Shown piece after piece: positions 1 to 64,000 of a stretch of 64,000 bases of DNA (position 1 is the first letter of the stretch; each line of letters begins with the position of its first letter). Below the pieces are notes generated by a model that was not told the DNA's origin, ran no database searches, and saw only the letters and a list, made by a program, of their open reading frames with translations. A program made the translations under genes and the position numbers. The stretch is from Burkholderiales bacterium (GTDB taxonomy: Bacteria > Pseudomonadota > Gammaproteobacteria > Burkholderiales > SG8-41). The DNA lies in NCBI GenBank assembly GCA_030683105.1, contig JAUXMZ010000056.1, positions 1-64,000 of the forward strand, in the 5' to 3' direction.

Positions 1-25
1 TAAACCATTTTATGGTGCACTATGA

Positions 26-92
26 CTGTTCTGCGATCGCTGAGACTTGGTAACGTTAACGTCAAAAAACTGTTCTGCGATCGGTGAGACTT
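26..92. repeat. Direct repeat CTGTTCTGCGATCG(C/G)TGAGACTT, two copies 44 bp apart; possible end of an IS21-like element
   Basis: Copies at 26-49 and 70-92 differ at one internal position. Multiple short terminal repeats are typical of IS21-family ends, but no transposase lies in the window. Confidence 0.4.
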
Positions 93-973
93 ACCCGCTT
101 ACCGCTTACCGCCCCCAGCCAGGTACGTGCGACGAAGTCCCTCACCCAGGCATCATCCCCGCTCAGCGTGCTCAACTGGCGCGTGCCATCCGGCCTGGCG
201 GTCCCGGCCGCCATCTTGTGCAGCCGCGACGCTTTCACATTGGCGGCATGAATCGCATGCCCGGCGGTCTCGTAACGCTCCTTCTCGATCGCGATTTCAT
301 CCTGCGCGCCTGATGCGAACCATATCCATTCGTCGACGAATTCACGCGCCATCTGTTCCAATTCGCTATACATTGCCCCGTCAATTTCCTGCGGTTCGGC
401 CATGACCTCGAAATCGCACCCGGATTGCGCCAGGCTGGCACGCCAGCGCATGCTCCATTCAGGACTGCCCTCGGTCGCATACAGTTCTACCGCATCGCTT
501 TCCGGCGCGCGCACCACGCGCAATAACGCATCGCGGTCGGCGGTGAGCGCGTAACCCATCCACTCCTCGCGATTTAAACGGAAAAAAGTAAGCGCGAGAT
601 CCAGTTTGCCGTTGGCAGCGACCGCAACATGAACCGGCCGGGCGCTGCCGGTCGCCATGGCGAGCTTGTGGACGTTGTGCTCAGTGAGCTTGCCTTCGAC
701 GAGGGTCGCCTCCCCGCGCTCGCCGGCGTCGATATTGACCCATTCCACTACCATCTTCAGGGCGGGAAATTCCTGCGAAGCCTGGGCGAACGCCGGAAAC
801 GGAATGCCCCCCTTCACTTTCATGTCGTAACACAATGCGCCGGCGCCGTGATGCTCGTCGATCTCACCGTCGATGTCCTGGTCGGCAAGCAACAGCCTGA
901 TGCGCGCATTGCACGCGTCGAGCTGCGACTCGTCGCCTGAAACGGTAATGGTGGCATGGATCAATGAAGGCAT
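62..973 (-). CDS. Conserved hypothetical protein; likely start MPSLIHATITV rather than the upstream MAVETLNPSPRPSP start
   Basis: Long ORF. The upstream extension is encoded by a CCCTCTCC-type repeat, and the C-terminus (SLTDRRTVF) is encoded by the 70-92 repeat. Confidence 0.6.
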   Translation of the reverse strand: MPSLIHATITVSGDESQLDACNARIRLLLADQDIDGEIDEHHGAGALCYDMKVKGGIPFPAFAQASQEFPALKMVVEWVNIDAGERGEATLVEGKLTEHNVHKLAMATGSARPVHVAVAANGKLDLALTFFRLNREEWMGYALTADRDALLRVVRAPESDAVELYATEGSPEWSMRWRASLAQSGCDFEVMAEPQEIDGAMYSELEQMAREFVDEWIWFASGAQDEIAIEKERYETAGHAIHAANVKASRLHKMAAGTARPDGTRQLSTLSGDDAWVRDFVARTWLGAVSGKRVSLTDRRTVF

Positions 974-1095
974 AAGCACCTCTTTATCTTTCACTAACTC
1001 GCAACCGCGTGTTAGTTCCGTACTCACCCTCTCCACCAGGGGAGAGGGTCGGGGAGAGGGATTGAGCGTTTCGACTGCCATTCATTATGAAACGC

Positions 1096-2289
1096 TCAAC
1101 CGGTGGCTGCCGGCAGGCCCGGCGGTTTGCGCATGAGGGTTACCGCCGCCGCCAGTGTCGCCAACGCCGCCAGACCAAATGCCGCCGCGTAGCTGCCGGT
1201 CTGTGACACGATAAGCCAAAACAAAAAGGGACTGACCACCGCGCCCAGATAAGTCACGGCGAGCGAGGCGCCGGTCGCGATCGCCACGTTGCCCTCGGGC
1301 GCCACGCGCGCGATCTCCGCGATATATACACCGTTCCAGCCTATGACGGAGGCGCCGTACACCGCGCACACCAACAGCACCGCGCCAAACGGCCAGGCTT
1401 GCGTGACCAGCGCCATCAGCAGCGCGCACACTGTCATCACGCCCCCCAGCAGCGCAAGAATCGCGCGGGCGTTGCCGCACCAGTCTGCGGCAAGCCCCCA
1501 CAGCAACCGGCCTGCAATGCCGGCAATCATCGCTGCGGATAAGGCAACACCTGCATCGATCACGCTGAAACCGATATTTTCAGCAAGAAAAACAACGAGA
1601 TAGCTTGCAAAGCACATTTGCACGCCGGAGTAGGTAAATGAAGCCAGGGAAACGCGCCTCAGCTCCTCATGATTCATCACCATCCGGTACATGCTCGCCA
1701 GCGGCGGCCGCCGCGCCGCGGTCATCACGCGCGCCTGATCGTAATCGGCGCGGATTGCCTGCAGCGCGACGACCAGCAGCAGAATCAAACCACTCATGGC
1801 CAGCACGGCGCCGCGCCATCCGACCGAGATGACGAGCCAGGGCACCACGGCGCCCGCGAGCGCACCGCCGACCGGCACGCCGGTCTGGCGTATCGACATG
1901 ATCAGATTGCGCAGGCGGTCAGGCGTGCGTTCAATGAGCAGCACTGAACTCGCGGGCGTGATCGGACCGTAGCCCATGCCGATCAACACCGCCCCGGCGA
2001 TCACCGCCGCGGGATGCGCCAGCGTACACAATGCCAGTCCGGCGCCCGTCAGCACCATGGCGAACTGGCTCACCCGCACCGCGCCGTAGCGGGACACGAA
2101 GGTGCCGCCGATCGGCGCCGACAGCGATGCGAGCAAATAGATGATCGCGGAAAATATACCGATGGCGGTGGCAGCGACACCGATATCGCCACTTGCAACC
2201 GGCGCCAGGACCGCGGGCGTGAACACGGCCACCGACGCCAACGACTGGCAGGCGAGTGTTGCCAGCAGCGCAATGGTCAGCGATTTCAT
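1096..2289 (-). CDS. MFS transporter
   Basis: 397 aa, about 12 hydrophobic segments, MFS-type loops (GGTFVSRYGAVRVSQ, ERTPDRLRNLIMSIRQTGVPVGGALAG). Confidence 0.85.
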   Translation of the reverse strand: MKSLTIALLATLACQSLASVAVFTPAVLAPVASGDIGVAATAIGIFSAIIYLLASLSAPIGGTFVSRYGAVRVSQFAMVLTGAGLALCTLAHPAAVIAGAVLIGMGYGPITPASSVLLIERTPDRLRNLIMSIRQTGVPVGGALAGAVVPWLVISVGWRGAVLAMSGLILLLVVALQAIRADYDQARVMTAARRPPLASMYRMVMNHEELRRVSLASFTYSGVQMCFASYLVVFLAENIGFSVIDAGVALSAAMIAGIAGRLLWGLAADWCGNARAILALLGGVMTVCALLMALVTQAWPFGAVLLVCAVYGASVIGWNGVYIAEIARVAPEGNVAIATGASLAVTYLGAVVSPFLFWLIVSQTGSYAAAFGLAALATLAAAVTLMRKPPGLPAATG

Positions 2290-2443
2290 GCCGGATTAGC
2301 GTCATCTACGACGATGGGCTCGCAACGGCTGTGGAAACAAGCTGGATTCGGCACGGATTATTTCGGAAATTCAGCGGGAGCGTGATTCTAGCATCCTGCC
2401 ACTGCGCATCTTGCAGCATGCGCTGTTCTAAAAGAACAAGAAT

Positions 2444-2545
2444 AAGCCACAGAGGCCACAGAGGCCACAGAGAAGAAACCGCAATGCAACGCCCATCAGG
2501 TTTATGAGGGGCCTCTGTGATCTCTGTGTCCTCTGTGGCTAAAGG
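2444..2545. repeat. CCACAGAGG-type inverted-repeat element
   Basis: AGCCACAGAGGCCACAGAGGCCACAGAG ... CCTCTGTGATCTCTGTGTCCTCTGTGGCT; outer 11 bp perfectly inverted. Confidence 0.8.
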
Positions 2546-2560
2546 CTTTGAGAGTTGTGA

Positions 2561-3715
2561 TTACTTCACCGGCTCCAGCCGCGCCAGCACGCCGTCCGAC
2601 TCGTCACTGAGCAGATAGACGTAGCCGTCGGGGCCGACGCGCACGTCGCGGATGCGGCCGATGTTGTTCTTGATGAGCCGCTCTTCCTTCACTACTTTCT
2701 CGCCGTCGAGTTCCAGGCGCACCAGCATCTGGTCCCGCAGCGCGCCCACGAGCAGATTGCCGCGCCAGTTGGGAAATTTGTCGCCGTCGTAAAACGCCAT
2801 GCCCGAAGGCGCAATCGACGGCACCCATTTGTAGAGCGGCTGTTCCATGCCGGGTTTGTGCGTGCCTTCGCCGATGCGGGTGCCGAAGCCGTAATTGGCG
2901 CCGTAAGTGATCACCGGCCAGCCATAGTTGCGCCCGGCGCGCATCACGTTGATTTCGTCGCCGCCCTGCGGCCCGTGCTCGTGCGTCCACAGTTCGCCGG
3001 TCACCGGATGCAGCGCCGCGCCCTGCATGTTGCGGTTGCCGAGCGTGAATTTCTCCGGCTTGGCGCCGGCGCGCTTCACAAAGGGATTGTCCGCCGGCAC
3101 GCGCCCGTCGTCGTGCAGCCGGATCACCGAGCCAGCGTGATCGTCAAGCCGCTGCGCGCGGTCCTTGTCGCCGCGGTCGCCGAGCGTCAGATAGACATGG
3201 CCCTTGCGGTCGAACACGATGCGCCCGCCGAAATGCTGGCCCGCGGAGGTCTTGGGTTCGAGCCGGAACAGCACCTGCGCCTGCACCAGCCTGTGCCCAT
3301 CGAGCCTGGCGCGCATCAGCTCCGTGCCGTGGCCGCCGGCACCGGGACCGTTATAGGCAAGGTAAATCCAGCCATTCCCGGCATACTCGGGATGCAGCAC
3401 GACATCGAACAACCCGCCCTGCCCCACTGCCGCAACCGGCGGCACGCCCGCAATGGGCCGGGGATCCAGCCTGAAATCCCGGGATACGACACGCAGGCGC
3501 CCCGGGCGTTCGGTGACCAGCATGCGCCCGTCCGGCAGGAATGCCATAGACCACGGATGGTCAAGGCCTTCGACCAGCGACACGATGCGGAACGCCTGTT
3601 TTTCCGATTGAACAACTCGGTTCTGCGCGGCAGCGTTAGAAACGGCGGCGGCGAATATCGCAATGGCCAGCATTGCCGATTTTGTAAACAGCTTAGTGGA
3701 TAACATGAAGGACAT
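2561..3715 (-). CDS. PQQ-dependent aldose/sugar dehydrogenase, exported (YliI-like)
   Basis: Signal peptide, then VEGLDHPWSMAFLPDGRMLVTERPGRLRVV, GNRNMQGAALHPVTGELWTHEHGPQGGDEIN, NYGWPVITYG. Start trimmed from the 559-aa ORF to MSFMLSTKLF. Confidence 0.85.
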   Translation of the reverse strand: MSFMLSTKLFTKSAMLAIAIFAAAVSNAAAQNRVVQSEKQAFRIVSLVEGLDHPWSMAFLPDGRMLVTERPGRLRVVSRDFRLDPRPIAGVPPVAAVGQGGLFDVVLHPEYAGNGWIYLAYNGPGAGGHGTELMRARLDGHRLVQAQVLFRLEPKTSAGQHFGGRIVFDRKGHVYLTLGDRGDKDRAQRLDDHAGSVIRLHDDGRVPADNPFVKRAGAKPEKFTLGNRNMQGAALHPVTGELWTHEHGPQGGDEINVMRAGRNYGWPVITYGANYGFGTRIGEGTHKPGMEQPLYKWVPSIAPSGMAFYDGDKFPNWRGNLLVGALRDQMLVRLELDGEKVVKEERLIKNNIGRIRDVRVGPDGYVYLLSDESDGVLARLEPVK

Positions 3716-3859
3716 GGCTCTCCGGTATCCGGTAAGATAAAGCAATGCTATTGCAGCCGAACTCTTTTTGCCACACAGTTTTTGCCAGTCTAGCATTGTC
3801 TTGAGACCACTCAGATCGCAGCGCCGTTCGCACCCCCCAAAAATAAATCCGATCCCGCC

Positions 3860-5071
3860 ATGAACCCGAAAACAGCCACGCTCCTCGCCGCAACCCTCCT
3901 CGTCAGCGCTGCCCCCGCGCACGCCCAGATGCCGCACGGGCATCCTGCCCCCGCCAGAGCCTGCCTCGCGCCCGCAGCATGGTATACGCTGGCCGGCGGC
4001 CAGGCGCAGGCTTCGTCCGGTCCCGTACTGCTCGAGGCCATGGCCAGGCGTGATGTGGTGCTGCTGGGCGAACAGCACGATGACGCCGATCATCATCGCT
4101 GGCAGCTGCAGACGCTTGCGGCGCTCCATCTTCAGAAGCGGCCGATGATCATCGGCTTCGAATCCTTCCCGCGGCGGGTGCAGCCAGTGCTCGACAAATG
4201 GGTTGCGGGAGAACTCACGGTAAAGCAGTTTCTCGAACAATCCGGGTGGGACAAGGTCTGGCGATTCCCGTCCGAACTCTATGTGCCGTTATTTCAGTTC
4301 GCGCGCATCAACCGCATTCCGATGATCGCATTAAACATCGAGCAGAGTTTGACGGCGGCCATTACCAAAACCGGCTGGGATACCGTGCCGCCAGAACAAA
4401 AAGAAGGCGTGTCACGTCCTGCGCCGGCCTCCGATGCCTACACGGAATTCCTGTACAAAACGTTCCAGCAGCACCCGCGCGTTGCCGACAAGGGTGCCCG
4501 GGCGCCAGACAAGAACAGCAATGAATTCCGGTTTTTTGTCGAATCCCAGACGACCTGGGATCGCGCCATGGCCGAAGCGCTCGCCAGCCGCGTTGGACCC
4601 GGACAAGGAGCACAGCGCCCGCTGGTGGTGGGCATCATGGGTGGCGGGCATGTACGCCACGGTTATGGCGTACCGCACCAGTTGCGTGATCTGGGCATAA
4701 GCAATATCGGCACGCTGCTGCCGGTGGATGCTGACCAGGACTGTGATGAACTCAAACCGGGTCTTGCCCATGCCGTGTTCGCCCTGCCTGCAACGCCGGC
4801 CGACAAGCCGCCACCGCCGCGCCTGGGCGTGCAGCTGGAATTAGCGGACAAGAGCGTGAAGCTACTGAACGTCACCCCCGGCAGTCTCGCGGAAAAAACC
4901 GGACTCAGGATCGGAGATCAAATCATTTCGATCGCCGGCACGCCGGTTACCAAAATAATCAGCGTGGTCGCCGCGGTCCGACTGCAGCCCGCCGGCACCT
5001 GGCTGCCAATCGAGGTTCGGCGCGGCACTGAAACGCGGGAGTACGTGATCAAGTTCCCGCCGCAAAAATGA
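3860..5071 (+). CDS. ChaN-family (haem-binding uptake/Tiki-like) protein with C-terminal PDZ domain
   Basis: VVLLGEQHDDADHHRWQLQTL, IGFESFPRRVQPVLDKW, IMGGGHVRHGYGVP; C-terminal GSLAEKTGLRIGDQIISIAGTPV is PDZ-like. Confidence 0.8.
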   Translation: MNPKTATLLAATLLVSAAPAHAQMPHGHPAPARACLAPAAWYTLAGGQAQASSGPVLLEAMARRDVVLLGEQHDDADHHRWQLQTLAALHLQKRPMIIGFESFPRRVQPVLDKWVAGELTVKQFLEQSGWDKVWRFPSELYVPLFQFARINRIPMIALNIEQSLTAAITKTGWDTVPPEQKEGVSRPAPASDAYTEFLYKTFQQHPRVADKGARAPDKNSNEFRFFVESQTTWDRAMAEALASRVGPGQGAQRPLVVGIMGGGHVRHGYGVPHQLRDLGISNIGTLLPVDADQDCDELKPGLAHAVFALPATPADKPPPPRLGVQLELADKSVKLLNVTPGSLAEKTGLRIGDQIISIAGTPVTKIISVVAAVRLQPAGTWLPIEVRRGTETREYVIKFPPQK

Positions 5072-7104
5072 ACGTGCTGCCGCGTCTGCTCGCGCTGCCA
5101 GCAGGCGTGCTCGCCGCAGCGCTTGCCTGCGCGGCTACCCCCGCAGTTCCACACCTCGACCTCGACGTCACGCTCGATACGCAGTCGCGGCGCCTCGGGG
5201 TCATCGCCGAATTTGCCGCGCCCGGGGAATTCCGCTTCTCGTTGCACGAGTCGCTCACCGTTACCGCCGCCACCGTATCCGGCAGACCGGTCACTCTCGT
5301 TCCCGCCCGCCATGGCGGCAACCGCCGGGAATGGCGCGTGTCCGCTCCGCCCGGTGCGGCTCTGCGCATCGAATATAGCGGCACGCTGCCTGCACTTGAC
5401 CGCGCGCTCGGCCACCGCGGCGTGCTCGGCGCCATGCCGCCGATGGCCGATGCAGAAGGCAGCTTTCTGCACTCGGGCAGCGGCTGGTATCCGCGGCCCG
5501 CGGCGCTCTTCAGCTACCGCGTCAGCTTGTCGCTGCCCGCGGCGCAGCGCGGACTGGTCGCCGGGCGCCTCGCCGCGGAAGAAGTGCCGCGCGACGCCTC
5601 TATCCCTTACCGCGCCACCTTCGAGTTCACACAGCCCGCCGACGGCATCGATCTGATGACCGGGCCTTATACCGTGCGTGAGAAACTGGTGCCGCAGCGC
5701 GATGCGCCGCCACTGCGCCTGCGCACCTATTTCTATCGCAGCCTCGATCCGCTCGCTGAAGCTTATCTTGAAGACACGCGCCGCTATATCGAACTGTATT
5801 CGGGGCAGATCGGCGCCTATCCGTTTACCGGGTTCTCGGTGGTGGCAAGTCCGCTGCCCACCGGTTTCGGCATGCCCACGCTGACCTATATCGGCGCGCA
5901 AGTGCTGAAGCTGCCGTTCATCCGCGCCACCTCGCTCGGTCACGAAGTGCTGCATAACTGGTGGGGCAACGGCGTTTATCCCGATTACGCATCGGGCAAC
6001 TGGAGCGAAGGCCTGACCACCTTCATGGCCGATTATTTCTACAAGGAACGCGACTCGCCCGCGGCGGCGAGCGAGATGCGCCTGGGCTGGCTGCGCGATT
6101 TCGCCGCCGTGCCTGCCGGCGAACACCAGGCGCTCGCGGCGTTCCGTTCGCGCTCCCACGGCGCTGCGGCGGCAGTCGGCTACGGCAAGGCGGCGATGGT
6201 GTTTTTCATGCTGCGCGACGTGATCGGCGAAGATGCGTTCAGCCGCGGCATCCGCCTGTTCTGGGAGCGTAACAAATTCAAGGTCGCATCGTGGGACGAC
6301 CTGCGCGCCGCGTTCGAGCGTGCTGCGGGCCGGCCGCTCAAACCGTTCTTTGACCAGTGGTTGCAGCGCGCCGGCGGGCCGGTGCCGGCGATCGCAGAAG
6401 CAAAAGTGCAGTCCGTCGATGGCAATACAAAACTCGCTCTGACGCTGACGCAGACGACGCCGCCCTATGCGCTGCGCGTACCGGTGGAAATCGTGACCGG
6501 CAACCATATGGAGACGCGCTGGGTGGATCTCGACCGGGAACGGCAAGTCATCACGCTCGACGTTGATGCCCTTCCCGATGGCGTGCGCCTCGATCCCGAT
6601 CTGCGCGTCTGGCGCGTGCTCGACCGCGAACAACAGCCGCCCATCCTGCGCCAGTGGGTCATCGCGCGCGCGCCGCGGCTATTGATTGAATCGTCAGAAC
6701 CCGGTGCAGCGAGCGCAGCGCAGGCGCTGGCCCAACGCCTGTTTGAAGTTCCGCCACAAGCGATCGATTCCGAACAGATCGCGCAGAACCACGAACCCGT
6801 GCTGCTCATCGGGCTGCACCACGAGGTGGATGCCGCGCTCGCAAGACTGGGACTGCCGCCGCGCCCGGCGCAGCTTGCTTCACGCGGCTCGGCACAGGTA
6901 TGGACTGTCCAAAATAAAATGGACAGCGCCCCCATCGCCGTGGTTTCAGTGCGCGACGCAGCCTCGATCACCGCCCTGCTGCGGCCGCTGCCGCATTACG
7001 GCGCGCAAAGCTATCTCGTATTCGACGGCAGCCGCGCGCTCGAGCGCGGCATCTGGCCGGCGCCGGGGCGGCTGATCCCAGTAACGCGGGCTAAGGCGTT
7101 GTGA
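5068..7104 (+). CDS. M1-family metallopeptidase
   Basis: HEVLHNWWGNGVY...NWSEGLTTFMADYFYKE (HExxH plus distal E); overlaps the upstream gene by 4 bp (ATGA). Confidence 0.85.
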   Translation: MNVLPRLLALPAGVLAAALACAATPAVPHLDLDVTLDTQSRRLGVIAEFAAPGEFRFSLHESLTVTAATVSGRPVTLVPARHGGNRREWRVSAPPGAALRIEYSGTLPALDRALGHRGVLGAMPPMADAEGSFLHSGSGWYPRPAALFSYRVSLSLPAAQRGLVAGRLAAEEVPRDASIPYRATFEFTQPADGIDLMTGPYTVREKLVPQRDAPPLRLRTYFYRSLDPLAEAYLEDTRRYIELYSGQIGAYPFTGFSVVASPLPTGFGMPTLTYIGAQVLKLPFIRATSLGHEVLHNWWGNGVYPDYASGNWSEGLTTFMADYFYKERDSPAAASEMRLGWLRDFAAVPAGEHQALAAFRSRSHGAAAAVGYGKAAMVFFMLRDVIGEDAFSRGIRLFWERNKFKVASWDDLRAAFERAAGRPLKPFFDQWLQRAGGPVPAIAEAKVQSVDGNTKLALTLTQTTPPYALRVPVEIVTGNHMETRWVDLDRERQVITLDVDALPDGVRLDPDLRVWRVLDREQQPPILRQWVIARAPRLLIESSEPGAASAAQALAQRLFEVPPQAIDSEQIAQNHEPVLLIGLHHEVDAALARLGLPPRPAQLASRGSAQVWTVQNKMDSAPIAVVSVRDAASITALLRPLPHYGAQSYLVFDGSRALERGIWPAPGRLIPVTRAKAL

Positions 7105-7118
7105 GTTGCTGAAGATCT

Positions 7119-7327
7119 GAAAAGCGATGACACAGAGGACACAGAGGATAAAAATATAATAAAAACAACGCGGTGTGATTCTATGCATGAAGGACTGGGC
7201 TAAAGAACACCCGAACACTTCTTAGTACATTCCCTGTTTCGCACGGAGCACACTGAGGCCACCGAGTCTTATTGATATGAACTCTGATCTTCCTTCGTGT
7301 CCTCTGTGTCCTCTGTGTCTATGCTTT
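7119..7327. repeat. CACAGAGGA-type inverted-repeat element
   Basis: Left arm AAAAGCGATGACACAGAGGACACAGAGGAT; right arm TCCTCTGTGTCCTCTGTGTCTATGCTTT. Confidence 0.85.
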
Positions 7328-7441
7328 ACCTTGCTTTGCTTCGCGACCCTTCGCGCCCTTCGCGTTCCCGCTTTTGACTTTCAAGCCTCGATCATTTCCT
7401 CCAGCCCCGTGAGCTTGCGGCGCATCCATAATGGATGCATA

Positions 7442-7813
7442 ATGAATCTTCCCGACACCGGAACAACCATCATGCCCGTCACGCTTACCATCAAGCAAGT
7501 CCCCGACCGCGTTGCGCAGAAACTGCGCTCGCGGGCGTCGGCAAGTCATCGGTCGTTGCAGGGGGAGCTGATGGCGATCCTGGAAGAAGCCGTGCTCCAG
7601 GGCGCGGCAGAAGCCAGGGAACCTGAAACGGCGCCTTACGTTGCGAAGCGCACGCGCGCAGCGAAAACCGCCGCCTCCGGCCGTGTTGCGGCCCACGGCA
7701 AGCGCCTCACGTTGAGCGAACTGTGGGAGCGCTCGAGCCGCCTCGGTCCCCGCTCGAAGAGCGAATCCACTGCGATCATCAGGACACTGCGGGATGAGCG
7801 TCACGGTCATTGA
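7442..7813 (+). CDS. FitA/RHH-like antitoxin of a type II toxin-antitoxin pair
   Basis: MPVTLTIKQVPDRVAQKLRSRASASHRSLQGELMAILEEAVL; overlaps the PIN toxin ORF by 20 bp. The ORF-track start at 7277 lies in repeat sequence. Confidence 0.75.
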   Translation: MNLPDTGTTIMPVTLTIKQVPDRVAQKLRSRASASHRSLQGELMAILEEAVLQGAAEAREPETAPYVAKRTRAAKTAASGRVAAHGKRLTLSELWERSSRLGPRSKSESTAIIRTLRDERHGH

Positions 7814-8183
7814 TGCCTCGGCGATCGCGGCCGTCGTGTTCGACGAACCGGAGGGCGCGCCCGTTATTGCGAGTGTCGGCGACGCGTTAATTGCGCCAAG
7901 CCTGCTGCGTTATGAACTGGCCAGCGTTTGCGCCACCAAACTGCAGCGCGAACCCGGGCGCGCGCAGTTGATCCTCTCCCGTTACCGTCTATTGGCCAAG
8001 TTGGACATCGAATTGGCCGAACCCGATTGGGATGCGCTGCCGGTCCTGGCCCGGCAATGGGCGATCAGCGCTTACGACGCGGCTTACCTGCAGCTCGCGC
8101 TGGCACGTAAAGCGCCCCTCGTCACGCTCGATGCGCGCCTTGCCAAGGCTTACGACCAGGCCCAAAAAATTAGCCGCCGATGA
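7794..8183 (+). CDS. PIN-domain VapC-like toxin
   Basis: VTVIDASAIAAVVFDEPE ... ISAYDAAYLQLALARKAPLVTLDARL, PIN acidic motifs. Confidence 0.85.
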   Translation: MSVTVIDASAIAAVVFDEPEGAPVIASVGDALIAPSLLRYELASVCATKLQREPGRAQLILSRYRLLAKLDIELAEPDWDALPVLARQWAISAYDAAYLQLALARKAPLVTLDARLAKAYDQAQKISRR

Positions 8184-8400
8184 ACGCAGATAAATTCTTT
8201 TCAATACCCCCTTGAGGGGTACGCCGATAAGATCAAAAGCCGACACGACGATTAATATAATACAAACAATATGTTACGATTCTGCACGCGGGGATTGAGC
8301 TGCCGGGTGCCGGAACAGTTCTTCGTGCACACCCTGTTTCGCACGGAGGACACGGAGTTCACGGAGGATTCATTTCAATGCCCCCCCTCGAGGGGTACAC
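8172..8400. repeat. Composite palindromic repeat: GCCGATGAACGC arm and CACGGAGG arm around hairpin cores
   Basis: Cores at 8193-8222 and 8368-8398 (AATACCCCCTTGAGGGGTAC; AATGCCCCCCCTCGAGGGGTAC). Confidence 0.7.
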
Positions 8401-8540
8401 GGAGTTTTCGTGGGTAATCACATCGCACTTACGAACGTGACCCAAGTTGAAATTAGCCAACAATCGGCCGCTTGATCGGTACAAAGCCTGATCGTTAAGC
8501 GCCTTTTCCCTCAGACAGCCACTGCGCGTATCATTTTGCT

Positions 8541-8779
8541 ATGAGTCCGACTGTTTTTCGCGAAGGTGGGTTTCGTTTCTACTTCTTCTCACGGGAGGAA
8601 TCGAGAATGCATGTGCATGCTCAGGGTCAAAACGGGGAGGCCAAGTTTTGCTTGAACCCACAATTGAGTTTGCCCAATATGCTGGCCTCTCACAGCGCGA
8701 AATCAACGAGGCACTTCAAGTAGTTCAGGAGCATCAAAATGACATCCGCAACGCCTGGCATAAGCACTTCCCCGGCTGA
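8541..8779 (+). pseudogene. DUF4160-family gene disrupted by a 1-nt frameshift
   Basis: MSPTVFREGGFRFYFFSREESRMHVHAQGQNGEAKF, then the family continues in another frame as LEPTIEFAQYAGLSQREINEALQVVQEHQNDIRNAWHKHFPG*. Adding one G near 8650/8651 gives KFWLEP and an intact 79-aa ORF. Confidence 0.8.
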
Positions 8780-9008
8780 AGTAACGAACATTTCCAAGCA
8801 TGGCTTCTGGCTATTGCTTGAAGATGAAGAGCTGTTCCTGCCGTTTTCGGAATTCCCGTGGTTTCAAGATGTGCCGGTCGGCAAGATTTTGAACGTCGAA
8901 CTTCCATCTTCAGGCCATCTTTACTGGCCCGATCTCGATGTCGATTTGGCCGTTGATTCCATTCGGCATCCCGAAAGATTCCCACTTGTCAGCCACGTCG
9001 GCGCTTAA
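8739..9008 (+). CDS. DUF2442-family protein
   Basis: GFWLLLEDEELFLPFSEFPWFQDVPVGKILNVELPSSGHLYWPDLDVDLAVDSIRHPERFPL; DUF4160/DUF2442 pairing is common. Confidence 0.85.
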   Translation: MTSATPGISTSPAEVTNISKHGFWLLLEDEELFLPFSEFPWFQDVPVGKILNVELPSSGHLYWPDLDVDLAVDSIRHPERFPLVSHVGA

Positions 9009-9077
9009 CCGCTCATTGGTGCTGACGCCTGTCGGCGCCGCACAATTCGATTAGTCGTCACCAGAGGCAACGGGACA

Positions 9078-9464
9078 ATGGAACGTTACGACCCCGAAAT
9101 GACACTCTCCGCTGAGGAATGGCTGGAGACTGATGAAGGCGAAAGAATCCAACTCGTTGAAGAGTATCATCGAGACGCGCGGATTGCTTTGCCCAAGCGC
9201 ACACGAAGACTCCACGCTTGCATGCATGTAATCGTGGAGAACCAATTGGCGGCGAACGACGAACCCGTTGTTCGCGCGCTCGTTCGCCTCATGAAAGAGG
9301 GCCTGTCGAGGCACGACGCGGTTCACGCCATTGGTTCTTTGGTCGCTGAGGAAGTGTATGATCTTCTCAAAGAGCACGACCCTCCCGAGACCGCCCATGC
9401 CCGATACTATGCCGCAATCGAGCGGCTTACCGCCGCAACGTGGCGTGCAAGCGGTGACGACTAA
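9078..9464 (+). CDS. DUF1841-like protein
   Basis: EWLETDEGERIQLVEEYHRDARI...HACMHVIVENQLAANDEPVVRALVRLMKEGLSRHDAVHAIGSLVAEEVYDLL. Confidence 0.6.
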   Translation: MERYDPEMTLSAEEWLETDEGERIQLVEEYHRDARIALPKRTRRLHACMHVIVENQLAANDEPVVRALVRLMKEGLSRHDAVHAIGSLVAEEVYDLLKEHDPPETAHARYYAAIERLTAATWRASGDD

Positions 9465-9646
9465 CCGCGTGTTCGAGAGGGGAGTACGGGGTCTAGCAAA
9501 GTAGCACGGATCACGTCGGCATACACTTCACGACGGTGGGGAGGATCGTGAGAGGGGCTGGAGGAATGCCATGATGCTAGACCTGAACACCCCATACACA
9601 GCGCTGTTACTTAGAGCGCATTTCAAAAAGACCAAGATCGATGTTA

Positions 9647-9868
9647 CCGCCGATAGATTCTTTTTAATACCCGCTCGACGGGTACGCCGATCAAACCAAC
9701 TCCGATGACTTTTGTTCCAGAGAACGTCAATAATAATTAATAATAACAATATGTTGTATGACGCCACTGCACCCTGTCGTATTTGGAGTTTTTAATGTGT
9801 ATCGGCGTACCCGTCGAGCGGGTATTAAAATGAATCTATCGGCGTTCATCGGCGGTTAATTTCTTTTA
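9647..9868. repeat. MITE-like inverted repeat with about 45-bp arms
   Basis: Left ACCGCCGATAGATTCTTTTTAATACCCGCTCGACGGGTACGCCGAT (9647-9693); right arm about 9801-9845 is its near-perfect inverse. Confidence 0.85.
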
Positions 9869-9912
9869 TTTTGTTATGAGCTTTTAGAACGTCCACCGCA
9901 GGAGCCGTCCCT

Positions 9913-10773
9913 ATGACTATCCGTGATTTCCCGGACTCGAAATATCTGATCGATGCGCGCGAACTGGGCGAGCGACTGGATGCGGTCACACTGATCGACC
10001 TGCGTCCGGCGGAGGATTTCGCGATTGGCCATATCGAGGGCAGCAGGCATCTCGACATCTACGGCGTCAGCCTGAACGACTCTGCTGAAGGCCCGCTGAA
10101 CGCCTTTCTGTCCATTTTCAGGAACCTGTTCGGCTCCCGCGGTGTCACTCGAGACAAGCCGGTGGTCATATACGACCACGAGACCGGCGAGCGCGCGGCG
10201 CGGGCAGTCTGGCTTCTAGCCGTTTTAGGCCACCCGGACGTCAGAATTCTTGAGGGTGGCACCCGGGCGTGGGTTGAGTCCGACCGTCGACTCACACGTC
10301 TGACGGAAGCACCCCCGCCCGTCGATCCGGCAAAAGCGCCGCCGACGTCTCCGCCTTTCAAAGCAACGTTGAATCCCGATCTGCTGGCGACCCGGTTCGA
10401 CGTCCATCGCGCCATCGATGATGCACAGACGGTCATCGTCGATGTCAGGCGGGAGTCCGAGTATCGTGGCACGGAAAAGCGGGCCCGGCGCGCTGGAACC
10501 ATACCCGGCGCCGTGCACATTTTCTGGCGCGAGCACCTTGACGATAAAGGCGCGTTTCGGCCGGCGGAAGAAATCCGCGATCTTTACGCTTCACGAGGGG
10601 TGACGCCGGGCAAGACCATCATTCCCGTCTGCCAGGGCGGCTACCGCTCGGCCAACACCTTCCTCGCCCTCAAGTCCCTGGGCTATCCGCGCGTCCGCAA
10701 CTATGTCTCGTCCTGGGGAGAATGGGGGAATAGAGATGATTCGAAGATCGTCGTTCCCGAGCCGGGTAAATAA
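9913..10773 (+). CDS. Two-domain rhodanese (thiosulfate sulfurtransferase-like)
   Basis: VTLIDLRPAEDFAIGHIEGSRHLD, DVRRESEYRG, active-site loop IPVCQGGYRSANTF. Confidence 0.9.
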   Translation: MTIRDFPDSKYLIDARELGERLDAVTLIDLRPAEDFAIGHIEGSRHLDIYGVSLNDSAEGPLNAFLSIFRNLFGSRGVTRDKPVVIYDHETGERAARAVWLLAVLGHPDVRILEGGTRAWVESDRRLTRLTEAPPPVDPAKAPPTSPPFKATLNPDLLATRFDVHRAIDDAQTVIVDVRRESEYRGTEKRARRAGTIPGAVHIFWREHLDDKGAFRPAEEIRDLYASRGVTPGKTIIPVCQGGYRSANTFLALKSLGYPRVRNYVSSWGEWGNRDDSKIVVPEPGK

Positions 10774-10818
10774 TAGGCGCCTAATTATCTGTTGCCGATT
10801 GCCTGAGCAGCACTTCGT

Positions 10819-10872
10819 GTAGTTCTTCCGGGGTCAGACTCCTTGTTGTAGTTCTTCCGGAGTCAGACTCCT
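10819..10872. repeat. Tandem direct repeat GTAGTTCTTCCGG(G/A)GTCAGACTCCT x2
   Basis: Copies 10819-10843 and 10848-10872, one mismatch. Confidence 0.85.
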
Positions 10873-10912
10873 AAGACCCCAGCGACATCACAAGGCGAAC
10901 CATAAAAAACAA

Positions 10913-10930
10913 ACCCCGCCGCAGCGGGGT
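10913..10930. terminator. Stem-loop terminator-like hairpin ACCCCGCCGCAGCGGGGT
   Basis: GC-rich hairpin with an A-rich flank on the left, between convergent genes. Confidence 0.55.
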
Positions 10931-10972
10931 CTGGTCGATTCAGGCCGGCACTCAAAGCGCCGCTCAGGCTGT

Positions 10973-11461
10973 TCAGAATAAAACACCGAGGGTTACCATA
11001 GCCCCGGCCGTGCCGAACAGAACCACTTCACCGCTGATACGCTTCCCCGACAATCCGATCATGGGAACGATCGCCGGTGCAATCCCGCTGCCATTCAGAG
11101 GGATCTTGTCGCGATACTTGTCCTTATAGCCATGTATCAGCCCCCCGGTGAGCTTGACGTGCACCAGCGGTGCAGACTCTAGCGGTCGCCATATCCTGCC
11201 GTAATACACATACTGCGAAGGCTGGCTGAAAGAACTGTCGAAGAAAGCAGCACCAAAGACCGACCTGTCGGGCCGCTGGTACTCGAGGTTGATCAGATTC
11301 TGGTTGTTGTTGTGCTCGGGATTGGAGCTGAAATGAGTAGTATAAATACTCGTTTGCAGCAGCCACCGGGCACCCTCCTGGGCATGCGCCTTTCCCGGCA
11401 TCGCAAAAGAGCCGAGCAGGACGGCGAAACAACTGATCGAACAAAATATAAATTTGTGCAT
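10973..11461 (-). CDS. Putative outer-membrane beta-barrel protein (PagL/PagP-like size class)
   Basis: Signal peptide, alternating aromatic beta-strand pattern, terminal F (TLGVLF). Confidence 0.45.
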   Translation of the reverse strand: MHKFIFCSISCFAVLLGSFAMPGKAHAQEGARWLLQTSIYTTHFSSNPEHNNNQNLINLEYQRPDRSVFGAAFFDSSFSQPSQYVYYGRIWRPLESAPLVHVKLTGGLIHGYKDKYRDKIPLNGSGIAPAIVPMIGLSGKRISGEVVLFGTAGAMVTLGVLF

Positions 11462-11546
11462 GGGATTTTAATCAAAAAAAATGCTGACTTTCAGTATTCT
11501 AACTGATTGCACTTTCCATGTTTCGTGACATCCTTCTTTCCAGCTA

Positions 11547-11580
11547 TCGTCGTCCCGGCGAAGCCTGCGCCGGAATGACG
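11547..11580. repeat. REP-like palindrome CGTCGTCCCGGCGAAGCCTGCGCCGGAATGACG
   Basis: Inverted CCGGCG/CGCCGG and CGTC/GACG in intergenic DNA. Confidence 0.5.
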
Positions 11581-11640
11581 GACGGGCAGACCCTGTGCGG
11601 ACTGGAAAAATAATACATAAGTATTTGATATTGTTACTAT

Positions 11641-13560
11641 TTAAATCTCGCCGATGACCTCGAGTTCCGCGTGCACTTCCAGCCAGCGCTGCTCCGCATC
11701 TTCGATCTGGCGCGTAACTTCCTGTTGCCGCAGCGTGGTGCGTTTCAACAGCGCAGCATCGGGACTCGTGTAAAACGCCGGGTCGGCGAGCTGCTGGTCT
11801 ATCCTGAATTTCTCTTTCTGCCACTCGGCGATTTTGCGTTCCAGCTGCTCCGCTTCCTTGGCCAGCGGCCGGCGTCGCCCGGTCTTTCCCTGCCGCGTCC
11901 CGGCGCTGTCGCGCTCTTCGCGGCGCGACACTTTCCTGGCCACGCGGTCGTCGTCAGCCACAACCGTATTCTGAGTTCTGCGGCGCGCTTCCAGCCACTC
12001 GAGATAGTCGTCGAGATCACCGTCGAATTCCGTGGCGCGCCCATCGACCACCAGCAGGAAAGCATCGCATACCGTGCGCAGCAGCGAGCGGTCGTGCGAC
12101 ACCAGCACCATGCTGCCCTCGTACTCGGCGAGCGCCTTGGTCAGCGCGTGGCGCATATCGAGGTCGAGATGATTCGTCGGCTCGTCGAGCAGCATTAAAT
12201 TGGGGCGGCGGCGCACCAGCAGCGCCAGCGCCAGGCGTGATTTCTCGCCGCCGGAAAACGGCGCGGTCGGCGTGTCGGCCATTTTGCCGCGGAAATCGAA
12301 GCCGCCGAGGTAATCGCGCAGCAGTTGCTCCTTGGTGCGCGGCTCCTGGTGGATCATGTGCCACAGCGGCGATTCGTCCGGCCGCAGTTGTTCGAGCTGG
12401 TGCTGGGCGAAGTAGCCGATGGCCAGTCCCTTGCCCTCGTGACGCTGGCCGGTGAGCGGGGCCAGTTCGCCCGAGAGCAGCTTGATCAGCGTCGATTTGC
12501 CCGCGCCGTTGGGGCCGAGCAATCCGAGACGCGCGCCGGGGCGCAGCGTCAGCTTCACGTGCTCCAGCACCGTCTTGCCGGCGTAACCCGCCGCTACCTC
12601 GTCCAGCGTGAGCAGCGGATCGGGCGCCCGTGCCGGCGCCGGGAACTCGAAATCGAACGGCGCATCGACGTGGGCCGCGGCGATGTGCTCCATGCGGTCA
12701 AGCGCCTTCAACCGGCTCTGCGCCTGGCGCGCCTTGGTGGCCTGGGCACGGAAGCGCCGGATATAGCTTTCCAGATGCGCAATGGTGCGCTGCTGTTTCT
12801 CGTACATCGACTGCTGCCCCGCGAGTTGCGCGGCGCGGGCCTCTTCAAACGCGGTGTAGTTGCCGGTGTAAAGCGTCAGGCGCTGGGTATAGATATGGGC
12901 GATGTGCGTGACACAGGCATCGAGGAAATCGCGATCGTGCGACACCAGCAACAGCGTGCCGCGATAGGTGGTAAGCCATTTCTCCAGCCACACCACGGCA
13001 TCGAGATCGAGGTGGTTGGTCGGTTCGTCGAGCAGCAGCAGGTCCGAGCGGCTGATCAGCGCCTGCGCCAGGTTCAGGCGCATGCGCCAGCCGCCGGAAA
13101 AAGACGACACCGGGTTCTCGAACTCGGCATCGGCAAACCCCAGCCCCGAGAGCAGCGCCGCGGCACGCGCCCGCGCGCTATAGCCTTCGATTTCGTGCAG
13201 TCTCGCGTGCAGTTCGCCGACGCGGTGGCCGTCGTGATCGGCCTCGGACGAGGTTTCCGCGGCGGCGAGCTCGCGCTCTATCGCGCGCAGTTCGGTGTCG
13301 CCGTCGAGCACGTAGTCGATCGCCGGCATCTCGAGCGCGGGCGTCTCCTGCGCCACCGTGGCGATGCGCCAGACCGCGGGGATTTCGCAGTCGCCGCCGT
13401 CCGCGTGCAGTTCGCCGCGCAGCAGTGCAAACAGGCTGGACTTGCCGCTGCCATTGGCGCCCACCAGACCGACGCGCCAGCCCGGGTGGATCTGCATCGA
13501 CGCATCTTCGATCAGGCGCCGGGCCCCGCGGGCAAGAATAAGATTTTTGAATTGAATCAT
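11641..13560 (-). CDS. ABC-F family ATPase (YheS/Uup-like)
   Basis: Two ABC cassettes (GANGSGKSS, SGGWRMRLNLAQ; GPNGAGKSTLIKLL, SGGEKSRLALALL) and no TM segments. Start trimmed to MIQFKNL. Confidence 0.9.
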   Translation of the reverse strand: MIQFKNLILARGARRLIEDASMQIHPGWRVGLVGANGSGKSSLFALLRGELHADGGDCEIPAVWRIATVAQETPALEMPAIDYVLDGDTELRAIERELAAAETSSEADHDGHRVGELHARLHEIEGYSARARAAALLSGLGFADAEFENPVSSFSGGWRMRLNLAQALISRSDLLLLDEPTNHLDLDAVVWLEKWLTTYRGTLLLVSHDRDFLDACVTHIAHIYTQRLTLYTGNYTAFEEARAAQLAGQQSMYEKQQRTIAHLESYIRRFRAQATKARQAQSRLKALDRMEHIAAAHVDAPFDFEFPAPARAPDPLLTLDEVAAGYAGKTVLEHVKLTLRPGARLGLLGPNGAGKSTLIKLLSGELAPLTGQRHEGKGLAIGYFAQHQLEQLRPDESPLWHMIHQEPRTKEQLLRDYLGGFDFRGKMADTPTAPFSGGEKSRLALALLVRRRPNLMLLDEPTNHLDLDMRHALTKALAEYEGSMVLVSHDRSLLRTVCDAFLLVVDGRATEFDGDLDDYLEWLEARRRTQNTVVADDDRVARKVSRREERDSAGTRQGKTGRRRPLAKEAEQLERKIAEWQKEKFRIDQQLADPAFYTSPDAALLKRTTLRQQEVTRQIEDAEQRWLEVHAELEVIGEI

Positions 13561-13703
13561 GGGGATAAGGTGCGGCGGTAGTCGGCGTGCCGTAACAACA
13601 GGGGCCGAATTATCCCACAAACCCGCCTGCACCACGACCACAAGGGCAGTTTCGGAAAAACCTCCCTGATCATCTCTCGGTCAGGAGAAGCGGGGATTTC
13701 CCC

Positions 13704-13732
13704 TCACGCCTCACTCCTCACGCCTCACCAGT
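13704..13732. repeat. CCTCACGCCTCACT tandem repeat
   Basis: CCCTCACGCCTCACTCCTCACGCCTCACC. Confidence 0.6.
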
Positions 13733-13733
13733 T

Positions 13734-14708
13734 TCAGTTCAGCTTCGCGCCGCTCCGCTTCACGACGTCCGCCCACTTTGCCATGTCGGCGAGCAGGAAC
13801 TTGCGGAAGTCCTCCGGCGAACTGCCCACCGGGGTTCCGCCCGCCGCCACCATGCGCTTGTTCGTTTCCGGTTCGCGCATGATCTTGACGATCACATCAT
13901 GCAGCTTCTTCAGCAGCGGTGCCGGCAGCTTGGGCGGCGCCATCACGCCATACCAGCCCACCACCGAGAATCCCGGCAGGCTCTCCGCCATGGCGGGAAA
14001 TTCGTCCAGTCCGGGCACGCGCCTGGGTGTCGTGACCGCGATCCCACGCAGCTTGCCGGCACGCGCCAGCGGCACCGTGCCCAGCAGCCCGGCAAAGTTG
14101 TAATGGTACTGTCCGCCCATCAGATCGGTCAGCGCCGGGCCCGTTCCCTTGTACGGGATGTGCTGCGCCTTGACCCCGGCCATCAGATTGTAGAGTTCAC
14201 CCGCGAGGTGCCCGCCGCTGCCGATGCCCGCCGAGCCGAAGTTGAGCGCGCCCTTGTAGTTCCTGGTCCACTCGACGAACTCCCTGGGGGTCTTCGGCGG
14301 AGAAGAAGGATTGACGACCAGCAATAATCCCGCTTCGGTGAGCTGGGTGATGGCTGTGAAATCGTTGACCGGATGGTACGGCAGCTTTTTATTCAATGCT
14401 GCATTCACCGTATGCTGATGATAAGGCAGAAAGATCGTGTAACCGTCGGGTGCCGAGTTCTTGGTCACTTCGCCGGCAAGTACGCCCGAAGAACTGGGCC
14501 GGTTGTCCACCACCACCTGCTGGCCGAGCACCTCGCTCATCCGCGCGCCGAAGATCCGGCCCAACCCGTCGGTCGTGCCGCCCGGTGCGGCCGGGATAAT
14601 GAAGCGTATCGGCCGGCTGGGATAATTATCGGCGGCGTACGCGGCAACCGGAGCCAACGCCACGGCAGACAAAAATATTGCTTTAATAACAATGCCATAG
14701 GAAATCAT
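13734..14708 (-). CDS. Bug/TTT family tripartite tricarboxylate substrate-binding protein
   Basis: NYPSRPIRFIIPAAPGGTTDGLGRIFGARMSEVLGQQVVVDNRP. Confidence 0.92.
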   Translation of the reverse strand: MISYGIVIKAIFLSAVALAPVAAYAADNYPSRPIRFIIPAAPGGTTDGLGRIFGARMSEVLGQQVVVDNRPSSSGVLAGEVTKNSAPDGYTIFLPYHQHTVNAALNKKLPYHPVNDFTAITQLTEAGLLLVVNPSSPPKTPREFVEWTRNYKGALNFGSAGIGSGGHLAGELYNLMAGVKAQHIPYKGTGPALTDLMGGQYHYNFAGLLGTVPLARAGKLRGIAVTTPRRVPGLDEFPAMAESLPGFSVVGWYGVMAPPKLPAPLLKKLHDVIVKIMREPETNKRMVAAGGTPVGSSPEDFRKFLLADMAKWADVVKRSGAKLN

Positions 14709-14965
14709 GTCAATCAGCCTCGTCTCGATTTGTTATATATTGCAAAAGCATACAGAAGCACCCCCTGTTTTGCACGCTTTGGTGCGATTCAACCCTATTT
14801 CGTTATTTCCGGAATTTCTACTGTCAGCTGTGAGCGCTGCAACCGGCCGGCCTTTGATCAATTCAGACTAATGCAGTAAGCTTTTCATCAAGCTCCAATA
14901 AACAGCAAGAGGCTGGCGACACGGCAATTGCGCAAGCTATCGACTTACATCAAAGGGAGACCGTC

Positions 14966-15931
14966 ATGCACCGATCTGCGTATTGTTTTCTTGTGCTATT
15001 GGCAGCAGCGCTGCCGCTTGCGGCACAGAGCCAGCCCTATCCAAACAAACCGATACGCGTGATCATCCCCTACCCGGCGGGCAACACCGCGGATATCAGC
15101 GCGCGCCTGATCGGGCAAAAACTCACCGAGCGCTTCGGCCAGCAGATGATCGTGGACAACCGCCCGGGTGCGAGCGGCCAGCTCGGACTCGATATTGCCG
15201 CCCGCGCCACGCCTGACGGCTACACCATTGCCGTCGGCCAGGGCGGCAACATGGTCGTCGCCCCGCACACTTACAAGAAAATTCCCTACGATCCGGTGAA
15301 GGACTTCGCACCGGTCGCGCTGATTGCCACCAATTTTCTCGTGCTCGCCACCCATCCCGACTCGCCTTTCAAGAACGCCGGCGACATGGTGCGTTATGCC
15401 AAGGCCAATCCCGGCAAGCTCACGGTCGCGACCAACGGCGAAGGCGGATTCCCGCACCTGATATTCGAGGATCTGCGCATGATGGCGGACTTCAAGTACC
15501 TGCATGTGCCCTACAAGGGTTCCGCGCAGATCGCGACGGAACTGATGGGCGGGCAGGTGCAGATCGCGGTCGACGGCATCACCGGCATGGCGCCCTACAT
15601 CCGCGGCGGCAGGATGCGGCTGCTCGGCGTGACCAGTCCGAAGCGCGTGTCGCTGTTCCCGGATTCGCCCGCGGTCGCGGAATCGGTGCCGGGCTATTCC
15701 TCGGGCGGCTGGTTCGGCTTTGTCGCCCCCGCCAATACACCGAAGAAAATCATTGCCATTCTCAACAAGGCCATCAACGAAGCAATGGCGATGCCGGACG
15801 TGCATGAGAAGCTCACTGTGGCAGGCCTGATCCCGGCCAACGAATCGCCCGAATCTTTCGGGGAACTGATCAAAAGCGATCTCGTCAAGTACGGCAAACT
15901 CGTCAAGGGAATCGGCTTCGAGCCGCGGTAA
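14966..15931 (+). CDS. Bug/TTT family tripartite tricarboxylate substrate-binding protein
   Basis: QPYPNKPIRVIIPYPAGNTADISARLIGQKLTERFGQQMIVDNRPGASG. Confidence 0.92.
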   Translation: MHRSAYCFLVLLAAALPLAAQSQPYPNKPIRVIIPYPAGNTADISARLIGQKLTERFGQQMIVDNRPGASGQLGLDIAARATPDGYTIAVGQGGNMVVAPHTYKKIPYDPVKDFAPVALIATNFLVLATHPDSPFKNAGDMVRYAKANPGKLTVATNGEGGFPHLIFEDLRMMADFKYLHVPYKGSAQIATELMGGQVQIAVDGITGMAPYIRGGRMRLLGVTSPKRVSLFPDSPAVAESVPGYSSGGWFGFVAPANTPKKIIAILNKAINEAMAMPDVHEKLTVAGLIPANESPESFGELIKSDLVKYGKLVKGIGFEPR

Positions 15932-16027
15932 CCGCGGATCGCCTCTCCACAGCTTCAGCCACGGGGATCAGCCTCTCCGCGGGTTATGCCTGTTTAACCG
16001 GCGGCTTCACGCGGCGCCGCGCTCTTG

Positions 16028-17332
16028 TCAGGCAAGCTTGCCGCCGAGCCGCTCGGCCAGCCAGTCAGCCACCAGGTTGACACCAACCTGGCGGTTGTCT
16101 TCCTGGCAATGATCGCTGCCGCCATCGTGCGCGGTGAGGATTTTCAGCGTCTTGTCCTTTGATCCCACGATTTCGTAGAGGCGCTGCGCGAATTCCAGAG
16201 GCACAATGTTGTCGTTTTCACCGTGAATGCAGTAGAACGGACACTTGATTTTCTCGGCAACACCCGCCAGCCGGTAGCCCTCGAGCTTTTTCATGCACGC
16301 ATCCATGTCCGGCATGCCGAGCACCCACGGCAGCTGGAACGGCGGCGCGGAAAGTTTGGTGCCGCCCGACTCCATGATTTTGCGCCGCCTCATCCACGCT
16401 TCGTGATAATCGAAATGGCCGCCCCACGCCACGCACGCCGCAAAGCGCGGCTCCATCGCCGCTGCGCGCGGCGCGTAATAACCGCCCATGCTAAAACCCA
16501 TTACCGCCACGCGCGCCGCATCAACCTCGGGCCGCGCTGCAATATAGTCGTAGGCGGCACGGCCCGGCACCTCGTAATCATGGCGGCTGGGGATGCCCTG
16601 CAGACGCAAGGCTTCGCCCTGCCCCGGCCCGTCGATCGCCAGCACGTGGATGCCGCGACGCGCGATTTCGACGCCGCCGAACAACACGCTCATCTCCTTG
16701 GCATTGTCGAGGCCGTCAAACATCACCACCGCCGGTGCAGGCCCTGCGACATCCGCTTTGAGCAACCACGCCGGCAGTGTCGTGCCCACGGACGGCGGAG
16801 CAGGGTTCCCGCTTGCGGGATGCGACCCGGAAGTGGGCAGTGAAGCGCCGGAATCTCGAACCGTGAGCTTATGCGCGCCTTTGCGGTCCCATCCCCCGGA
16901 ATCGGGGGCCCCTGCTCCACGCTCCGGCGCGCTCTCGTACGGCACCTCGACCCGCTCGATATTGGGATAACGCCGCGCTATGCCTTTACGGAAACAGCGC
17001 AGACAGCTGCGATACGTCTCCCACTTGCGCTCCGACGGTGCGATGAAACGCTCTCCGCAAAAATAATAGATGGCGGCCCGCAGATAGTAGCTGCCTGCGC
17101 TCAATTGATGGCCCTGCTGTTCCTCGGCTTCTGCGAAGCCTTCAACGCGCTGCGCCATGGCCGTCCATTCCTGCCACCACTTCTCGTTGTCGCCGGCATG
17201 CGGTTTGAGTTTTTGTCCGATCTGATCGATTTCACCCAGCGCCGCCGCGCCCCAGGTCTGCATCTCGATGCCGAACATCATGCCCTGTGACCACATGTGA
17301 TTGCCGGGGAAATACTCGAACCAATGACTCAT
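16028..17332 (-). CDS. Alpha/beta hydrolase (FrsA/2,6-dihydropseudooxynicotine hydrolase-like) with in-frame insertion
   Basis: VVMFDGLDNAKEMS, GPGQGEALRLQG, VAVMGFSMGGYYAPRAAA; insertion between VEVPYE and TTLPAWLLK. Confidence 0.8.
   Translation of the reverse strand: MSHWFEYFPGNHMWSQGMMFGIEMQTWGAAALGEIDQIGQKLKPHAGDNEKWWQEWTAMAQRVEGFAEAEEQQGHQLSAGSYYLRAAIYYFCGERFIAPSERKWETYRSCLRCFRKGIARRYPNIERVEVPYESAPERGAGAPDSGGWDRKGAHKLTVRDSGASLPTSGSHPASGNPAPPSVGTTLPAWLLKADVAGPAPAVVMFDGLDNAKEMSVLFGGVEIARRGIHVLAIDGPGQGEALRLQGIPSRHDYEVPGRAAYDYIAARPEVDAARVAVMGFSMGGYYAPRAAAMEPRFAACVAWGGHFDYHEAWMRRRKIMESGGTKLSAPPFQLPWVLGMPDMDACMKKLEGYRLAGVAEKIKCPFYCIHGENDNIVPLEFAQRLYEIVGSKDKTLKILTAHDGGSDHCQEDNRQVGVNLVADWLAERLGGKLA
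16797..16918. repeat. Palindromic element inside a coding sequence
   Basis: GGAGCAGGG at 16797-16805 and inverse CCCTGCTCC at 16910-16918; internal hairpins TCCCGCTTGCGGGA and CCCCCGGAATCGGGGG. Confidence 0.7.
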
Positions 17333-17663
17333 TTTCTTACCCGTTGTTGAATGGATGAATGACATTAAAGCAATATGCAGAGGAGATCATAGCCGAATTC
17401 CGGCCCGCGTCCCCGGGCAGGCTGCAGCACGCCGCATGCGGCTTGTCCGGGCCGCGCGGACACGGTGTGGGTCATCGGGATTTATTCAGGAACGGATCAA
17501 AGGGCGGTTGGTCGCCCGCACTGCGTCGGCCACTGGATAGCGCGGCCCTGTCGTCACGTCGAGGGGCCGTTGCTTTGATCGCGCACCCCCCTCCGCGTTC
17601 AACGCCATCATCAGCGCTTACGCGTGTCTGACCGCAGTGCGGCCACACCGGGCTGTTACCGGC

Positions 17664-17855
17664 TTATTCCCAGCCCAGGACAGCCAACAGGATCAATACG
17701 AATGCCAGACCCTGTAACGCAACCCGCCATACCATCCACTGCGCGCTGTTGCGATGCGCGATCTCACTATCGTTTGCCATTGAGACAATTCCGGTAGCGA
17801 GCGCGGCGACAGTGGCTAAAGTGGCCAACAGAACCAAAGCAGTAAGGAAAGTCAT
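17664..17855 (-). CDS. HIG1-like small two-TM membrane protein
   Basis: MTFLTALVLLATLATVAALATGIVSMANDSEIAHRNSAQWMVWRVALQGLAFVLILLAVLGWE. Confidence 0.65.
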   Translation of the reverse strand: MTFLTALVLLATLATVAALATGIVSMANDSEIAHRNSAQWMVWRVALQGLAFVLILLAVLGWE

Positions 17856-17978
17856 GACACCTCCTCTTCTACTTGAGAGGGCGGGGAGCCGGTCTGCTTG
17901 GGCGCCTGATCTCCCCTGGAGAATAGCTTTATTCGCCCTCCACGTTATAAAGCTACGCCCTGCAGAGCACACGCCGCA

Positions 17979-17992
17979 TTGATCTAACGCAA
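17979..17992. promoter_or_regulatory. FNR/CRP-family-like box TTGATCTAACGCAA
   Basis: Left half-site matches TTGAT; identical 15-mer TTGATCTAACGCAAG recurs at 48912-48926. Confidence 0.4.
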
Positions 17993-18175
17993 GTTTTCCG
18001 CAACGGACACCCGCCATGAACACGCCATCCCGGGAGACGCTGGGGCAGACCGGCCGAAACGGCCGGAAGCTATGCGAATGATTCTGAATTGCGCAAGCGC
18101 CGGCAAGCGGACGGCTAACCAGGCGTTGCCATTTAATTTCCCCTTGAAAAACAATACAGGAGAATGACCATCCGA

Positions 18176-18622
18176 TCAGCGCACCACCAGAACCGGTATT
18201 TTGGAGTGGGTCAGCACCTTGGCGGTGACGCTGCCGAGCAGCAGACTTTCCAGCCCCCTGCGGCCATGCGAGGCCATTACCACCAGGTCGCACTTGCCTT
18301 TCGCGGCGTTATCGATGATCTCCTGATACGGATGATCGCCCACCACCACCATGCCTTTGCATTCCACACCTTCCTTTTTTGCCGCAGCGCCGACCTGATC
18401 CAGTACTTTCTGAGCGCCTGTCCTCGCCACCTCTTCGTGTTCCTTTTCGATGGTCTTGAGTGCTTTTGAACCCAGCCCCATTTCGACATTGATGTGAAAA
18501 TGCGAAATGACATGGAGTACGGTGATCTTCGCCCCGGTCGATTTGGCAAGCGCAATGCCTTCCTTGACAGCCTTCATCGATAGTTTGGAGCCGTCTATGG
18601 GCAACATGATGTGTTTGAACAT
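18176..18622 (-). CDS. Universal stress protein (UspA family)
   Basis: MFKHIMLPIDGSKLSMKAVKEGIALAKSTGAKITVLHVI ... CDLVVMASHGRRGLESLLLGSVTAKVLTHSKIPVLVVR. Confidence 0.95.
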   Translation of the reverse strand: MFKHIMLPIDGSKLSMKAVKEGIALAKSTGAKITVLHVISHFHINVEMGLGSKALKTIEKEHEEVARTGAQKVLDQVGAAAKKEGVECKGMVVVGDHPYQEIIDNAAKGKCDLVVMASHGRRGLESLLLGSVTAKVLTHSKIPVLVVR

Positions 18623-18749
18623 GGCGATTCTCTTTTGTGGTGGATTGGTGGATTGATCAACGAATCCTGCTGCAGCGGCGCAGGCCTGCGCCAATTTTAC
18701 TCCAATATGCGGAAGATAATTGGTATCTGCCGATGAACTTCTATGCTGT

Positions 18750-19037
18750 TTACATATTTCCGCTGTCGGCGAACAGCGCTTCTTTTTCCTGCCGGTTCAA
18801 CTGCTTGAGCTGATACTCCCGGCTGGCCGCAGCAGAACGCGTTGCCACCGATTCACTATACACCAGCGTTACCGGCCGCCGGCTGCGCGTGTAATTGGCG
18901 GCCAGTGCATTGTTCGTATTGTGCTCTACGACGCGACGCGCGACATCTCGCGCAATTCCGGTGTAGAGACTGCCATCGGCGCAGCGCACCATGTAGACGT
19001 TCCAGGCCGGCATGGCTTCAGCCGGCATCCCGCACAC
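18750..19037 (-). CDS. GIY-YIG nuclease family protein
   Basis: WNVYMVRCADGSLYTGIARDVARRVVEHN ... RPVTLVYSESVATRSAAASREYQLKQL. Confidence 0.92.
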   Translation of the reverse strand: MCGMPAEAMPAWNVYMVRCADGSLYTGIARDVARRVVEHNTNNALAANYTRSRRPVTLVYSESVATRSAAASREYQLKQLNRQEKEALFADSGNM

Positions 19038-19245
19038 CCGCCATGCGGATCAGCTTCAGCACCAGCAGGACGACCGGCGTCGCGTGCCACAGCAGATCGA
19101 ATATATCGATCGGCCGCGTCAGCGTGCCGGCGAACAGCATCTTCAGCTTCTCCCACAGATGCGGCTCCGGCATGAACGGCGCAAGGCCCAGCAACACGGC
19201 AAACAGCACAAACACCACCAGCGGAATTTTATCGAGCCAGCTCAT
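19018..19245 (-). CDS. Small conserved membrane protein
   Basis: 75 aa, two hydrophobic segments, overlaps the GIY-YIG gene by 20 bp. Confidence 0.6.
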   Translation of the reverse strand: MSWLDKIPLVVFVLFAVLLGLAPFMPEPHLWEKLKMLFAGTLTRPIDIFDLLWHATPVVLLVLKLIRMAGVRDAG

Positions 19246-19263
19246 TTCAATTCGGGTCTCGCC

Positions 19264-20052
19264 CTACCTCTCCTGCTTTTTAGACACCAGGCACTGTAAC
19301 AGCGCGCGATCATGCTCCGTCAGCTGCCGCGACAAATCGTCGGGGGTGAAGCGGCGCTTGAATGCGCCGACCGCCGCAAAATAATCGGACACATCGTAAC
19401 CGAATGTGGCAAGCAGCGTCGCGTCGTCCTGATCCGGCGGCGCCGGAAAAACGCCCGGCGCACACCACAAACCGAAACCCTGCCCGGCGAGCCTCTCCCA
19501 GGGAAACCAGCGACTGGGATCGACCTTGCGCCCCGGCGCGACATCGCCATGGCCAAGAAAATTCGCGGTCGGAATGCCATAGCGCTGTTTGAGGTCGGCC
19601 AGCAGCGCCAGCAGTGCTGCAATCTGGTCATCGGCAAAGGGTTCGTCGCCGTTGTTGTCGAGCTCGATGCCGATGGAGGCGGAATTAAGGTCGCTGTTGC
19701 CGCCCCAATACGATTCGCCGGCGTGCCACGCGCGCGCCAGCTCATCCACCAGGTAATAGATCCGGCCATCGCGGCTTATCAGATAATGAGCGCTCACTGC
19801 GCGCGCTGCGTCTGTCAGCGTGCCCAGCGCGCGTGCCGCAGTGTCGTTGCTGGTGTGGTGAAGAATCACGAAGTTCGGCCGCCGCTCATTGAAGTTGGGC
19901 GAGGGCCGCACTTCAACCGGCAGGCTGGTTCGTGACGGCAGCAGCGGCGCGCAGCCGGCAATGGCGAGCACGGCAAGAGACACAACCAAACGGCACAGCC
20001 GCAGGCCCGCACTTGCACTGAAGAATGTCCGTTTCGGCAAGATCGCGTTCAT
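19264..20052 (-). CDS. N-acetylmuramoyl-L-alanine amidase (Amidase_2, AmpD/AmiD-like)
   Basis: FVILHHTSNDTAARALGTLTD...VSAHYLISRDGRIYYLVDELARAWHAGES...IGIELDNNG...FLGHGDVAPGRKVDPSRWFPW. Confidence 0.93.
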   Translation of the reverse strand: MNAILPKRTFFSASAGLRLCRLVVSLAVLAIAGCAPLLPSRTSLPVEVRPSPNFNERRPNFVILHHTSNDTAARALGTLTDAARAVSAHYLISRDGRIYYLVDELARAWHAGESYWGGNSDLNSASIGIELDNNGDEPFADDQIAALLALLADLKQRYGIPTANFLGHGDVAPGRKVDPSRWFPWERLAGQGFGLWCAPGVFPAPPDQDDATLLATFGYDVSDYFAAVGAFKRRFTPDDLSRQLTEHDRALLQCLVSKKQER

Positions 20053-20085
20053 CCAAACGATTCTGAACGATTTTCAGGTTCGCCG

Positions 20086-20577
20086 CTAGAAGATGCCGAG
20101 CGCAAGTCCGGCTGCAATCGTAGCTCCCAGCTCCTCGCAGCGGCGCAACTCATCCGCCGCGATGGTCTTGGGCGCAAGTATTGCTTCCGGCGTTTGTGCG
20201 CGGGTACAGACGATGATCGGCTCGGCAACCTGCTTCAGGCGCCAGCCGGTGCAGATACGCTCGATCTGGCGCACGGCATTGTGGCCATCGCTGCCCGCGC
20301 ATACCAGCGTCGCACAGGGCCGGCCATTGATGCGCTCGAGCACTGCGTAATAGGTACGGTCAAAAAACTCCTTCATGACCCCGGCGATCGCGGCAAGATT
20401 CTCCGGCGCCACGAATACATAGCCGTCTGCCTGCAGCACATCTTCAGCCCCGGCTTCGGCGGCGTGCAGCAGGCGCACCTGCACCTCGCGCTCCTGTGAC
20501 GCGCCGCGCAGCACCGCCTGCGCCATCTGACGCGAGCCGCCGGTCCTGGAATGAAACACGATCAGCAGGTTTTTCAT
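20086..20577 (-). CDS. Flavodoxin/NAD(P)H-dependent FMN reductase-like protein
   Basis: MKNLLIVFHSRTGGSRQMAQAVLRGA; GRPCATLVCAGSDG. Confidence 0.8.
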   Translation of the reverse strand: MKNLLIVFHSRTGGSRQMAQAVLRGASQEREVQVRLLHAAEAGAEDVLQADGYVFVAPENLAAIAGVMKEFFDRTYYAVLERINGRPCATLVCAGSDGHNAVRQIERICTGWRLKQVAEPIIVCTRAQTPEAILAPKTIAADELRRCEELGATIAAGLALGIF

Positions 20578-20594
20578 CGTCCCTGTCTGCTCAT

Positions 20595-20915
20595 TCAGCC
20601 ATAGTGCACCGCGAGCCATACTGTCGGCAGTTGCGGATGTGTGAACTCAACCCGGTGCCGGCGTCGCGGCGCGATCTCTACGAAGTCCCCGGGTTTTAGC
20701 ACGCGGGGCGCCGCTTCATCTTCGAAACGCAACTGCGCCTCGCCCTGCAGCAACAACACCCACTCGGCTTGCGGCTGCTCGTACCAGTACCCCGGCGGAC
20801 TCGCTTGCCCATTGGACACGATGCGCTCGATCCTGATGCCTTCGTGCGCCATCAGCTCGATGATCTGCTCTTCCCTGGCACTTGCCGGGATATCTGAATT
20901 TATGTTTTTAATCAT
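20595..20915 (-). CDS. Cupin domain protein
   Basis: PPGYWYEQPQAEWVLLLQGEAQLRFED...LKPGDFVEIAPRRRHRVEFTHP. Confidence 0.85.
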   Translation of the reverse strand: MIKNINSDIPASAREEQIIELMAHEGIRIERIVSNGQASPPGYWYEQPQAEWVLLLQGEAQLRFEDEAAPRVLKPGDFVEIAPRRRHRVEFTHPQLPTVWLAVHYG

Positions 20916-20947
20916 AGCGTTATGATACTTCCTGCTGCGGTCCGGCA

Positions 20948-21643
20948 TCAATCCAGGAACACCGCGTACTCGTCCACTGCAATCCGCGGCGGCCGGAAGG
21001 TATTGATGATGGCGCCGGGGTCAGCGTAGCCCATCGCCATGCCGCAGATCACAATCCACTCGTCGCTGATACCCAGCTCGCGCCGCACGATATCCGGATA
21101 GTTCGCGATCGAAGCTTCCGCGCAGGTATGCAGCCCGCGCGCACGCGCCGCGAGCATGATCGTCTGCAGGAACATCCCGTAATCGAGCCAGCTGCCCTTC
21201 TCGAGCCGGCGGTCGATGGTGAAGACCAGTCCTGCGGGTGCACCGAAAAAATCATAGTTCGTTGCCCGGTAGGCCCGGGATTTCTCGTGATCGCCGCGCC
21301 CTATGCCCAGGGTGCCATACAAACCCCAGCCGCACTGGCGCCGCCTCGCAAGATAGGGTTCAAGAATCGGGTCGGTGTAGTAATCGTAGTCGCGCTGGTG
21401 CCCGGGTTCGTCATTGAGGAAAGCCTGCCGGATCGCGTTGCCCAGGCGCACGAGCGTTGCGCCGGTCATTACATGCACGCGCCAGGGCTGGATATTCGAG
21501 CCGCTCGGGGCGTGGCGTCCAAGCGCGATGATCTCGCGCAGGGTTACGAGAGGCACCGGATCGCGCTTGTAGGCGCGGATGGAGCGGCGCGTGCGTGCCG
21601 CCTCGAACACATCCAGCGCGGGCTTGTTGAGATCGTCGGACAT
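20948..21643 (-). CDS. Nitroreductase
   Basis: DVFEAARTRRSIRAYKRDPVPLVTLREIIALGRHAPSGSNIQPWRVHVMTG. Confidence 0.92.
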   Translation of the reverse strand: MSDDLNKPALDVFEAARTRRSIRAYKRDPVPLVTLREIIALGRHAPSGSNIQPWRVHVMTGATLVRLGNAIRQAFLNDEPGHQRDYDYYTDPILEPYLARRRQCGWGLYGTLGIGRGDHEKSRAYRATNYDFFGAPAGLVFTIDRRLEKGSWLDYGMFLQTIMLAARARGLHTCAEASIANYPDIVRRELGISDEWIVICGMAMGYADPGAIINTFRPPRIAVDEYAVFLD

Positions 21644-21670
21644 GCTTTCCTCCCGCAGCGATGTTAGGGC

Positions 21671-22423
21671 TTGTACTTCGCAGCAGCAATTGCAATAATA
21701 GCTGATGGGCCAATCAATCACTGCATTCAATTGATAGCATTCCCCCCCAAGCCCGTCATTACCGGCCGACTCACAGCTTCACGCGCATTTCTACCTGGTT
21801 TACGCCGCCTGCTGCTCTTGTATGTGCTGCTGTTTGCGGCCGGGCTTGCCACTGCAGAAGAACTCCGCGGCACCGTCATCAATGTAGCCGATGGCGACAC
21901 CGTCACCGTGCTCGACAGCGCCCATGTACGGCACAAGGTGCGGCTCTCGGGTATCGATGCCCCCGAAAAACATCAGGCTTTCGGCACGCGCTCGAGGCAG
22001 CATCTGACGGCACTGGCCCAGGGTAAAGACGTCATCGTGATCTGGAACAAGCACGACCGCTACGGCCGCATCATCGGCAAGGTGCTCATCGCGAAATGCG
22101 CGAACAACGCCTGCCCCGGCACTCTGGACGCCGGCCTTGCCCAGTTGCACACTGGTCTGGCCTGGCACTACAAACAATACCAGCGTGAGCAGGAAGCCGG
22201 GGAGCGCACGAGCTATGCAGCCGCCGAACTTGCTGCCAGGATTAAACTCGCAGGTCTGTGGCAGGATGCCAGCCCGGTGCCGCCGTGGGACTATCGCCGC
22301 AGGGCGAGGGACTTGAAAATATCGGCGACGGGCAGCCGCGCAGCCTTACTTGAGCAACCCGCGCTCTTTCAGGTAGCGCCGGCCTTTATGCGCCAGCGCA
22401 TAGCGCAACTCCGCCCCGTTTAG
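21671..22423 (+). CDS. Thermonuclease (SNase-like) family protein
   Basis: LRGTVINVADGDTVTVLD...VRLSGIDAPEKHQAFGTRSRQHL...DRYGRIIGKVLI. Start uncertain. Confidence 0.88.
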   Translation: MYFAAAIAIIADGPINHCIQLIAFPPKPVITGRLTASRAFLPGLRRLLLLYVLLFAAGLATAEELRGTVINVADGDTVTVLDSAHVRHKVRLSGIDAPEKHQAFGTRSRQHLTALAQGKDVIVIWNKHDRYGRIIGKVLIAKCANNACPGTLDAGLAQLHTGLAWHYKQYQREQEAGERTSYAAAELAARIKLAGLWQDASPVPPWDYRRRARDLKISATGSRAALLEQPALFQVAPAFMRQRIAQLRPV

Positions 22424-22726
22424 AGGCGCATGCACATAGTCATCCTGCACCAGGGTGCCCAGGTACATCTCCACCATCTGAACATTCAATTGACAGGCCT
22501 GCGCGATCTCTCCCGCATGGCCGTTTTCGTTCTGCGAGAGATAGACCAGCGATTTCACAGCGTCGCCATCCAGCGTGTACCAGCGCTGGATGTACTGCGC
22601 CAGTTCCTCCTGAAGCTCCGCGTTCTCCGCCTTCAGAAACGCATTTTCCTTTTCCATTGCGTCCAGCCCGGACTTGTACTTTGCCGCCGCCGGAATTTCT
22701 TTAATCAAATCTGCAATCACGCCCAC
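22346..22726 (-). CDS. Hypothetical coiled-coil / winged-helix-like protein
   Basis: KENAFLKAENAELQEELAQYIQRW heptads, then helix-rich C-terminus; GTG start preferred to the upstream ATG; tail-to-tail overlap with the SNase gene. Confidence 0.55.
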   Translation of the reverse strand: MGVIADLIKEIPAAAKYKSGLDAMEKENAFLKAENAELQEELAQYIQRWYTLDGDAVKSLVYLSQNENGHAGEIAQACQLNVQMVEMYLGTLVQDDYVHAPLNGAELRYALAHKGRRYLKERGLLK

Positions 22727-22879
22727 TGCTTCGCCCCTTCTTTTCCATGGTTTAGACGGCGCAATTCTACACAAACCGGCGCAGAATCCATAAACTTTCC
22801 CGGGCCGCCTGCAGTAAGCGGCTTTCGCGCGCCGCCATCTGCCGTCATAATGTGACTTCATTAATTAAAAGGATTTTTT

Positions 22880-23224
22880 ATGTCTACCACCACAACGACC
22901 AGCGGCCTGATCATCGAGGAAGTCGTCGTCGGCGCAGGCGCCGAGGCCACGGCCGGACAGAATGTCTCTGTCCATTACACCGGCTGGCTTACTGATGGCA
23001 AAAAATTTGATTCAAGCAAAGATCGCGGCGATCCGTTCGGGTTCCCGCTTGGCGGGGGCCGCGTCATCAAGGGCTGGGACGAAGGCGTGCAGGGCATGAA
23101 AATCGGCGGCACGCGCAAACTTACTATCCCGCCCGCGCTCGGCTATGGCGCGCGCGGCGCAGGCAGCGTCATTCCACCCAATGCGACGCTGGTGTTCGAG
23201 GTGGAATTGCTGGCGATAGATTAA
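22880..23224 (+). CDS. FKBP-type peptidyl-prolyl isomerase
   Basis: [62 protein letters not shown]. Confidence 0.96.
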
Positions 23225-23420
23225 AGGGATGCCCGTAAAAAAGGCCCGGAACGGCATTACCGTTGCCGGGCCTAATACTGCAGGTGCCCATCAGGGAGGA
23301 AAAACCTGAACACCTGTCTGAATCATCCCCTACTCCGCCGAGACGCTCTGTACGCCAGCTAACATAAGGCTGGTATATCGCTATGCGCGAGAAACCGACC
23401 CCACCGGATAGATCGCCGGC

Positions 23421-23747
23421 TTAACGGCGGGAAAGCAGCACGCCGATCACGACGCCCAGAGCGGCTCCGACACCCGCGGCCACACCAATGCTCTGCCAGG
23501 GGTTCTCGTGCACGTATTCATCGGTGGCCCGCGCAGCGGCCCTGGACTTATCCACCACCGTTTCTTCCAGACCGCGCAGCCGCTCCTTGGCAGCATTAAG
23601 TTTTTTTTCCACCTTGGCGCGCAAAGCGCTGGCCTTGTCGCCGCCCTCGTCGGTCACGAATTTCAACAATTGCTAGGCTTCGGTCACTACCGCATTGAAA
23701 TCGGCGAGGAGCTCTTGCTTGATTGCTTCGGTATGTGAATGGGACAT
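23421..23747 (-). pseudogene. DUF883 (ElaB/YqjD-like) gene with internal amber codon
   Basis: MSHSHTEAIKQELLADFNAVVTEA*QLLKFVTDEGGDKASALRAKVEKKLNAAKERLRG...NPWQSIGVAAGVGAALGVVIGVLLSRR; TAG at 23675-23673. Confidence 0.8.
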
Positions 23748-23880
23748 CGCACTCTCCATTATGTGGCAGGTTGGCGGTGTCGGGCATGGTCTCACTGATC
23801 CCGGCCACCTTTGCAAAGACTATCAGGAGCGCTGAACGTGATCGGTACGGTGACGTACATTGGCTCCCGGCCGGCGGGCA

Positions 23881-24819
23881 CTAAGCGCTGCCGTCGGCCG
23901 CGTTTTTTGCAGCCAGCAAGCGCCGCCTTTCATGCTGAAGGCTGCCGAACCACAGTGCATATTGCCTGGTGAACTCCGCGCCAAAAAAAAACATCAGCGC
24001 CGAGTAATAGACCCATACCAGCAATGCGACGACGGATCCGGCGGCGCCAAAGCTGGAGGCCACGCCGCTGTTGCCCAGGTAGAGCCCGATCGCATATTTT
24101 CCAAGACTGAACAATCCCGCCGTGAAAATGGCGCCGGTCCAGACATCGTTCCATGAGAGCCTCACGTCGGGCAGCATCTTGTAGATGACCGCAAACAGGC
24201 AGGCGATGACGCCGAACGAAATCAGCGAGGAGATTGCCGCGAGAACGGTGGCGGAACCGCCCCACATGCCGCCCGCGTAACGCTCGAGCACGGCAAGCGT
24301 GGCGCTGACCACCAGCGAAATGAGCAGCAGGAAAGCCAGCACGAGCACCAGCCCGAAGGACAGGAGCCGGGTTCTCATGAGTATGCTGAAACCCGACCGG
24401 CGGGAGGGTTTGATCCCCCACAGGTCATCCAGACTGGCCTTGAGCTCCGCGAAGACGCTGGTGGCGCCGACCAGCAACAGGGCGCTCGCCACGAGGGTCG
24501 CCACCAGCCCGGACACCGGATCCTGCGCGGCCGCCAGCAATGCCTGGATCGCCTGCGCCCCGTTCGGCCCTGTCAGCCCTTGCACCTGGAGGATGATTTC
24601 TCCCTGGGCCGCCTCGGCGCCGAAGAAGTAACCGGCGACCGCGATGGCCAGCATCAGAATGGGCGTCATGGAGAACAGGGTATAAAAGGCCAGCGCCGCG
24701 CCCTTGCTGGCGGCACGATGATCGACCCAGGCTTTCGCAGACTCGATCACGACCGTTTTCATGCGCCGCAGCAAGAAAGGCGGCAGATGGAACAGTCGGG
24801 ACACGAATCCTTTCATCAC
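23881..24819 (-). CDS. YihY/virulence factor BrkB family membrane protein
   Basis: WVDHRAASKGAALAFYTLFSMTPILMLAIAVAGYFFG...LLVWVYYSALMFFFGAEFTRQYA. Confidence 0.92.
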   Translation of the reverse strand: MMKGFVSRLFHLPPFLLRRMKTVVIESAKAWVDHRAASKGAALAFYTLFSMTPILMLAIAVAGYFFGAEAAQGEIILQVQGLTGPNGAQAIQALLAAAQDPVSGLVATLVASALLLVGATSVFAELKASLDDLWGIKPSRRSGFSILMRTRLLSFGLVLVLAFLLLISLVVSATLAVLERYAGGMWGGSATVLAAISSLISFGVIACLFAVIYKMLPDVRLSWNDVWTGAIFTAGLFSLGKYAIGLYLGNSGVASSFGAAGSVVALLVWVYYSALMFFFGAEFTRQYALWFGSLQHERRRLLAAKNAADGSA

Positions 24820-24855
24820 CTGCTCCCGGACAGCGGAACTTTCAGGCCGACGATC

Positions 24856-25446
24856 TTACTTCGCTTTAGATACGTCCGACGAGCGCTTCTTGATGTGTGC
24901 TACAACGCCCTGCTTGCCCTCCTCGGTTTCCGGATTCCAGATGTTCCGGTGCTTGAGCAGATCCTGTTTTTCCCAGACATGGGTCGCGTCACCCATGTAG
25001 ACGATGAATACCTCGCAGCCGTCCGGATACTCGTACGGGCCGTGGGGTATATCCCAGCCGAACACGTAATCGCCGGGATGCAGGTCCTTGCCGGCCACGC
25101 ACATGCGCCCTTTGGTGACCAGAATGGAATGCCAGCTCTTGTGGGTATGTTTGGGCTCGACGTATCCAGCCGGGAATCGCTGCTTCATATCGATGCGGTT
25201 CATCACCGGGTCGTAGTTCAGGACCTTGACCTGCACGCCGGGCGGCAGCTTGAGGATGCCGCGCACGTCGTCGTTCTCCCACGGAATATCGCGGTCGTAG
25301 ATCGCCCTGAACGTGTGATCGTAGCGCGGGGCGGCTGCGCGCTTTACAGCTTTGCGCTTCGTTGCCGCGCTTTTTTTCGCTTTGGCCTTCACTGCCACTT
25401 TCTTGTTCGCTTTTGCTTTTGTTGCCACTTTCTTCTTCGCCTTCAT
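24856..25446 (-). CDS. Cupin-fold protein with Lys/Ala-rich N-terminal tail
   Basis: MKAKKKVATKAKANKKVAVKAKAKKSAATKRKAVKRAAAP, then KHTHKSWHSILVTKGRMCVAGKDLHPGDYVFGWDIPHGPYEY. Confidence 0.7.
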   Translation of the reverse strand: MKAKKKVATKAKANKKVAVKAKAKKSAATKRKAVKRAAAPRYDHTFRAIYDRDIPWENDDVRGILKLPPGVQVKVLNYDPVMNRIDMKQRFPAGYVEPKHTHKSWHSILVTKGRMCVAGKDLHPGDYVFGWDIPHGPYEYPDGCEVFIVYMGDATHVWEKQDLLKHRNIWNPETEEGKQGVVAHIKKRSSDVSKAK

Positions 25447-25495
25447 AGTGCCGTATCTCCAAGTATTTGATTATTATAACTATTATTCCTGTCGC

Positions 25496-26482
25496 TCAAG
25501 GTTCCATTACGATCCCGGCATCCTTGATAACCTTCACATATTTCACCTGATCGGACTTGATGATGCTGGTGAATTCCTGCGGCGTGCTCGTCACCGACTC
25601 GATGCCCAGCGCTGTATAGCGTTCTACCACATCCGGCTGCTTCAGCGCCTTGACGATCCCGGCATTGATCCTGTCGACGATACTCTTCGGCGCCCCTTTC
25701 GGGATCAACAGTCCCCACCAGTTATCCAGCACAAAACCCGGAAGGCCGGCTTCGATTGCAGTCGGCACACCCGGCGTGAGCGGGAACGGCTTCGATCCTG
25801 CCACCGCGATCGCGCGAAACGCGCCTGATTTGACGTAGGGCAGGGAAACCGGCATGTCGGAAAATACTACCTGCACCTGCCCGCCCATGAGATCCACCAG
25901 GGCGGGCGCCTGGCCCTTGTAGGGAATCTCCGTAATCTTCGCCCCGGTTACCGTGTTGAACATCAGGCCGCCAAGCTGAGGAAGCGTGCCGGAGCCGCTG
26001 CTGCCGAAGTTGAGCGCTCCGGGTTTCGATTTTGCAAGCGCGATCAAATCCTGCATCGACTTGACCGGAAACGTTGATTTGACCACGATGAGTTGCGGCG
26101 CGGAGGCGACAATCGATACCGGCACAAAGTCGCGCAGAGAATTATAGGGTGTCTTGTAGAACAGCGGATTGAGCACGATCGGGGCGACGCTGCCGACCAC
26201 CAAGGTATAGCCATCCGCCGCAGCAGCGGCTGCGATACCCGTGCCTATGCTGCCGCTGGCGCCCGGACGATTGTCCACCACGACGCGCTGTTTCCAGTCT
26301 TCGGCCAGCTTCTGACCCAGGATGCGCGCAATGGTATCGGAAGAGCCACCGGGCGGGAATGGCGCGATGAGCCGGATCGGTTTGGAAGGATAGGCCGCCT
26401 GGCCCGCAGCAAACCCCGCGGTCAATGCGCAGAATGCCGCTCCCGTCAACAATGCCAGACGACGTGCTATTTGGCTACTCAT
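25496..26482 (-). CDS. Bug/TTT family tripartite tricarboxylate substrate-binding protein
   Basis: AYPSKPIRLIAPFPPGGSSDTIARILGQKLAEDWKQRVVVDNRPGASG. Confidence 0.92.
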   Translation of the reverse strand: MSSQIARRLALLTGAAFCALTAGFAAGQAAYPSKPIRLIAPFPPGGSSDTIARILGQKLAEDWKQRVVVDNRPGASGSIGTGIAAAAAADGYTLVVGSVAPIVLNPLFYKTPYNSLRDFVPVSIVASAPQLIVVKSTFPVKSMQDLIALAKSKPGALNFGSSGSGTLPQLGGLMFNTVTGAKITEIPYKGQAPALVDLMGGQVQVVFSDMPVSLPYVKSGAFRAIAVAGSKPFPLTPGVPTAIEAGLPGFVLDNWWGLLIPKGAPKSIVDRINAGIVKALKQPDVVERYTALGIESVTSTPQEFTSIIKSDQVKYVKVIKDAGIVMEP

Positions 26483-26720
26483 GGAACTCCTCCTGATGGT
26501 TTCTGGATCCGGTATGAATTATCAGTTTTATGAATTTTCTCAGACTGGAAAGAGCATGACGCGCACCCACACGGAAGTCAATATCCGCCGGGTTGCGAAT
26601 CCCGCCGCAGCGGTGCATCATCACGCGTCGTACATCGCCACGCAACATATGATCCGGGAGCGGTGTCGCGCAGTCTGATATTTCGTATATGTTGATCACA
26701 ACTTTTAGCAGGAGACGGGA

Positions 26721-27698
26721 ATGTTGAAAGCTGCAATTTACGGCATGGGGCGCTGGGGCGCACGGCTGATCGATTCAGTCAAAGCCAGCGACAAGATCCG
26801 CATCGTCAAGGGGATTTCCCGCAATCCTGACAAGCACAGTGAATTCTCCGCAAAAACCGGAATGCCCATCGTTTCCTCCTATGCGGACGTGCTCAAAGAC
26901 CCGCAGATCGACGCCGTTGTGCTTGCCACGCCACACTCGCTGCACCACGAGCATATCGTGGCCGCGGCCAAGGCCGGCAAGCATGTGTTCTGCGAGAAAC
27001 CGCTTACCCTGACGCGCGCTACCGCCGAGGCGGCGGTGGCCGCCTGCCGCGCGGCGGGTGTGACGCTGGGACTGGGCTTCAACCGCCGCTATACACCGGC
27101 GTTTTTGGAAATGACGCGCAGAATAAGCGCCGGGGAAATCGGCGAAGTACTGCACATCGAGGGACAGCATTCCGGCCCCACCGGCTACCGGCTCAAGGCC
27201 GGCGATTGGCGGGCAAACCAGACCGAGTCCCCCGCCGGCGGCATGACGGCGCGGGGCATTCATACCCTTGACTCCATGATCCATATCGCCGGCCTGGTGA
27301 GTTCGGTGTATGCCCACAGCGGCAAACGCAAGATGCCCGCGGATATCGATATGGACGACACGACTTCCATGCTGCTGACCTTTGCAGGCGGCGTCACCGG
27401 CTACCTGGCCACGGTGTTTGTCACCAGCGAATTGTGGCGGGTGCATGTGTTCGGCACCAAAGGCTGGCTCGAGATGCGGGGCGACTCTGATCTCGTGGCA
27501 TGCGCGCTTGAAGGCAAGCCGGAGCGCGTTATGCTGCCTACGATAGACCGGGAGCAGGCGACGCTGGAGGCGTTCGCCGATACCGTAGCCGCCAAAAAGC
27601 CCTTTATGGTGCCCTCCGAGCAGGCGGTCAACGGCATCGCTGTGCTGGAGGCGGTCGTGGCGTCGGCCGCCAGCGGCAAACCGGTCCGGATCGTATAG
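26721..27698 (+). CDS. Gfo/Idh/MocA family oxidoreductase
   Basis: AIYGMGRWGARLIDSV...VLATPHSLHHEHIVAAAKAGKHVFCEKPLTLTRATAEAAVAAC. Confidence 0.93.
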   Translation: MLKAAIYGMGRWGARLIDSVKASDKIRIVKGISRNPDKHSEFSAKTGMPIVSSYADVLKDPQIDAVVLATPHSLHHEHIVAAAKAGKHVFCEKPLTLTRATAEAAVAACRAAGVTLGLGFNRRYTPAFLEMTRRISAGEIGEVLHIEGQHSGPTGYRLKAGDWRANQTESPAGGMTARGIHTLDSMIHIAGLVSSVYAHSGKRKMPADIDMDDTTSMLLTFAGGVTGYLATVFVTSELWRVHVFGTKGWLEMRGDSDLVACALEGKPERVMLPTIDREQATLEAFADTVAAKKPFMVPSEQAVNGIAVLEAVVASAASGKPVRIV

Positions 27699-27802
27699 AC
27701 CGGAATCGTTCCCGCACTCCGGCCCGGGCTGAAGCGACAGACCATGGTGGCCATGTTGCAAAAATATCAATGAAAATAGCGACCTTCTTCGCTGGAACCG
27801 TG

Positions 27803-27950
27803 TATAATGCCGCTGGTGTTTAGTTTCCAAGTGCTTGAGGGCTGGATTTTCAGTTGTTGTTGGATGTTCGTTCTTTGGGAGCTTTGAGATTTAAACATTG
27901 GTCGGGGTTACTCCCGTTATTCTCAATATAGTTTTTAAGGAACGTGCACA
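27803..27950 (+). promoter_or_regulatory. Promoter -10 (TATAAT at 27803-27808) and long 5' leader of a cold-shock gene
   Basis: TGTATAAT followed by about 135 nt of non-coding leader before csp; resembles cspA-type thermoresponsive UTRs in position and length. Confidence 0.5.
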
Positions 27951-28157
27951 ATGGCAACAGGTACTGTTAAATGGTTTAACGACGCGAAGGGCTTTGGTTT
28001 CATCACCCCGGACGGCGGCGGCGAAGATCTTTTCGCTCACTTCTCGGCTATTAACATGCCGGGATTCAAGAGCCTGCAGGAAGGCCAGAAAGTTAGCTTC
28101 GATATCACCGATGGCAACAAAGGCAAGAAGCAAGCAAGCAACATTCAGGCCGCTTAA
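27951..28157 (+). CDS. Cold-shock protein (CspA family)
   Basis: [53 protein letters not shown]. Confidence 0.97.
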
Positions 28158-28180
28158 TAGCGACTCTGGATTGACAAAAA

Positions 28181-28207
28181 AGCCGGGCGGCATGCCCGGC
28201 TTTTTTT
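28181..28207 (+). terminator. Rho-independent terminator
   Basis: AGCCGGGCGGCATGCCCGGCTTTTTTT directly after csp. Confidence 0.95.
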
Positions 28208-28274
28208 ATTGGCGGACAGGTTGCCTGCACCTGAAAGCCCGCGCAAGAATCCCTCTTGAAAGGAGAAGCAAATT

Positions 28275-28949
28275 ATGAAATTACTTTGGGTTGCACTTGC
28301 GATGCTTTGCATCAGCGTGAGCTGGGCGGCGGATAACCCGGCGGCATCGGTCAGCGGCACGGTCCTCGAAGCGAAGGAGGTCGAAAGCTACACCTACCTT
28401 CGCCTCAAGACCAAAGACGGCGAGACGTGGGCCGCGGTTGCCAGGACCCCGGTTAAAAAGGGCGCTGAAGTCACGATCGACAACGTGATGGTCATGACCA
28501 ATTTCGAGAGCAAATCGCTCAAGAGAAAATTCGAGAAAATTGTCTTTGGCTCGCTGGGAGGCGCGGCGGCAGGCCCGGCGGTCTCGCCGCACTCAGGCGT
28601 CGCAAAGGCAACGGACGTGGGCAATGTAAAGGTCGCCAAGGCCACCGGGCCGAATGCGCGGACCGTTGCGGAAATCGTTACCCAAAAAGGCGATCTCAAG
28701 AACAAGACCGTCCTGGTGCGCGGCAAGGTCGTGAAGTTCACGCCGGACATACTCGGGAAAAACTGGGTCCATCTGCAGGATGGATCGGGCTCGGCCAAGG
28801 ACAATACGCATGACGTGCTGGTGACCACCAAAGATCAGGCCAAGATCGGGGATGTCGTGGTTGCCAAGGGCGTCGTGCACACCGACAAGGATCTGGGGTC
28901 CGGCTATTCGTATAAAGTGCTGATCGAAGAAGCGGTCCTGCAGAAGTGA
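28275..28949 (+). CDS. Exported protein with OB-fold-like C-terminal domain
   Basis: Signal peptide MKLLWVALAMLCISVSWAA; LKNKTVLVRGKVVKFTPDILGKNWVHLQDGSGSAKDNTHDVLVTT. Confidence 0.6.
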   Translation: MKLLWVALAMLCISVSWAADNPAASVSGTVLEAKEVESYTYLRLKTKDGETWAAVARTPVKKGAEVTIDNVMVMTNFESKSLKRKFEKIVFGSLGGAAAGPAVSPHSGVAKATDVGNVKVAKATGPNARTVAEIVTQKGDLKNKTVLVRGKVVKFTPDILGKNWVHLQDGSGSAKDNTHDVLVTTKDQAKIGDVVVAKGVVHTDKDLGSGYSYKVLIEEAVLQK

Positions 28950-29245
28950 GTTTCAGGCCGGCGCGGAACTGCTGGTTGTGTTTCAGACACTACTGACCGC
29001 TCTTAGGACCGGCGGCACACCCGCCCACGCCTGCACTGTACAACCGATATTAAATCCTGTACATTGCCCCGGCAATCTGGACAACCCGCGATCAAGACAC
29101 GTATGCGATCCATGAACGGCCTGCAAAAACCGTCTTTCGATCCGGTCAGACGGGGGCAACCGGAAAACCGAATGGTGTATGCTTGTCAAACTTTATTTGC
29201 CAACTAATTTAGTTTCATTTATTTCTTACCGACAGTGGAGACCAT

Positions 29246-29878
29246 ATGGAATTCTTTGGCAGCCTAGCATTCCGGCAGTGGGCCATGCACTTTTTAACCA
29301 TTCTGTTCTTTGTCGGCGGAATCGTCGGGCTCGCGGCTGGCGCAAGTCTGATCTTTAACGGCGAACGAACGCTGCGGTTTTTCAATTCCCTGAATCGCTG
29401 GGTGTCCATGCGCAGCACCTCCAAACCGCTCGAGATTCCCCGTGATACCACCCAGACCGTCCAAAAATACCGGCGCTGGCTCGCGGTGTTCTTTATCGTC
29501 GGCGCCGTCTTTTCGTTATACGTCCTCTCCATGAAGTTTGACGCTCGCGCGGCCATTTCCGCGTTGAATCTTGATACTCTGCGCGCCCCGGTCGCGGACT
29601 GGCTCGTCGCAAGCGCCAGGTGGATCCTGATCGTCGGAAACCTGGCTGCGATTGCAGTCGGCATCATGCTCGGCTTTTTCCCCCTTGCACTAACCACTGT
29701 CGAGACCCGTGGCAGCAAGTGGTATTCGGAACGGCGGGTTGTCAAAGGCTCGGACAAGATGAATCTGACGCTCGACAATTGGGTCGCGGCATTTCCCCGC
29801 ACTACCGGCGTGATATTCATGCTTACCACCCTGATACTGGTGGGCAATTTCGGATTTACGTTGTTCGGTCTTCGCTAG
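29246..29878 (+). CDS. Membrane protein of unknown function
   Basis: 210 aa with about four hydrophobic segments. Confidence 0.65.
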   Translation: MEFFGSLAFRQWAMHFLTILFFVGGIVGLAAGASLIFNGERTLRFFNSLNRWVSMRSTSKPLEIPRDTTQTVQKYRRWLAVFFIVGAVFSLYVLSMKFDARAAISALNLDTLRAPVADWLVASARWILIVGNLAAIAVGIMLGFFPLALTTVETRGSKWYSERRVVKGSDKMNLTLDNWVAAFPRTTGVIFMLTTLILVGNFGFTLFGLR

Positions 29879-29885
29879 CCGGTAT

Positions 29886-30482
29886 TTAGAATTTGGGGAT
29901 GCGCAGCGTTTTGCTGATCATCAAAGTCCCGGACACGACGAAAATCAGGGCCAGCGGGTGCAGTTCCCAGGGCCCCAGCGCCCAGGCGCCCCAGTAAATA
30001 TTCCCGCCCAGCCTGTCCTGCCACGCGGCCCAGGCCAGCACACCGGCCAGCAGCGCGCTGGTGGGGATGGGCGTGCCTTCGAAGTAGGCGACTTTGTCCC
30101 CGCCCTGTGAAAGGCTCTCGGCGGTGACGTTGAACCGGGCCAGCCGGCTGACCCCGCAACACACGAAGTAGATCAGCGCCACCCAATCCCAGCCCCCGCG
30201 CAAGCCGGCAGCAAATCCAATTACCGCGGGAGCGACCCCGAATGAAATGATGTCCGCCAGCGAATCCAACTCGCGCCCGAGCGCCGAATGCGTATGCCGC
30301 CAACGCGCTATGCGGCCATCGAGCACATCAAATATTACGGCGACCCACACCAGGGCTGCTGCGGTCAGGAACTGCGCTTTCGACGGATGACCCATGTAGG
30401 CCATGGCGCAAAAGACTGCCGCCACCCCGCAGGCGGCGTTGGCCAGCGTGAAAAAATCGGCCAGGTGAAACTCGCGTATCAT
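29886..30482 (-). CDS. CDP-alcohol phosphatidyltransferase (CDP-diacylglycerol-serine O-phosphatidyltransferase-like)
   Basis: FDVLDGRIARWRHTHSALGRELDSLADIISFGVAPA (D-G-x2-A-R-x8-G-x3-D-x3-D). Confidence 0.88.
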   Translation of the reverse strand: MIREFHLADFFTLANAACGVAAVFCAMAYMGHPSKAQFLTAAALVWVAVIFDVLDGRIARWRHTHSALGRELDSLADIISFGVAPAVIGFAAGLRGGWDWVALIYFVCCGVSRLARFNVTAESLSQGGDKVAYFEGTPIPTSALLAGVLAWAAWQDRLGGNIYWGAWALGPWELHPLALIFVVSGTLMISKTLRIPKF

Positions 30483-30636
30483 CGTGAAATGCCTGGAAGG
30501 AGAATCAGTGCGACGCATAGCGCTCAGTCCAGTGCCAAGGGGGTAGCCCCGGGGGGTTGTAGCCGAACCCGAAAATGAATGTATGCCATTGTTTTATTTA
30601 ATATTTTAGAGTGCCGTCTGCAAACTGCGATGCGCG

Positions 30637-31029
30637 CTATATGAAGGCCTTGACCACGCCCCACGCCGCGCCCAACGCAAGCACCGCGAATACGAGAAAC
30701 GCCAGCCCGAAAGCCGGCCCGCGCTTGGCTGCGTTCTGCTGGTAGGTTATTGCATACCACACCCGCGCAGCGAGCCACACCGCTCCCAGCACGGCCGACC
30801 ACAGCCCGCTTACATACGCCGCGAACAGCCATAGCACCGGCAGGAACGCCACCGCGCTTTCCAGCGTGTTCATCTGCACGCGGAACGCGCGCTCGAATGC
30901 CGGGTCGCCCGTCGTCGCGGGCGCTCTGACTTTGTATTTGCCGCGCGCCCTGCCCACATTCCCCGCGACGGCGAATAACAACAAGACTACTCCCAGAGTG
31001 ATCAACGCCGGCCATCGAAAGTCATGCAT
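30637..31029 (-). CDS. MAPEG family membrane protein
   Basis: RARGKYKVRAPATTGDPAFERAFRVQMNTLESAVAFLPVLWLFAAYVS. Confidence 0.9.
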   Translation of the reverse strand: MHDFRWPALITLGVVLLLFAVAGNVGRARGKYKVRAPATTGDPAFERAFRVQMNTLESAVAFLPVLWLFAAYVSGLWSAVLGAVWLAARVWYAITYQQNAAKRGPAFGLAFLVFAVLALGAAWGVVKAFI

Positions 31030-31164
31030 TTGCCCTTCTCCACAAAAAAGGCCCAGACCCCTTCGCTACTTTACTCCAGTCAACCGAGAATCTGAGATGA
31101 TATCTTCAATACTGGCCCCCTACCCGCCCCTCTCACCTTCCTTCTTCAGCTCATTACGCTCAGA

Positions 31165-32163
31165 TCACGCCGAAGCAGAAACGGTGAGTATGGGCTTGCC
31201 CACCATTTGTCTCGTCTCCAGTACGGCATGCGCTTCGGCCACGTTATCGAGCGAGTACTGCCTGGCGATGGTGATCTTGAGGGAGCCGTCAAGCAAGGCG
31301 CCAAAGATGGCGTCCGCGCGCCGCTGTATCGTTTGCGCATCAGGCAGATGATCGGCAAGACGCGGCCGGGTCAGGAACAGCGAGCCCGCCTCGCCGAGTT
31401 CTATCGGGTCCAGATCCTGGACCGGGCCCGAAACCGTGCCGTAATTGACAACCAGACCGCGCCGGCGCGTTGCGCGAAAACTGTCCCGCAAGGTTGCCTT
31501 GCCTATGGAATCGAAGACCACATCGACACCGTGCCCGCCGGTGGCTTCGCGGATGGCGTCGGCAAAGCGCCCGTTCTCGTACAACACCACCTGGTCGGCG
31601 CCCCGCGCCCGAGCCACTTCCGCTTTCTCGGGCGTGCTCGTCGTGGCGTAGACCCGCGCGCCGCAGCGCCGGGCCAACTGGATCAGGATCTGACCGATAC
31701 CTCCCGATGCGGCATGAATCAGGCATGTCGTTCCAGGCTCAAGCCGTGCCACGTCATGCGCAAGATAATGCGCCGTGAATCCATGAAACAGCGCTGCCGC
31801 CGCCATTTTCAACGGCAGGGCCGCGGGCACTCTCACCACGCGCCAGGCCGCCACCACCGCATATTCGGCGTAACTGCCCCACACGATGCAATAAGCAACA
31901 CGATCGCCGGGTAACAGTGTTGTGACCCCTTCCCCTGTGGCAACCACCTGTCCCGCGCCTTCCATGCCGAGCGTGCACGGCAGCATTACCGGATATGTGC
32001 GCGAGGTCGCGTATTTCCCCTCCCGCGTGTGTATGTCCATGAAATTAATGCCCGAATGGCTGATGCGTATCAGGACCTCGCCGGGACCGGCGACGGGAAC
32101 GGGAATGCGGCGCCGGATGAGTACCTCAGGGCCGCCGTAACGGTCAATCTGTATGCTCTGCAA
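31165..32163 (-). CDS. Quinone oxidoreductase (zeta-crystallin-like MDR)
   Basis: GVTTLLPGDRVAYCIVWGSYAEYAVV...CLIHAASGGIGQILIQLARRCGARVYATTSTPEKAE. Confidence 0.93.
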   Translation of the reverse strand: MQSIQIDRYGGPEVLIRRRIPVPVAGPGEVLIRISHSGINFMDIHTREGKYATSRTYPVMLPCTLGMEGAGQVVATGEGVTTLLPGDRVAYCIVWGSYAEYAVVAAWRVVRVPAALPLKMAAAALFHGFTAHYLAHDVARLEPGTTCLIHAASGGIGQILIQLARRCGARVYATTSTPEKAEVARARGADQVVLYENGRFADAIREATGGHGVDVVFDSIGKATLRDSFRATRRRGLVVNYGTVSGPVQDLDPIELGEAGSLFLTRPRLADHLPDAQTIQRRADAIFGALLDGSLKITIARQYSLDNVAEAHAVLETRQMVGKPILTVSASA

Positions 32164-32326
32164 CTGAAAGGCTCTTTAGAGTCCCTGACGAAACGCGTGA
32201 TGCGCTGGACAACCGGTTTTGCCCGGTTCGGTGACCATTCTATTCCGATATCAGTGCGTTGAGCGGTGAAGCGTGGAGGGTCCCGGCCATGAGTGCATCG
32301 TAGAATGCAGCAAGACCGTTCCCCAA

Positions 32327-32355
32327 TAAAAAAGGCAGGGTAAAAACCCTGCCCT
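32327..32355 (-). terminator. Rho-independent terminator for the 32375-32749 gene
   Basis: Reverse strand reads AAGGGCAGGGTTTTTACCCTGCCTTTTTT. Confidence 0.85.
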
Positions 32356-32374
32356 TCTCGAATAAAAACGGAGA

Positions 32375-32749
32375 TTACTTTTTGGTATCGTCTTTCTTCA
32401 TTTCGGCTTTCTCTTTCGCCGGTTCTTTCTTCGCTGCTTTTGCTTCTTTGGCATCAGCTGCGGCTTTCGCTTTTGCTGCCTTCGCTTCGGCGGCGGCTTT
32501 CGCTTTCGCTTCTTTCGCATCAGCTGCGGCCTTCGCTTTTTCGGCCTTCGCATCAACGGCTACTTCCTTTTTTTCTGCTTTCGCGTCAACGGCTACTTTC
32601 GCTTTTTCTGCTTTCGCATCAACGGTAACTTTCGCTTTTTCTTCTTTCTTCACTTCGTCTTTTTTCGCGGCGTCAGCGGCAAAAACCGAAGCCGAACCCA
32701 GGCCAAACAGGACTACAACGAGAGCGGGGATTAATTTGTTCATTTTCAT
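32375..32749 (-). CDS. Exported Lys/Ala-rich protein with 11-residue repeats
   Basis: Signal peptide, then six 11-mers: KAKVTVDAKAE KAKVAVDAKAE KKEVAVDAKAE KAKAAADAKEA KAKAAAEAKAA KAKAAADAKEA. Confidence 0.8.
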   Translation of the reverse strand: MKMNKLIPALVVVLFGLGSASVFAADAAKKDEVKKEEKAKVTVDAKAEKAKVAVDAKAEKKEVAVDAKAEKAKAAADAKEAKAKAAAEAKAAKAKAAADAKEAKAAKKEPAKEKAEMKKDDTKK

Positions 32750-32945
32750 TCCTGACTAAGAGAGTTATGGGGATAGATTTGACCGACTATGCGTGGGCTA
32801 TCCTATTTAACGCCTCAGCGGAATAAGCGTTGACGGGCACGCGACAATCACGGTGTCGAGATAATAATGCAACTATTTGTTTATATTACATATTTATAGA
32901 TAAGCGCCGAAGGGCAGATATATTTAGCGGGCAGGGCGGACCCGG

Positions 32946-33305
32946 TCAGCTGGCCGACATCTCCTCGTAAGCGCTGAGCGCTTCGGCAGCGTACATCAGC
33001 GACGGGCCCCCGCCCATGTACACGGCCATGCCCAGCGCTTCTTCGAGTTGTGCGCGCGTCACGCCAAGCTTGATCAGCGCTTCGACATGGAATCCGATGC
33101 AGGCATCGCAGTGCGCGGCCACACCCAGCGCCAGCGCAATCAGTTCCTTGGTTTTCTTGTCGAGCGCCCCGTCGCGCAATGCGGCCTGGGCCATCATGCT
33201 GAAGCCCTTGGTCGTATCCGGTATATCCGCCCGCAGTTTCGCCAGCGAAGCCGACACGCTTTTCGTGATGTCCCGGTAGCTTTTGCTCACAGCCCGTCCT
33301 TTCAA
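32946..33305 (-). CDS. Carboxymuconolactone decarboxylase / AhpD-like protein
   Basis: KELIALALGVAAHCDACIGFHVEALIKLGVTRAQLEEALGMAVYMGGGPSLMYA (CxxC). Confidence 0.92.
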   Translation of the reverse strand: MKGRAVSKSYRDITKSVSASLAKLRADIPDTTKGFSMMAQAALRDGALDKKTKELIALALGVAAHCDACIGFHVEALIKLGVTRAQLEEALGMAVYMGGGPSLMYAAEALSAYEEMSAS

Positions 33306-33385
33306 AAATTTAAATGGCCCGTGAGCCGCCCGGGGCTGCCAATAGCAAGTCCCTCCCCCTGCCGAGGGAGGTAGCGACAGACTGC

Positions 33386-34549
33386 CTATGACTTGCCCTT
33401 GAGCTGGTAACTGCCGTCAGCGGCGAAAGTAATTTCGGCGTCGACGAAATAGGCCTGGACTTCGGCGCGCAGCAGCTTGACCGTGTCGTAGGCTTCGCCG
33501 GACCGGCCGCCGGTCGAACACAGAAAGATGACCGGTTTGTCGGTGGGCAGGGAGGCCAGTTTTTTATCCAGTTCACCGATCGGGATGTTGACCGCGCCTT
33601 TGAGGTGTCCCCGCGCAAACTCCTTGGCATCGCGCACATCGACGAACAGCACCGCATTGGGCGTTTCCTTGACCAGCTTTTCGAACGAGGCATTGGTAAT
33701 GCTGCCCTTCTCCTTGCCGGGAACAATGTCCACAGCCTGTTTCGCTGCGACAGGAGCCGGTCCGGCGTCTGCAGCAGCCGCGGTTTTCATCTCCGGATAC
33801 GCCTTGCCCCATCCGGGATAGCCCTCGGCATAGGTCTTGACGTTGGTGTACCCGAGCGCGCGCGCCTTGTCCGCGGACTTGTCTGAGAGATTGCACTCCA
33901 GGCCGCCGCAGTAAAACACCAGAAAGGTCGACTTGTCAGCCGGCAGCTGGCTGACGTTTTTATCGAACTCGCTGTCCGGGATATTGACCGCGCCCGGTAT
34001 GGCGCCCTGCCCGAAAACACGCTTCGGCCGGGAGTCGATCAGCATGAACTTTTCCTTGTCATCGAACAGTTTTTTCACGAAGACGGTGCTGACCGACAGC
34101 GGCAGCCCGGCCTTGCTCCACGCCGGATTGCCTTCGGCGTACACCTTGATGTTGGTGTAGCCGAGCTTTTCCATCTTGTGCGCGACATTGTGGCTCAGCA
34201 TGCATTCGAGCCCGCCGCAGTATACGATCACCAGCATGTTCTTGTCGGCGGGCAGCCGATTCGTCATCTTGTCGAACTGCGAATCGGGAATGTTGACCGC
34301 GCCCGGCAGATGGCCGTTGTCGTATTGACGTGCCGCCGGCCGCGCATCGATGAGCACCACATCCTTGCGCGGCGGAATGTCGACATACTGCTTGACGAAA
34401 TCGGTGCCGACGAGGTTCTTGTAATAGCCCTCTTTCATCTGTACCTGCGCCTGCGCCGATTCAATAAACCCGGGCGGCGCAACCAGGGTTGCCAGCGGCA
34501 ACGCTAGGACCGAAACTGACATGATTTGGACGATAAGTTTCGTTTTCAT
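33386..34549 (-). CDS. Exported triple-rhodanese-domain protein
   Basis: Three domains with Cys loops: VIVYCGGLECMLS, LVFYCGGLECNLS, IFLCSTGGRSGEA; signal peptide. Confidence 0.9.
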   Translation of the reverse strand: MKTKLIVQIMSVSVLALPLATLVAPPGFIESAQAQVQMKEGYYKNLVGTDFVKQYVDIPPRKDVVLIDARPAARQYDNGHLPGAVNIPDSQFDKMTNRLPADKNMLVIVYCGGLECMLSHNVAHKMEKLGYTNIKVYAEGNPAWSKAGLPLSVSTVFVKKLFDDKEKFMLIDSRPKRVFGQGAIPGAVNIPDSEFDKNVSQLPADKSTFLVFYCGGLECNLSDKSADKARALGYTNVKTYAEGYPGWGKAYPEMKTAAAADAGPAPVAAKQAVDIVPGKEKGSITNASFEKLVKETPNAVLFVDVRDAKEFARGHLKGAVNIPIGELDKKLASLPTDKPVIFLCSTGGRSGEAYDTVKLLRAEVQAYFVDAEITFAADGSYQLKGKS

Positions 34550-34561
34550 GATGGCTCCTTT

Positions 34562-35788
34562 TTATAGCACTGTGAATTTTTCGGTAGACTCGTTGTAGCG
34601 CACCGCCAGATACCAGATGAGCAGGATGCCGAAACAAAGCAGGTAGGTGAGCCCCCATCCGCCGAGCAGATTCGGCAGGTAGGCCTGGACTCCGACCTTG
34701 GTGAATTCGACCAGATCGAGATTCATGTCGGGGGTAAGCAGCTGCCAGTACTGGGCGATGCCGGAGAAGGTGGAACCGGCCCACGCGAAGAAAAACCCGG
34801 CTACCCACAGTTTCAGATGCCCTTCTCCCATGCGCCACAGCGCGCCCGAGGCGCAGCCGCCGGCGAAGATCATGCCGGTGCCGAAGATGAATCCGCCGCC
34901 GAGCGAACCGATCCAGAACGCCGCCGGGATGGCCACATACGGATCGATCACCTTGTTCTGGAACAACAGCGATCCGGCTACTATCCCCAGTGCCAGCGCG
35001 AGAATGATGGCTTTAGACATCTCGCCCTCGGCCGTCATGAACGGCTCGCGAAACGCCCGCGCAAAGCAGATGCGCGAGCGGTGCAGCACGAATCCCATGG
35101 CAAGACCGGCCAGAATAATGATCGCGCGCGCCGCCAGCTTGTCGTCGTCGGCAGCCGCCCACTGTGCCGCCCACAGGCCGACGGCTGCGAGCAGCAGCAC
35201 CCCGAACAGCGGATACCAGCTGCGCAACGGCGCCGAAACAGCGACCTTGGGCGCCTGCATGCCCCACTCGATATGTTCCATCGTCCATAACAGCAATTTA
35301 AGCCCGATCACCGCACCTGCCAGCAGTCCGGCCCCCATCGCCCAGCCGGCGGGTGAAGCGTGCATCAGCGGGGTGAAGAAGCCGCCGGTCGTGCAGCCGC
35401 CGGCAAGTGATGCGCCTATGCCCATCAGGGTGCCGCCCACTGCGCCCCAGACGTATTCGAGCCTGGGCGCCCGGATCAGGCCGAACTGGCGCGACATCAT
35501 GGCGGCAGCGACCGCGCCCAGTATCAGCGTCATGTTCATCAGCGACATGCGGTGCAGCAACGGCGATTCGAGATTGGGCTTGATGTTGAGCAGCGGCCCC
35601 AGGCCGATGGCGTGATTGAGCCAGTCGCCCCATAACTTGAGCCCGCCATAGATACCCCAGAACAGCCCGCTCACCATCAATCCGACGATGATCAGCACCA
35701 TCAGGATCGCGCCGACATAGGGCGACCACTGCTCGACGAACAGCGCTTCGTAATCCTTGCGCAGGCCGTTCACCCAATTCGCACTCAC
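34562..35788 (-). CDS. YeeE/YedE (TsuA-like) sulfur-compound transporter
   Basis: GIGASLAGGCTTGGFFTPL, RSRICFARAFREPFM, GTGMIFAGGCASGALWRMGEG. Confidence 0.93.
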   Translation of the reverse strand: MSANWVNGLRKDYEALFVEQWSPYVGAILMVLIIVGLMVSGLFWGIYGGLKLWGDWLNHAIGLGPLLNIKPNLESPLLHRMSLMNMTLILGAVAAAMMSRQFGLIRAPRLEYVWGAVGGTLMGIGASLAGGCTTGGFFTPLMHASPAGWAMGAGLLAGAVIGLKLLLWTMEHIEWGMQAPKVAVSAPLRSWYPLFGVLLLAAVGLWAAQWAAADDDKLAARAIIILAGLAMGFVLHRSRICFARAFREPFMTAEGEMSKAIILALALGIVAGSLLFQNKVIDPYVAIPAAFWIGSLGGGFIFGTGMIFAGGCASGALWRMGEGHLKLWVAGFFFAWAGSTFSGIAQYWQLLTPDMNLDLVEFTKVGVQAYLPNLLGGWGLTYLLCFGILLIWYLAVRYNESTEKFTVL

Positions 35789-35806
35789 GACAGGCCCTTC
35801 TCTGCC

Positions 35807-36205
35807 TTATTGGCAACGTGACGGGTTGTCCGAATCCTTCGCGCCATACAGCACCCAGGCCTTGATATCGGCCTGCAGTTCGGCATCCGGCACCTCGAGA
35901 AACTTCTCCGCGGCCTTGTTCTTGGTCTTGATGCTGTCACGGTAGGCGCGGCTGGTCGCGTACTTGAGCGAGGGATTGCTTTTCTTCGTCGCATCGTGCT
36001 TGTCGGCGGTGATATAGGCGGTCCACTCGGCCTTGGTCTTTTCGTTGGGCGAGATGGTTTTTTTCGCCATCGACTGGTGACAGTCCGTGCAGACCTGCCG
36101 GTAATACACCCGGCCCCGTTTCCAGTCGCCGTCGTAGGCGCCAGCAGTGCCGACCATCACGATGCCGAGCACGGCACCCATCAGCAATTGTTTAGTCATC
36201 CTCAT
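35807..36205 (-). CDS. Monoheme c-type cytochrome
   Basis: Signal peptide; RGRVYYRQVCTDCHQSMAKKTISPNEKTKAEW. Confidence 0.85.
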   Translation of the reverse strand: MRMTKQLLMGAVLGIVMVGTAGAYDGDWKRGRVYYRQVCTDCHQSMAKKTISPNEKTKAEWTAYITADKHDATKKSNPSLKYATSRAYRDSIKTKNKAAEKFLEVPDAELQADIKAWVLYGAKDSDNPSRCQ

Positions 36206-36223
36206 TTCAGTCTCCTTGAAAAA

Positions 36224-36859
36224 TTAACCTGCTGATTTCCCTGCCGGCGCAGCCCCGTGATCCTCAACATCCTCGTAGCCGATGATCATCGCCTTGATGT
36301 GCGCAGTCGGCGTGTGGCCTGCGGTAGCAAGGTAAATATGGGCAATGAAGAAAATCAGCATCAGGAAGGCAGCGGCGGTGTGCACGAGGGCGATCGGAGC
36401 CAGTGGCAGCCCGCCAAGACCGATGGCGCCGAGATCGCGGTAGAACAGGTAAGCGAACCCGCTGATCCAGATCAGTGGATTGATCAGCAGTTTCACGAAC
36501 AGATAGGCCAGTCTTTGCAGCGGATTGTGCTTGATTAACGGCGTCGTGCGAAACGGATGAGGCGCATCGGTAAAAATCCCGGTGACGTAGTATTTCACCA
36601 TGACATCGACCTTTTCCATGGTCGGGATGTACTGCTTCCATTCGCCGGTGGTGAAATGCCAGAAGATGGCGAATACCCACAGGGCGACCAGCGCCCACGC
36701 CGCATTGGTGTGCAGTTGCGCCGCCTTGGCCCAGCCCAGCAGCGTGTACGTGCCGTGCACCTCGAAGCCGGTCAGCATCATGAATATGATCAGCGCGGCC
36801 TGAGTCCAGTGCCAGAAGCGCTCAAAGCGTTTGAAGATGTATACGCGTTGCGTGGTCAT
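36224..36859 (-). CDS. Cytochrome b561-type membrane subunit
   Basis: RFERFWHWTQAALIIFMMLTGFEVHG...LHTNAAWALVALWVFAIFWHFTTGEW...FFIAHIYLATAGHTPTAHIKAMIIGYE. Confidence 0.88.
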   Translation of the reverse strand: MTTQRVYIFKRFERFWHWTQAALIIFMMLTGFEVHGTYTLLGWAKAAQLHTNAAWALVALWVFAIFWHFTTGEWKQYIPTMEKVDVMVKYYVTGIFTDAPHPFRTTPLIKHNPLQRLAYLFVKLLINPLIWISGFAYLFYRDLGAIGLGGLPLAPIALVHTAAAFLMLIFFIAHIYLATAGHTPTAHIKAMIIGYEDVEDHGAAPAGKSAG

Positions 36860-36871
36860 TTTTTTGCTCCA

Positions 36872-38473
36872 TTAATCCTTTTTCTTGCGGGTGGCGATGC
36901 GCAGTGATCCGTGCACGACGACCCCGAACAGGGTCAGCGCGGCGAGACTCCAGCCTGCGGTGTCAAGCAGGCCCAGGTGGTCGCGTGAACGACCCGGGAT
37001 ATAGACGCCTTCGATCTTCTCCAGCCGCCCGCCGGCCTTATGGCATTCGACGCAGCCGACGGCCTTGTCCTTGGGCGCCACCATGTGGGTAATCGGCCAG
37101 GTCATTTCGGTCTTGACGAAGTCGTACTTGCCCGAGAACGTATCCCCGACGCTGGCCATGCCGGCGGCGATGGCTTTCTCCCAATTGAAGTGCTTCCAGT
37201 AGGAGGCGTCATCGTTGCCGGTGGTGTGCAGAATCACCAGCGACTTGCTGACCGTGTCATAGGGCTGCTGGCCGCGGAACACCTTGACCGGCCAGATCAC
37301 CGACTTGCCGTCGTGCGGGCTGCCTTCGAAGCGGTTGATCCGGGTGGGCTGGTCGCTTTTTTCCACCGGGTCGCCGCGCAGCGTGTACTGGACGCTGCCG
37401 TTGAACCAGATGTATTCGGGCGTCACGTTTTCAGCCAGCACGAAATCGCCTTTCTTGGAGTCGTAGATGACATGCTTCTTGTCGTCTTTTACGGTCATCG
37501 GCTTGCCGTCCGGTCCCATTTTTCCCGCGGTCGACCAGTCCCACGACATCTTGGTGGCGATGCCACCGCGCGCAAAACTGGGCACGTGGCAGGTTTGGCA
37601 GGCCAGCTTACTGGTGTGATCGTTGAGCTTTGCGGTTTTGGTATGGGGCGCCTGGCCATGACAGGACTGGCAGGTGGCCGGATTTTTACGGTCTTCGCTG
37701 CCACGCACCTGGGCGCCCTTGCGGTCCACCGCGGTGGGCGCATAACGGCTGCCGGCCACGTCGTGACCGCCGGTCTTGTGGCAGGTGGCGCAGGTGAAGT
37801 TGAGCCCGAGCGAATCCATGTGCACGTCGAGTTCTTTGTCCGGAGCCTCGAGCGAAGTGTCAAGATCGCCGTGCTTGACCGCATTGCCGCCGCCGCCATT
37901 GAAGTGGCAGGCGCCGCAGGTATCGCGGCTGGTCTTGCCTACCTTCTGCGCTACTTTCTTGAGATCAGTAGCCTTGACGAACGAGCCCGAACCGGGCGGA
38001 TACTCCATATCCTTGTAGGGCACATGACCGGCCATGCCGGCCAGCTTGAGATAGCTGCCGGTGGTGTCATGGCAGGCGAGGCAATCAACATTGGTTTCGA
38101 CGGTGAAATCGAATTTATCATCCTTCCAGCCATACCCAATATGGCAGGCGGTGCAGGCGGCATAATTTGACGGCACCGCAATGCAGAAATTATTGATGAC
38201 GTTCTTTTTACCCAGGCGCTGCTTGTTCTCCGGATTGAGGTATTCCCAGGTCCAGTGCTTGGTTTTCTGAACCTGCTTGGCCGCCTCGGTGTGGCAGCTC
38301 AGACAGGCTTTGGTGACCTCCGGACCGGACTGGAAATTCTGCTGAAGTTCCTTGAACTTGCTGTGGTCAGCAGTTGATTTCGACGCCCCTGCCGCGGGCA
38401 TTGCGGTGAATGCTGTTGCCAGCATGATTGTCACGGCCACTTTTAGCCACGTGGTGCCAGGAGGTAAGTTCAT
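36872..38473 (-). CDS. Octaheme tetrathionate reductase (OTR)-family c-type cytochrome
   Basis: Eight CxxCH motifs: CLSCH, CTACH, CLACH, CGACH, CATCH, CQSCH, CQTCH, CVECH; C-terminal TM anchor. Confidence 0.9.
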   Translation of the reverse strand: MNLPPGTTWLKVAVTIMLATAFTAMPAAGASKSTADHSKFKELQQNFQSGPEVTKACLSCHTEAAKQVQKTKHWTWEYLNPENKQRLGKKNVINNFCIAVPSNYAACTACHIGYGWKDDKFDFTVETNVDCLACHDTTGSYLKLAGMAGHVPYKDMEYPPGSGSFVKATDLKKVAQKVGKTSRDTCGACHFNGGGGNAVKHGDLDTSLEAPDKELDVHMDSLGLNFTCATCHKTGGHDVAGSRYAPTAVDRKGAQVRGSEDRKNPATCQSCHGQAPHTKTAKLNDHTSKLACQTCHVPSFARGGIATKMSWDWSTAGKMGPDGKPMTVKDDKKHVIYDSKKGDFVLAENVTPEYIWFNGSVQYTLRGDPVEKSDQPTRINRFEGSPHDGKSVIWPVKVFRGQQPYDTVSKSLVILHTTGNDDASYWKHFNWEKAIAAGMASVGDTFSGKYDFVKTEMTWPITHMVAPKDKAVGCVECHKAGGRLEKIEGVYIPGRSRDHLGLLDTAGWSLAALTLFGVVVHGSLRIATRKKKD

Positions 38474-38579
38474 CGCAACCTCTGCTGCAATTCGGGGCAC
38501 CCGCTTGATTTGTTTGTTGCGTGGTGTCCGCTTGTTACTCCTCCGATTCGTAGTCTATAGACATCGGCTGCGCTCTTTT

Positions 38580-38593
38580 TTGACTTGCATCAA
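38580..38593. promoter_or_regulatory. FNR-type box TTGACTTGCATCAA upstream of the octaheme operon
   Basis: One mismatch to TTGATNNNNATCAA; about 107-120 bp upstream of the octaheme start codon. Confidence 0.6.
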
Positions 38594-38668
38594 TATATTA
38601 GAATTTACTTATATTTCAATATCTATCAAACTAAAGTCCGTCTTAATTTTTGTCAAGGCGTGTCCCGG

Positions 38669-38943
38669 ACTAGGGCCTGTTAACATTCACCACGTGAGAT
38701 GCGTTGTGGCCAAAATTTTTGATGGCAAGGCGCTTGTCGCAGCCCATATCGCGAATATAGGCAAGACGAGCAACGAAGCCAGCGACGATTTTGGCCACAA
38801 CCCGAAGGGACGGGACGATTTTGGCTCATGGCGTTGTCGCACCTTCGCTTATTTGCCACGGGGCAAACCGCGCTCGGCGCTCCTAGCCCTGAGCCCAAAT
38901 CGCCTCCGTCGCACTCATGCGGTGATTGTTAACAGGCCCTAGT
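38669..38943. mobile_element. MITE-like element, about 275 bp
   Basis: Perfect 17-bp TIRs ACTAGGGCCTGTTAACA / TGTTAACAGGCCCTAGT, extending imperfectly to about 35 bp; no transposase ORF. Confidence 0.8.
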
Positions 38944-39009
38944 CAATGGCAAGATCACATTGCTGATCCGCAACGCGCTGCAACCCGAGCTGCGCGCCAG
39001 ACTCAATCT

Positions 39010-39507
39010 CTACTCGAAGCGGACGAAATCCTCCGCCATCGCATCGGCGCCAAAATGCTCGATCAGGTTGTCGATTTCGGCGAGCAGCGTGCCTTCCTCG
39101 TCGGGATCCAGAGTGCCGTCGCCCACCAACTGCGTCGTAAGACCGTCCGCCATTGCTTCGCGCACCATGTCCAGCGTCGGCCGGCGGTGCATGTTGAGGT
39201 CGCTCATCGCCGTTTCAATGATCCGCGACAAGCCTTCGCTGGCCTTGCTGATAACAAAATCGCTGGCCAGCACTTCACCGCCGAACTCCTCGATCAGCCC
39301 GTCAAGTTCGGAAAGCACGGAAGTTTTTTCCTGCGGATGCAGCAACCCCAGCTCGGTTGCACCGACATCTTCATCCTCAACCATGGCACGCACCTCGTCC
39401 AGAGTTGGATACTCCTCTCGATCCGGATCATTGACGAATTTTTCCAGGATGTTCGAGAGTTCGGCGCTGACGCGCGTTGCAACGTCGATGGGCAGTCGGA
39501 TTGTCAT
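39010..39507 (-). CDS. Hypothetical acidic protein with internal tandem duplication
   Basis: PTLDEVRAMVEDEDVGATELGLLHPQEKTSVLSELDGLIEEFGGEVLASDFV and PTLDMVREAMADGLTTQLVGDGTLDPDEEGTLLAEIDNLIEHFGADAMAEDFV. Confidence 0.75.
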   Translation of the reverse strand: MTIRLPIDVATRVSAELSNILEKFVNDPDREEYPTLDEVRAMVEDEDVGATELGLLHPQEKTSVLSELDGLIEEFGGEVLASDFVISKASEGLSRIIETAMSDLNMHRRPTLDMVREAMADGLTTQLVGDGTLDPDEEGTLLAEIDNLIEHFGADAMAEDFVRFE

Positions 39508-39586
39508 GGTACCTGGTCGAGAAGGAACGAAGTGCTGGCGTTGATGCGTTTACAAAACAACCATACTCCACCGAGTAGCGGCGGTT

Positions 39587-39600
39587 TTGACCTGGATCAA
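39587..39600. promoter_or_regulatory. FNR-type box TTGACCTGGATCAA
   Basis: One mismatch to TTGATNNNNATCAA; 80-93 bp upstream of the 39507 start codon. Confidence 0.55.
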
Positions 39601-39648
39601 ATGTTGTCGCAGACCTCGTCGGGGACCACGCGACTTAACGTGTCCTGA

Positions 39649-40158
39649 TTATTTCGCGCCCGCAGTTGCGTTGAGCGTCTTGATCACCTGATCGGTGATG
39701 TCATGAGCCTTGGAGACATATGTCGCTTCCTGCAACACGAGGTCGAGGTTCATGGCCTTGGCGATTTTTTCCACAACGGCGTTCACATTGGCATAGAATT
39801 TTTTCAGTTCATCGTTCTTGCGCAGGTCCACGTCTTCCGTCAGAGAGCGGCGCGCCTGTTCCAGACGCTGGACGACGATACTGAACTCGCGCTGTTTTTT
39901 TCCCTGCCCAGCGGCGGATGTGCCGGGCTTGAGCTTTTCCAGTTCCGCACGCAGCGTGTTTACCTTGTTGTACAGCGCGTTGACCTCACGCTCGCGCGCG
40001 GCGAATTCCTGTTTGAGGATTTCAGCGCCACGCTGCAACTCTTTGGATTCACGCTCGATGCGCGCGGCGTCGATAAACCCGATTTTGACCTGCTGCGCCG
40101 CGGCGGCATTTGCGAACAGCGCCAGGGCGCACAGAAACAGTGTGGCAATTCGTAACAT
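39649..40158 (-). CDS. OmpH/Skp-family periplasmic chaperone
   Basis: QQVKIGFIDAARIERESKELQRGAEILKQEFAAREREVNALYNKVN; signal peptide. Confidence 0.88.
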   Translation of the reverse strand: MLRIATLFLCALALFANAAAAQQVKIGFIDAARIERESKELQRGAEILKQEFAAREREVNALYNKVNTLRAELEKLKPGTSAAGQGKKQREFSIVVQRLEQARRSLTEDVDLRKNDELKKFYANVNAVVEKIAKAMNLDLVLQEATYVSKAHDITDQVIKTLNATAGAK

Positions 40159-40259
40159 AAGAGCCTTTGATAGATGGGTATTTCATCGCGGCCGCAAGCG
40201 GCACCAGTCAGCCACAGCCGAATTATAAGGCGTTTGTCCCGGCAGGGGACGGCCATCAC

Positions 40260-40811
40260 TCACGGTTTGAGCGCATAGACCTCATCGAATTTTCGCTCCA
40301 ACTCGGCGTGGGTGCCGCGCAGCCTGTCGACCACTTCCCTCGCCCAGTCGAAATATTGCTGCTTGCGCTCCAGCCCCCAGCCCGCAGGCGGGTGTGCCGA
40401 CATGTCGCGAAGATTGCAAATCTTGTCGGCGAGCTTGACCAGCTTGGCCTGCTCGCTGGAGTGCCGGGCGCGCGCCACCTGCAGGCGCTTGCGCAATTCC
40501 TTCTTGATCCACTGGGTGTCGGTGACTTCGAGCACGACGTCGGCGATGTCCTCGCCGAATTCGCCGCGCAACTCCATCCAGGTGGTTTCGGTGTCTTCGA
40601 GCGTGTCGTGCAGCAGCGCGGCGGCAATGACTTCAGGATCGCGCACTTCGCCATCTTCCCACAGCACCTTGGCGAGCTGGATCGGATGATTGATATAGGG
40701 TGAGGCGCCCTTGTCCTTGCGCCGCTGGTCGCGATGCTTGTGTGCGGCGAACGCCACTGCGCGCAGAATCAGATCTGTGGGATCGTTTGTTGCGCTTAAT
40801 TTGCTATCCAA
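40260..40811 (-). CDS. Stand-alone HD-domain hydrolase, RelA/SpoT HD-like (MESH1-like small alarmone hydrolase)
   Basis: AHKHRDQRRKDKGASPYINHPIQLAKVLWEDGEVRDPEVIAAALLHDTLEDTETT; no synthetase or TGS domain. Confidence 0.8.
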   Translation of the reverse strand: MDSKLSATNDPTDLILRAVAFAAHKHRDQRRKDKGASPYINHPIQLAKVLWEDGEVRDPEVIAAALLHDTLEDTETTWMELRGEFGEDIADVVLEVTDTQWIKKELRKRLQVARARHSSEQAKLVKLADKICNLRDMSAHPPAGWGLERKQQYFDWAREVVDRLRGTHAELERKFDEVYALKP

Positions 40812-41024
40812 GCGGGTACGCCTCGATCAGTCGATACGGCATTGATGCGAGAATCATTTATATATCATTGTTTTTGTTTACTATTTTACCGCCGCGCCAG
40901 ATTGGCGTCCATACTCGACAGTATACAACCGCCGAGGGGAAGGGCTTGAATGCCCTGCGGAAAAACGAAAGGAAGTGAAAACGGAGATGCGAATCGGGGG
41001 CGCCGGAACCGGCACCCCCGACGG

Positions 41025-43226
41025 CTATGCGAACACTGCGGCGCGCTTGATCAACTCGTCGATACCCGGCTCATTGGCATTCCACGGCTTGCCCGGGTGA
41101 ATGATGGATACCTGGCAACTCTCGGCCGCCTCCACCAACTGCGCATAAGTCCCGGCCTCCCTGCTGGCAATATAGGCCTGCTTGTTGGCGTCGTAGGCAA
41201 ACATCTTGCTGTTGATATGCGTGCACTCGTCGCAGCTCGTGCAGCGCGGGGTCTCGATATAGGCTTCGTCGGATGGCGGCTCGGGCTCCGCTGCGGCCGG
41301 CTGCGGGGTCGCAGCAGTTGCAGCCGGTGCAGCCGTCGCCGCAGGCACAGCCACCGGGGCTGCTGCCGCAGGCCCGGCCTTGGCCTCACGCTGTTGTTCG
41401 TGTTCTTCCCAGGTCTTTCTTTCGCGCGCGAGCAGGCGCTCCGCGTGCGAATTATGGATGCCGCCAAGCTCCTGCAGGCTGTGCCAGGTCTCGCGGCAGC
41501 GGTTGGCCTCCCGGATCAGCTTGTCGTCGATGATCACTTTTTGCAACACGTTGTCAGCATCGACCATCAACAGGCAAGGCACTTTGTCGGGAATGCTCAT
41601 CGGTTCGCGGGCCAGAAACTCGCCGACCGGGATCATGGTACCGTTCCATTTCGCCTTCGGGACCCGCGCCAGGTGTTTCGCGTAGCGGCGATCGCAGGCC
41701 ACGAAATCAATCAGCGTAAATGCGAGCTTCTCCGAGACCCTCTGGTGCGCTTCGTCCTCATAGGCAACGCTCTGCACCGGCCAGTCGAGATCCACCTGTG
41801 AATTTGCCTCGAGGTAAAAGCGCGACGCCCAGTTCGGGCCCGCCGACGGATCAAAGGTATAAGCCGGGAAGGCGCGCGAATCCATCGCGGCCGCCGCGAC
41901 CAGGTAAGGCGTGATGTCGGCGTCAGGCGACGATGCACCCGAGAACACGCTGAACAGCGCGGACCCGGGATACGACAGCCCCTTGAGAATGCGGTCCCGG
42001 AACTGGAACAGGTGCGAGCCGCTGGCCTGCAGGACATAGACGTCATTCAGACCCATCGCCATGTTGGCGAGTTGCTTGCTGCGCTTGCCCAGGGCCAGGT
42101 GCGGCTGCTCCGCGAGAATGTCATCACTTTGCACCAGAATCTTCACGGACATGCCGGTGGACAGAATCTCCATCAACCTGTCATTCTCGGCGGCCTGGAT
42201 ATTATCGGCGTTCAGGCACACCAGGTAATCCGGAAACTGGGCCAGGTCCCTGGCATCCAGGCTATTTTCATTAAATTCCCTGAAGAACGAGTCATGCCTG
42301 GCTTCGACGTATTTATTGTCGATCTCGAACTCGGCTATTGCGACCGCCTTGGCCAGTTCTATCATTTCGGGCTGGCGCTTGCGGATCGCCGCGAGCACTT
42401 CGATGCAGTTTTCGAACACAAAGGAATGCGCCTTGCCGGCCTCGCCGCGTTTCTTGGCTCCATTCTGCAGGGGGAAAAATCTCTGTGATTCAAGCGCTGA
42501 GATCGCCCACTCGATCCGGCGGCGCCGGCTCTCGGGCAACGCATTTTTTGGCGTCCCCTTGCCCAGCAGACGGGACATCACCTCGAAGTCGAACGCGTCA
42601 TCATAGGTGCCCCCGACTGCCGCCTTGAGGCTTTTCGCCTGCTGCCCCGCTTCGGAGCGCACAAAATCAGCTTTCAGAATGTTTGACAGCTTCAGCGCCA
42701 GCTGGCCGATGTGTTCCTGGAATTTTCTGGCCTTTTGCTGCTGGATTCTGCTCCAGGCGTGGGTCAGGAAGCGCACCGGCAGCGCTGCGCCGCAATCGAT
42801 GACCTCGCCGTCGGTCTTGAGGGCAGCCCGCGCCCGGCCCAGGCTGTCCTTGAACAGCTTGTCGGTGCCTGCCAGCCTGTCAGCCGCCTTGACCCAGAGC
42901 ACCGACAGTGCTCCGCTCTCGCCCGCCGCAACCAGGGCGCGAATCTCCTGCTCGAGCCGCAGCACGTGTTTCGTGACACGTTCACCATCGTCGCCGCCGG
43001 CAACCTGGGTCAGGATGCCGTCGATGAGACCGGAGAGAGACTGCACGAACGCCGCATCCGGGCCGTCGAGCAACACCAGCGGAAAATCGTAGCGCAGCCG
43101 GGTGAGATCCCGGTAGCCGGCGAACAGGACGGGGCGCAGTTTGAGCCCATCGACCGCGTCGAGGCTGGTGCCCGGGGTTTTCCCCGTCAGATAAAAGGCA
43201 ACGTGCTGTTGAAGATCAGCTTCCAT
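41025..43226 (-). CDS. 733-aa protein of unknown function with C-terminal ferredoxin-like domain
   Basis: Pro/Ala-rich linker (AGPAAAAPVAVPAATAAPAATAATPQPAAAEPEPP), then CTSCDECTHINSKMFAYDANKQAYIASREAGTYAQLVEAAESCQVSIIHPGKP. Confidence 0.75.
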   Translation of the reverse strand: MEADLQQHVAFYLTGKTPGTSLDAVDGLKLRPVLFAGYRDLTRLRYDFPLVLLDGPDAAFVQSLSGLIDGILTQVAGGDDGERVTKHVLRLEQEIRALVAAGESGALSVLWVKAADRLAGTDKLFKDSLGRARAALKTDGEVIDCGAALPVRFLTHAWSRIQQQKARKFQEHIGQLALKLSNILKADFVRSEAGQQAKSLKAAVGGTYDDAFDFEVMSRLLGKGTPKNALPESRRRRIEWAISALESQRFFPLQNGAKKRGEAGKAHSFVFENCIEVLAAIRKRQPEMIELAKAVAIAEFEIDNKYVEARHDSFFREFNENSLDARDLAQFPDYLVCLNADNIQAAENDRLMEILSTGMSVKILVQSDDILAEQPHLALGKRSKQLANMAMGLNDVYVLQASGSHLFQFRDRILKGLSYPGSALFSVFSGASSPDADITPYLVAAAAMDSRAFPAYTFDPSAGPNWASRFYLEANSQVDLDWPVQSVAYEDEAHQRVSEKLAFTLIDFVACDRRYAKHLARVPKAKWNGTMIPVGEFLAREPMSIPDKVPCLLMVDADNVLQKVIIDDKLIREANRCRETWHSLQELGGIHNSHAERLLARERKTWEEHEQQREAKAGPAAAAPVAVPAATAAPAATAATPQPAAAEPEPPSDEAYIETPRCTSCDECTHINSKMFAYDANKQAYIASREAGTYAQLVEAAESCQVSIIHPGKPWNANEPGIDELIKRAAVFA

Positions 43227-43260
43227 GTCAGTTTCGGTTTATTCTCTGGTTACGGCCGTT

Positions 43261-44262
43261 TCACGGTGCCGGGGACTCCGCAGGCCGGCTGCGGGATTTT
43301 TTACTGCCTTCTATCGTGAACTTGTCGAACTGCGCTTCGAGCCCCGCCTGGATGTATTCGTTGGTGCGCAGCTGCCCGGTGTTGTGCAAGTCTTCGTAGC
43401 AGGGAACCTCCGGATTGCGATACAAAATACCCACGGGCAGCGGGTCGTCATACGACGCGATTTCACGCGCGCGGTCGATGTTCGATGGATCGTGCTGCAG
43501 CTGATTCTTGTAAATCTTGGCCATCGCCGGACTGATGCGCAAACCCTGATCGTGGTGCAGCAACTGGATTTTCTGCGGATCCTGCATCCACGGTTCGAAC
43601 TGATGCGGCAGCCACTCGGGACAGCGCTGGACGATGCGCACGAAGGACAATCCCTTGTGATGGTAAGCGGCCTTGACGATGTCGAAGAGCACTTCCGGGA
43701 TCCAGTCAACCGCTTGCGCAACGAAGGAAACATTTTGGACACCCAGGGTCACGGTCAGGGGTTTCAGGGCGTCCAGATGCGAGCCGCGGGGAGTGGTGTT
43801 GCTCTTGGTCCCTCTCGGCGAGGTCGGTGAGGCCTGCATCTTGGTCAGACCGTAAATCTGGTTGTCGTGCAGGAACACCGTGATGTTCATGTTATAGCGG
43901 ATGGCGTGAATCCAGTGGGCAGCGCCTATGCTGCAGCAGTCGCCGTCGCCGGTGTTGACGAACACGTCAAGATCCGGCCGCGCCATTTTGACACCCTCTG
44001 CGATCGGCAGCGCCCGCCCGTGTATGCCATGGAAGCCATAGGTCTTCATGTAATGGGGAAAGCGGCTCGAGCAGCCGATGCCCGACACGAACACGGTCTT
44101 CTCGGGACGCAATTTTTCGTCGCGGCACAGCCGTTGCACGGCGGTGAGAACGGCATTGTCGCCGCAGCCGCTGCACCAGCGCGGCACCCCGCTCTGATAG
44201 TCCTCCAGCTTGTGCTGGTCCTCATACATCCGGAGCATGCACTCGGTAGCAGCAGTCGTCAT
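43261..44262 (-). CDS. 2-oxoacid:ferredoxin oxidoreductase, beta (TPP) subunit
   Basis: RWCSGCGDNAVLTAVQRL, VSGIGCSSRFPHYM, GDGDCCSIGAAHWIHAIRYNMNITVFLHDNQIYGLTKMQASPT. Confidence 0.93.
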   Translation of the reverse strand: MTTAATECMLRMYEDQHKLEDYQSGVPRWCSGCGDNAVLTAVQRLCRDEKLRPEKTVFVSGIGCSSRFPHYMKTYGFHGIHGRALPIAEGVKMARPDLDVFVNTGDGDCCSIGAAHWIHAIRYNMNITVFLHDNQIYGLTKMQASPTSPRGTKSNTTPRGSHLDALKPLTVTLGVQNVSFVAQAVDWIPEVLFDIVKAAYHHKGLSFVRIVQRCPEWLPHQFEPWMQDPQKIQLLHHDQGLRISPAMAKIYKNQLQHDPSNIDRAREIASYDDPLPVGILYRNPEVPCYEDLHNTGQLRTNEYIQAGLEAQFDKFTIEGSKKSRSRPAESPAP

Positions 44263-46175
44263 GATTTTTTCCTTAACTTTTCGCGGATCACGCTGCGTAT
44301 GGTGTCGGGTTTTATCGGTTGGCCCCGCACTTCGCTCCAGCAATCGACATCGATCAGGTAGCGCGCCCGCAGCAGGATCGCCACGGCCGAGTAGCGGCGG
44401 TTGGTCTCGTCAATGATCTCGTCCTCGGGACGGTCGCTCCAGTTGCTCTCTATGGTCATGACATTTTTGAAGCGTTGCATGATTTCCTTGATCCCCCCGG
44501 GCAGGGGCTGCAGGAACCTCAGATGCAGGGAAGACACTTTGCAGCCTTCCGCGCGCATCAACTCGACCGCCTCCTCGATCGCACCGCGGGTGCTGCCCCA
44601 GCCGACGATCAACAGGTCGCCTGTCTCGCCGCCGAACACCGGCGGCGTCTTCAGTGTCTTTTGCAGCGCGGCGAGCTTGAGGCTGCGCATGCGTATGCTG
44701 TGCGCGTTGATTTGCGGATCATAGGCGACATGACTCGCGCTATCGTGAGCCAGGCCGGTTACAGTGTGCATGCCGTTGGGCTGGCCCGGAATGAAGCGGC
44801 GTGCCAGACCGGTGACCGGATCCCAGTCATACGGCTTCATGCCCGCAGGAATTACGCTTTGGTCCACCGGTGGCGCCAGCCAGTCCGGCCTGAATTTGGG
44901 CCGCGGAAACGGCTGCTGGGACGAGGCAAGGCCGGCGTCCGTGAGCACGACGACCACCATGTTGAACGTTTCGGCGATTTTGCGCGCGGTGATGACAGAG
45001 TAGAAGCAGTCCTCGATGGTGTCGGCCGCCATCACCACTTTCGGCGCATCGCCATGACTGCCGAAAATAGCGGCCATCAGGTCGCCCTGCTCGGTTTTGG
45101 TCGGCTGGCCTGTGCTGGGGCCGCCGCGCTGGACATTGATCACGACCAGGGGAATTTCAGCCATGACCGCCAGCCCGATCGCCTCCTGCTTGAGCGAATA
45201 ACCGGGACCGGAAGTGATGGTGACCGCGCATTTTCCGGCATAGGAGGCGCCGATCGCGAACGCGCAGGCCGCAATCTCGTCCTCCGCCTGGTGGACCATG
45301 CCGCCGACTTTTTCGTAGACGTCGCTCAGATAGTGGGACGCCGAGGTGGCGGGCGTGATCGGATACATGGCGCAGATCTCCATGCCCGACGCCAGCACGC
45401 CCAGCGCCAGCGCCGTGTTGCCGTTGACCACGATCTGCGGCTCGGTGGGCATTTCCGCAGGAATACGGAACTTGAAGTCGAAATGGTCCTCGGCCCACTG
45501 GTAACCCGCGTCGAGCAGCATGACGTTGGTTTTGATGACGCTCTCGTCCTTCTTGCTGAAGGTCAGTGCGATCTGGTCCCGGGCCAATTGCAGGTCCAGG
45601 CTGTAGAGATTGCAAATCATGCCCAGCGCAAACATGTTCTTGCCGCGCTTCGCGTCGGCTACGAGGGCGAGGCATTCGCGCTCCATCGGGATCTCGTACA
45701 CCTTGTAGCCTTCCGCCACCAGACTGTCGTAGGTCTGGACATACGACGCTGCTATTTTGGCATCGGCGCTTTCCCGCCATATCGCTTCCAGCAGAATGAT
45801 ACAGCCGGGCTTGAGTTCGCCGGCCTTGACCCGGCCGATCAGCACCTGTTCATTGAAAGCCACTACGAAATCCGTCTCGTTGCCGCCATTGGTGATGCGG
45901 TGCGAGCCGAGGCGTATGCGGTTGCCGCTAGCTCCGGCTACGCTGCGTGCCGGCGGCCGTATTTCGGCCGGGATGATCTCCTCCGTCCACACGCCATTAC
46001 CCATCTTCGCGGCAATCGCGCCCAGCGACTGGCCGCAGCGCTGCGCGCCCTCGCCCGAATCGCTGATCACCTCGATCACGTTAACCGTCAGTGTAGTGAC
46101 CGTTTTCTTCTCCGCGGGGGGGCGGGCCTTCTTGAAGGCTGGTGTGCCGGATTTCAGTGTTGGGGTATCGCTCAT
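44259..46175 (-). CDS. 2-oxoacid:ferredoxin oxidoreductase, fused gamma/alpha subunit
   Basis: YPITPATSASHYLSD, EDEIAACAFAIGASYAGKCAVTITSGPGYSLKQEAIGLAVMAEIPLVVINVQRGGPSTG; 4-bp ATGA overlap with the beta gene. Confidence 0.93.
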   Translation of the reverse strand: MSDTPTLKSGTPAFKKARPPAEKKTVTTLTVNVIEVISDSGEGAQRCGQSLGAIAAKMGNGVWTEEIIPAEIRPPARSVAGASGNRIRLGSHRITNGGNETDFVVAFNEQVLIGRVKAGELKPGCIILLEAIWRESADAKIAASYVQTYDSLVAEGYKVYEIPMERECLALVADAKRGKNMFALGMICNLYSLDLQLARDQIALTFSKKDESVIKTNVMLLDAGYQWAEDHFDFKFRIPAEMPTEPQIVVNGNTALALGVLASGMEICAMYPITPATSASHYLSDVYEKVGGMVHQAEDEIAACAFAIGASYAGKCAVTITSGPGYSLKQEAIGLAVMAEIPLVVINVQRGGPSTGQPTKTEQGDLMAAIFGSHGDAPKVVMAADTIEDCFYSVITARKIAETFNMVVVVLTDAGLASSQQPFPRPKFRPDWLAPPVDQSVIPAGMKPYDWDPVTGLARRFIPGQPNGMHTVTGLAHDSASHVAYDPQINAHSIRMRSLKLAALQKTLKTPPVFGGETGDLLIVGWGSTRGAIEEAVELMRAEGCKVSSLHLRFLQPLPGGIKEIMQRFKNVMTIESNWSDRPEDEIIDETNRRYSAVAILLRARYLIDVDCWSEVRGQPIKPDTIRSVIREKLRKKS

Positions 46176-46229
46176 GATGTAATGGTATCTGCCTTGGTGT
46201 TATCGAATCTGTTCCGTCTCCCGACTGAA

Positions 46230-47738
46230 CTAGGCGATGCGTATGCGTGCAAAGTTTCTCTCCCTGAGATCGATCCCGAACAGTTTTCCGGCGCTGCCCC
46301 AGCCTTCGCTCAGATAGGGAAGATCGGTATCGCGGATGCCAAGATAAGCCTTCATGCTGCGCGCAGCCGTGCGGCCCGCGCCCATCGCTTCGATCACAGT
46401 GGCCGCGCCGGTGACGATATCGCCTCCGGCAAACACGCCTGCGATGGATGCGGCGAGGCTGGCATCGGTATCGATGTAGCCCCACTTGTTGAGCTTGAGC
46501 TTGGAGGTCTGCCCCATGATCGGGTTGGCGTTGGTGCCGATCGCGAATACGACCATGTCGGTCTCGAACTCGAACTCGCTGCCCGCAACCGGCACCGGCC
46601 GGCGCCGGCCCGAATCGTCAGGCTCGCCGAGTTCCATGCGGATGCAGCGCATGCCGCGTACGTTGTTGTTTGCGTCTCCGAGAACCTCCACCGGGGCGGT
46701 CAGCCAGTGGAACTCCACGCCTTCCTGTTCGGCATGGTGGACTTCTTCGGCCCGCGCCGGGCACTCCGTCTTGCTGCGGCGGTAGACGCAGTACACCTTC
46801 TCCGCGCCCAGCCTGATACAAACCCGGGTGGCGTCCATCGCCGTGTTGCCGGCGCCGATGACGGCGACGCGATTGCCCAGTTGCAGCGGGGTGTCGAAAT
46901 TGGGAAATTCCTTGGCGCGCATCAGATTGCAGCGCGTCAGCAGCTCGTTGGCAGAAAGTACCCCGTTCAGGGAGTCGCCAGGCACCCCCATCATCGTCGG
47001 ATAACCGGCGCCGGTGCCGATGAAAACGGCGTGGAATCCCATCTCGTTGATCATCTGCTCGATCGTGAACAGGCGGCCGACCAGGGTGTTGCACTCGAAT
47101 TTGACGCCCAGCTTGGTCAGGTTCCCGATCTCGGCGTCGATCACCGGGTTCGGCAGGCGGAAGTCGGGGATGCCGTACTTCAATACGCCCCCGGCCTGAT
47201 GAAAAGCCTCGTACACGGTGACATCGCACCCGGCCTTGGCCATGTCGGCGGCGCACGCCATGCCGGCGGGTCCGGAGCCGACGATGCCGACTTTAAAGCC
47301 ATTGGGCTCGATATAGGGGATGTTGGACCAGCCTTCTGCGATCGCAAGATCCCCGATGCAGCGCTCCATCCGGCCGATGGCAACCGGTTCCAGCGTCTCG
47401 CCTACGGGGCAGACTCCTTCGCACTGATTTTCCTGCGGGCAGACCCGGCCGCAGATGGCCGGCAGCAGATTGGTATCCGTAATGACATCATAGGCGCCGC
47501 GGAAATCCTTGGCGCTGATCTTCATGATGAAACCCGGGATGTCGATGCTGACCGGGCAGCCCTTGACGCAGGCCGGATCCGGACACAGCAGGCAGCGCTC
47601 CGCTTCGTTCACCGCATCCTCGATGCGATAACCGCAGTTCACTTCCGCGAAATTCTTTACCCGCTCAACCGGATCCAGTTCCTGGACGGGGGTCCGCTCC
47701 TGCGGAATGGTCCGTATCGTTTTCTTTTTTGCCATCAC
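46230..47738 (-). CDS. NfnB/GltD-like NAD(P)-dependent oxidoreductase
   Basis: CLLCPDPACVKGCPVSIDIPGFI, CGRVCPQENQCEGVCP, GSGPAGMACAADMAKAGCDVTVYE, VIGAGNTAMDATRVCIRLGAEKVYCVYRRS. Confidence 0.9.
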   Translation of the reverse strand: MMAKKKTIRTIPQERTPVQELDPVERVKNFAEVNCGYRIEDAVNEAERCLLCPDPACVKGCPVSIDIPGFIMKISAKDFRGAYDVITDTNLLPAICGRVCPQENQCEGVCPVGETLEPVAIGRMERCIGDLAIAEGWSNIPYIEPNGFKVGIVGSGPAGMACAADMAKAGCDVTVYEAFHQAGGVLKYGIPDFRLPNPVIDAEIGNLTKLGVKFECNTLVGRLFTIEQMINEMGFHAVFIGTGAGYPTMMGVPGDSLNGVLSANELLTRCNLMRAKEFPNFDTPLQLGNRVAVIGAGNTAMDATRVCIRLGAEKVYCVYRRSKTECPARAEEVHHAEQEGVEFHWLTAPVEVLGDANNNVRGMRCIRMELGEPDDSGRRRPVPVAGSEFEFETDMVVFAIGTNANPIMGQTSKLKLNKWGYIDTDASLAASIAGVFAGGDIVTGAATVIEAMGAGRTAARSMKAYLGIRDTDLPYLSEGWGSAGKLFGIDLRERNFARIRIA

Positions 47739-47801
47739 ATAACCTTATCTAGTCACACATTCGAGACATGCCTGCTCCCCGCTCCCTGACCCTATCGTGC
47801 T

Positions 47802-48773
47802 TTACCCACCCTTGGTTTCCTCATAGGGGTCAAGCTGGTCAAGTTCAGAGGGATCGAGTTGCGAGAGCTGCGCCGCTGTGAGTGAGGATATCAACGCGGG
47901 ACTGATCGGGGTCTTCATGCGACAGCCATCTTCCCACCGCTTCAGGGCGGTTTTCTCAGTGGGGGTATAGCGCTTGAGGCGGGCCATCAGATCGTCGAAG
48001 TCCACGCGGTGGCCGTCGAAATCCGGGCCATCGACGCAGGCGAACTTGATCTGGTCGCCGATCTTGACCCGGCAGCCGCCGCACATGCCGGTGCCGTCCA
48101 CCATGATGGGGTTGAGGCTCACCAGTGTCTTGATTTTGTGCGGCCGCGTCGTTTCGGCACAGCCTCTCATCATCACGGGCGGGCCGATCGCGACGACCTC
48201 GTCGATGTCCGAATGCTTCGCAATCGCCTGTTTGATGCCTTCGGTCACCAGCCCCTTGATGCCCGCCGAACCGTCGTCCGTGCACACGATCAACTCATCG
48301 CAGCAGGCGCGGAACTTGTCTTCCCAGAACATGAGATCTTTGTTGCGAAAGCCCACAACGCCGATCACGTAAGCCCCGCTTTCCTTGTAGGCGCGCGCCT
48401 GGGGATAGATTGGGGCCACGCCCAGTCCGCCGCCCACGCACACCACTTTGTTCGCCTGGCCAATGTGGCTGGGAATGCCCATCGGGCCGACCACTGCGTA
48501 AAGATGGGTACCTTCGCGGCAATTCTGCTGCATTTCCCGGGTCGTCTTGCCGACCGCCTGCACCACCAGCGTGATGGTGCCCTTATCGCGGTCGTAGTCA
48601 GCGATGGTAAGCGGGATGCGTTCGCCGTGTTCGTGCTCCATGACGATGACGAACTGGCCCGGCCGGGCGGCCTTGGCCATCATGGGGTGGTGAACTTCCA
48701 GCAGGTAGGTAACGTCCGAGAAATCTTCCCGTTTTAATATTTCAAACCTGTTTCCTTCTTTTTCCAGCGGCAT
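47802..48773 (-). CDS. NfnA/PyrK-like ferredoxin-NADP reductase subunit (FAD plus [2Fe-2S])
   Basis: RPGQFVIVMEHEHGERIPLTIADYD, CVGGGLGVAPIYPQARAY, NPIMVDGTGMCGGCRVKIGDQIKFACVDGPDFDGHRVDF. Confidence 0.9.
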   Translation of the reverse strand: MPLEKEGNRFEILKREDFSDVTYLLEVHHPMMAKAARPGQFVIVMEHEHGERIPLTIADYDRDKGTITLVVQAVGKTTREMQQNCREGTHLYAVVGPMGIPSHIGQANKVVCVGGGLGVAPIYPQARAYKESGAYVIGVVGFRNKDLMFWEDKFRACCDELIVCTDDGSAGIKGLVTEGIKQAIAKHSDIDEVVAIGPPVMMRGCAETTRPHKIKTLVSLNPIMVDGTGMCGGCRVKIGDQIKFACVDGPDFDGHRVDFDDLMARLKRYTPTEKTALKRWEDGCRMKTPISPALISSLTAAQLSQLDPSELDQLDPYEETKGG

Positions 48774-48911
48774 AGTTATTCCTGTTAAGCAGGGTGTCGG
48801 ATAACCAGTTTTCGGGGATGGGCCGAGCTGTGAGACACTCTTATTACCCAGTGTTTTTGGGAACCCGCTAACCCTCAGGGGCCAATGTAACGGTGTCCCC
48901 CCTCTCCAGTT

Positions 48912-48925
48912 TTGATCTAACGCAA
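48912..48925. promoter_or_regulatory. FNR/CRP-family-like box TTGATCTAACGCAA upstream of the nfn/2-oxoacid operon
   Basis: Same 15-mer as 17979-17993; about 140 bp upstream of the 48773 start. Confidence 0.4.
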
Positions 48926-49068
48926 GGATTTTCCTGTTTTCAATGCATCGCGGTTCCTGTTGCAGTTGATTTACAACATTAAACACAGCCATCGTCCGCT
49001 CTCAGCGGGCAGCCCGGAAGCACGGTATAAAATGGGGCTGGCACTAACAAGCGCATCAAAGGCAAAAC

Positions 49069-49428
49069 ATGACAAAACACACGGACAGCCTGGAAACCTT
49101 GCGTGAGCGGCTGGCGCAGTTCGCCACAGAGCGTGACTGGGACCAGTTCCACAATCCCAAGAACCTGGCGATGGCGATGGCGGGCGAGGCGGGTGAACTC
49201 ATCGAGCATTTCCAGTGGCTTACGCCGGATCAGGCGGCGAACCTGCCGCAAGCCGCGCGCGACGAGGTGGCATTGGAATGTGCTGACGTGCTGTTGTTTC
49301 TGGTGCGGCTGTGCGACAAGCTCGGAATCGACCTGGCGGCGGCGGCAGAGAAAAAACTGAAGCTCAATGCCAAAAAATACCCGGTGGAGAAATCCCGGGG
49401 GCTTGCGACGAAGTACAACAAGCTTTAA
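49069..49428 (+). CDS. MazG-like nucleotide pyrophosphohydrolase
   Basis: RDWDQFHNPKNLAMAMAGEAGELIEHFQWL...EVALECADVLLFLVRLCDKLGIDL. Confidence 0.94.
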   Translation: MTKHTDSLETLRERLAQFATERDWDQFHNPKNLAMAMAGEAGELIEHFQWLTPDQAANLPQAARDEVALECADVLLFLVRLCDKLGIDLAAAAEKKLKLNAKKYPVEKSRGLATKYNKL

Positions 49429-49438
49429 AGCCTAGGTC

Positions 49439-49652
49439 AAAAGCATAGACACAGAGGACACAGAGGACACAGAGGACACAGAGGACACAGAGGAAAAACG
49501 AAAATACTTAAACTTCAATATTCATAATAGTATTAGCAATCAATAAATAATCTCCGATAGTCTTGGAATGGTTTTTTGATATCGCTCTACTTCGTGTACC
49601 CGTCAAGCGGGTATTGAAAAGAATCCTCTGTGTCCTCTGTGTCTATGCTTTT
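49439..49652. repeat. CACAGAGGA-type inverted-repeat element with hairpin core
   Basis: AAAAGCATAGACACAGAGG(ACACAGAGG)n left arm; right arm GTACCCGTCAAGCGGGTATTGAAAAGAATCCTCTGTGTCCTCTGTGTCTATGCTTTT. Confidence 0.95.
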
Positions 49653-49675
49653 ATGAGATTTTAATTAAAGAAAAC

Positions 49676-50515
49676 ATGCTTTCTTACCGCCACATGTACC
49701 ACGCCGGCAATTACGCCGACGTCTTCAAGCACGCGCTGCTCACGCGGCTGCTGCTCGCGCTCGGCCACAAGGACAAGCCGTACTGCTATCACGACACGCA
49801 CGCCGGGATCGGCCGCTACGACCTGATGCACCCGTGGGCGCAGAAAGCGCGCGAGTATGACAACGGCATCGCCCGGCTGTGGGGGCGCGAGGACATCCCC
49901 GAGGCGCTCGCGTCGTACATGGCCGCGGTCAAGGCGGCCAATCCGTATCCCAACCTGCGGTTTTATCCGGGCTCGCCGGTCATCGCGCGCCACCTGATCC
50001 GCCCCGGCGACCGCATGATACTCACCGAGCTCAACAAGGAGGATTACGCCGAACTCAAGTTGCAGTTCGCCGGCGACAAGCAGGTCGCAGCACACCTGCT
50101 CGACGGCTATCAGGGACTGAAGGCCTTTCTGCCGCCTGCGGAGCGGCGCGGCTTGGTGCTGCTCGATTCGTCGTTCGACCGCGCAAAGGAATTCATGCGC
50201 ATCGCCACCGCGCTCAAGGAAGCGCATGCGCGCTGGCCCACTGGCATGTATGCGGTGTGGTATCCGCTGATGGAACCGGGCGCCATGCTTGGCTTCGCGC
50301 GCGAGATCGAGAGTTCGGGCATACGCAAGATACTGAAGCTGGAGTTCTCGGTCATGCCCGATGAATCCGCTTTTACCCCCGGCTGCGGCATGCTGGTGAT
50401 CAACCCGCCGTATCAGTTCAAGGACGAAGCGAAGCCGCTGCTGGACTGGCTGTGGCGCGCGCTTTCAGTCGATGGCGCGGGCGGGGTGAAGGTGGATTGG
50501 CTGGTGCGGGAGTAG
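49676..50515 (+). CDS. rlmJ: 23S rRNA (adenine(2030)-N(6))-methyltransferase
   Basis: MLSYRHMYHAGNYADVFKHALLTRLL...YHDTHAGIGRYDL...MLVINPPYQF (NPPY). Confidence 0.95.
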   Translation: MLSYRHMYHAGNYADVFKHALLTRLLLALGHKDKPYCYHDTHAGIGRYDLMHPWAQKAREYDNGIARLWGREDIPEALASYMAAVKAANPYPNLRFYPGSPVIARHLIRPGDRMILTELNKEDYAELKLQFAGDKQVAAHLLDGYQGLKAFLPPAERRGLVLLDSSFDRAKEFMRIATALKEAHARWPTGMYAVWYPLMEPGAMLGFAREIESSGIRKILKLEFSVMPDESAFTPGCGMLVINPPYQFKDEAKPLLDWLWRALSVDGAGGVKVDWLVRE

Positions 50516-50527
50516 CTTAAAACCATT

Positions 50528-51112
50528 AAAGCATTGACACGGAGGACACAGAGGACACAGAGGAAAAACAATAATACCTATTCAAGACTGGAATGGGCGC
50601 CATCAGCCGTTGATAACTCGATTTATCCCTTCCCGCATATGCACGGAGTTGAAATTTAATAACAACCCAACCCTGTATCCGCCCAGTTTCAAGTACGTCA
50701 GCAGTTGAGCCCTGTGCAGCGGCAACAGTTTTTCCACAGCTTCGACTTCAACAACTATCTTGTCCTCTACCAGCAAATCCAGGCGATATCCGATATCGAG
50801 AACCACGTCCTCGTAGCGGACCGGCATCGGAATCTGTCTTTTGACGCACAGCTTTCTTTTTGAGAGCTCATGCTCAAGACAAGCTTCGTAGACATTCTCC
50901 AGCAATCCGGCACCCAGCACCGTATGGACCCTTAGCGCCGCATCGATAACGTGACCGCTTACCTTCACCTCATCCATATTCGCCCCATGTTCTTATCTCA
51001 AGTCTTTAACGCGCGGCTAATTCAATAGAGTACAGGGTGCTGATTATGCAGGTTCAATTCGATATGTTTTCCCTCTGTGTCCTCTGTGTCCTCTGTGTCT
51101 CCGCTTTTCACG
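50528..51112. repeat. CACAGAGGA-type inverted-repeat element enclosing a GxxExxY gene
   Basis: Left arm AAAGCATTGACACGGAGGACACAGAGGACACAGAGGAAAA; right arm CCTCTGTGTCCTCTGTGTCCTCTGTGTCTCCGCTTTT. Confidence 0.85.
50603..50977 (-). CDS. GxxExxY protein (PD-(D/E)XK-like fold)
   Basis: VIDAALRVHTVLGAGLLENVYEACLEHEL...GYRLDLLVEDKIVVEVEAVEKLLPLHRAQLLTYLKLGGYRVGLLLNFN. Confidence 0.93.
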   Translation of the reverse strand: MDEVKVSGHVIDAALRVHTVLGAGLLENVYEACLEHELSKRKLCVKRQIPMPVRYEDVVLDIGYRLDLLVEDKIVVEVEAVEKLLPLHRAQLLTYLKLGGYRVGLLLNFNSVHMREGINRVING

Positions 51113-51125
51113 TCATTGAAATTGC

Positions 51126-54100
51126 CTAACGCATCGCGTTCCAGAGTTTGTCCAGCCGCTTGTAGGACACCGGGATCGGCGTCTTCAGTTCCTGCGCGTA
51201 AAGCGACACCCGCAGTTCCTCCAGCAACCAGCGGAATTCTTCCAGCCGCGAATCCACCGCACCGGCTTTGCGCTGCTTATCCAGTCTTTCCTCATAGCGT
51301 TTCCACAGCTCGGCGATGCTGTGCGCGTGTTTCGCATCGCGATCAGGGTCGCGCGGATATTTTTCCAGACGCAGTTGCATCGCTTTCAGGTAACGCGGCA
51401 GATGCGCGAGCTGCTCCCACGGCGTGGCGCTGAAAAAGCCTTTGCAGATGAGACGCGCCAGCTGAGCGCGGATGTCGGCGGCGGCGCGTGCCAGCACCCC
51501 GCCACTGACGCCGAGTTTCAGAGACACATTGTGATGTTCAGCGGCGACCGCTGTAAACAAACGGCACGCCGCTTCGGACACCGCCGGCAGCCGCGTGCGT
51601 GCGCGCTTGAGCTGCGCTTCGTATTCCTTCAGGGTTCGCGGAAGCTCGTCCTCGCCGATGAACGCACGGTCGGTAATCGCGGCGAGCAGGTCGTCGCGCA
51701 GTGCGTCGGCGCCTACGACGTTGCGCAGCTGCAGCGCCGCCTGTTCGAAGCCGCGCAGGTTCTTGGTCAACTGTTTCATCTGCTCCGTGAGTGCAAGGCG
51801 CATCAGGCGCGTGACGCCAGTGCGCATCGCCGCCTGCGCCGACTGTCTGACGTCGAACAACCGGATCGCCACACTGTCGCCCTCATCGACCAGCGCCGGA
51901 TAGCCGGTAAGCTTGCGGCCGCCGCGGGTAAATGCAATCTCCTGCGGCAGGTCGCCGAAGTCCCAGCTGCGAATATTCTCGCGCTCGATGCCGGGCTCGG
52001 CTTTGCCGAACGTGAGTTGCGCCGCCTGACCGAGCTGCGTTTTTAGTGCGGCAAGATCGCGCCCGCCCGCCAATTCGCGCCCGGCATCGTCGGTCACGCG
52101 GTAATTCATGCACAAATGCGGCGGATAGGCGATTGCTTCCAGCACTTCGCCCGCCACCGGCACACCGGCCGCGCGCTGCACGAACGCCGCAAGCGTCGTA
52201 ACCAGCGGGTCACGCCCCCCGCCTCCCGCATCACTCTTTGCGCACTCCGTCAGGAATACAGTGACCTGTTCCGGCACCGGCACCAGGTTTCTGCGGATCG
52301 TTTTTGGCAGCGCCTTGAATGCAAACGTAATCTTGTCTCGTATCAGACCCGGCACCAGCCAGTCGAAGTCCGCGGCATCCAGTGTGTTGAGCAACGCCAG
52401 AGGCACGGTGGCAGTGACGCCGTCGAGCGCATGGCCGGGATCGAAACGGTAAGTGAGCTTGAACTCGGCGCCGCCCGCGGCGAGCGTCTCGGGGAACTGC
52501 GCTTCGGTGATGTCGGATGCGGCGTGGCGCATCAGGTAGTCGCGCGTGAGGTAGAGGAGCTTCGGATTCTGCGACTCGGCCTCACGCCGCCATTTCTCGA
52601 ACGCTGCGCCGTTGTAAATGTCCGGCGGGATCAGCGCATCGTAGAACTCGAAAATCACCTGCTCGTCTACCAGCACGTCGCGCCGCCGCGCCTTGTGTTC
52701 AAGTTCTTGCACATCTTTTATAAGTTGTTGATTATATTCATAATATTTTGCCCGTGTCTCGTAGTCCCCCGCAGCGAGCGCGCGGCGGATAAAAATCTCA
52801 CGCGCGCCTTTCGGATCAATTGGCCCGTAGTGCACGCGGCGCTTGGAGACGATGGTCAGACCGTAAAGCGTGACGCGCTCGAACGCCACCACCATCGCGC
52901 GCTCTTTTTCCCAGTGCGGATCGAAGTAATGCTTTTTGACCAGCGCTTGCGCCACCGGCTCTATCCATTCCGGATCGATTTTCGCGACACAGCGCGCATA
53001 CAGCCGCGCGGTCTCGGCCAGTTCCGCGGCCATCACCCACTTGGGTTGCGCTTTGCGCAGCACCGAACCGGGGAAGATCGCGAACTTGATCGCGCGCGCG
53101 CCCAGGTACTCGCCCTCCTCGTTCTTGAAACCGATGTTGCCGAGCAGTCCGGCAAGCAGCGCGCGGTGAATCTGCTCGAAACTCGCGGGCGTCTGATTGG
53201 CGAGCATGCCGAGTTCTCCCGTGTGCGCTGCGAGCTGGCCGTGGATGTCGCGCCATTCGCGCATGCGCTGATGCGACAGAAAGTTCGTGTGCAGCAATTC
53301 CACAAGCTTGCGGTTCGACTTCTTGTGTTTTATCGCGTCCTCGAAGAACGCCCACAGCTTGAGATAGGCGAGAAAGTCAGAGCGCTCGTCCTGGAAGGCC
53401 TGGTGGGCACGATCAGCGGCCTCGGCGCGCTCGTACGGCCGCTCGCGCGGGTCCTGCACCGTGAGCGCGGCCGCAATGATCAACACTTCGGTGAGACAAT
53501 TTTCCTGCTTCGCGGCGACGATCATACGCGCGATCCGCGGGTCGATCGGAAATTTCGCAAGCTGCCAGCCCACCTGCGTCAGCTGGTTTTTTTCATCGAC
53601 CGCGCCGAGTTCGGCCAGCAGCTGATAACCGTCGGCGATCATGCGCGGGGTCGGCGGCTCGATGAACGGAAAGTCTTCGATCTCGCCGATCTTCAGCGAC
53701 TTCATGCGCAATATCACCGCTGCCAGCGATGAGCGCAGGATTTCGGGCTCGGTGTACTCGGGGCGCGCCGCGTAATCTTCCTCCGCATAAAGCCGTATGC
53801 ACACACCCGCCGCCACCCGCCCGCAGCGCCCGGCGCGCTGGTTGGCTGAGGCGCGTGAGATTTTCTCTATCTGCAACTGCGTGACCTTGTTGCGCCAGCT
53901 GTAGCGGTTGACCCGCGCGACCCCGGTGTCGATCACGTAATGAATGCCGGGCACGGTAAGCGAGGTTTCAGCGACGTTGGTGGCAAGCACGATTCTTCTC
54001 GAACCGCCGGGCTTGAACACGCGCGCCTGCTCCTCGTACGACAGCCGAGCGTAGAGCGGCAGGATTTCAGTGCCCGGCGGATGGTGCTTGCGCAGCAGTT

Positions 54101-54944
54101 CCGCGGTATCGCGAATCTCGCGTTCGCCGGGCAAAAAAACCAGAATATCGCCGCCGGCGCGATCGCGCGCGAGTTCATCCGCCGCGTCGAGTATCGCCTG
54201 CTCCATGTCCTGTTCTTCCTTGTCCATCCCGAATGCTTTTCCTTTCCCCCGGTTAGGGGGAAGGGAAACCATTGTTTCCCCTCTCCCGTTTGCGGGAGAG
54301 GGGTCGGGGGAGAGGGCAGCAGCAAGCGGACGGTAGCGCGTTTCCACCGCATAGGTGCGGCCCGAGACCTCGATGACCGGTGCACCGTTGAAATGTTGCG
54401 AGAAGCGTTCAGCATCAATGGTGGCCGAGGTCACGATCAGTTTCAGGTCGGGACGCCGCGGCAGGATGCGCTTCACATAACCGAGCAGGAAATCGATATT
54501 GAGGCTGCGTTCGTGCGCTTCGTCGATGATCAGCGTGTCGTACGCTTGCAGCAACCGGTCGCCCTGGGTTTCGGCAAGCAGAATGCCGTCGGTCATGAGC
54601 TTGATGTAGGTATGGGCCGACAGCTTGTCGGAAAACCGGACTTTGTAGCCCACGGCGTGGCCGAGCGGGGATTTCAATTCCTGCGCGATGCGCGCGGCGA
54701 CGGTGCGCGCGGCAATGCGCCGCGGCTGGGTATGGCCGATCAGGCCGGTGACGCCGCGTTTGAGCTCAAGGCAGATCTTGGGCAGCTGAGTGGTCTTGCC
54801 CGAGCCGGTCTCGCCGCAGACGATGACGACCTGGTTCGCCGTGATGGCGCGCGCTATCTCCTCGCGCCGGGCGACGACGGGCAGTTCTTCAGGATAAGTC
54901 GGCTGCGGCAGATTGCGCAGGCGCTGTTCGGGATCAATTTTCAA
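51126..54944 (-). CDS. hrpA: ATP-dependent RNA helicase HrpA
   Basis: CGETGSGKTTQLPKICLEL, DEAHERSLNIDFLLGY, ATNVAETSLTVPGIHYVIDTG, ASANQRAGRCGRVAAGVCIRLY; full-length HrpA C-terminal region. Confidence 0.96.
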   Translation of the reverse strand: MKIDPEQRLRNLPQPTYPEELPVVARREEIARAITANQVVIVCGETGSGKTTQLPKICLELKRGVTGLIGHTQPRRIAARTVAARIAQELKSPLGHAVGYKVRFSDKLSAHTYIKLMTDGILLAETQGDRLLQAYDTLIIDEAHERSLNIDFLLGYVKRILPRRPDLKLIVTSATIDAERFSQHFNGAPVIEVSGRTYAVETRYRPLAAALSPDPSPANGRGETMVSLPPNRGKGKAFGMDKEEQDMEQAILDAADELARDRAGGDILVFLPGEREIRDTAELLRKHHPPGTEILPLYARLSYEEQARVFKPGGSRRIVLATNVAETSLTVPGIHYVIDTGVARVNRYSWRNKVTQLQIEKISRASANQRAGRCGRVAAGVCIRLYAEEDYAARPEYTEPEILRSSLAAVILRMKSLKIGEIEDFPFIEPPTPRMIADGYQLLAELGAVDEKNQLTQVGWQLAKFPIDPRIARMIVAAKQENCLTEVLIIAAALTVQDPRERPYERAEAADRAHQAFQDERSDFLAYLKLWAFFEDAIKHKKSNRKLVELLHTNFLSHQRMREWRDIHGQLAAHTGELGMLANQTPASFEQIHRALLAGLLGNIGFKNEEGEYLGARAIKFAIFPGSVLRKAQPKWVMAAELAETARLYARCVAKIDPEWIEPVAQALVKKHYFDPHWEKERAMVVAFERVTLYGLTIVSKRRVHYGPIDPKGAREIFIRRALAAGDYETRAKYYEYNQQLIKDVQELEHKARRRDVLVDEQVIFEFYDALIPPDIYNGAAFEKWRREAESQNPKLLYLTRDYLMRHAASDITEAQFPETLAAGGAEFKLTYRFDPGHALDGVTATVPLALLNTLDAADFDWLVPGLIRDKITFAFKALPKTIRRNLVPVPEQVTVFLTECAKSDAGGGGRDPLVTTLAAFVQRAAGVPVAGEVLEAIAYPPHLCMNYRVTDDAGRELAGGRDLAALKTQLGQAAQLTFGKAEPGIERENIRSWDFGDLPQEIAFTRGGRKLTGYPALVDEGDSVAIRLFDVRQSAQAAMRTGVTRLMRLALTEQMKQLTKNLRGFEQAALQLRNVVGADALRDDLLAAITDRAFIGEDELPRTLKEYEAQLKRARTRLPAVSEAACRLFTAVAAEHHNVSLKLGVSGGVLARAAADIRAQLARLICKGFFSATPWEQLAHLPRYLKAMQLRLEKYPRDPDRDAKHAHSIAELWKRYEERLDKQRKAGAVDSRLEEFRWLLEELRVSLYAQELKTPIPVSYKRLDKLWNAMR
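54241..54316. repeat. CCCTCTCCCG-type palindromic repeat inside hrpA (in frame)
   Basis: TTTCCCCCGGTTAGGGGGAAGGGAAACCATTGTTTCCCCTCTCCCGTTTGCGGGAGAGGGGTCGGGGGAGAGGG; related intergenic copy at about 59826-59890. Confidence 0.85.
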
Positions 54945-54955
54945 TTAAATACTTT

Positions 54956-55155
54956 TTAAAAGCATAGACACAGAGGACGCAGAGGACGCAGAGGACGCAG
55001 AGGAAAATCAAAAGACTGATCAAATTTCAAAAATAATATTACAGTCGTCTAATGGTTCCGCGTATATAAGAAAGGGTTTGTTGATATTGTTCTACTTCGT
55101 GTACCCGTCAAGCGGGTATTGAAAAGAATCCTCTGTGTCCTCTGTGTCTATGCTT
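54956..55155. repeat. CACAGAGGA/CGCAGAGGA-type inverted-repeat element with hairpin core
   Basis: Left AAAGCATAGACACAGAGGACGCAGAGGACGCAGAGGACGCAGAGGA; right shares about 60 bp with 49590-49652. Confidence 0.95.
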
Positions 55156-55298
55156 TGGACTTATTTACGCCCTTATGAAATTTCGGGATATGAAGCAGGG
55201 CACTGGCAACGCGGCGGGATCGGGGTATCATATCTGTGAGCCACACCGCGTTGAGCAGCCCCGCCGCGGCTTGCAGGGCGCAATGATAGAGCCATCTC

Positions 55299-57041
55299 AT
55301 GAATAAGCCAACTCCAGACCCATCCGCCGCTGGATGGCAGGCCGGTTTCGAACAGTGGGCCGATCAGCTGGCCCGACTCAACCGGTCGGTAGACCCGTTT
55401 GGCATCGGTGCTTCGATGACCAAAGTCTCCCAGGGTTGGCTTACGCATCCCACGGAACTGGCGGTTGCGCTTGCCGATTTCACACGCGAACTCCAGAAAA
55501 TGCAGTTGGACGAGTGGCAGGCTGCGGCCGGCCTGCAAAAGCGGCCGCACAGCGCTGCCGCTGCCGACGATGAACGCTTTACCGACCCGGCGTGGTCCGA
55601 GGTGCCGGCGCTCTCCATCATCAAACAGTACTACCTGCTCTACACCCACTGGTCGCAGGAGGCGCTGTTCGAAACGCCAGGCGTGCCGCAAGAAGACAGA
55701 CGCCGCGCTACGTTCTGGGCGCGCCAGTGGCTGAACGCCGTGGCGCCGACAAATTTTTTTCTGACCAATCCCGTCGCCATCCGCAAGTTCTGGGAGTCCG
55801 GCGGCCAGAGCCTCACCGCCGGCCTCAAGCTGTGGCTGGAAGATATGCGCGCAGGCGATGTGCGCATGGTCGATGCCTCGGCGTTCAAGGTCGGCCAGAA
55901 TATCGCCACCACGCCGGGTTCGGTGGTCTATCGCAACGAACTGATCGAACTCATCCAGTACGCACCGGCGACCGCCGAAGTGCATACGGTGCCGCTGGTC
56001 ATCGTCCCGCCCTGGATCAACAAGTATTACATCCTCGATCTCAACGAAAAGAAAAGCCTGCTGCGCTACCTGGTCAGCCAGGGCTACACGGTGTTCGTCG
56101 TCAGCTGGAAGAACCCCACCGCGCTTCAGTCGGACACCACTTTCGACGACTACCTGATGACCGGGTTGCGGCAGGCGATCGAGGTTGCGCGCGGCATCTG
56201 CGGCACGCCCCACGTGCACGCGGCGGGCTACTGTATCGGCGGCACCGCGCTCGCGGCCATGATGGGGTGGTTCAATCGCGAGTTTCCCGACGCCGCGCAG
56301 GTTCCGGTGTCGCACTGGTCGCTGCTCACCACCCTGGTCGATTTCTCGCGCCCCGGTGGCATAGAAGTATTCATCGACGAGAAAACCATAGACACGCTGG
56401 AAGAGATGATGGCGCATCAGGGTTATCTCGACGGCAAGGACATGGGCCGCTCATTCCGCATGCTGCGTTCGAACAGCCTCATCTGGCATTATTTCGTGCA
56501 TAACTATCTTTATGGCGAAACGCCGCCGCCATTCGATGTGCTGTACTGGAACACCGACGTGACCCGCATGCCGCGTGCGATGCACAGCTTCTATCTGCGC
56601 GAGTTTTACCTCAACAACAAGCTCATCAAAAAGGATGCGCTGCAACTGGCCGGCCACCCCATCGATCTGGGCCGGATACGCCAGCCGCTTTATGCCGTGG
56701 GCTGCGAAGAAGACCACATCGCGCCGTGGAAAGCGGCGTTCAAGATCGCCGGCAGGATCAAGGCGCCGGTGCGCTATACGCTGTCGAGCTCGGGCCACAT
56801 CCTGGGCATCATCAATCCGCCGGTCCAGCCGCCCAAGCGCAGCTACTGGAGCGGCGCGACCAGCTCGGCCCCTCCTGAGGAATGGCTCAAAGGCCAGCAC
56901 CGGATAGAGGGCAGCTGGTGGGAAGATTGGTCAGCGTGGCTGGGCGGGCACTGCGGCGAGAAAGTCCCCGCGCGCACGCCCGGCAGCAGGGACTACCCTG
57001 TGCTGGGTCCCGCGCCCGGCAGTTATGTGCACGAGATCTAG
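55299..57041 (+). CDS. phaC: Class I poly(3-hydroxyalkanoate) polymerase
   Basis: LIQYAPATAEVHTVPLVIVPPWINKYYILDLNEKKSLLRYLVSQGYTVFVVSWKNP...VHAAGYCIGGTALA (GxCxGG). Confidence 0.97.
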   Translation: MNKPTPDPSAAGWQAGFEQWADQLARLNRSVDPFGIGASMTKVSQGWLTHPTELAVALADFTRELQKMQLDEWQAAAGLQKRPHSAAAADDERFTDPAWSEVPALSIIKQYYLLYTHWSQEALFETPGVPQEDRRRATFWARQWLNAVAPTNFFLTNPVAIRKFWESGGQSLTAGLKLWLEDMRAGDVRMVDASAFKVGQNIATTPGSVVYRNELIELIQYAPATAEVHTVPLVIVPPWINKYYILDLNEKKSLLRYLVSQGYTVFVVSWKNPTALQSDTTFDDYLMTGLRQAIEVARGICGTPHVHAAGYCIGGTALAAMMGWFNREFPDAAQVPVSHWSLLTTLVDFSRPGGIEVFIDEKTIDTLEEMMAHQGYLDGKDMGRSFRMLRSNSLIWHYFVHNYLYGETPPPFDVLYWNTDVTRMPRAMHSFYLREFYLNNKLIKKDALQLAGHPIDLGRIRQPLYAVGCEEDHIAPWKAAFKIAGRIKAPVRYTLSSSGHILGIINPPVQPPKRSYWSGATSSAPPEEWLKGQHRIEGSWWEDWSAWLGGHCGEKVPARTPGSRDYPVLGPAPGSYVHEI

Positions 57042-57048
57042 ACCAAAA

Positions 57049-57226
57049 AAACATCGACACAGAGGACACAGAGGACACAGAGGAATTCAAATACAATAAC
57101 AATAAAGATGTTATCAAGATGGCAAGCGGCAAGGTCTCAAATTTTTCTTGTTTTATTTTGCCTAATACTAAATGTATTTTCTTTGCTTTTCCTCTGTGTC
57201 CTCTGTGTCCTCTGTGTCTAAGCTTT
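57049..57226. repeat. CACAGAGGA-type inverted-repeat element
   Basis: AAAACATCGACACAGAGGACACAGAGGACACAGAGGAA ... TTCCTCTGTGTCCTCTGTGTCCTCTGTGTCTAAGCTTT. Confidence 0.95.
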
Positions 57227-57259
57227 ATTAAGATTTTACTTGGCGGTCAAGCTAAACCG

Positions 57260-57889
57260 TCAGACTTTGACATCAGGGTTCAGGCTGTAGACGCCGGTCA
57301 GCTTCGCCTGGCCGAGCACATGGCCCTGGATCGCGACGAGCACGTCTGCGCCCTTGAAGTTGCCGATCACCGGACAACTTTCCACATCGAGCGCGTAGAG
57401 CGTAAACACGTAATGATGCGGGATGGTGTCGTTCCACGGCGGGCAAGGGCCGTCGTAACCGAAATAGTCTCCGGACATGTCCTTGTCGCCGCTGAACCAT
57501 ACACTGTAATCGTTGATGCCCTGGCGCGTGCCGCGCGGCCCGGTGGGTCCGCCCTTGCCGCGCGTAGTGATGCCGTCTGAAAATTCACCGGCCTTGAGCG
57601 ACCCGGATTTAGGGTCAAGATCCACCAGCAACCAGTGATAAAAATCTATCCGCGGCAATGACGCCGGAACGCTGCGCCCTTCCTGGTTGACGTCATCGGG
57701 CTTGGACGGCACATCAGGATCGTGACAGATCAGCGCCAGCGACAGGGTACCGTCCGGCAGATCGCTCCATGACAGGTCGGGATTGCGATTGCCGGAGAGC
57801 GTGACATGGTTTTGGGGATCGGGGGCGCAAAACGCGAACTCCACCGGGATGGGCTGGTTGTCGCCGAAACTGCTGCTCGTCAGCTTCAT
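57260..57889 (-). CDS. YbhB/YbcL (PEBP/Raf kinase inhibitor-like) family protein
   Basis: LSWSDLPDGTLSLALICHDPDVP...FYHWLLVDL...GYDGPCPPWNDTIPHHYVFTLYALD. Confidence 0.93.
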   Translation of the reverse strand: MKLTSSSFGDNQPIPVEFAFCAPDPQNHVTLSGNRNPDLSWSDLPDGTLSLALICHDPDVPSKPDDVNQEGRSVPASLPRIDFYHWLLVDLDPKSGSLKAGEFSDGITTRGKGGPTGPRGTRQGINDYSVWFSGDKDMSGDYFGYDGPCPPWNDTIPHHYVFTLYALDVESCPVIGNFKGADVLVAIQGHVLGQAKLTGVYSLNPDVKV

Positions 57890-57936
57890 GGTCGTCCTCC
57901 TGTGCTTGTGTTCCTGAAAATTATACAGTGCCGCGG

Positions 57937-59010
57937 CTATTTCGCGCTGCCCGGCTTATCCGCATCCGGCGCCAGTTTCAGCATCAGTTCGTCACGCTCC
58001 CGCTTCTCGATCCTCGCAAGCGCTATAACGGCATCGTAAAAACGCGGCAGGTCCCCGCCTTCGCGCGCCAGCAGCGCCTGGAACGCCGGCACCTTGCGGG
58101 TATAAATCGCCACCGAGGCCAGGTTGGCATTATTAGGTTGCTGCGCAAACCATGGATCGTACCCTTTGAATCCGTCCCATGCGGTTTTGAGCTGCTGGTA
58201 ATCGAGTGCCATGGCTGCGAAAAGCTGATTTTTGCGCTCGCGCATCAGTTCCACCTCCAGCCCGCTTGCATACAGCGCTTCGAGGCGCACCCGATAAGCC
58301 GCGACCAGCCGCACAAAACCGTCGCGATGCCGCCGCATGCGCTCATAGATCTCTTTATCCTTGGAGCTGCCGTGACGCGCTAACCAGCGGCCGACGCTCT
58401 CCTGTTCCACCGTGACGGCAAAAGACTCGTTGAACACGGAATCGTCGCGGACATAGACGACCTGGTGCGCGAGTTCATGAAAAATCAGCCGCGCGATGCC
58501 GGGATCGGGATACCGGATGAACGTGTTAAGCACCGGATCGGCAAACCAGCCCAGCGTCGAATAGGCAGGAACCCCGCTGACGAAGACATCGTGGCCCGCG
58601 GCGTTCATCTGTGCTGCAAACTCATCAGCCTGCGCTTTGGAAAAGTAGCCGCGATAGCCGACGCAGCCGGCGACCGGGAAGCACCACTGCACTGGCTGCG
58701 TCGAGAATTCGGGCGTCGCGAACACGTTCCATACCACGTACGGCCGCCCGAGATCGGCGTAGCGCAGGTAGCTCGTATTATCCGGCAGGCCCAGCTCGCG
58801 GCTTGCGAACTCGCGTATGCGCAGCACCGCTGCGAGCTTCTCCCTGAGCGCTTCCGGTGTCGCCGGATCGGCAATGATCCCGTCTATTGGACGCTCGCGT
58901 TGCCAGACGCCGATCTGCCCGGTTACCGACTGCATGTAGTAAGCAACGTGAGTGCAGCCCGAGAGCGCCAGCAGCAGAATAATGGCAGGGATGCGCAGCA
59001 CGATGAGCAT
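57937..59010 (-). CDS. Predicted aminopeptidase (COG4324-like), lipoprotein signal
   Basis: ILLLALSGCTHVAYYMQSVTGQIGVWQRERPI...RLIFHELAHQVVYVRDDSVFNESFAVTVEQESVGRWL. Confidence 0.85.
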   Translation of the reverse strand: MLIVLRIPAIILLLALSGCTHVAYYMQSVTGQIGVWQRERPIDGIIADPATPEALREKLAAVLRIREFASRELGLPDNTSYLRYADLGRPYVVWNVFATPEFSTQPVQWCFPVAGCVGYRGYFSKAQADEFAAQMNAAGHDVFVSGVPAYSTLGWFADPVLNTFIRYPDPGIARLIFHELAHQVVYVRDDSVFNESFAVTVEQESVGRWLARHGSSKDKEIYERMRRHRDGFVRLVAAYRVRLEALYASGLEVELMRERKNQLFAAMALDYQQLKTAWDGFKGYDPWFAQQPNNANLASVAIYTRKVPAFQALLAREGGDLPRFYDAVIALARIEKRERDELMLKLAPDADKPGSAK

Positions 59011-59013
59011 CGA

Positions 59014-59050
59014 GTGTTCAGTGTTCAATGTTCAATGTTCAATGTTCAGT
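59014..59050. repeat. TGTTCAA 7-bp tandem repeat
   Basis: GTGTTCAGTGTTCAATGTTCAATGTTCAATGTTCAGTG. Confidence 0.8.
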
Positions 59051-59073
59051 GAATAGTAACCGGTTCTTGCCCC

Positions 59074-59724
59074 TCATCCCTCTTCCTTCATCCCTCTGGA
59101 AAACGCTCCGGTGCGCAGGAACGCGCAGAGCTGCCGCGCCACTTCCGCCGACACCAGCATGGAAGAATGACTGGCGCGGAGCACGATATGATCGCGTGCG
59201 CCCGGCACCCGGGTTTCCTCCACGGTGACCACGCCATCATTGGGCCGCGGCAAGTCAGGTGCAATCAGCGAGCCGAGTCCTATGTTGGAACTGCCTGCGA
59301 TCACCCCGATCTCGTATCGGGCGTAATCCGCTGCGCGGCCATGGTCCAGCCATTGCCGGATGCTGCATCCGAGTGCTTTGTGCCCGCCGGGCAGTTGTTC
59401 GAAGCGGCGCGCAGCAAAGCTGCCGGCGTAGGGCGGTCCGGCGAGCACGATGCGCCCGATATCCAGAGCCGCTGCGTTCTCAAGCAGGGTCAGAATCACG
59501 GGTCCGCCGAGACTGTGACCGACGAAGTGCAGGCGCCCGGCACCCTGCTCGATGCAAAAGCGCGAAAGGCGCTCGGCATTTTCTGCCAGCGACAGGTCCA
59601 TCGAGGGATAGGAGTAGCTCAGCACATGGTATCCGCAGCGCTCGATGCGGTGGCGCATCAGCGCCATGACGATGCCGTGCATCCACAGCCCATGCACCAG
59701 AATCACTTTTTCCTGTTTGCTCAT
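59074..59724 (-). CDS. Alpha/beta hydrolase (lipase-like)
   Basis: KVILVHGLWMHGIVMALMRHRIERCGY...LHFVGHSLGGPVILTLLE. Confidence 0.9.
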   Translation of the reverse strand: MSKQEKVILVHGLWMHGIVMALMRHRIERCGYHVLSYSYPSMDLSLAENAERLSRFCIEQGAGRLHFVGHSLGGPVILTLLENAAALDIGRIVLAGPPYAGSFAARRFEQLPGGHKALGCSIRQWLDHGRAADYARYEIGVIAGSSNIGLGSLIAPDLPRPNDGVVTVEETRVPGARDHIVLRASHSSMLVSAEVARQLCAFLRTGAFSRGMKEEG

Positions 59725-59793
59725 GAGGGTGACTAAAAGCACATTTCAAAAACCCAAACTAATGAAACCGCCCGCCCCTCATCCCTGACCCTT

Positions 59794-59890
59794 CCACCCC
59801 TCAAGGGGGTGCTATACCGAGTCCCCCAGTGGAGAAGGGAAACAAATGCCTCCCCTCTCCCGCTTGCGGGAGAGGGGTCGGGGGAGAGGG
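59794..59890. repeat. Composite palindromic repeat (ACCCCTCAAGGGGGT hairpin plus CTCTCCCGCTTGCGGGAGAG)
   Basis: Second half closely resembles the repeat inside hrpA. Confidence 0.75.
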
Positions 59891-60009
59891 TTCGAACGCC
59901 GATCGAGCTAACGTCAAAAGTTTTTACTGCAAATTAAGAATAATAACAATTAAAAACAATGCGCTATAGAATAGACTCGTGTGCTCGCAATTAGAAGGTT
60001 TAGATTTTT

Positions 60010-60045
60010 ATCGGCGTGCATCGGCGTGCATCGGCGGTTAATTTT
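60010..60045. repeat. ATCGGCGTGC tandem repeat
   Basis: ATCGGCGTGCATCGGCGTGCATCGGCGGTTAATTTTT; matches 9838-9868. Confidence 0.85.
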
Positions 60046-60063
60046 TTGATTTTGTTACAGACT

Positions 60064-60705
60064 TTAGACGCTGCCGCTTTCAAAGTGCGTGACAGTGCCG
60101 CCCTGCAGATGGGATACATCTCCCCAGGTTTCGCAACGCCAGTGCCGGTTGCCATAATGAAACACATTCAGGCTCGCGTTGAGCAGCGGCACCGGCCGCG
60201 GCTCTCCGAGCGCAATGGCGTGCGCCTCGCGATACGCAACATCCAGCACCAATCCGTGAGTCACCACCACTACCGTCGCGCCAAGGTGGCGTTCGGCAAT
60301 CTCCTCAAGAACAGAGAGACAGCGATCGCGGAATTGTTGCGCGCTCTCGCCGCCAGGGATCACGTAGGCCGGATTGCGGCTTTTAAAGCAATCAAATTCG
60401 GCAGGAAAGCCGGACTCTATCTCGTCGCTGGTCAGGCCTTCGAATACGCCAAAATGACGCTCGCGCAAACGCGTATCGACGGCAATCTCGTGGCCCGTCA
60501 CTGCGGCCACGCTGCGCGCGGTCTCATACGCACGCCCGAGATCGCTGCTATAGAGCACGCTGAACGACAGGTCGGCGAGGCGCTGCCCGAGCCGGCGTGC
60601 CTGGTGCTTACCCGTGTCCGACAACGGGCTGTCCCGCTGGCCCTGCATGCGCCGCTCGCGATTCCACAGCGTCTCGCCGTGGCGTACAAGTATCAGCTGG
60701 GTCAA
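60064..60705 (-). CDS. Histidine phosphatase (phosphoglycerate mutase-like)
   Basis: MTQLILVRHGETLWNRERRMQGQRDSPLSDTGKHQARRLGQRL...SSDLGRAYETA. Confidence 0.95.
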   Translation of the reverse strand: MTQLILVRHGETLWNRERRMQGQRDSPLSDTGKHQARRLGQRLADLSFSVLYSSDLGRAYETARSVAAVTGHEIAVDTRLRERHFGVFEGLTSDEIESGFPAEFDCFKSRNPAYVIPGGESAQQFRDRCLSVLEEIAERHLGATVVVVTHGLVLDVAYREAHAIALGEPRPVPLLNASLNVFHYGNRHWRCETWGDVSHLQGGTVTHFESGSV

Positions 60706-60746
60706 TTTGCTTCCTTGTTAAATTTCAATGCAAAGCTCCTAAAATC

Positions 60747-60918
60747 AAAAGCGGTGACACAGAGGACACGGAGGAAAAACTAGAATGAATAAAGAACTTC
60801 ACTAGCATGCACGCGCTGATATGGAATTCTTAGCCCATTCAGAACGCCGACAACTATTACTTGATCCTTATCTTCGTTCTTTCTCTGTGTCCTCTGTGTC
60901 CTCTGTGTCTATGCTTTT
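60747..60918. repeat. CACAGAGGA-type inverted-repeat element
   Basis: AAAAGCGGTGACACAGAGGACACGGAGGAAA ... TTTCTCTGTGTCCTCTGTGTCCTCTGTGTCTATGCTTTT. Confidence 0.9.
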
Positions 60919-61049
60919 GTATTACCCTGATTGTCCATGGCTTAATCACCCGCTTCCCTCAAAAGCGATATTGTAAGGTAAACGCCGGCTGCGGCATCAC
61001 TCCCCTCGCTTCCGCTATACTCGACATTCCTATCCATCCGGGTCAGGCA

Positions 61050-61787
61050 ATGCCCAGCACCGAAATTCTTGTGTTCGCGCCGCTGATCGTGCTTCTGGCC
61101 TATGTCACTTTCGGCATGGCGGGTTTCGGGTCGACGCTGGTTTCGATACCGCTGCTCGCGCACCTGTTTCCGCTGCAGGCCGTGCTGCCGATGGTGGCGG
61201 TACTCGATTGTGTGGGTTCGCTCAGCATGGGCCTGCGCCTGCGCGCCGACATAAATAAACGCGAATTTCTGCCGCTGCTGCCGTTCCTGCTGGCGGGCAT
61301 GGTCGTCGGGGTCCTGCTGTTGCTGCGCCTGCCCGGTGAAGTGCTGATCGCCAGTCTGGGTGCATTCGCCTTGTTCTACGGCACGATGTATGCGCTCAAT
61401 CGCGGGGCGCAACTCAAGATTGCGCGCTGGGCCACGGCGCCGATCGGACTGGTGGCGGGAACCTGTTCCTCGCTGTTCGGTGTCGGCGGGCCGATCTACG
61501 TGATGTATCTGGCGGGACGCGGCGCAACACCGGACCAGATCCGCGCCACGGTGCCGGTGATTTTCATATTCACCACCATAGGCCGCATTTCGCTGTATAC
61601 CGCGGCGGGACTGTTTTCATGGCAAATACTGGGTTATGCAGCGGCCCTGCTGCCTGTGATGTTCTTCGGGCTTTATTTAGGGCACCGGCTGCATCTGAAC
61701 CTGTCGCGCAACACCCTGATCCGGGTCATAGGCGGGCTGCTGATGGCGAGCGGCGTGTCGTTGCTGCTGCGGGCGTTACAGTCCTAG
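61050..61787 (+). CDS. TauE/SafE family sulfite exporter-like membrane protein
   Basis: PLIVLLAYVTFGMAGFGSTLVSIPLLAHLFPLQAVLPMVAVLD...GTCSSLFGVGGPIYVMYLAGRG. Start trimmed from 60861, which is encoded by a repeat arm. Confidence 0.9.
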   Translation: MPSTEILVFAPLIVLLAYVTFGMAGFGSTLVSIPLLAHLFPLQAVLPMVAVLDCVGSLSMGLRLRADINKREFLPLLPFLLAGMVVGVLLLLRLPGEVLIASLGAFALFYGTMYALNRGAQLKIARWATAPIGLVAGTCSSLFGVGGPIYVMYLAGRGATPDQIRATVPVIFIFTTIGRISLYTAAGLFSWQILGYAAALLPVMFFGLYLGHRLHLNLSRNTLIRVIGGLLMASGVSLLLRALQS

Positions 61788-61802
61788 AACGAAATCTAAG
61801 TC

Positions 61803-61971
61803 AAAAGCGTAGACACGAAGGACACAAAGGAAAACCTTCAAGAATTAAAACCGAATAATATTGGGGAAGCCCATGATATTCAATATTCCGCAGGGGCAAA
61901 ATATTAATGAAGATATTTGTCCTTCCTTCGTGTCCTTTGTGTCCTTCGTGTCATTGCTTTTTCGTTCTTTT
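61803..61971. repeat. CACGAAGGA/CACAAAGGA-variant inverted-repeat element
   Basis: AAAAGCGTAGACACGAAGGACACAAAGGAAAA ... TCCTTCGTGTCCTTTGTGTCCTTCGTGTCATTGCTTTTT. Confidence 0.9.
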
Positions 61972-61979
61972 ACTTTGAA

Positions 61980-63152
61980 CTAGCGGCCGAGAAAGCCCGC
62001 GATGCGGCGCACGCCCTCGGCAAGCTCCGCGACGGGGCGCGTATAGGCGAAGCGCACATGGCGCTCCGGCGCATGGTGGCCGAAATCGATCCCCGGGGTG
62101 ATCGCGACACCTGCCTGTTCCAGCAGGTCATGCGCGAAAGCAAAACTGTCGGTGGCCAGTGGCGCACAACCGGCGTAGATGTAGAAAGCGCCCTGCGGCA
62201 TGTTGGGTATATCGAAACCCAGTTCGCGCAGCGCCGGCACCAGATAGTCGCGACGCGCTCTGAATTCTTCCCGGCGCACATCAAGCAGCGCCAGTGTCTG
62301 TGGCTCGAACGCCGCCAGCGCCGCGTATTGCGAGGGCGTGGGCGCCGCGAGAAATATGTTCTGAGACAGCTTGTCTATTTCCTTCACGTACGCCTCGGGC
62401 GCCACCATCCATCCCAGGCGCCAGCCGGTCATCTGAAAGTATTTCGAGAAGCTGTTGATGACGAAGACCTCGTCAGACAGCGCAAGCGCCGTTGTCGCCT
62501 CGCCATCGTAAACCAGCCCATGGTAAATCTCGTCTACGATCAGCGTGCCGCGGCGCGCTGTCGCAAATTCGATCATCGTCTTCATCTGGTCAACTGGTAT
62601 CAGCGTGCCGGTGGGATTGGCGGGCGATGCGACCAGTGCCGCGACGGTACGGCTGCCCCAATGCAGCGCCATGAGTTCGGTGTTCAACTGGTAATTGCTG
62701 TCGACACCGACCGCAACACCGATCGGCTCACCTTCCATCAGCCGCACGAAATGGCGGTTGCATGGATAGCCGGGATCAGACACCAGCACCTGGTCACCCG
62801 GATTCACCAGTGCCGCGACCGCAAGCAGCAGCGCCCCCGATGCGCCGGGGGTGATGATGATGCGTGCAGGGGAAACCGCTACGCCGTAGCGCGTGCGGTA
62901 GAACGCGGCGATGGCCTCGCGCAGCTGCGGCAGGCCGAGTGCCGGCGTGTAAAACAATTCGCCGGTGCGCAGCGCTGCAATGCCGGCATCACAGATCGCC
63001 TGCGGCGTCGGGAAATCCGGCTCGCCGATTTCCATGTGCACGATGGAGCGACCCTGCGCTTCGAGTTGGCGCGCGCGCGCCAGCAGCGCCATGACGTGAA
63101 ACGGCTCGATGTCATGGACGCGCTGCGCAAGCGGGAGGCTTTTATTTATCAC
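61980..63152 (-). CDS. PLP-dependent class I/II aminotransferase
   Basis: SRTVAALVASPANPTGTLIPVDQMKTMIEFATARRGTLIVDEIYHGLVYDGE...VINSFSKYFQMTGWRLGWMV. Confidence 0.95.
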   Translation of the reverse strand: MINKSLPLAQRVHDIEPFHVMALLARARQLEAQGRSIVHMEIGEPDFPTPQAICDAGIAALRTGELFYTPALGLPQLREAIAAFYRTRYGVAVSPARIIITPGASGALLLAVAALVNPGDQVLVSDPGYPCNRHFVRLMEGEPIGVAVGVDSNYQLNTELMALHWGSRTVAALVASPANPTGTLIPVDQMKTMIEFATARRGTLIVDEIYHGLVYDGEATTALALSDEVFVINSFSKYFQMTGWRLGWMVAPEAYVKEIDKLSQNIFLAAPTPSQYAALAAFEPQTLALLDVRREEFRARRDYLVPALRELGFDIPNMPQGAFYIYAGCAPLATDSFAFAHDLLEQAGVAITPGIDFGHHAPERHVRFAYTRPVAELAEGVRRIAGFLGR

Positions 63153-63210
63153 ACCAGAAGACTAACAGCTTGAATGCGAAATGCTCTTTGTGAATTACCC
63201 CCCGTCAGAC

Positions 63211-64000
63211 TCAGGCCACCCCGTGCTTCTTGAACCACTCGGCGGCGCGCTTCCAGCCGTCCGCCGCCTGTTCCTTGCGGAAGCTCGGCCGGTAGTCGGC
63301 GTGGAAAGCGTGCGGGGTATCGGGATAGAGGTGAATCATGGACAGCTTGCCCGCGCTCTTAAGCGCGGCGTTCATGCGCTCGACGGTGTCGTTGGGTATG
63401 CCGGCGTCGGCGCCACCGTACAGCCCCAGCACCGGCGCATTGATCTGGGCCACCAGATCGACCGGATGCAAGGGCGTCATCTCGCTGGCATCACCGACCA
63501 GGCGCCCGTACCAAGCCACGCCCGCTTTGACCTTCTGGTTGTGCGCGGCATAGAGCCAGGTAATGCGGCCGCCCCAGCAAAAACCGGTGACGCCGAGGCG
63601 CTTTGCGTCGCCGGAACCCGATTTCTCGGCCCACGCCACCACCGCATCGAGATCGCTCATCACCTGGGCGTCAGGCACCTTGCTCACCACCTTGGCGAAG
63701 ATTTCCTTGTTGTCCTTGAGCTGCGAGACATCGCCCTGGCGATGATAAAGTTCGGGGGCGACCGCCAGGTAACCGAGCTTGGCGAAGCGGCGGCAGACAT
63801 CTTTGATGTGCTCGTGCACGCCGAAGATTTCCTGAACCACCAGTATCATCGGGAACATTTTCCCCTGCGCCGGCATTGCGGCGTAGGCCGGGATCGAACT
63901 GCCGCCCACGGGAATGCTGACCTCCCCTGCATTGAGTCCGGCGGTATCCGTCGTGATCATAGTCTGGGCGCAGACGGGTTGCACCGCCAGCGCAAATCCG
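63211..64000 (-). CDS. Dienelactone hydrolase family protein, exported; 5' end outside the window
   Basis: [40 protein letters not shown]...[17 protein letters not shown]; signal-peptide frame ([12 protein letters not shown]) is open to the window edge. Confidence 0.92.

Follow-up and report, generated by a model that had tools for sequence, protein, structure and literature searches.

Element copies and host repeats in the window

The window analysed here is a 64,000-nt stretch of a draft Burkholderiales genome (4.12 Mb in 78 contigs), in which a 27-nt hairpin element is found within short repeats. A caret in the sequences below marks a place of insertion. The element copies and the repeats that hold them are as follows.

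8195-8221, minus strand: element of the C-G type, within an ATCGGCG/ATCTGCG array
8369-8397, minus strand: divergent copy, lengthened to 29 nt by two additional G, lying in a CTCCGTG array (ACTCCGTG^..^TCCTCCGTGAACTCCGTG)
9640-9865: host repeat, ATCGGCG inverted-arm unit with one element per arm
9658-9684, minus strand: element, left arm of the unit 9640-9865
9808-9834, plus strand: element, right arm of the unit 9640-9865
49430-49651: host repeat, inverted-array unit; GACACAGAG arms at 49430-49503 and CCTCTGTGTC arm at 49624-49651
49597-49623, plus strand: element with the consensus sequence (CTTCGTG^..^TCCTCTGTG), right arm of the unit 49430-49651
54949-55156: host repeat, second inverted-array unit carrying the element; repeat families D1 and D2 are shared with 49430-49651
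55102-55128, plus strand: element with the consensus sequence, placed as in the 49597 copy, in the unit 54949-55156
59796-59810, plus strand: bare hairpin in which the tail TTGAAAAGAA is not conserved; excluded from the copy count

The original prediction had listed seven copies of a hairpin core, and direct reading of all seven places showed its coordinates to be correct within 1-2 nt. Six of these copies are genuine, while the seventh (at 59796) has the hairpin only. Five places in the window matched the search pattern, and 100 dinucleotide shuffles of the window gave no match. In the unit at 9640-9865, the two arms (9648-9691 and 9801-9844) are 98% complementary and hold an identical variant of the element, which makes it probable that the second arm arose as a copy of the first once the element had inserted. 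The unit holding the 55102 copy is 95% like 49567-49651.

Two further repeats of the window should be mentioned. A 57-nt direct repeat (81%; 7210-7266 and 8310-8366, D6) starts with CCCGAACACTTCTTAGTACAT and lies beside the arrays. The 33-bp coding-type tandem repeat at 32436-32666 (GCTTTTGCTGCCTTCGC..., D3) is probably the alanine/lysine-rich tail of a protein on the minus strand.

Hairpin structure and covariation

The core unit spans 27 nt, YACCCN-TCRAG-NGGGTATTGAAAAGAA, in which a 6-bp hairpin is followed by a 10-nt tail at the 3' side (element consensus [T/C]ACCC-N-TC(A/G)AG-N-GGGT(A/G)TTGAAAAGAA). The alignment of 75 distinct copies was gapless and read YACCCN TCRAG NGGGTRTT GAAAAGAA. 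As a DNA single strand, the element folds into a 6-bp stem, a 5-nt loop and a 10-nt free tail at -5.0 to -5.4 kcal/mol, and the folding z-scores of three copies were -4.25, -2.9 and -1.4.

Among the 75 distinct copies, the closing pair 6-12 was G-C in 36, C-G in 34, A-T in 2 and T-G in 1, with 2 unpaired; pair 1-17 was T-A in 42, C-G in 9 and T-G in 3, with 21 unpaired. The whole-helix covariation score was 0.238 versus 0.094 in shuffles, none of 500 reaching the real value, and a helix slid along the alignment scored at most 0.112 compared with the true register. The compensatory G:C to C:G swap in the stem, as originally claimed from a handful of copies, was thus borne out on 75 of them, and the stem changes are still compensatory in this larger alignment. 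Hence the compensatory change at the closing pair is real, and the hairpin is kept by it. Because related copies are counted repeatedly, the covariation stands for at least a few independent swaps and not for 37.

The element's first base and the base following it were associated in the own genome (T-T 47, C-G 19, T-G 6, C-T 3), which may indicate two subfamilies with different targets; this association was not seen in other genomes. Searching Rfam with the core returned nothing at gathering scores, and a match to CRISPR-DR53 (E 8.9) was dismissed as chance.

Copy number and placement in the genome

The genome contains at least 123-152 copies, with 152 matches at up to 3 mismatches and 123 at up to 2, and a reversed-pattern control gave zero matches over the whole genome. 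None of 398 other genomes sampled across the phylum had a copy at up to 2 mismatches. Chance is therefore excluded by the shuffles (0/100), the reversed control and these genomes (0/398) together. Only 17 of 87 copies lay inside ORFs of at least 200 aa, although such ORFs make up 77% of the sequence, which is a strong depletion. Copy orientation agreed with the local GC skew in 48 of 87 cases, the skew being a weak proxy in a draft genome. The element accounts for a large part of the intergenic repeats in carrier genomes.

A conserved hairpin so depleted from long ORFs might be a functional RNA or a protein-binding site (terminator, sRNA target, nucleoid site) that is kept by selection in ordinary regulatory copies. 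However, no T-run was found 3' of the hairpin, Rfam gave no gathering-score match, most relatives are without the element, and copies sit in decaying arrays and even in the element itself. Such a function was already unlikely and is the least probable of the explanations considered here.

Precise insertion into pre-existing repeats

Flanks of every well-kept copy in a 786-kb sample of the genome were listed, and the sequence on both sides of the core proved to be one repeat that continues beyond it. Filled repeats include CCTCTGTG^core^TCCTCTGTG, ATCGGCG^core^TTCATCGGCGG, CTTGGCG^core^GCCTTGGCGG, GTGGTTCG^core^TGCTTCGTGG and GTGACTGG^core^TGACTGG. The arms had been placed on one side of the core, the AAGAAT side, and assigned to two families. 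In fact they flank it on both sides, as in the ATCGGCG repeat above and in CTCCGTG^core^TCCTCCGTG, and many more families were seen, among them CTCTGTG, CTTCGTG, CTCCGTG, CTTGGCG, ATCGGCG, GGTTCG, GATTCG, GACTGG and AAATCG. The core does occur apart from any single arm family, both in many families and without arms. Its position may also differ inside one repeat unit (CTCTG^TG, CTCTGTG^T, T^CCTCC).

The boundaries were scanned over 81 left/right end combinations for 83 own-genome copies, the junction 20-mer being sought elsewhere. When 27 nt were removed at the proposed ends, this junction was present elsewhere for 28 of the 83 copies; a shift of both ends by +1, with the length still 27 nt, gave 16 further copies, and any other length at most one. 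The one-base ambiguity of the ends arises because most copies have T at both. Excision restored the tandem period in 42 of 61 non-nested copies (69%); the rate was 1.6% at random places and 14% at control places 40-80 nt from copies. In the own genome, 82 of 84 copies had G as the base 5' of the element and 79 had T or C before that G, and the base 3' of the element was T in 50 of the 84. The insertion is precise, occurs mostly between G and T and leaves no net target duplication.

Empty sites were found as well, the best case being in the Thiobacillus group. Among the copies of a dispersed repeat of about 55 nt that were fetched there from many genomes, eight were filled (GGATCGGAG^core^TCCTTTAGGG) and twelve empty (GGATCGGAGTCCTTTAGGG), and in two loci (L236, L244) a filled and an empty repeat are adjacent. 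As the position is constant, the filled Thiobacillus copies may stem from a single insertion, after which the repeat spread in its filled form. Within the own family, a genome of another genus (G005) has a gene block 93% identical to that of the own genome (G000), and the neighbouring GGTTCG array in G005 is without the nested pair seen in G000. The dispersed repeat itself, GCATACGATTCCACATGGGCTTTAGCCCATAGTGGATCGGAGTCCTTTAGGGC, is common across Thiobacillus and tandem in some genomes (L235-L254, L068, L109).

One could suppose that the core belongs permanently to the arm repeats, spreads with them by duplication or recombination and has no mobility of its own. Its position is often constant within a repeat family, as in the Thiobacillus repeat and in CCAAGGCACTTA^TCC of Desulforhopalus, and the window copies at 49597 and 55102 lie in 95% identical units; some copies have for this reason surely moved along with their host repeat. 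As a general account, however, this supposition is largely refuted and very improbable, in view of the many unrelated host repeats, the varying positions in one unit, the empty versions of identical repeats and the nested self-insertions described below. The element had originally been called modular and recombining: it is indeed modular, and mobile, but recombinational joining gives way to insertion of 27 nt into repeats that already existed.

Self-insertion and nests

The element also inserts into itself, its target within a resident copy being AAGCG^GG. Analysis of half-cores revealed 23 structures with extra halves, of which 12 were 2+2 (left plus right halves), one was 3+3 and ten were unequal. 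Left halves invariably came first and right halves after, the order that successive insertions at AAGCG^GG should produce. Where a 2+2 nest has the C-G closing variant, it is formed by the inner left and inner right halves: in five such nests C begins the inner left half and GGTG is read in the inner right half, while the outer right half has GGTA or AGTA. This matches the pairing of inner half with inner half, a pattern that plain tandem duplication would not yield. Since 10 of the 23 structures are unequal (e.g. two left and five right halves), slippage also acts on them. A larger autonomous element ended by half-cores was rejected, because every half-core was a nest, a slippage product or a weak isolated match.

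Host arrays and GxxExxY genes

Inverted short tandem arrays also occur around genes. The inverted-array unit at 50518-51107, which is without the element, encloses a GxxExxY gene at 50603-50977 (minus strand). All four GxxExxY genes of the genome (PF13366/TIGR04256; PDDEXK_3) lie between such arrays, and most of 19 GxxExxY loci from relatives are likewise bracketed, with array units that differ per locus (CTCTGTG, CTTTGCG, CTTGGCG, ATCGGCG, ATCTGCG, CCGTGTG; 50518-51107, L008-L010, L193-L211). Gene-free inverted-array units of 120-220 bp, with the same arms, are frequent in the window:

2428-2547: gene-free inverted-array unit
7111-7327: gene-free inverted-array unit
49430-49651: gene-free inverted-array unit, carrying the element
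54949-55156: gene-free inverted-array unit, carrying the element
57038-57226: gene-free inverted-array unit
60738-60917: gene-free inverted-array unit
61803-61960: gene-free inverted-array unit

Judged from its layout, a GxxExxY gene with its array ends looks like a mobile unit, and the gene-free units are likely miniature forms of it. Because the genes sit between inverted arrays and gene-free versions are so frequent in the window, the arms are probably the ends of a putative element that carries GxxExxY, and of its miniatures. The 27-nt element would then be a second, independent parasite of the arrays. A brief literature search found no paper on array-bracketed GxxExxY genes. GxxExxY was also considered as the partner of the core and rejected, as it was present in 10 of 12 carriers versus 14 of 24 non-carriers in the own family, giving no clear link. 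Many unrelated heptamer arrays (TGATTGG, CAACACT, GGTGAAG, TTGAACC, CATTACC; L011-L030, L142-L161) were observed in the own genome, and they recall the heptamer repeats of cyanobacteria.

Distribution in other genomes

Thirteen of 60 relatives, the own genome counted, carry matches; they belong mostly to the own family and one to another family of the order, with up to 69 copies in a single further relative (G013). As none of the 398 genomes sampled more widely carries the element, its distribution is patchy. In GTDB genomes, at least 103 stretches with the element were found, mostly in MAGs. The matches listed include Betaproteobacteria, Thiobacillus, Sulfuriferula, Gammaproteobacteria including Thioglobus, and Desulforhopalus and Desulfobulbaceae, which are Desulfobulbales of the phylum Thermodesulfobacteriota; the element thus extends outside the Betaproteobacteria to which the proposed search had been confined. 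Copies are near-identical among Beta- and Gammaproteobacteria and Desulfobulbales. Thiobacillus denitrificans RG is a carrier isolate. Misbinning is unlikely in Desulforhopalus, because tens of contigs carry the element, also head-to-tail, while the one contig from Acidobacteria (L125) is possibly a binning error; the name Bordetella parapertussis on L134 is a MAG label and was not counted as evidence. Plasmid and phage collections gave zero matches covering 80% of the query, and a viral collection gave one match in 2.9 million contigs. No relevant paper was found when the literature was searched by sequence string.

Proposed mechanism

The element is probably, at roughly 0.7, a non-autonomous mobile element that works like the SDRs of Nostoc, with an enzyme acting in trans. 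A single-stranded hairpin copy would be cut and then joined by that enzyme. Both the tandem arrays already present, which are usually intergenic, and the 3' stem of the element itself would offer the G^ site, so that insertions would accumulate and nest in arrays and in earlier copies, and slippage could later alter the number of half-units in the nests.

Y1/HUH transposases of the IS200/IS605 type use hairpins and insert 3' of a short motif without target duplication. For these reasons our favoured, though tentative, candidate for the enzyme is a single-strand Y1/HUH transposase of IS200/IS605/RAYT type. Of 20 further carrier genomes, 19 had Y1_Tnp genes, and six such genes were found in the own genome; Y1_Tnp was present in 46 of the 60 relatives, so it is frequent in non-carriers too. 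By a rough analysis, the Y1 proteins of carriers do not form one clade. The orientation bias that a lagging-strand mechanism might give was not detected (48/87, on a draft genome with skew as a weak proxy).

A REP sequence moved by its cognate RAYT would likewise be a short extragenic palindrome of high copy number in genomes with Y1_Tnp genes. The two large REP super-families are defined by a GTAG or CGTC tag (PMC3733652). However, neither tag stands by the hairpin in the alignment of copies, no Y1 gene is flanked by the core, and the insertion unit is single and not an inverted pair. A Y1_Tnp (RAYT) gene as flanked parent was rejected after about 35 loci, since the core lay at the ends of none and the nearest copy was about 0.7-0.8 kb off. 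REP membership is refuted by the missing tag and flanking gene, and this explanation as a whole is highly improbable, although a RAYT might act in trans.

Alternatively, a short hairpin RNA could be joined after a G to a transcript or to nicked DNA; reverse transcription and recombination would then bring it into the chromosome. In the Nostoc work, such an RNA route was reportedly the preferred one; it would account for the missing target duplication, the lax target and the lack of a detected skew bias, and a reverse-transcriptase domain occurs in the own genome and in 9 of 18 other carriers searched. Nevertheless, 9 of 19 carrier assemblies, MAGs being incomplete, have no reverse transcriptase, among them the cultured Thiobacillus denitrificans RG and a copy-rich Desulforhopalus MAG. 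A reverse transcriptase as universal partner was rejected, because it is missing from about half of the carrier assemblies, and we regard the RNA route as rather unlikely. The weight left by the transposase and the RNA route goes to some other mechanism.

Beyond the favoured Y1 transposase, it is a decidedly speculative idea that a hairpin of 27 nt, with no gene, travels inside genomes and from phylum to phylum via a widespread trans-acting machinery, which would also act on or build the short tandem arrays bracketing GxxExxY nuclease genes. If true, one system would make both arrays and nested hairpins, and it would be a class of mobile elements apart from transposons, introns and REPs.

Comparison with known systems

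The element shares with REPs and REPINs short extragenic palindromes, high copy number, a proposed single-strand mechanism and Y1 genes in the genomes. It differs from them in having no GTAG/CGTC tag and no flanked RAYT, in its exact 27-nt ends and its nesting, and in being a single unit, whereas a REPIN is an inverted doublet. Under the favoured reading, it resembles IS200/IS605 in its hairpin and in insertion 3' of a short motif with no target duplication, but it is gene-free and has a single hairpin, no known end pair and no strand bias detected. Like MITEs it is non-autonomous, intergenic and present in many copies, and the inverted-arm host arrays look MITE-like; yet it is without terminal inverted repeats or target duplication and is far below the 70-300 bp of bacterial MITEs. 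A CRISPR repeat was rejected, as the copies are dispersed, single or nested, and have no spacers.

The closest likeness is to SDRs, reportedly described by Elhai et al. in 2008 as 'very small mobile repeated elements' of Nostoc punctiforme, 21-27 nt long and in eight families. Several of these families are said to have a hairpin backed by compensatory changes, and SDRs are said to lie often inside tandem heptamers or minitransposons, with nested self-insertions, to be limited to one cyanobacterial subgroup, and to have led the authors to suggest RNA intermediates. The present element agrees in its 27 nt, its 123-152 dispersed copies and its compensatory hairpin, as well as in its place within short tandem repeats, its precise insertion, empty sites and nested self-insertion. 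It differs in that its carriers are Beta- and Gammaproteobacteria and Desulfobulbales, with no cyanobacterial host, in being almost identical between phyla, and in the link of its arrays to GxxExxY genes. As the SDR properties agree and REP membership fails, we file the element as a new family of the SDR kind in new phyla, likened by the reported properties of SDRs and not by sequence. To our knowledge, elements of such kind had been described only in cyanobacteria, and at 27 bases this is among the smallest mobile elements that we know of. The SDR report and its title, and the precise insertion of SDR5 in HIP1, are confirmed by later papers that cite it (PMC4390886, PMC3733652, PMC3116915).

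Since the Nostoc report, which had few clean cases, the copying of DNA units of 20-30 nt has been a standing question. The element offers exact boundaries, empty and filled sites, nests, well over 100 copies in one genome, and carriers in two phyla, one of them culturable. Comparison of carriers with close non-carriers, together with the isolate, gives a route to the enzyme.
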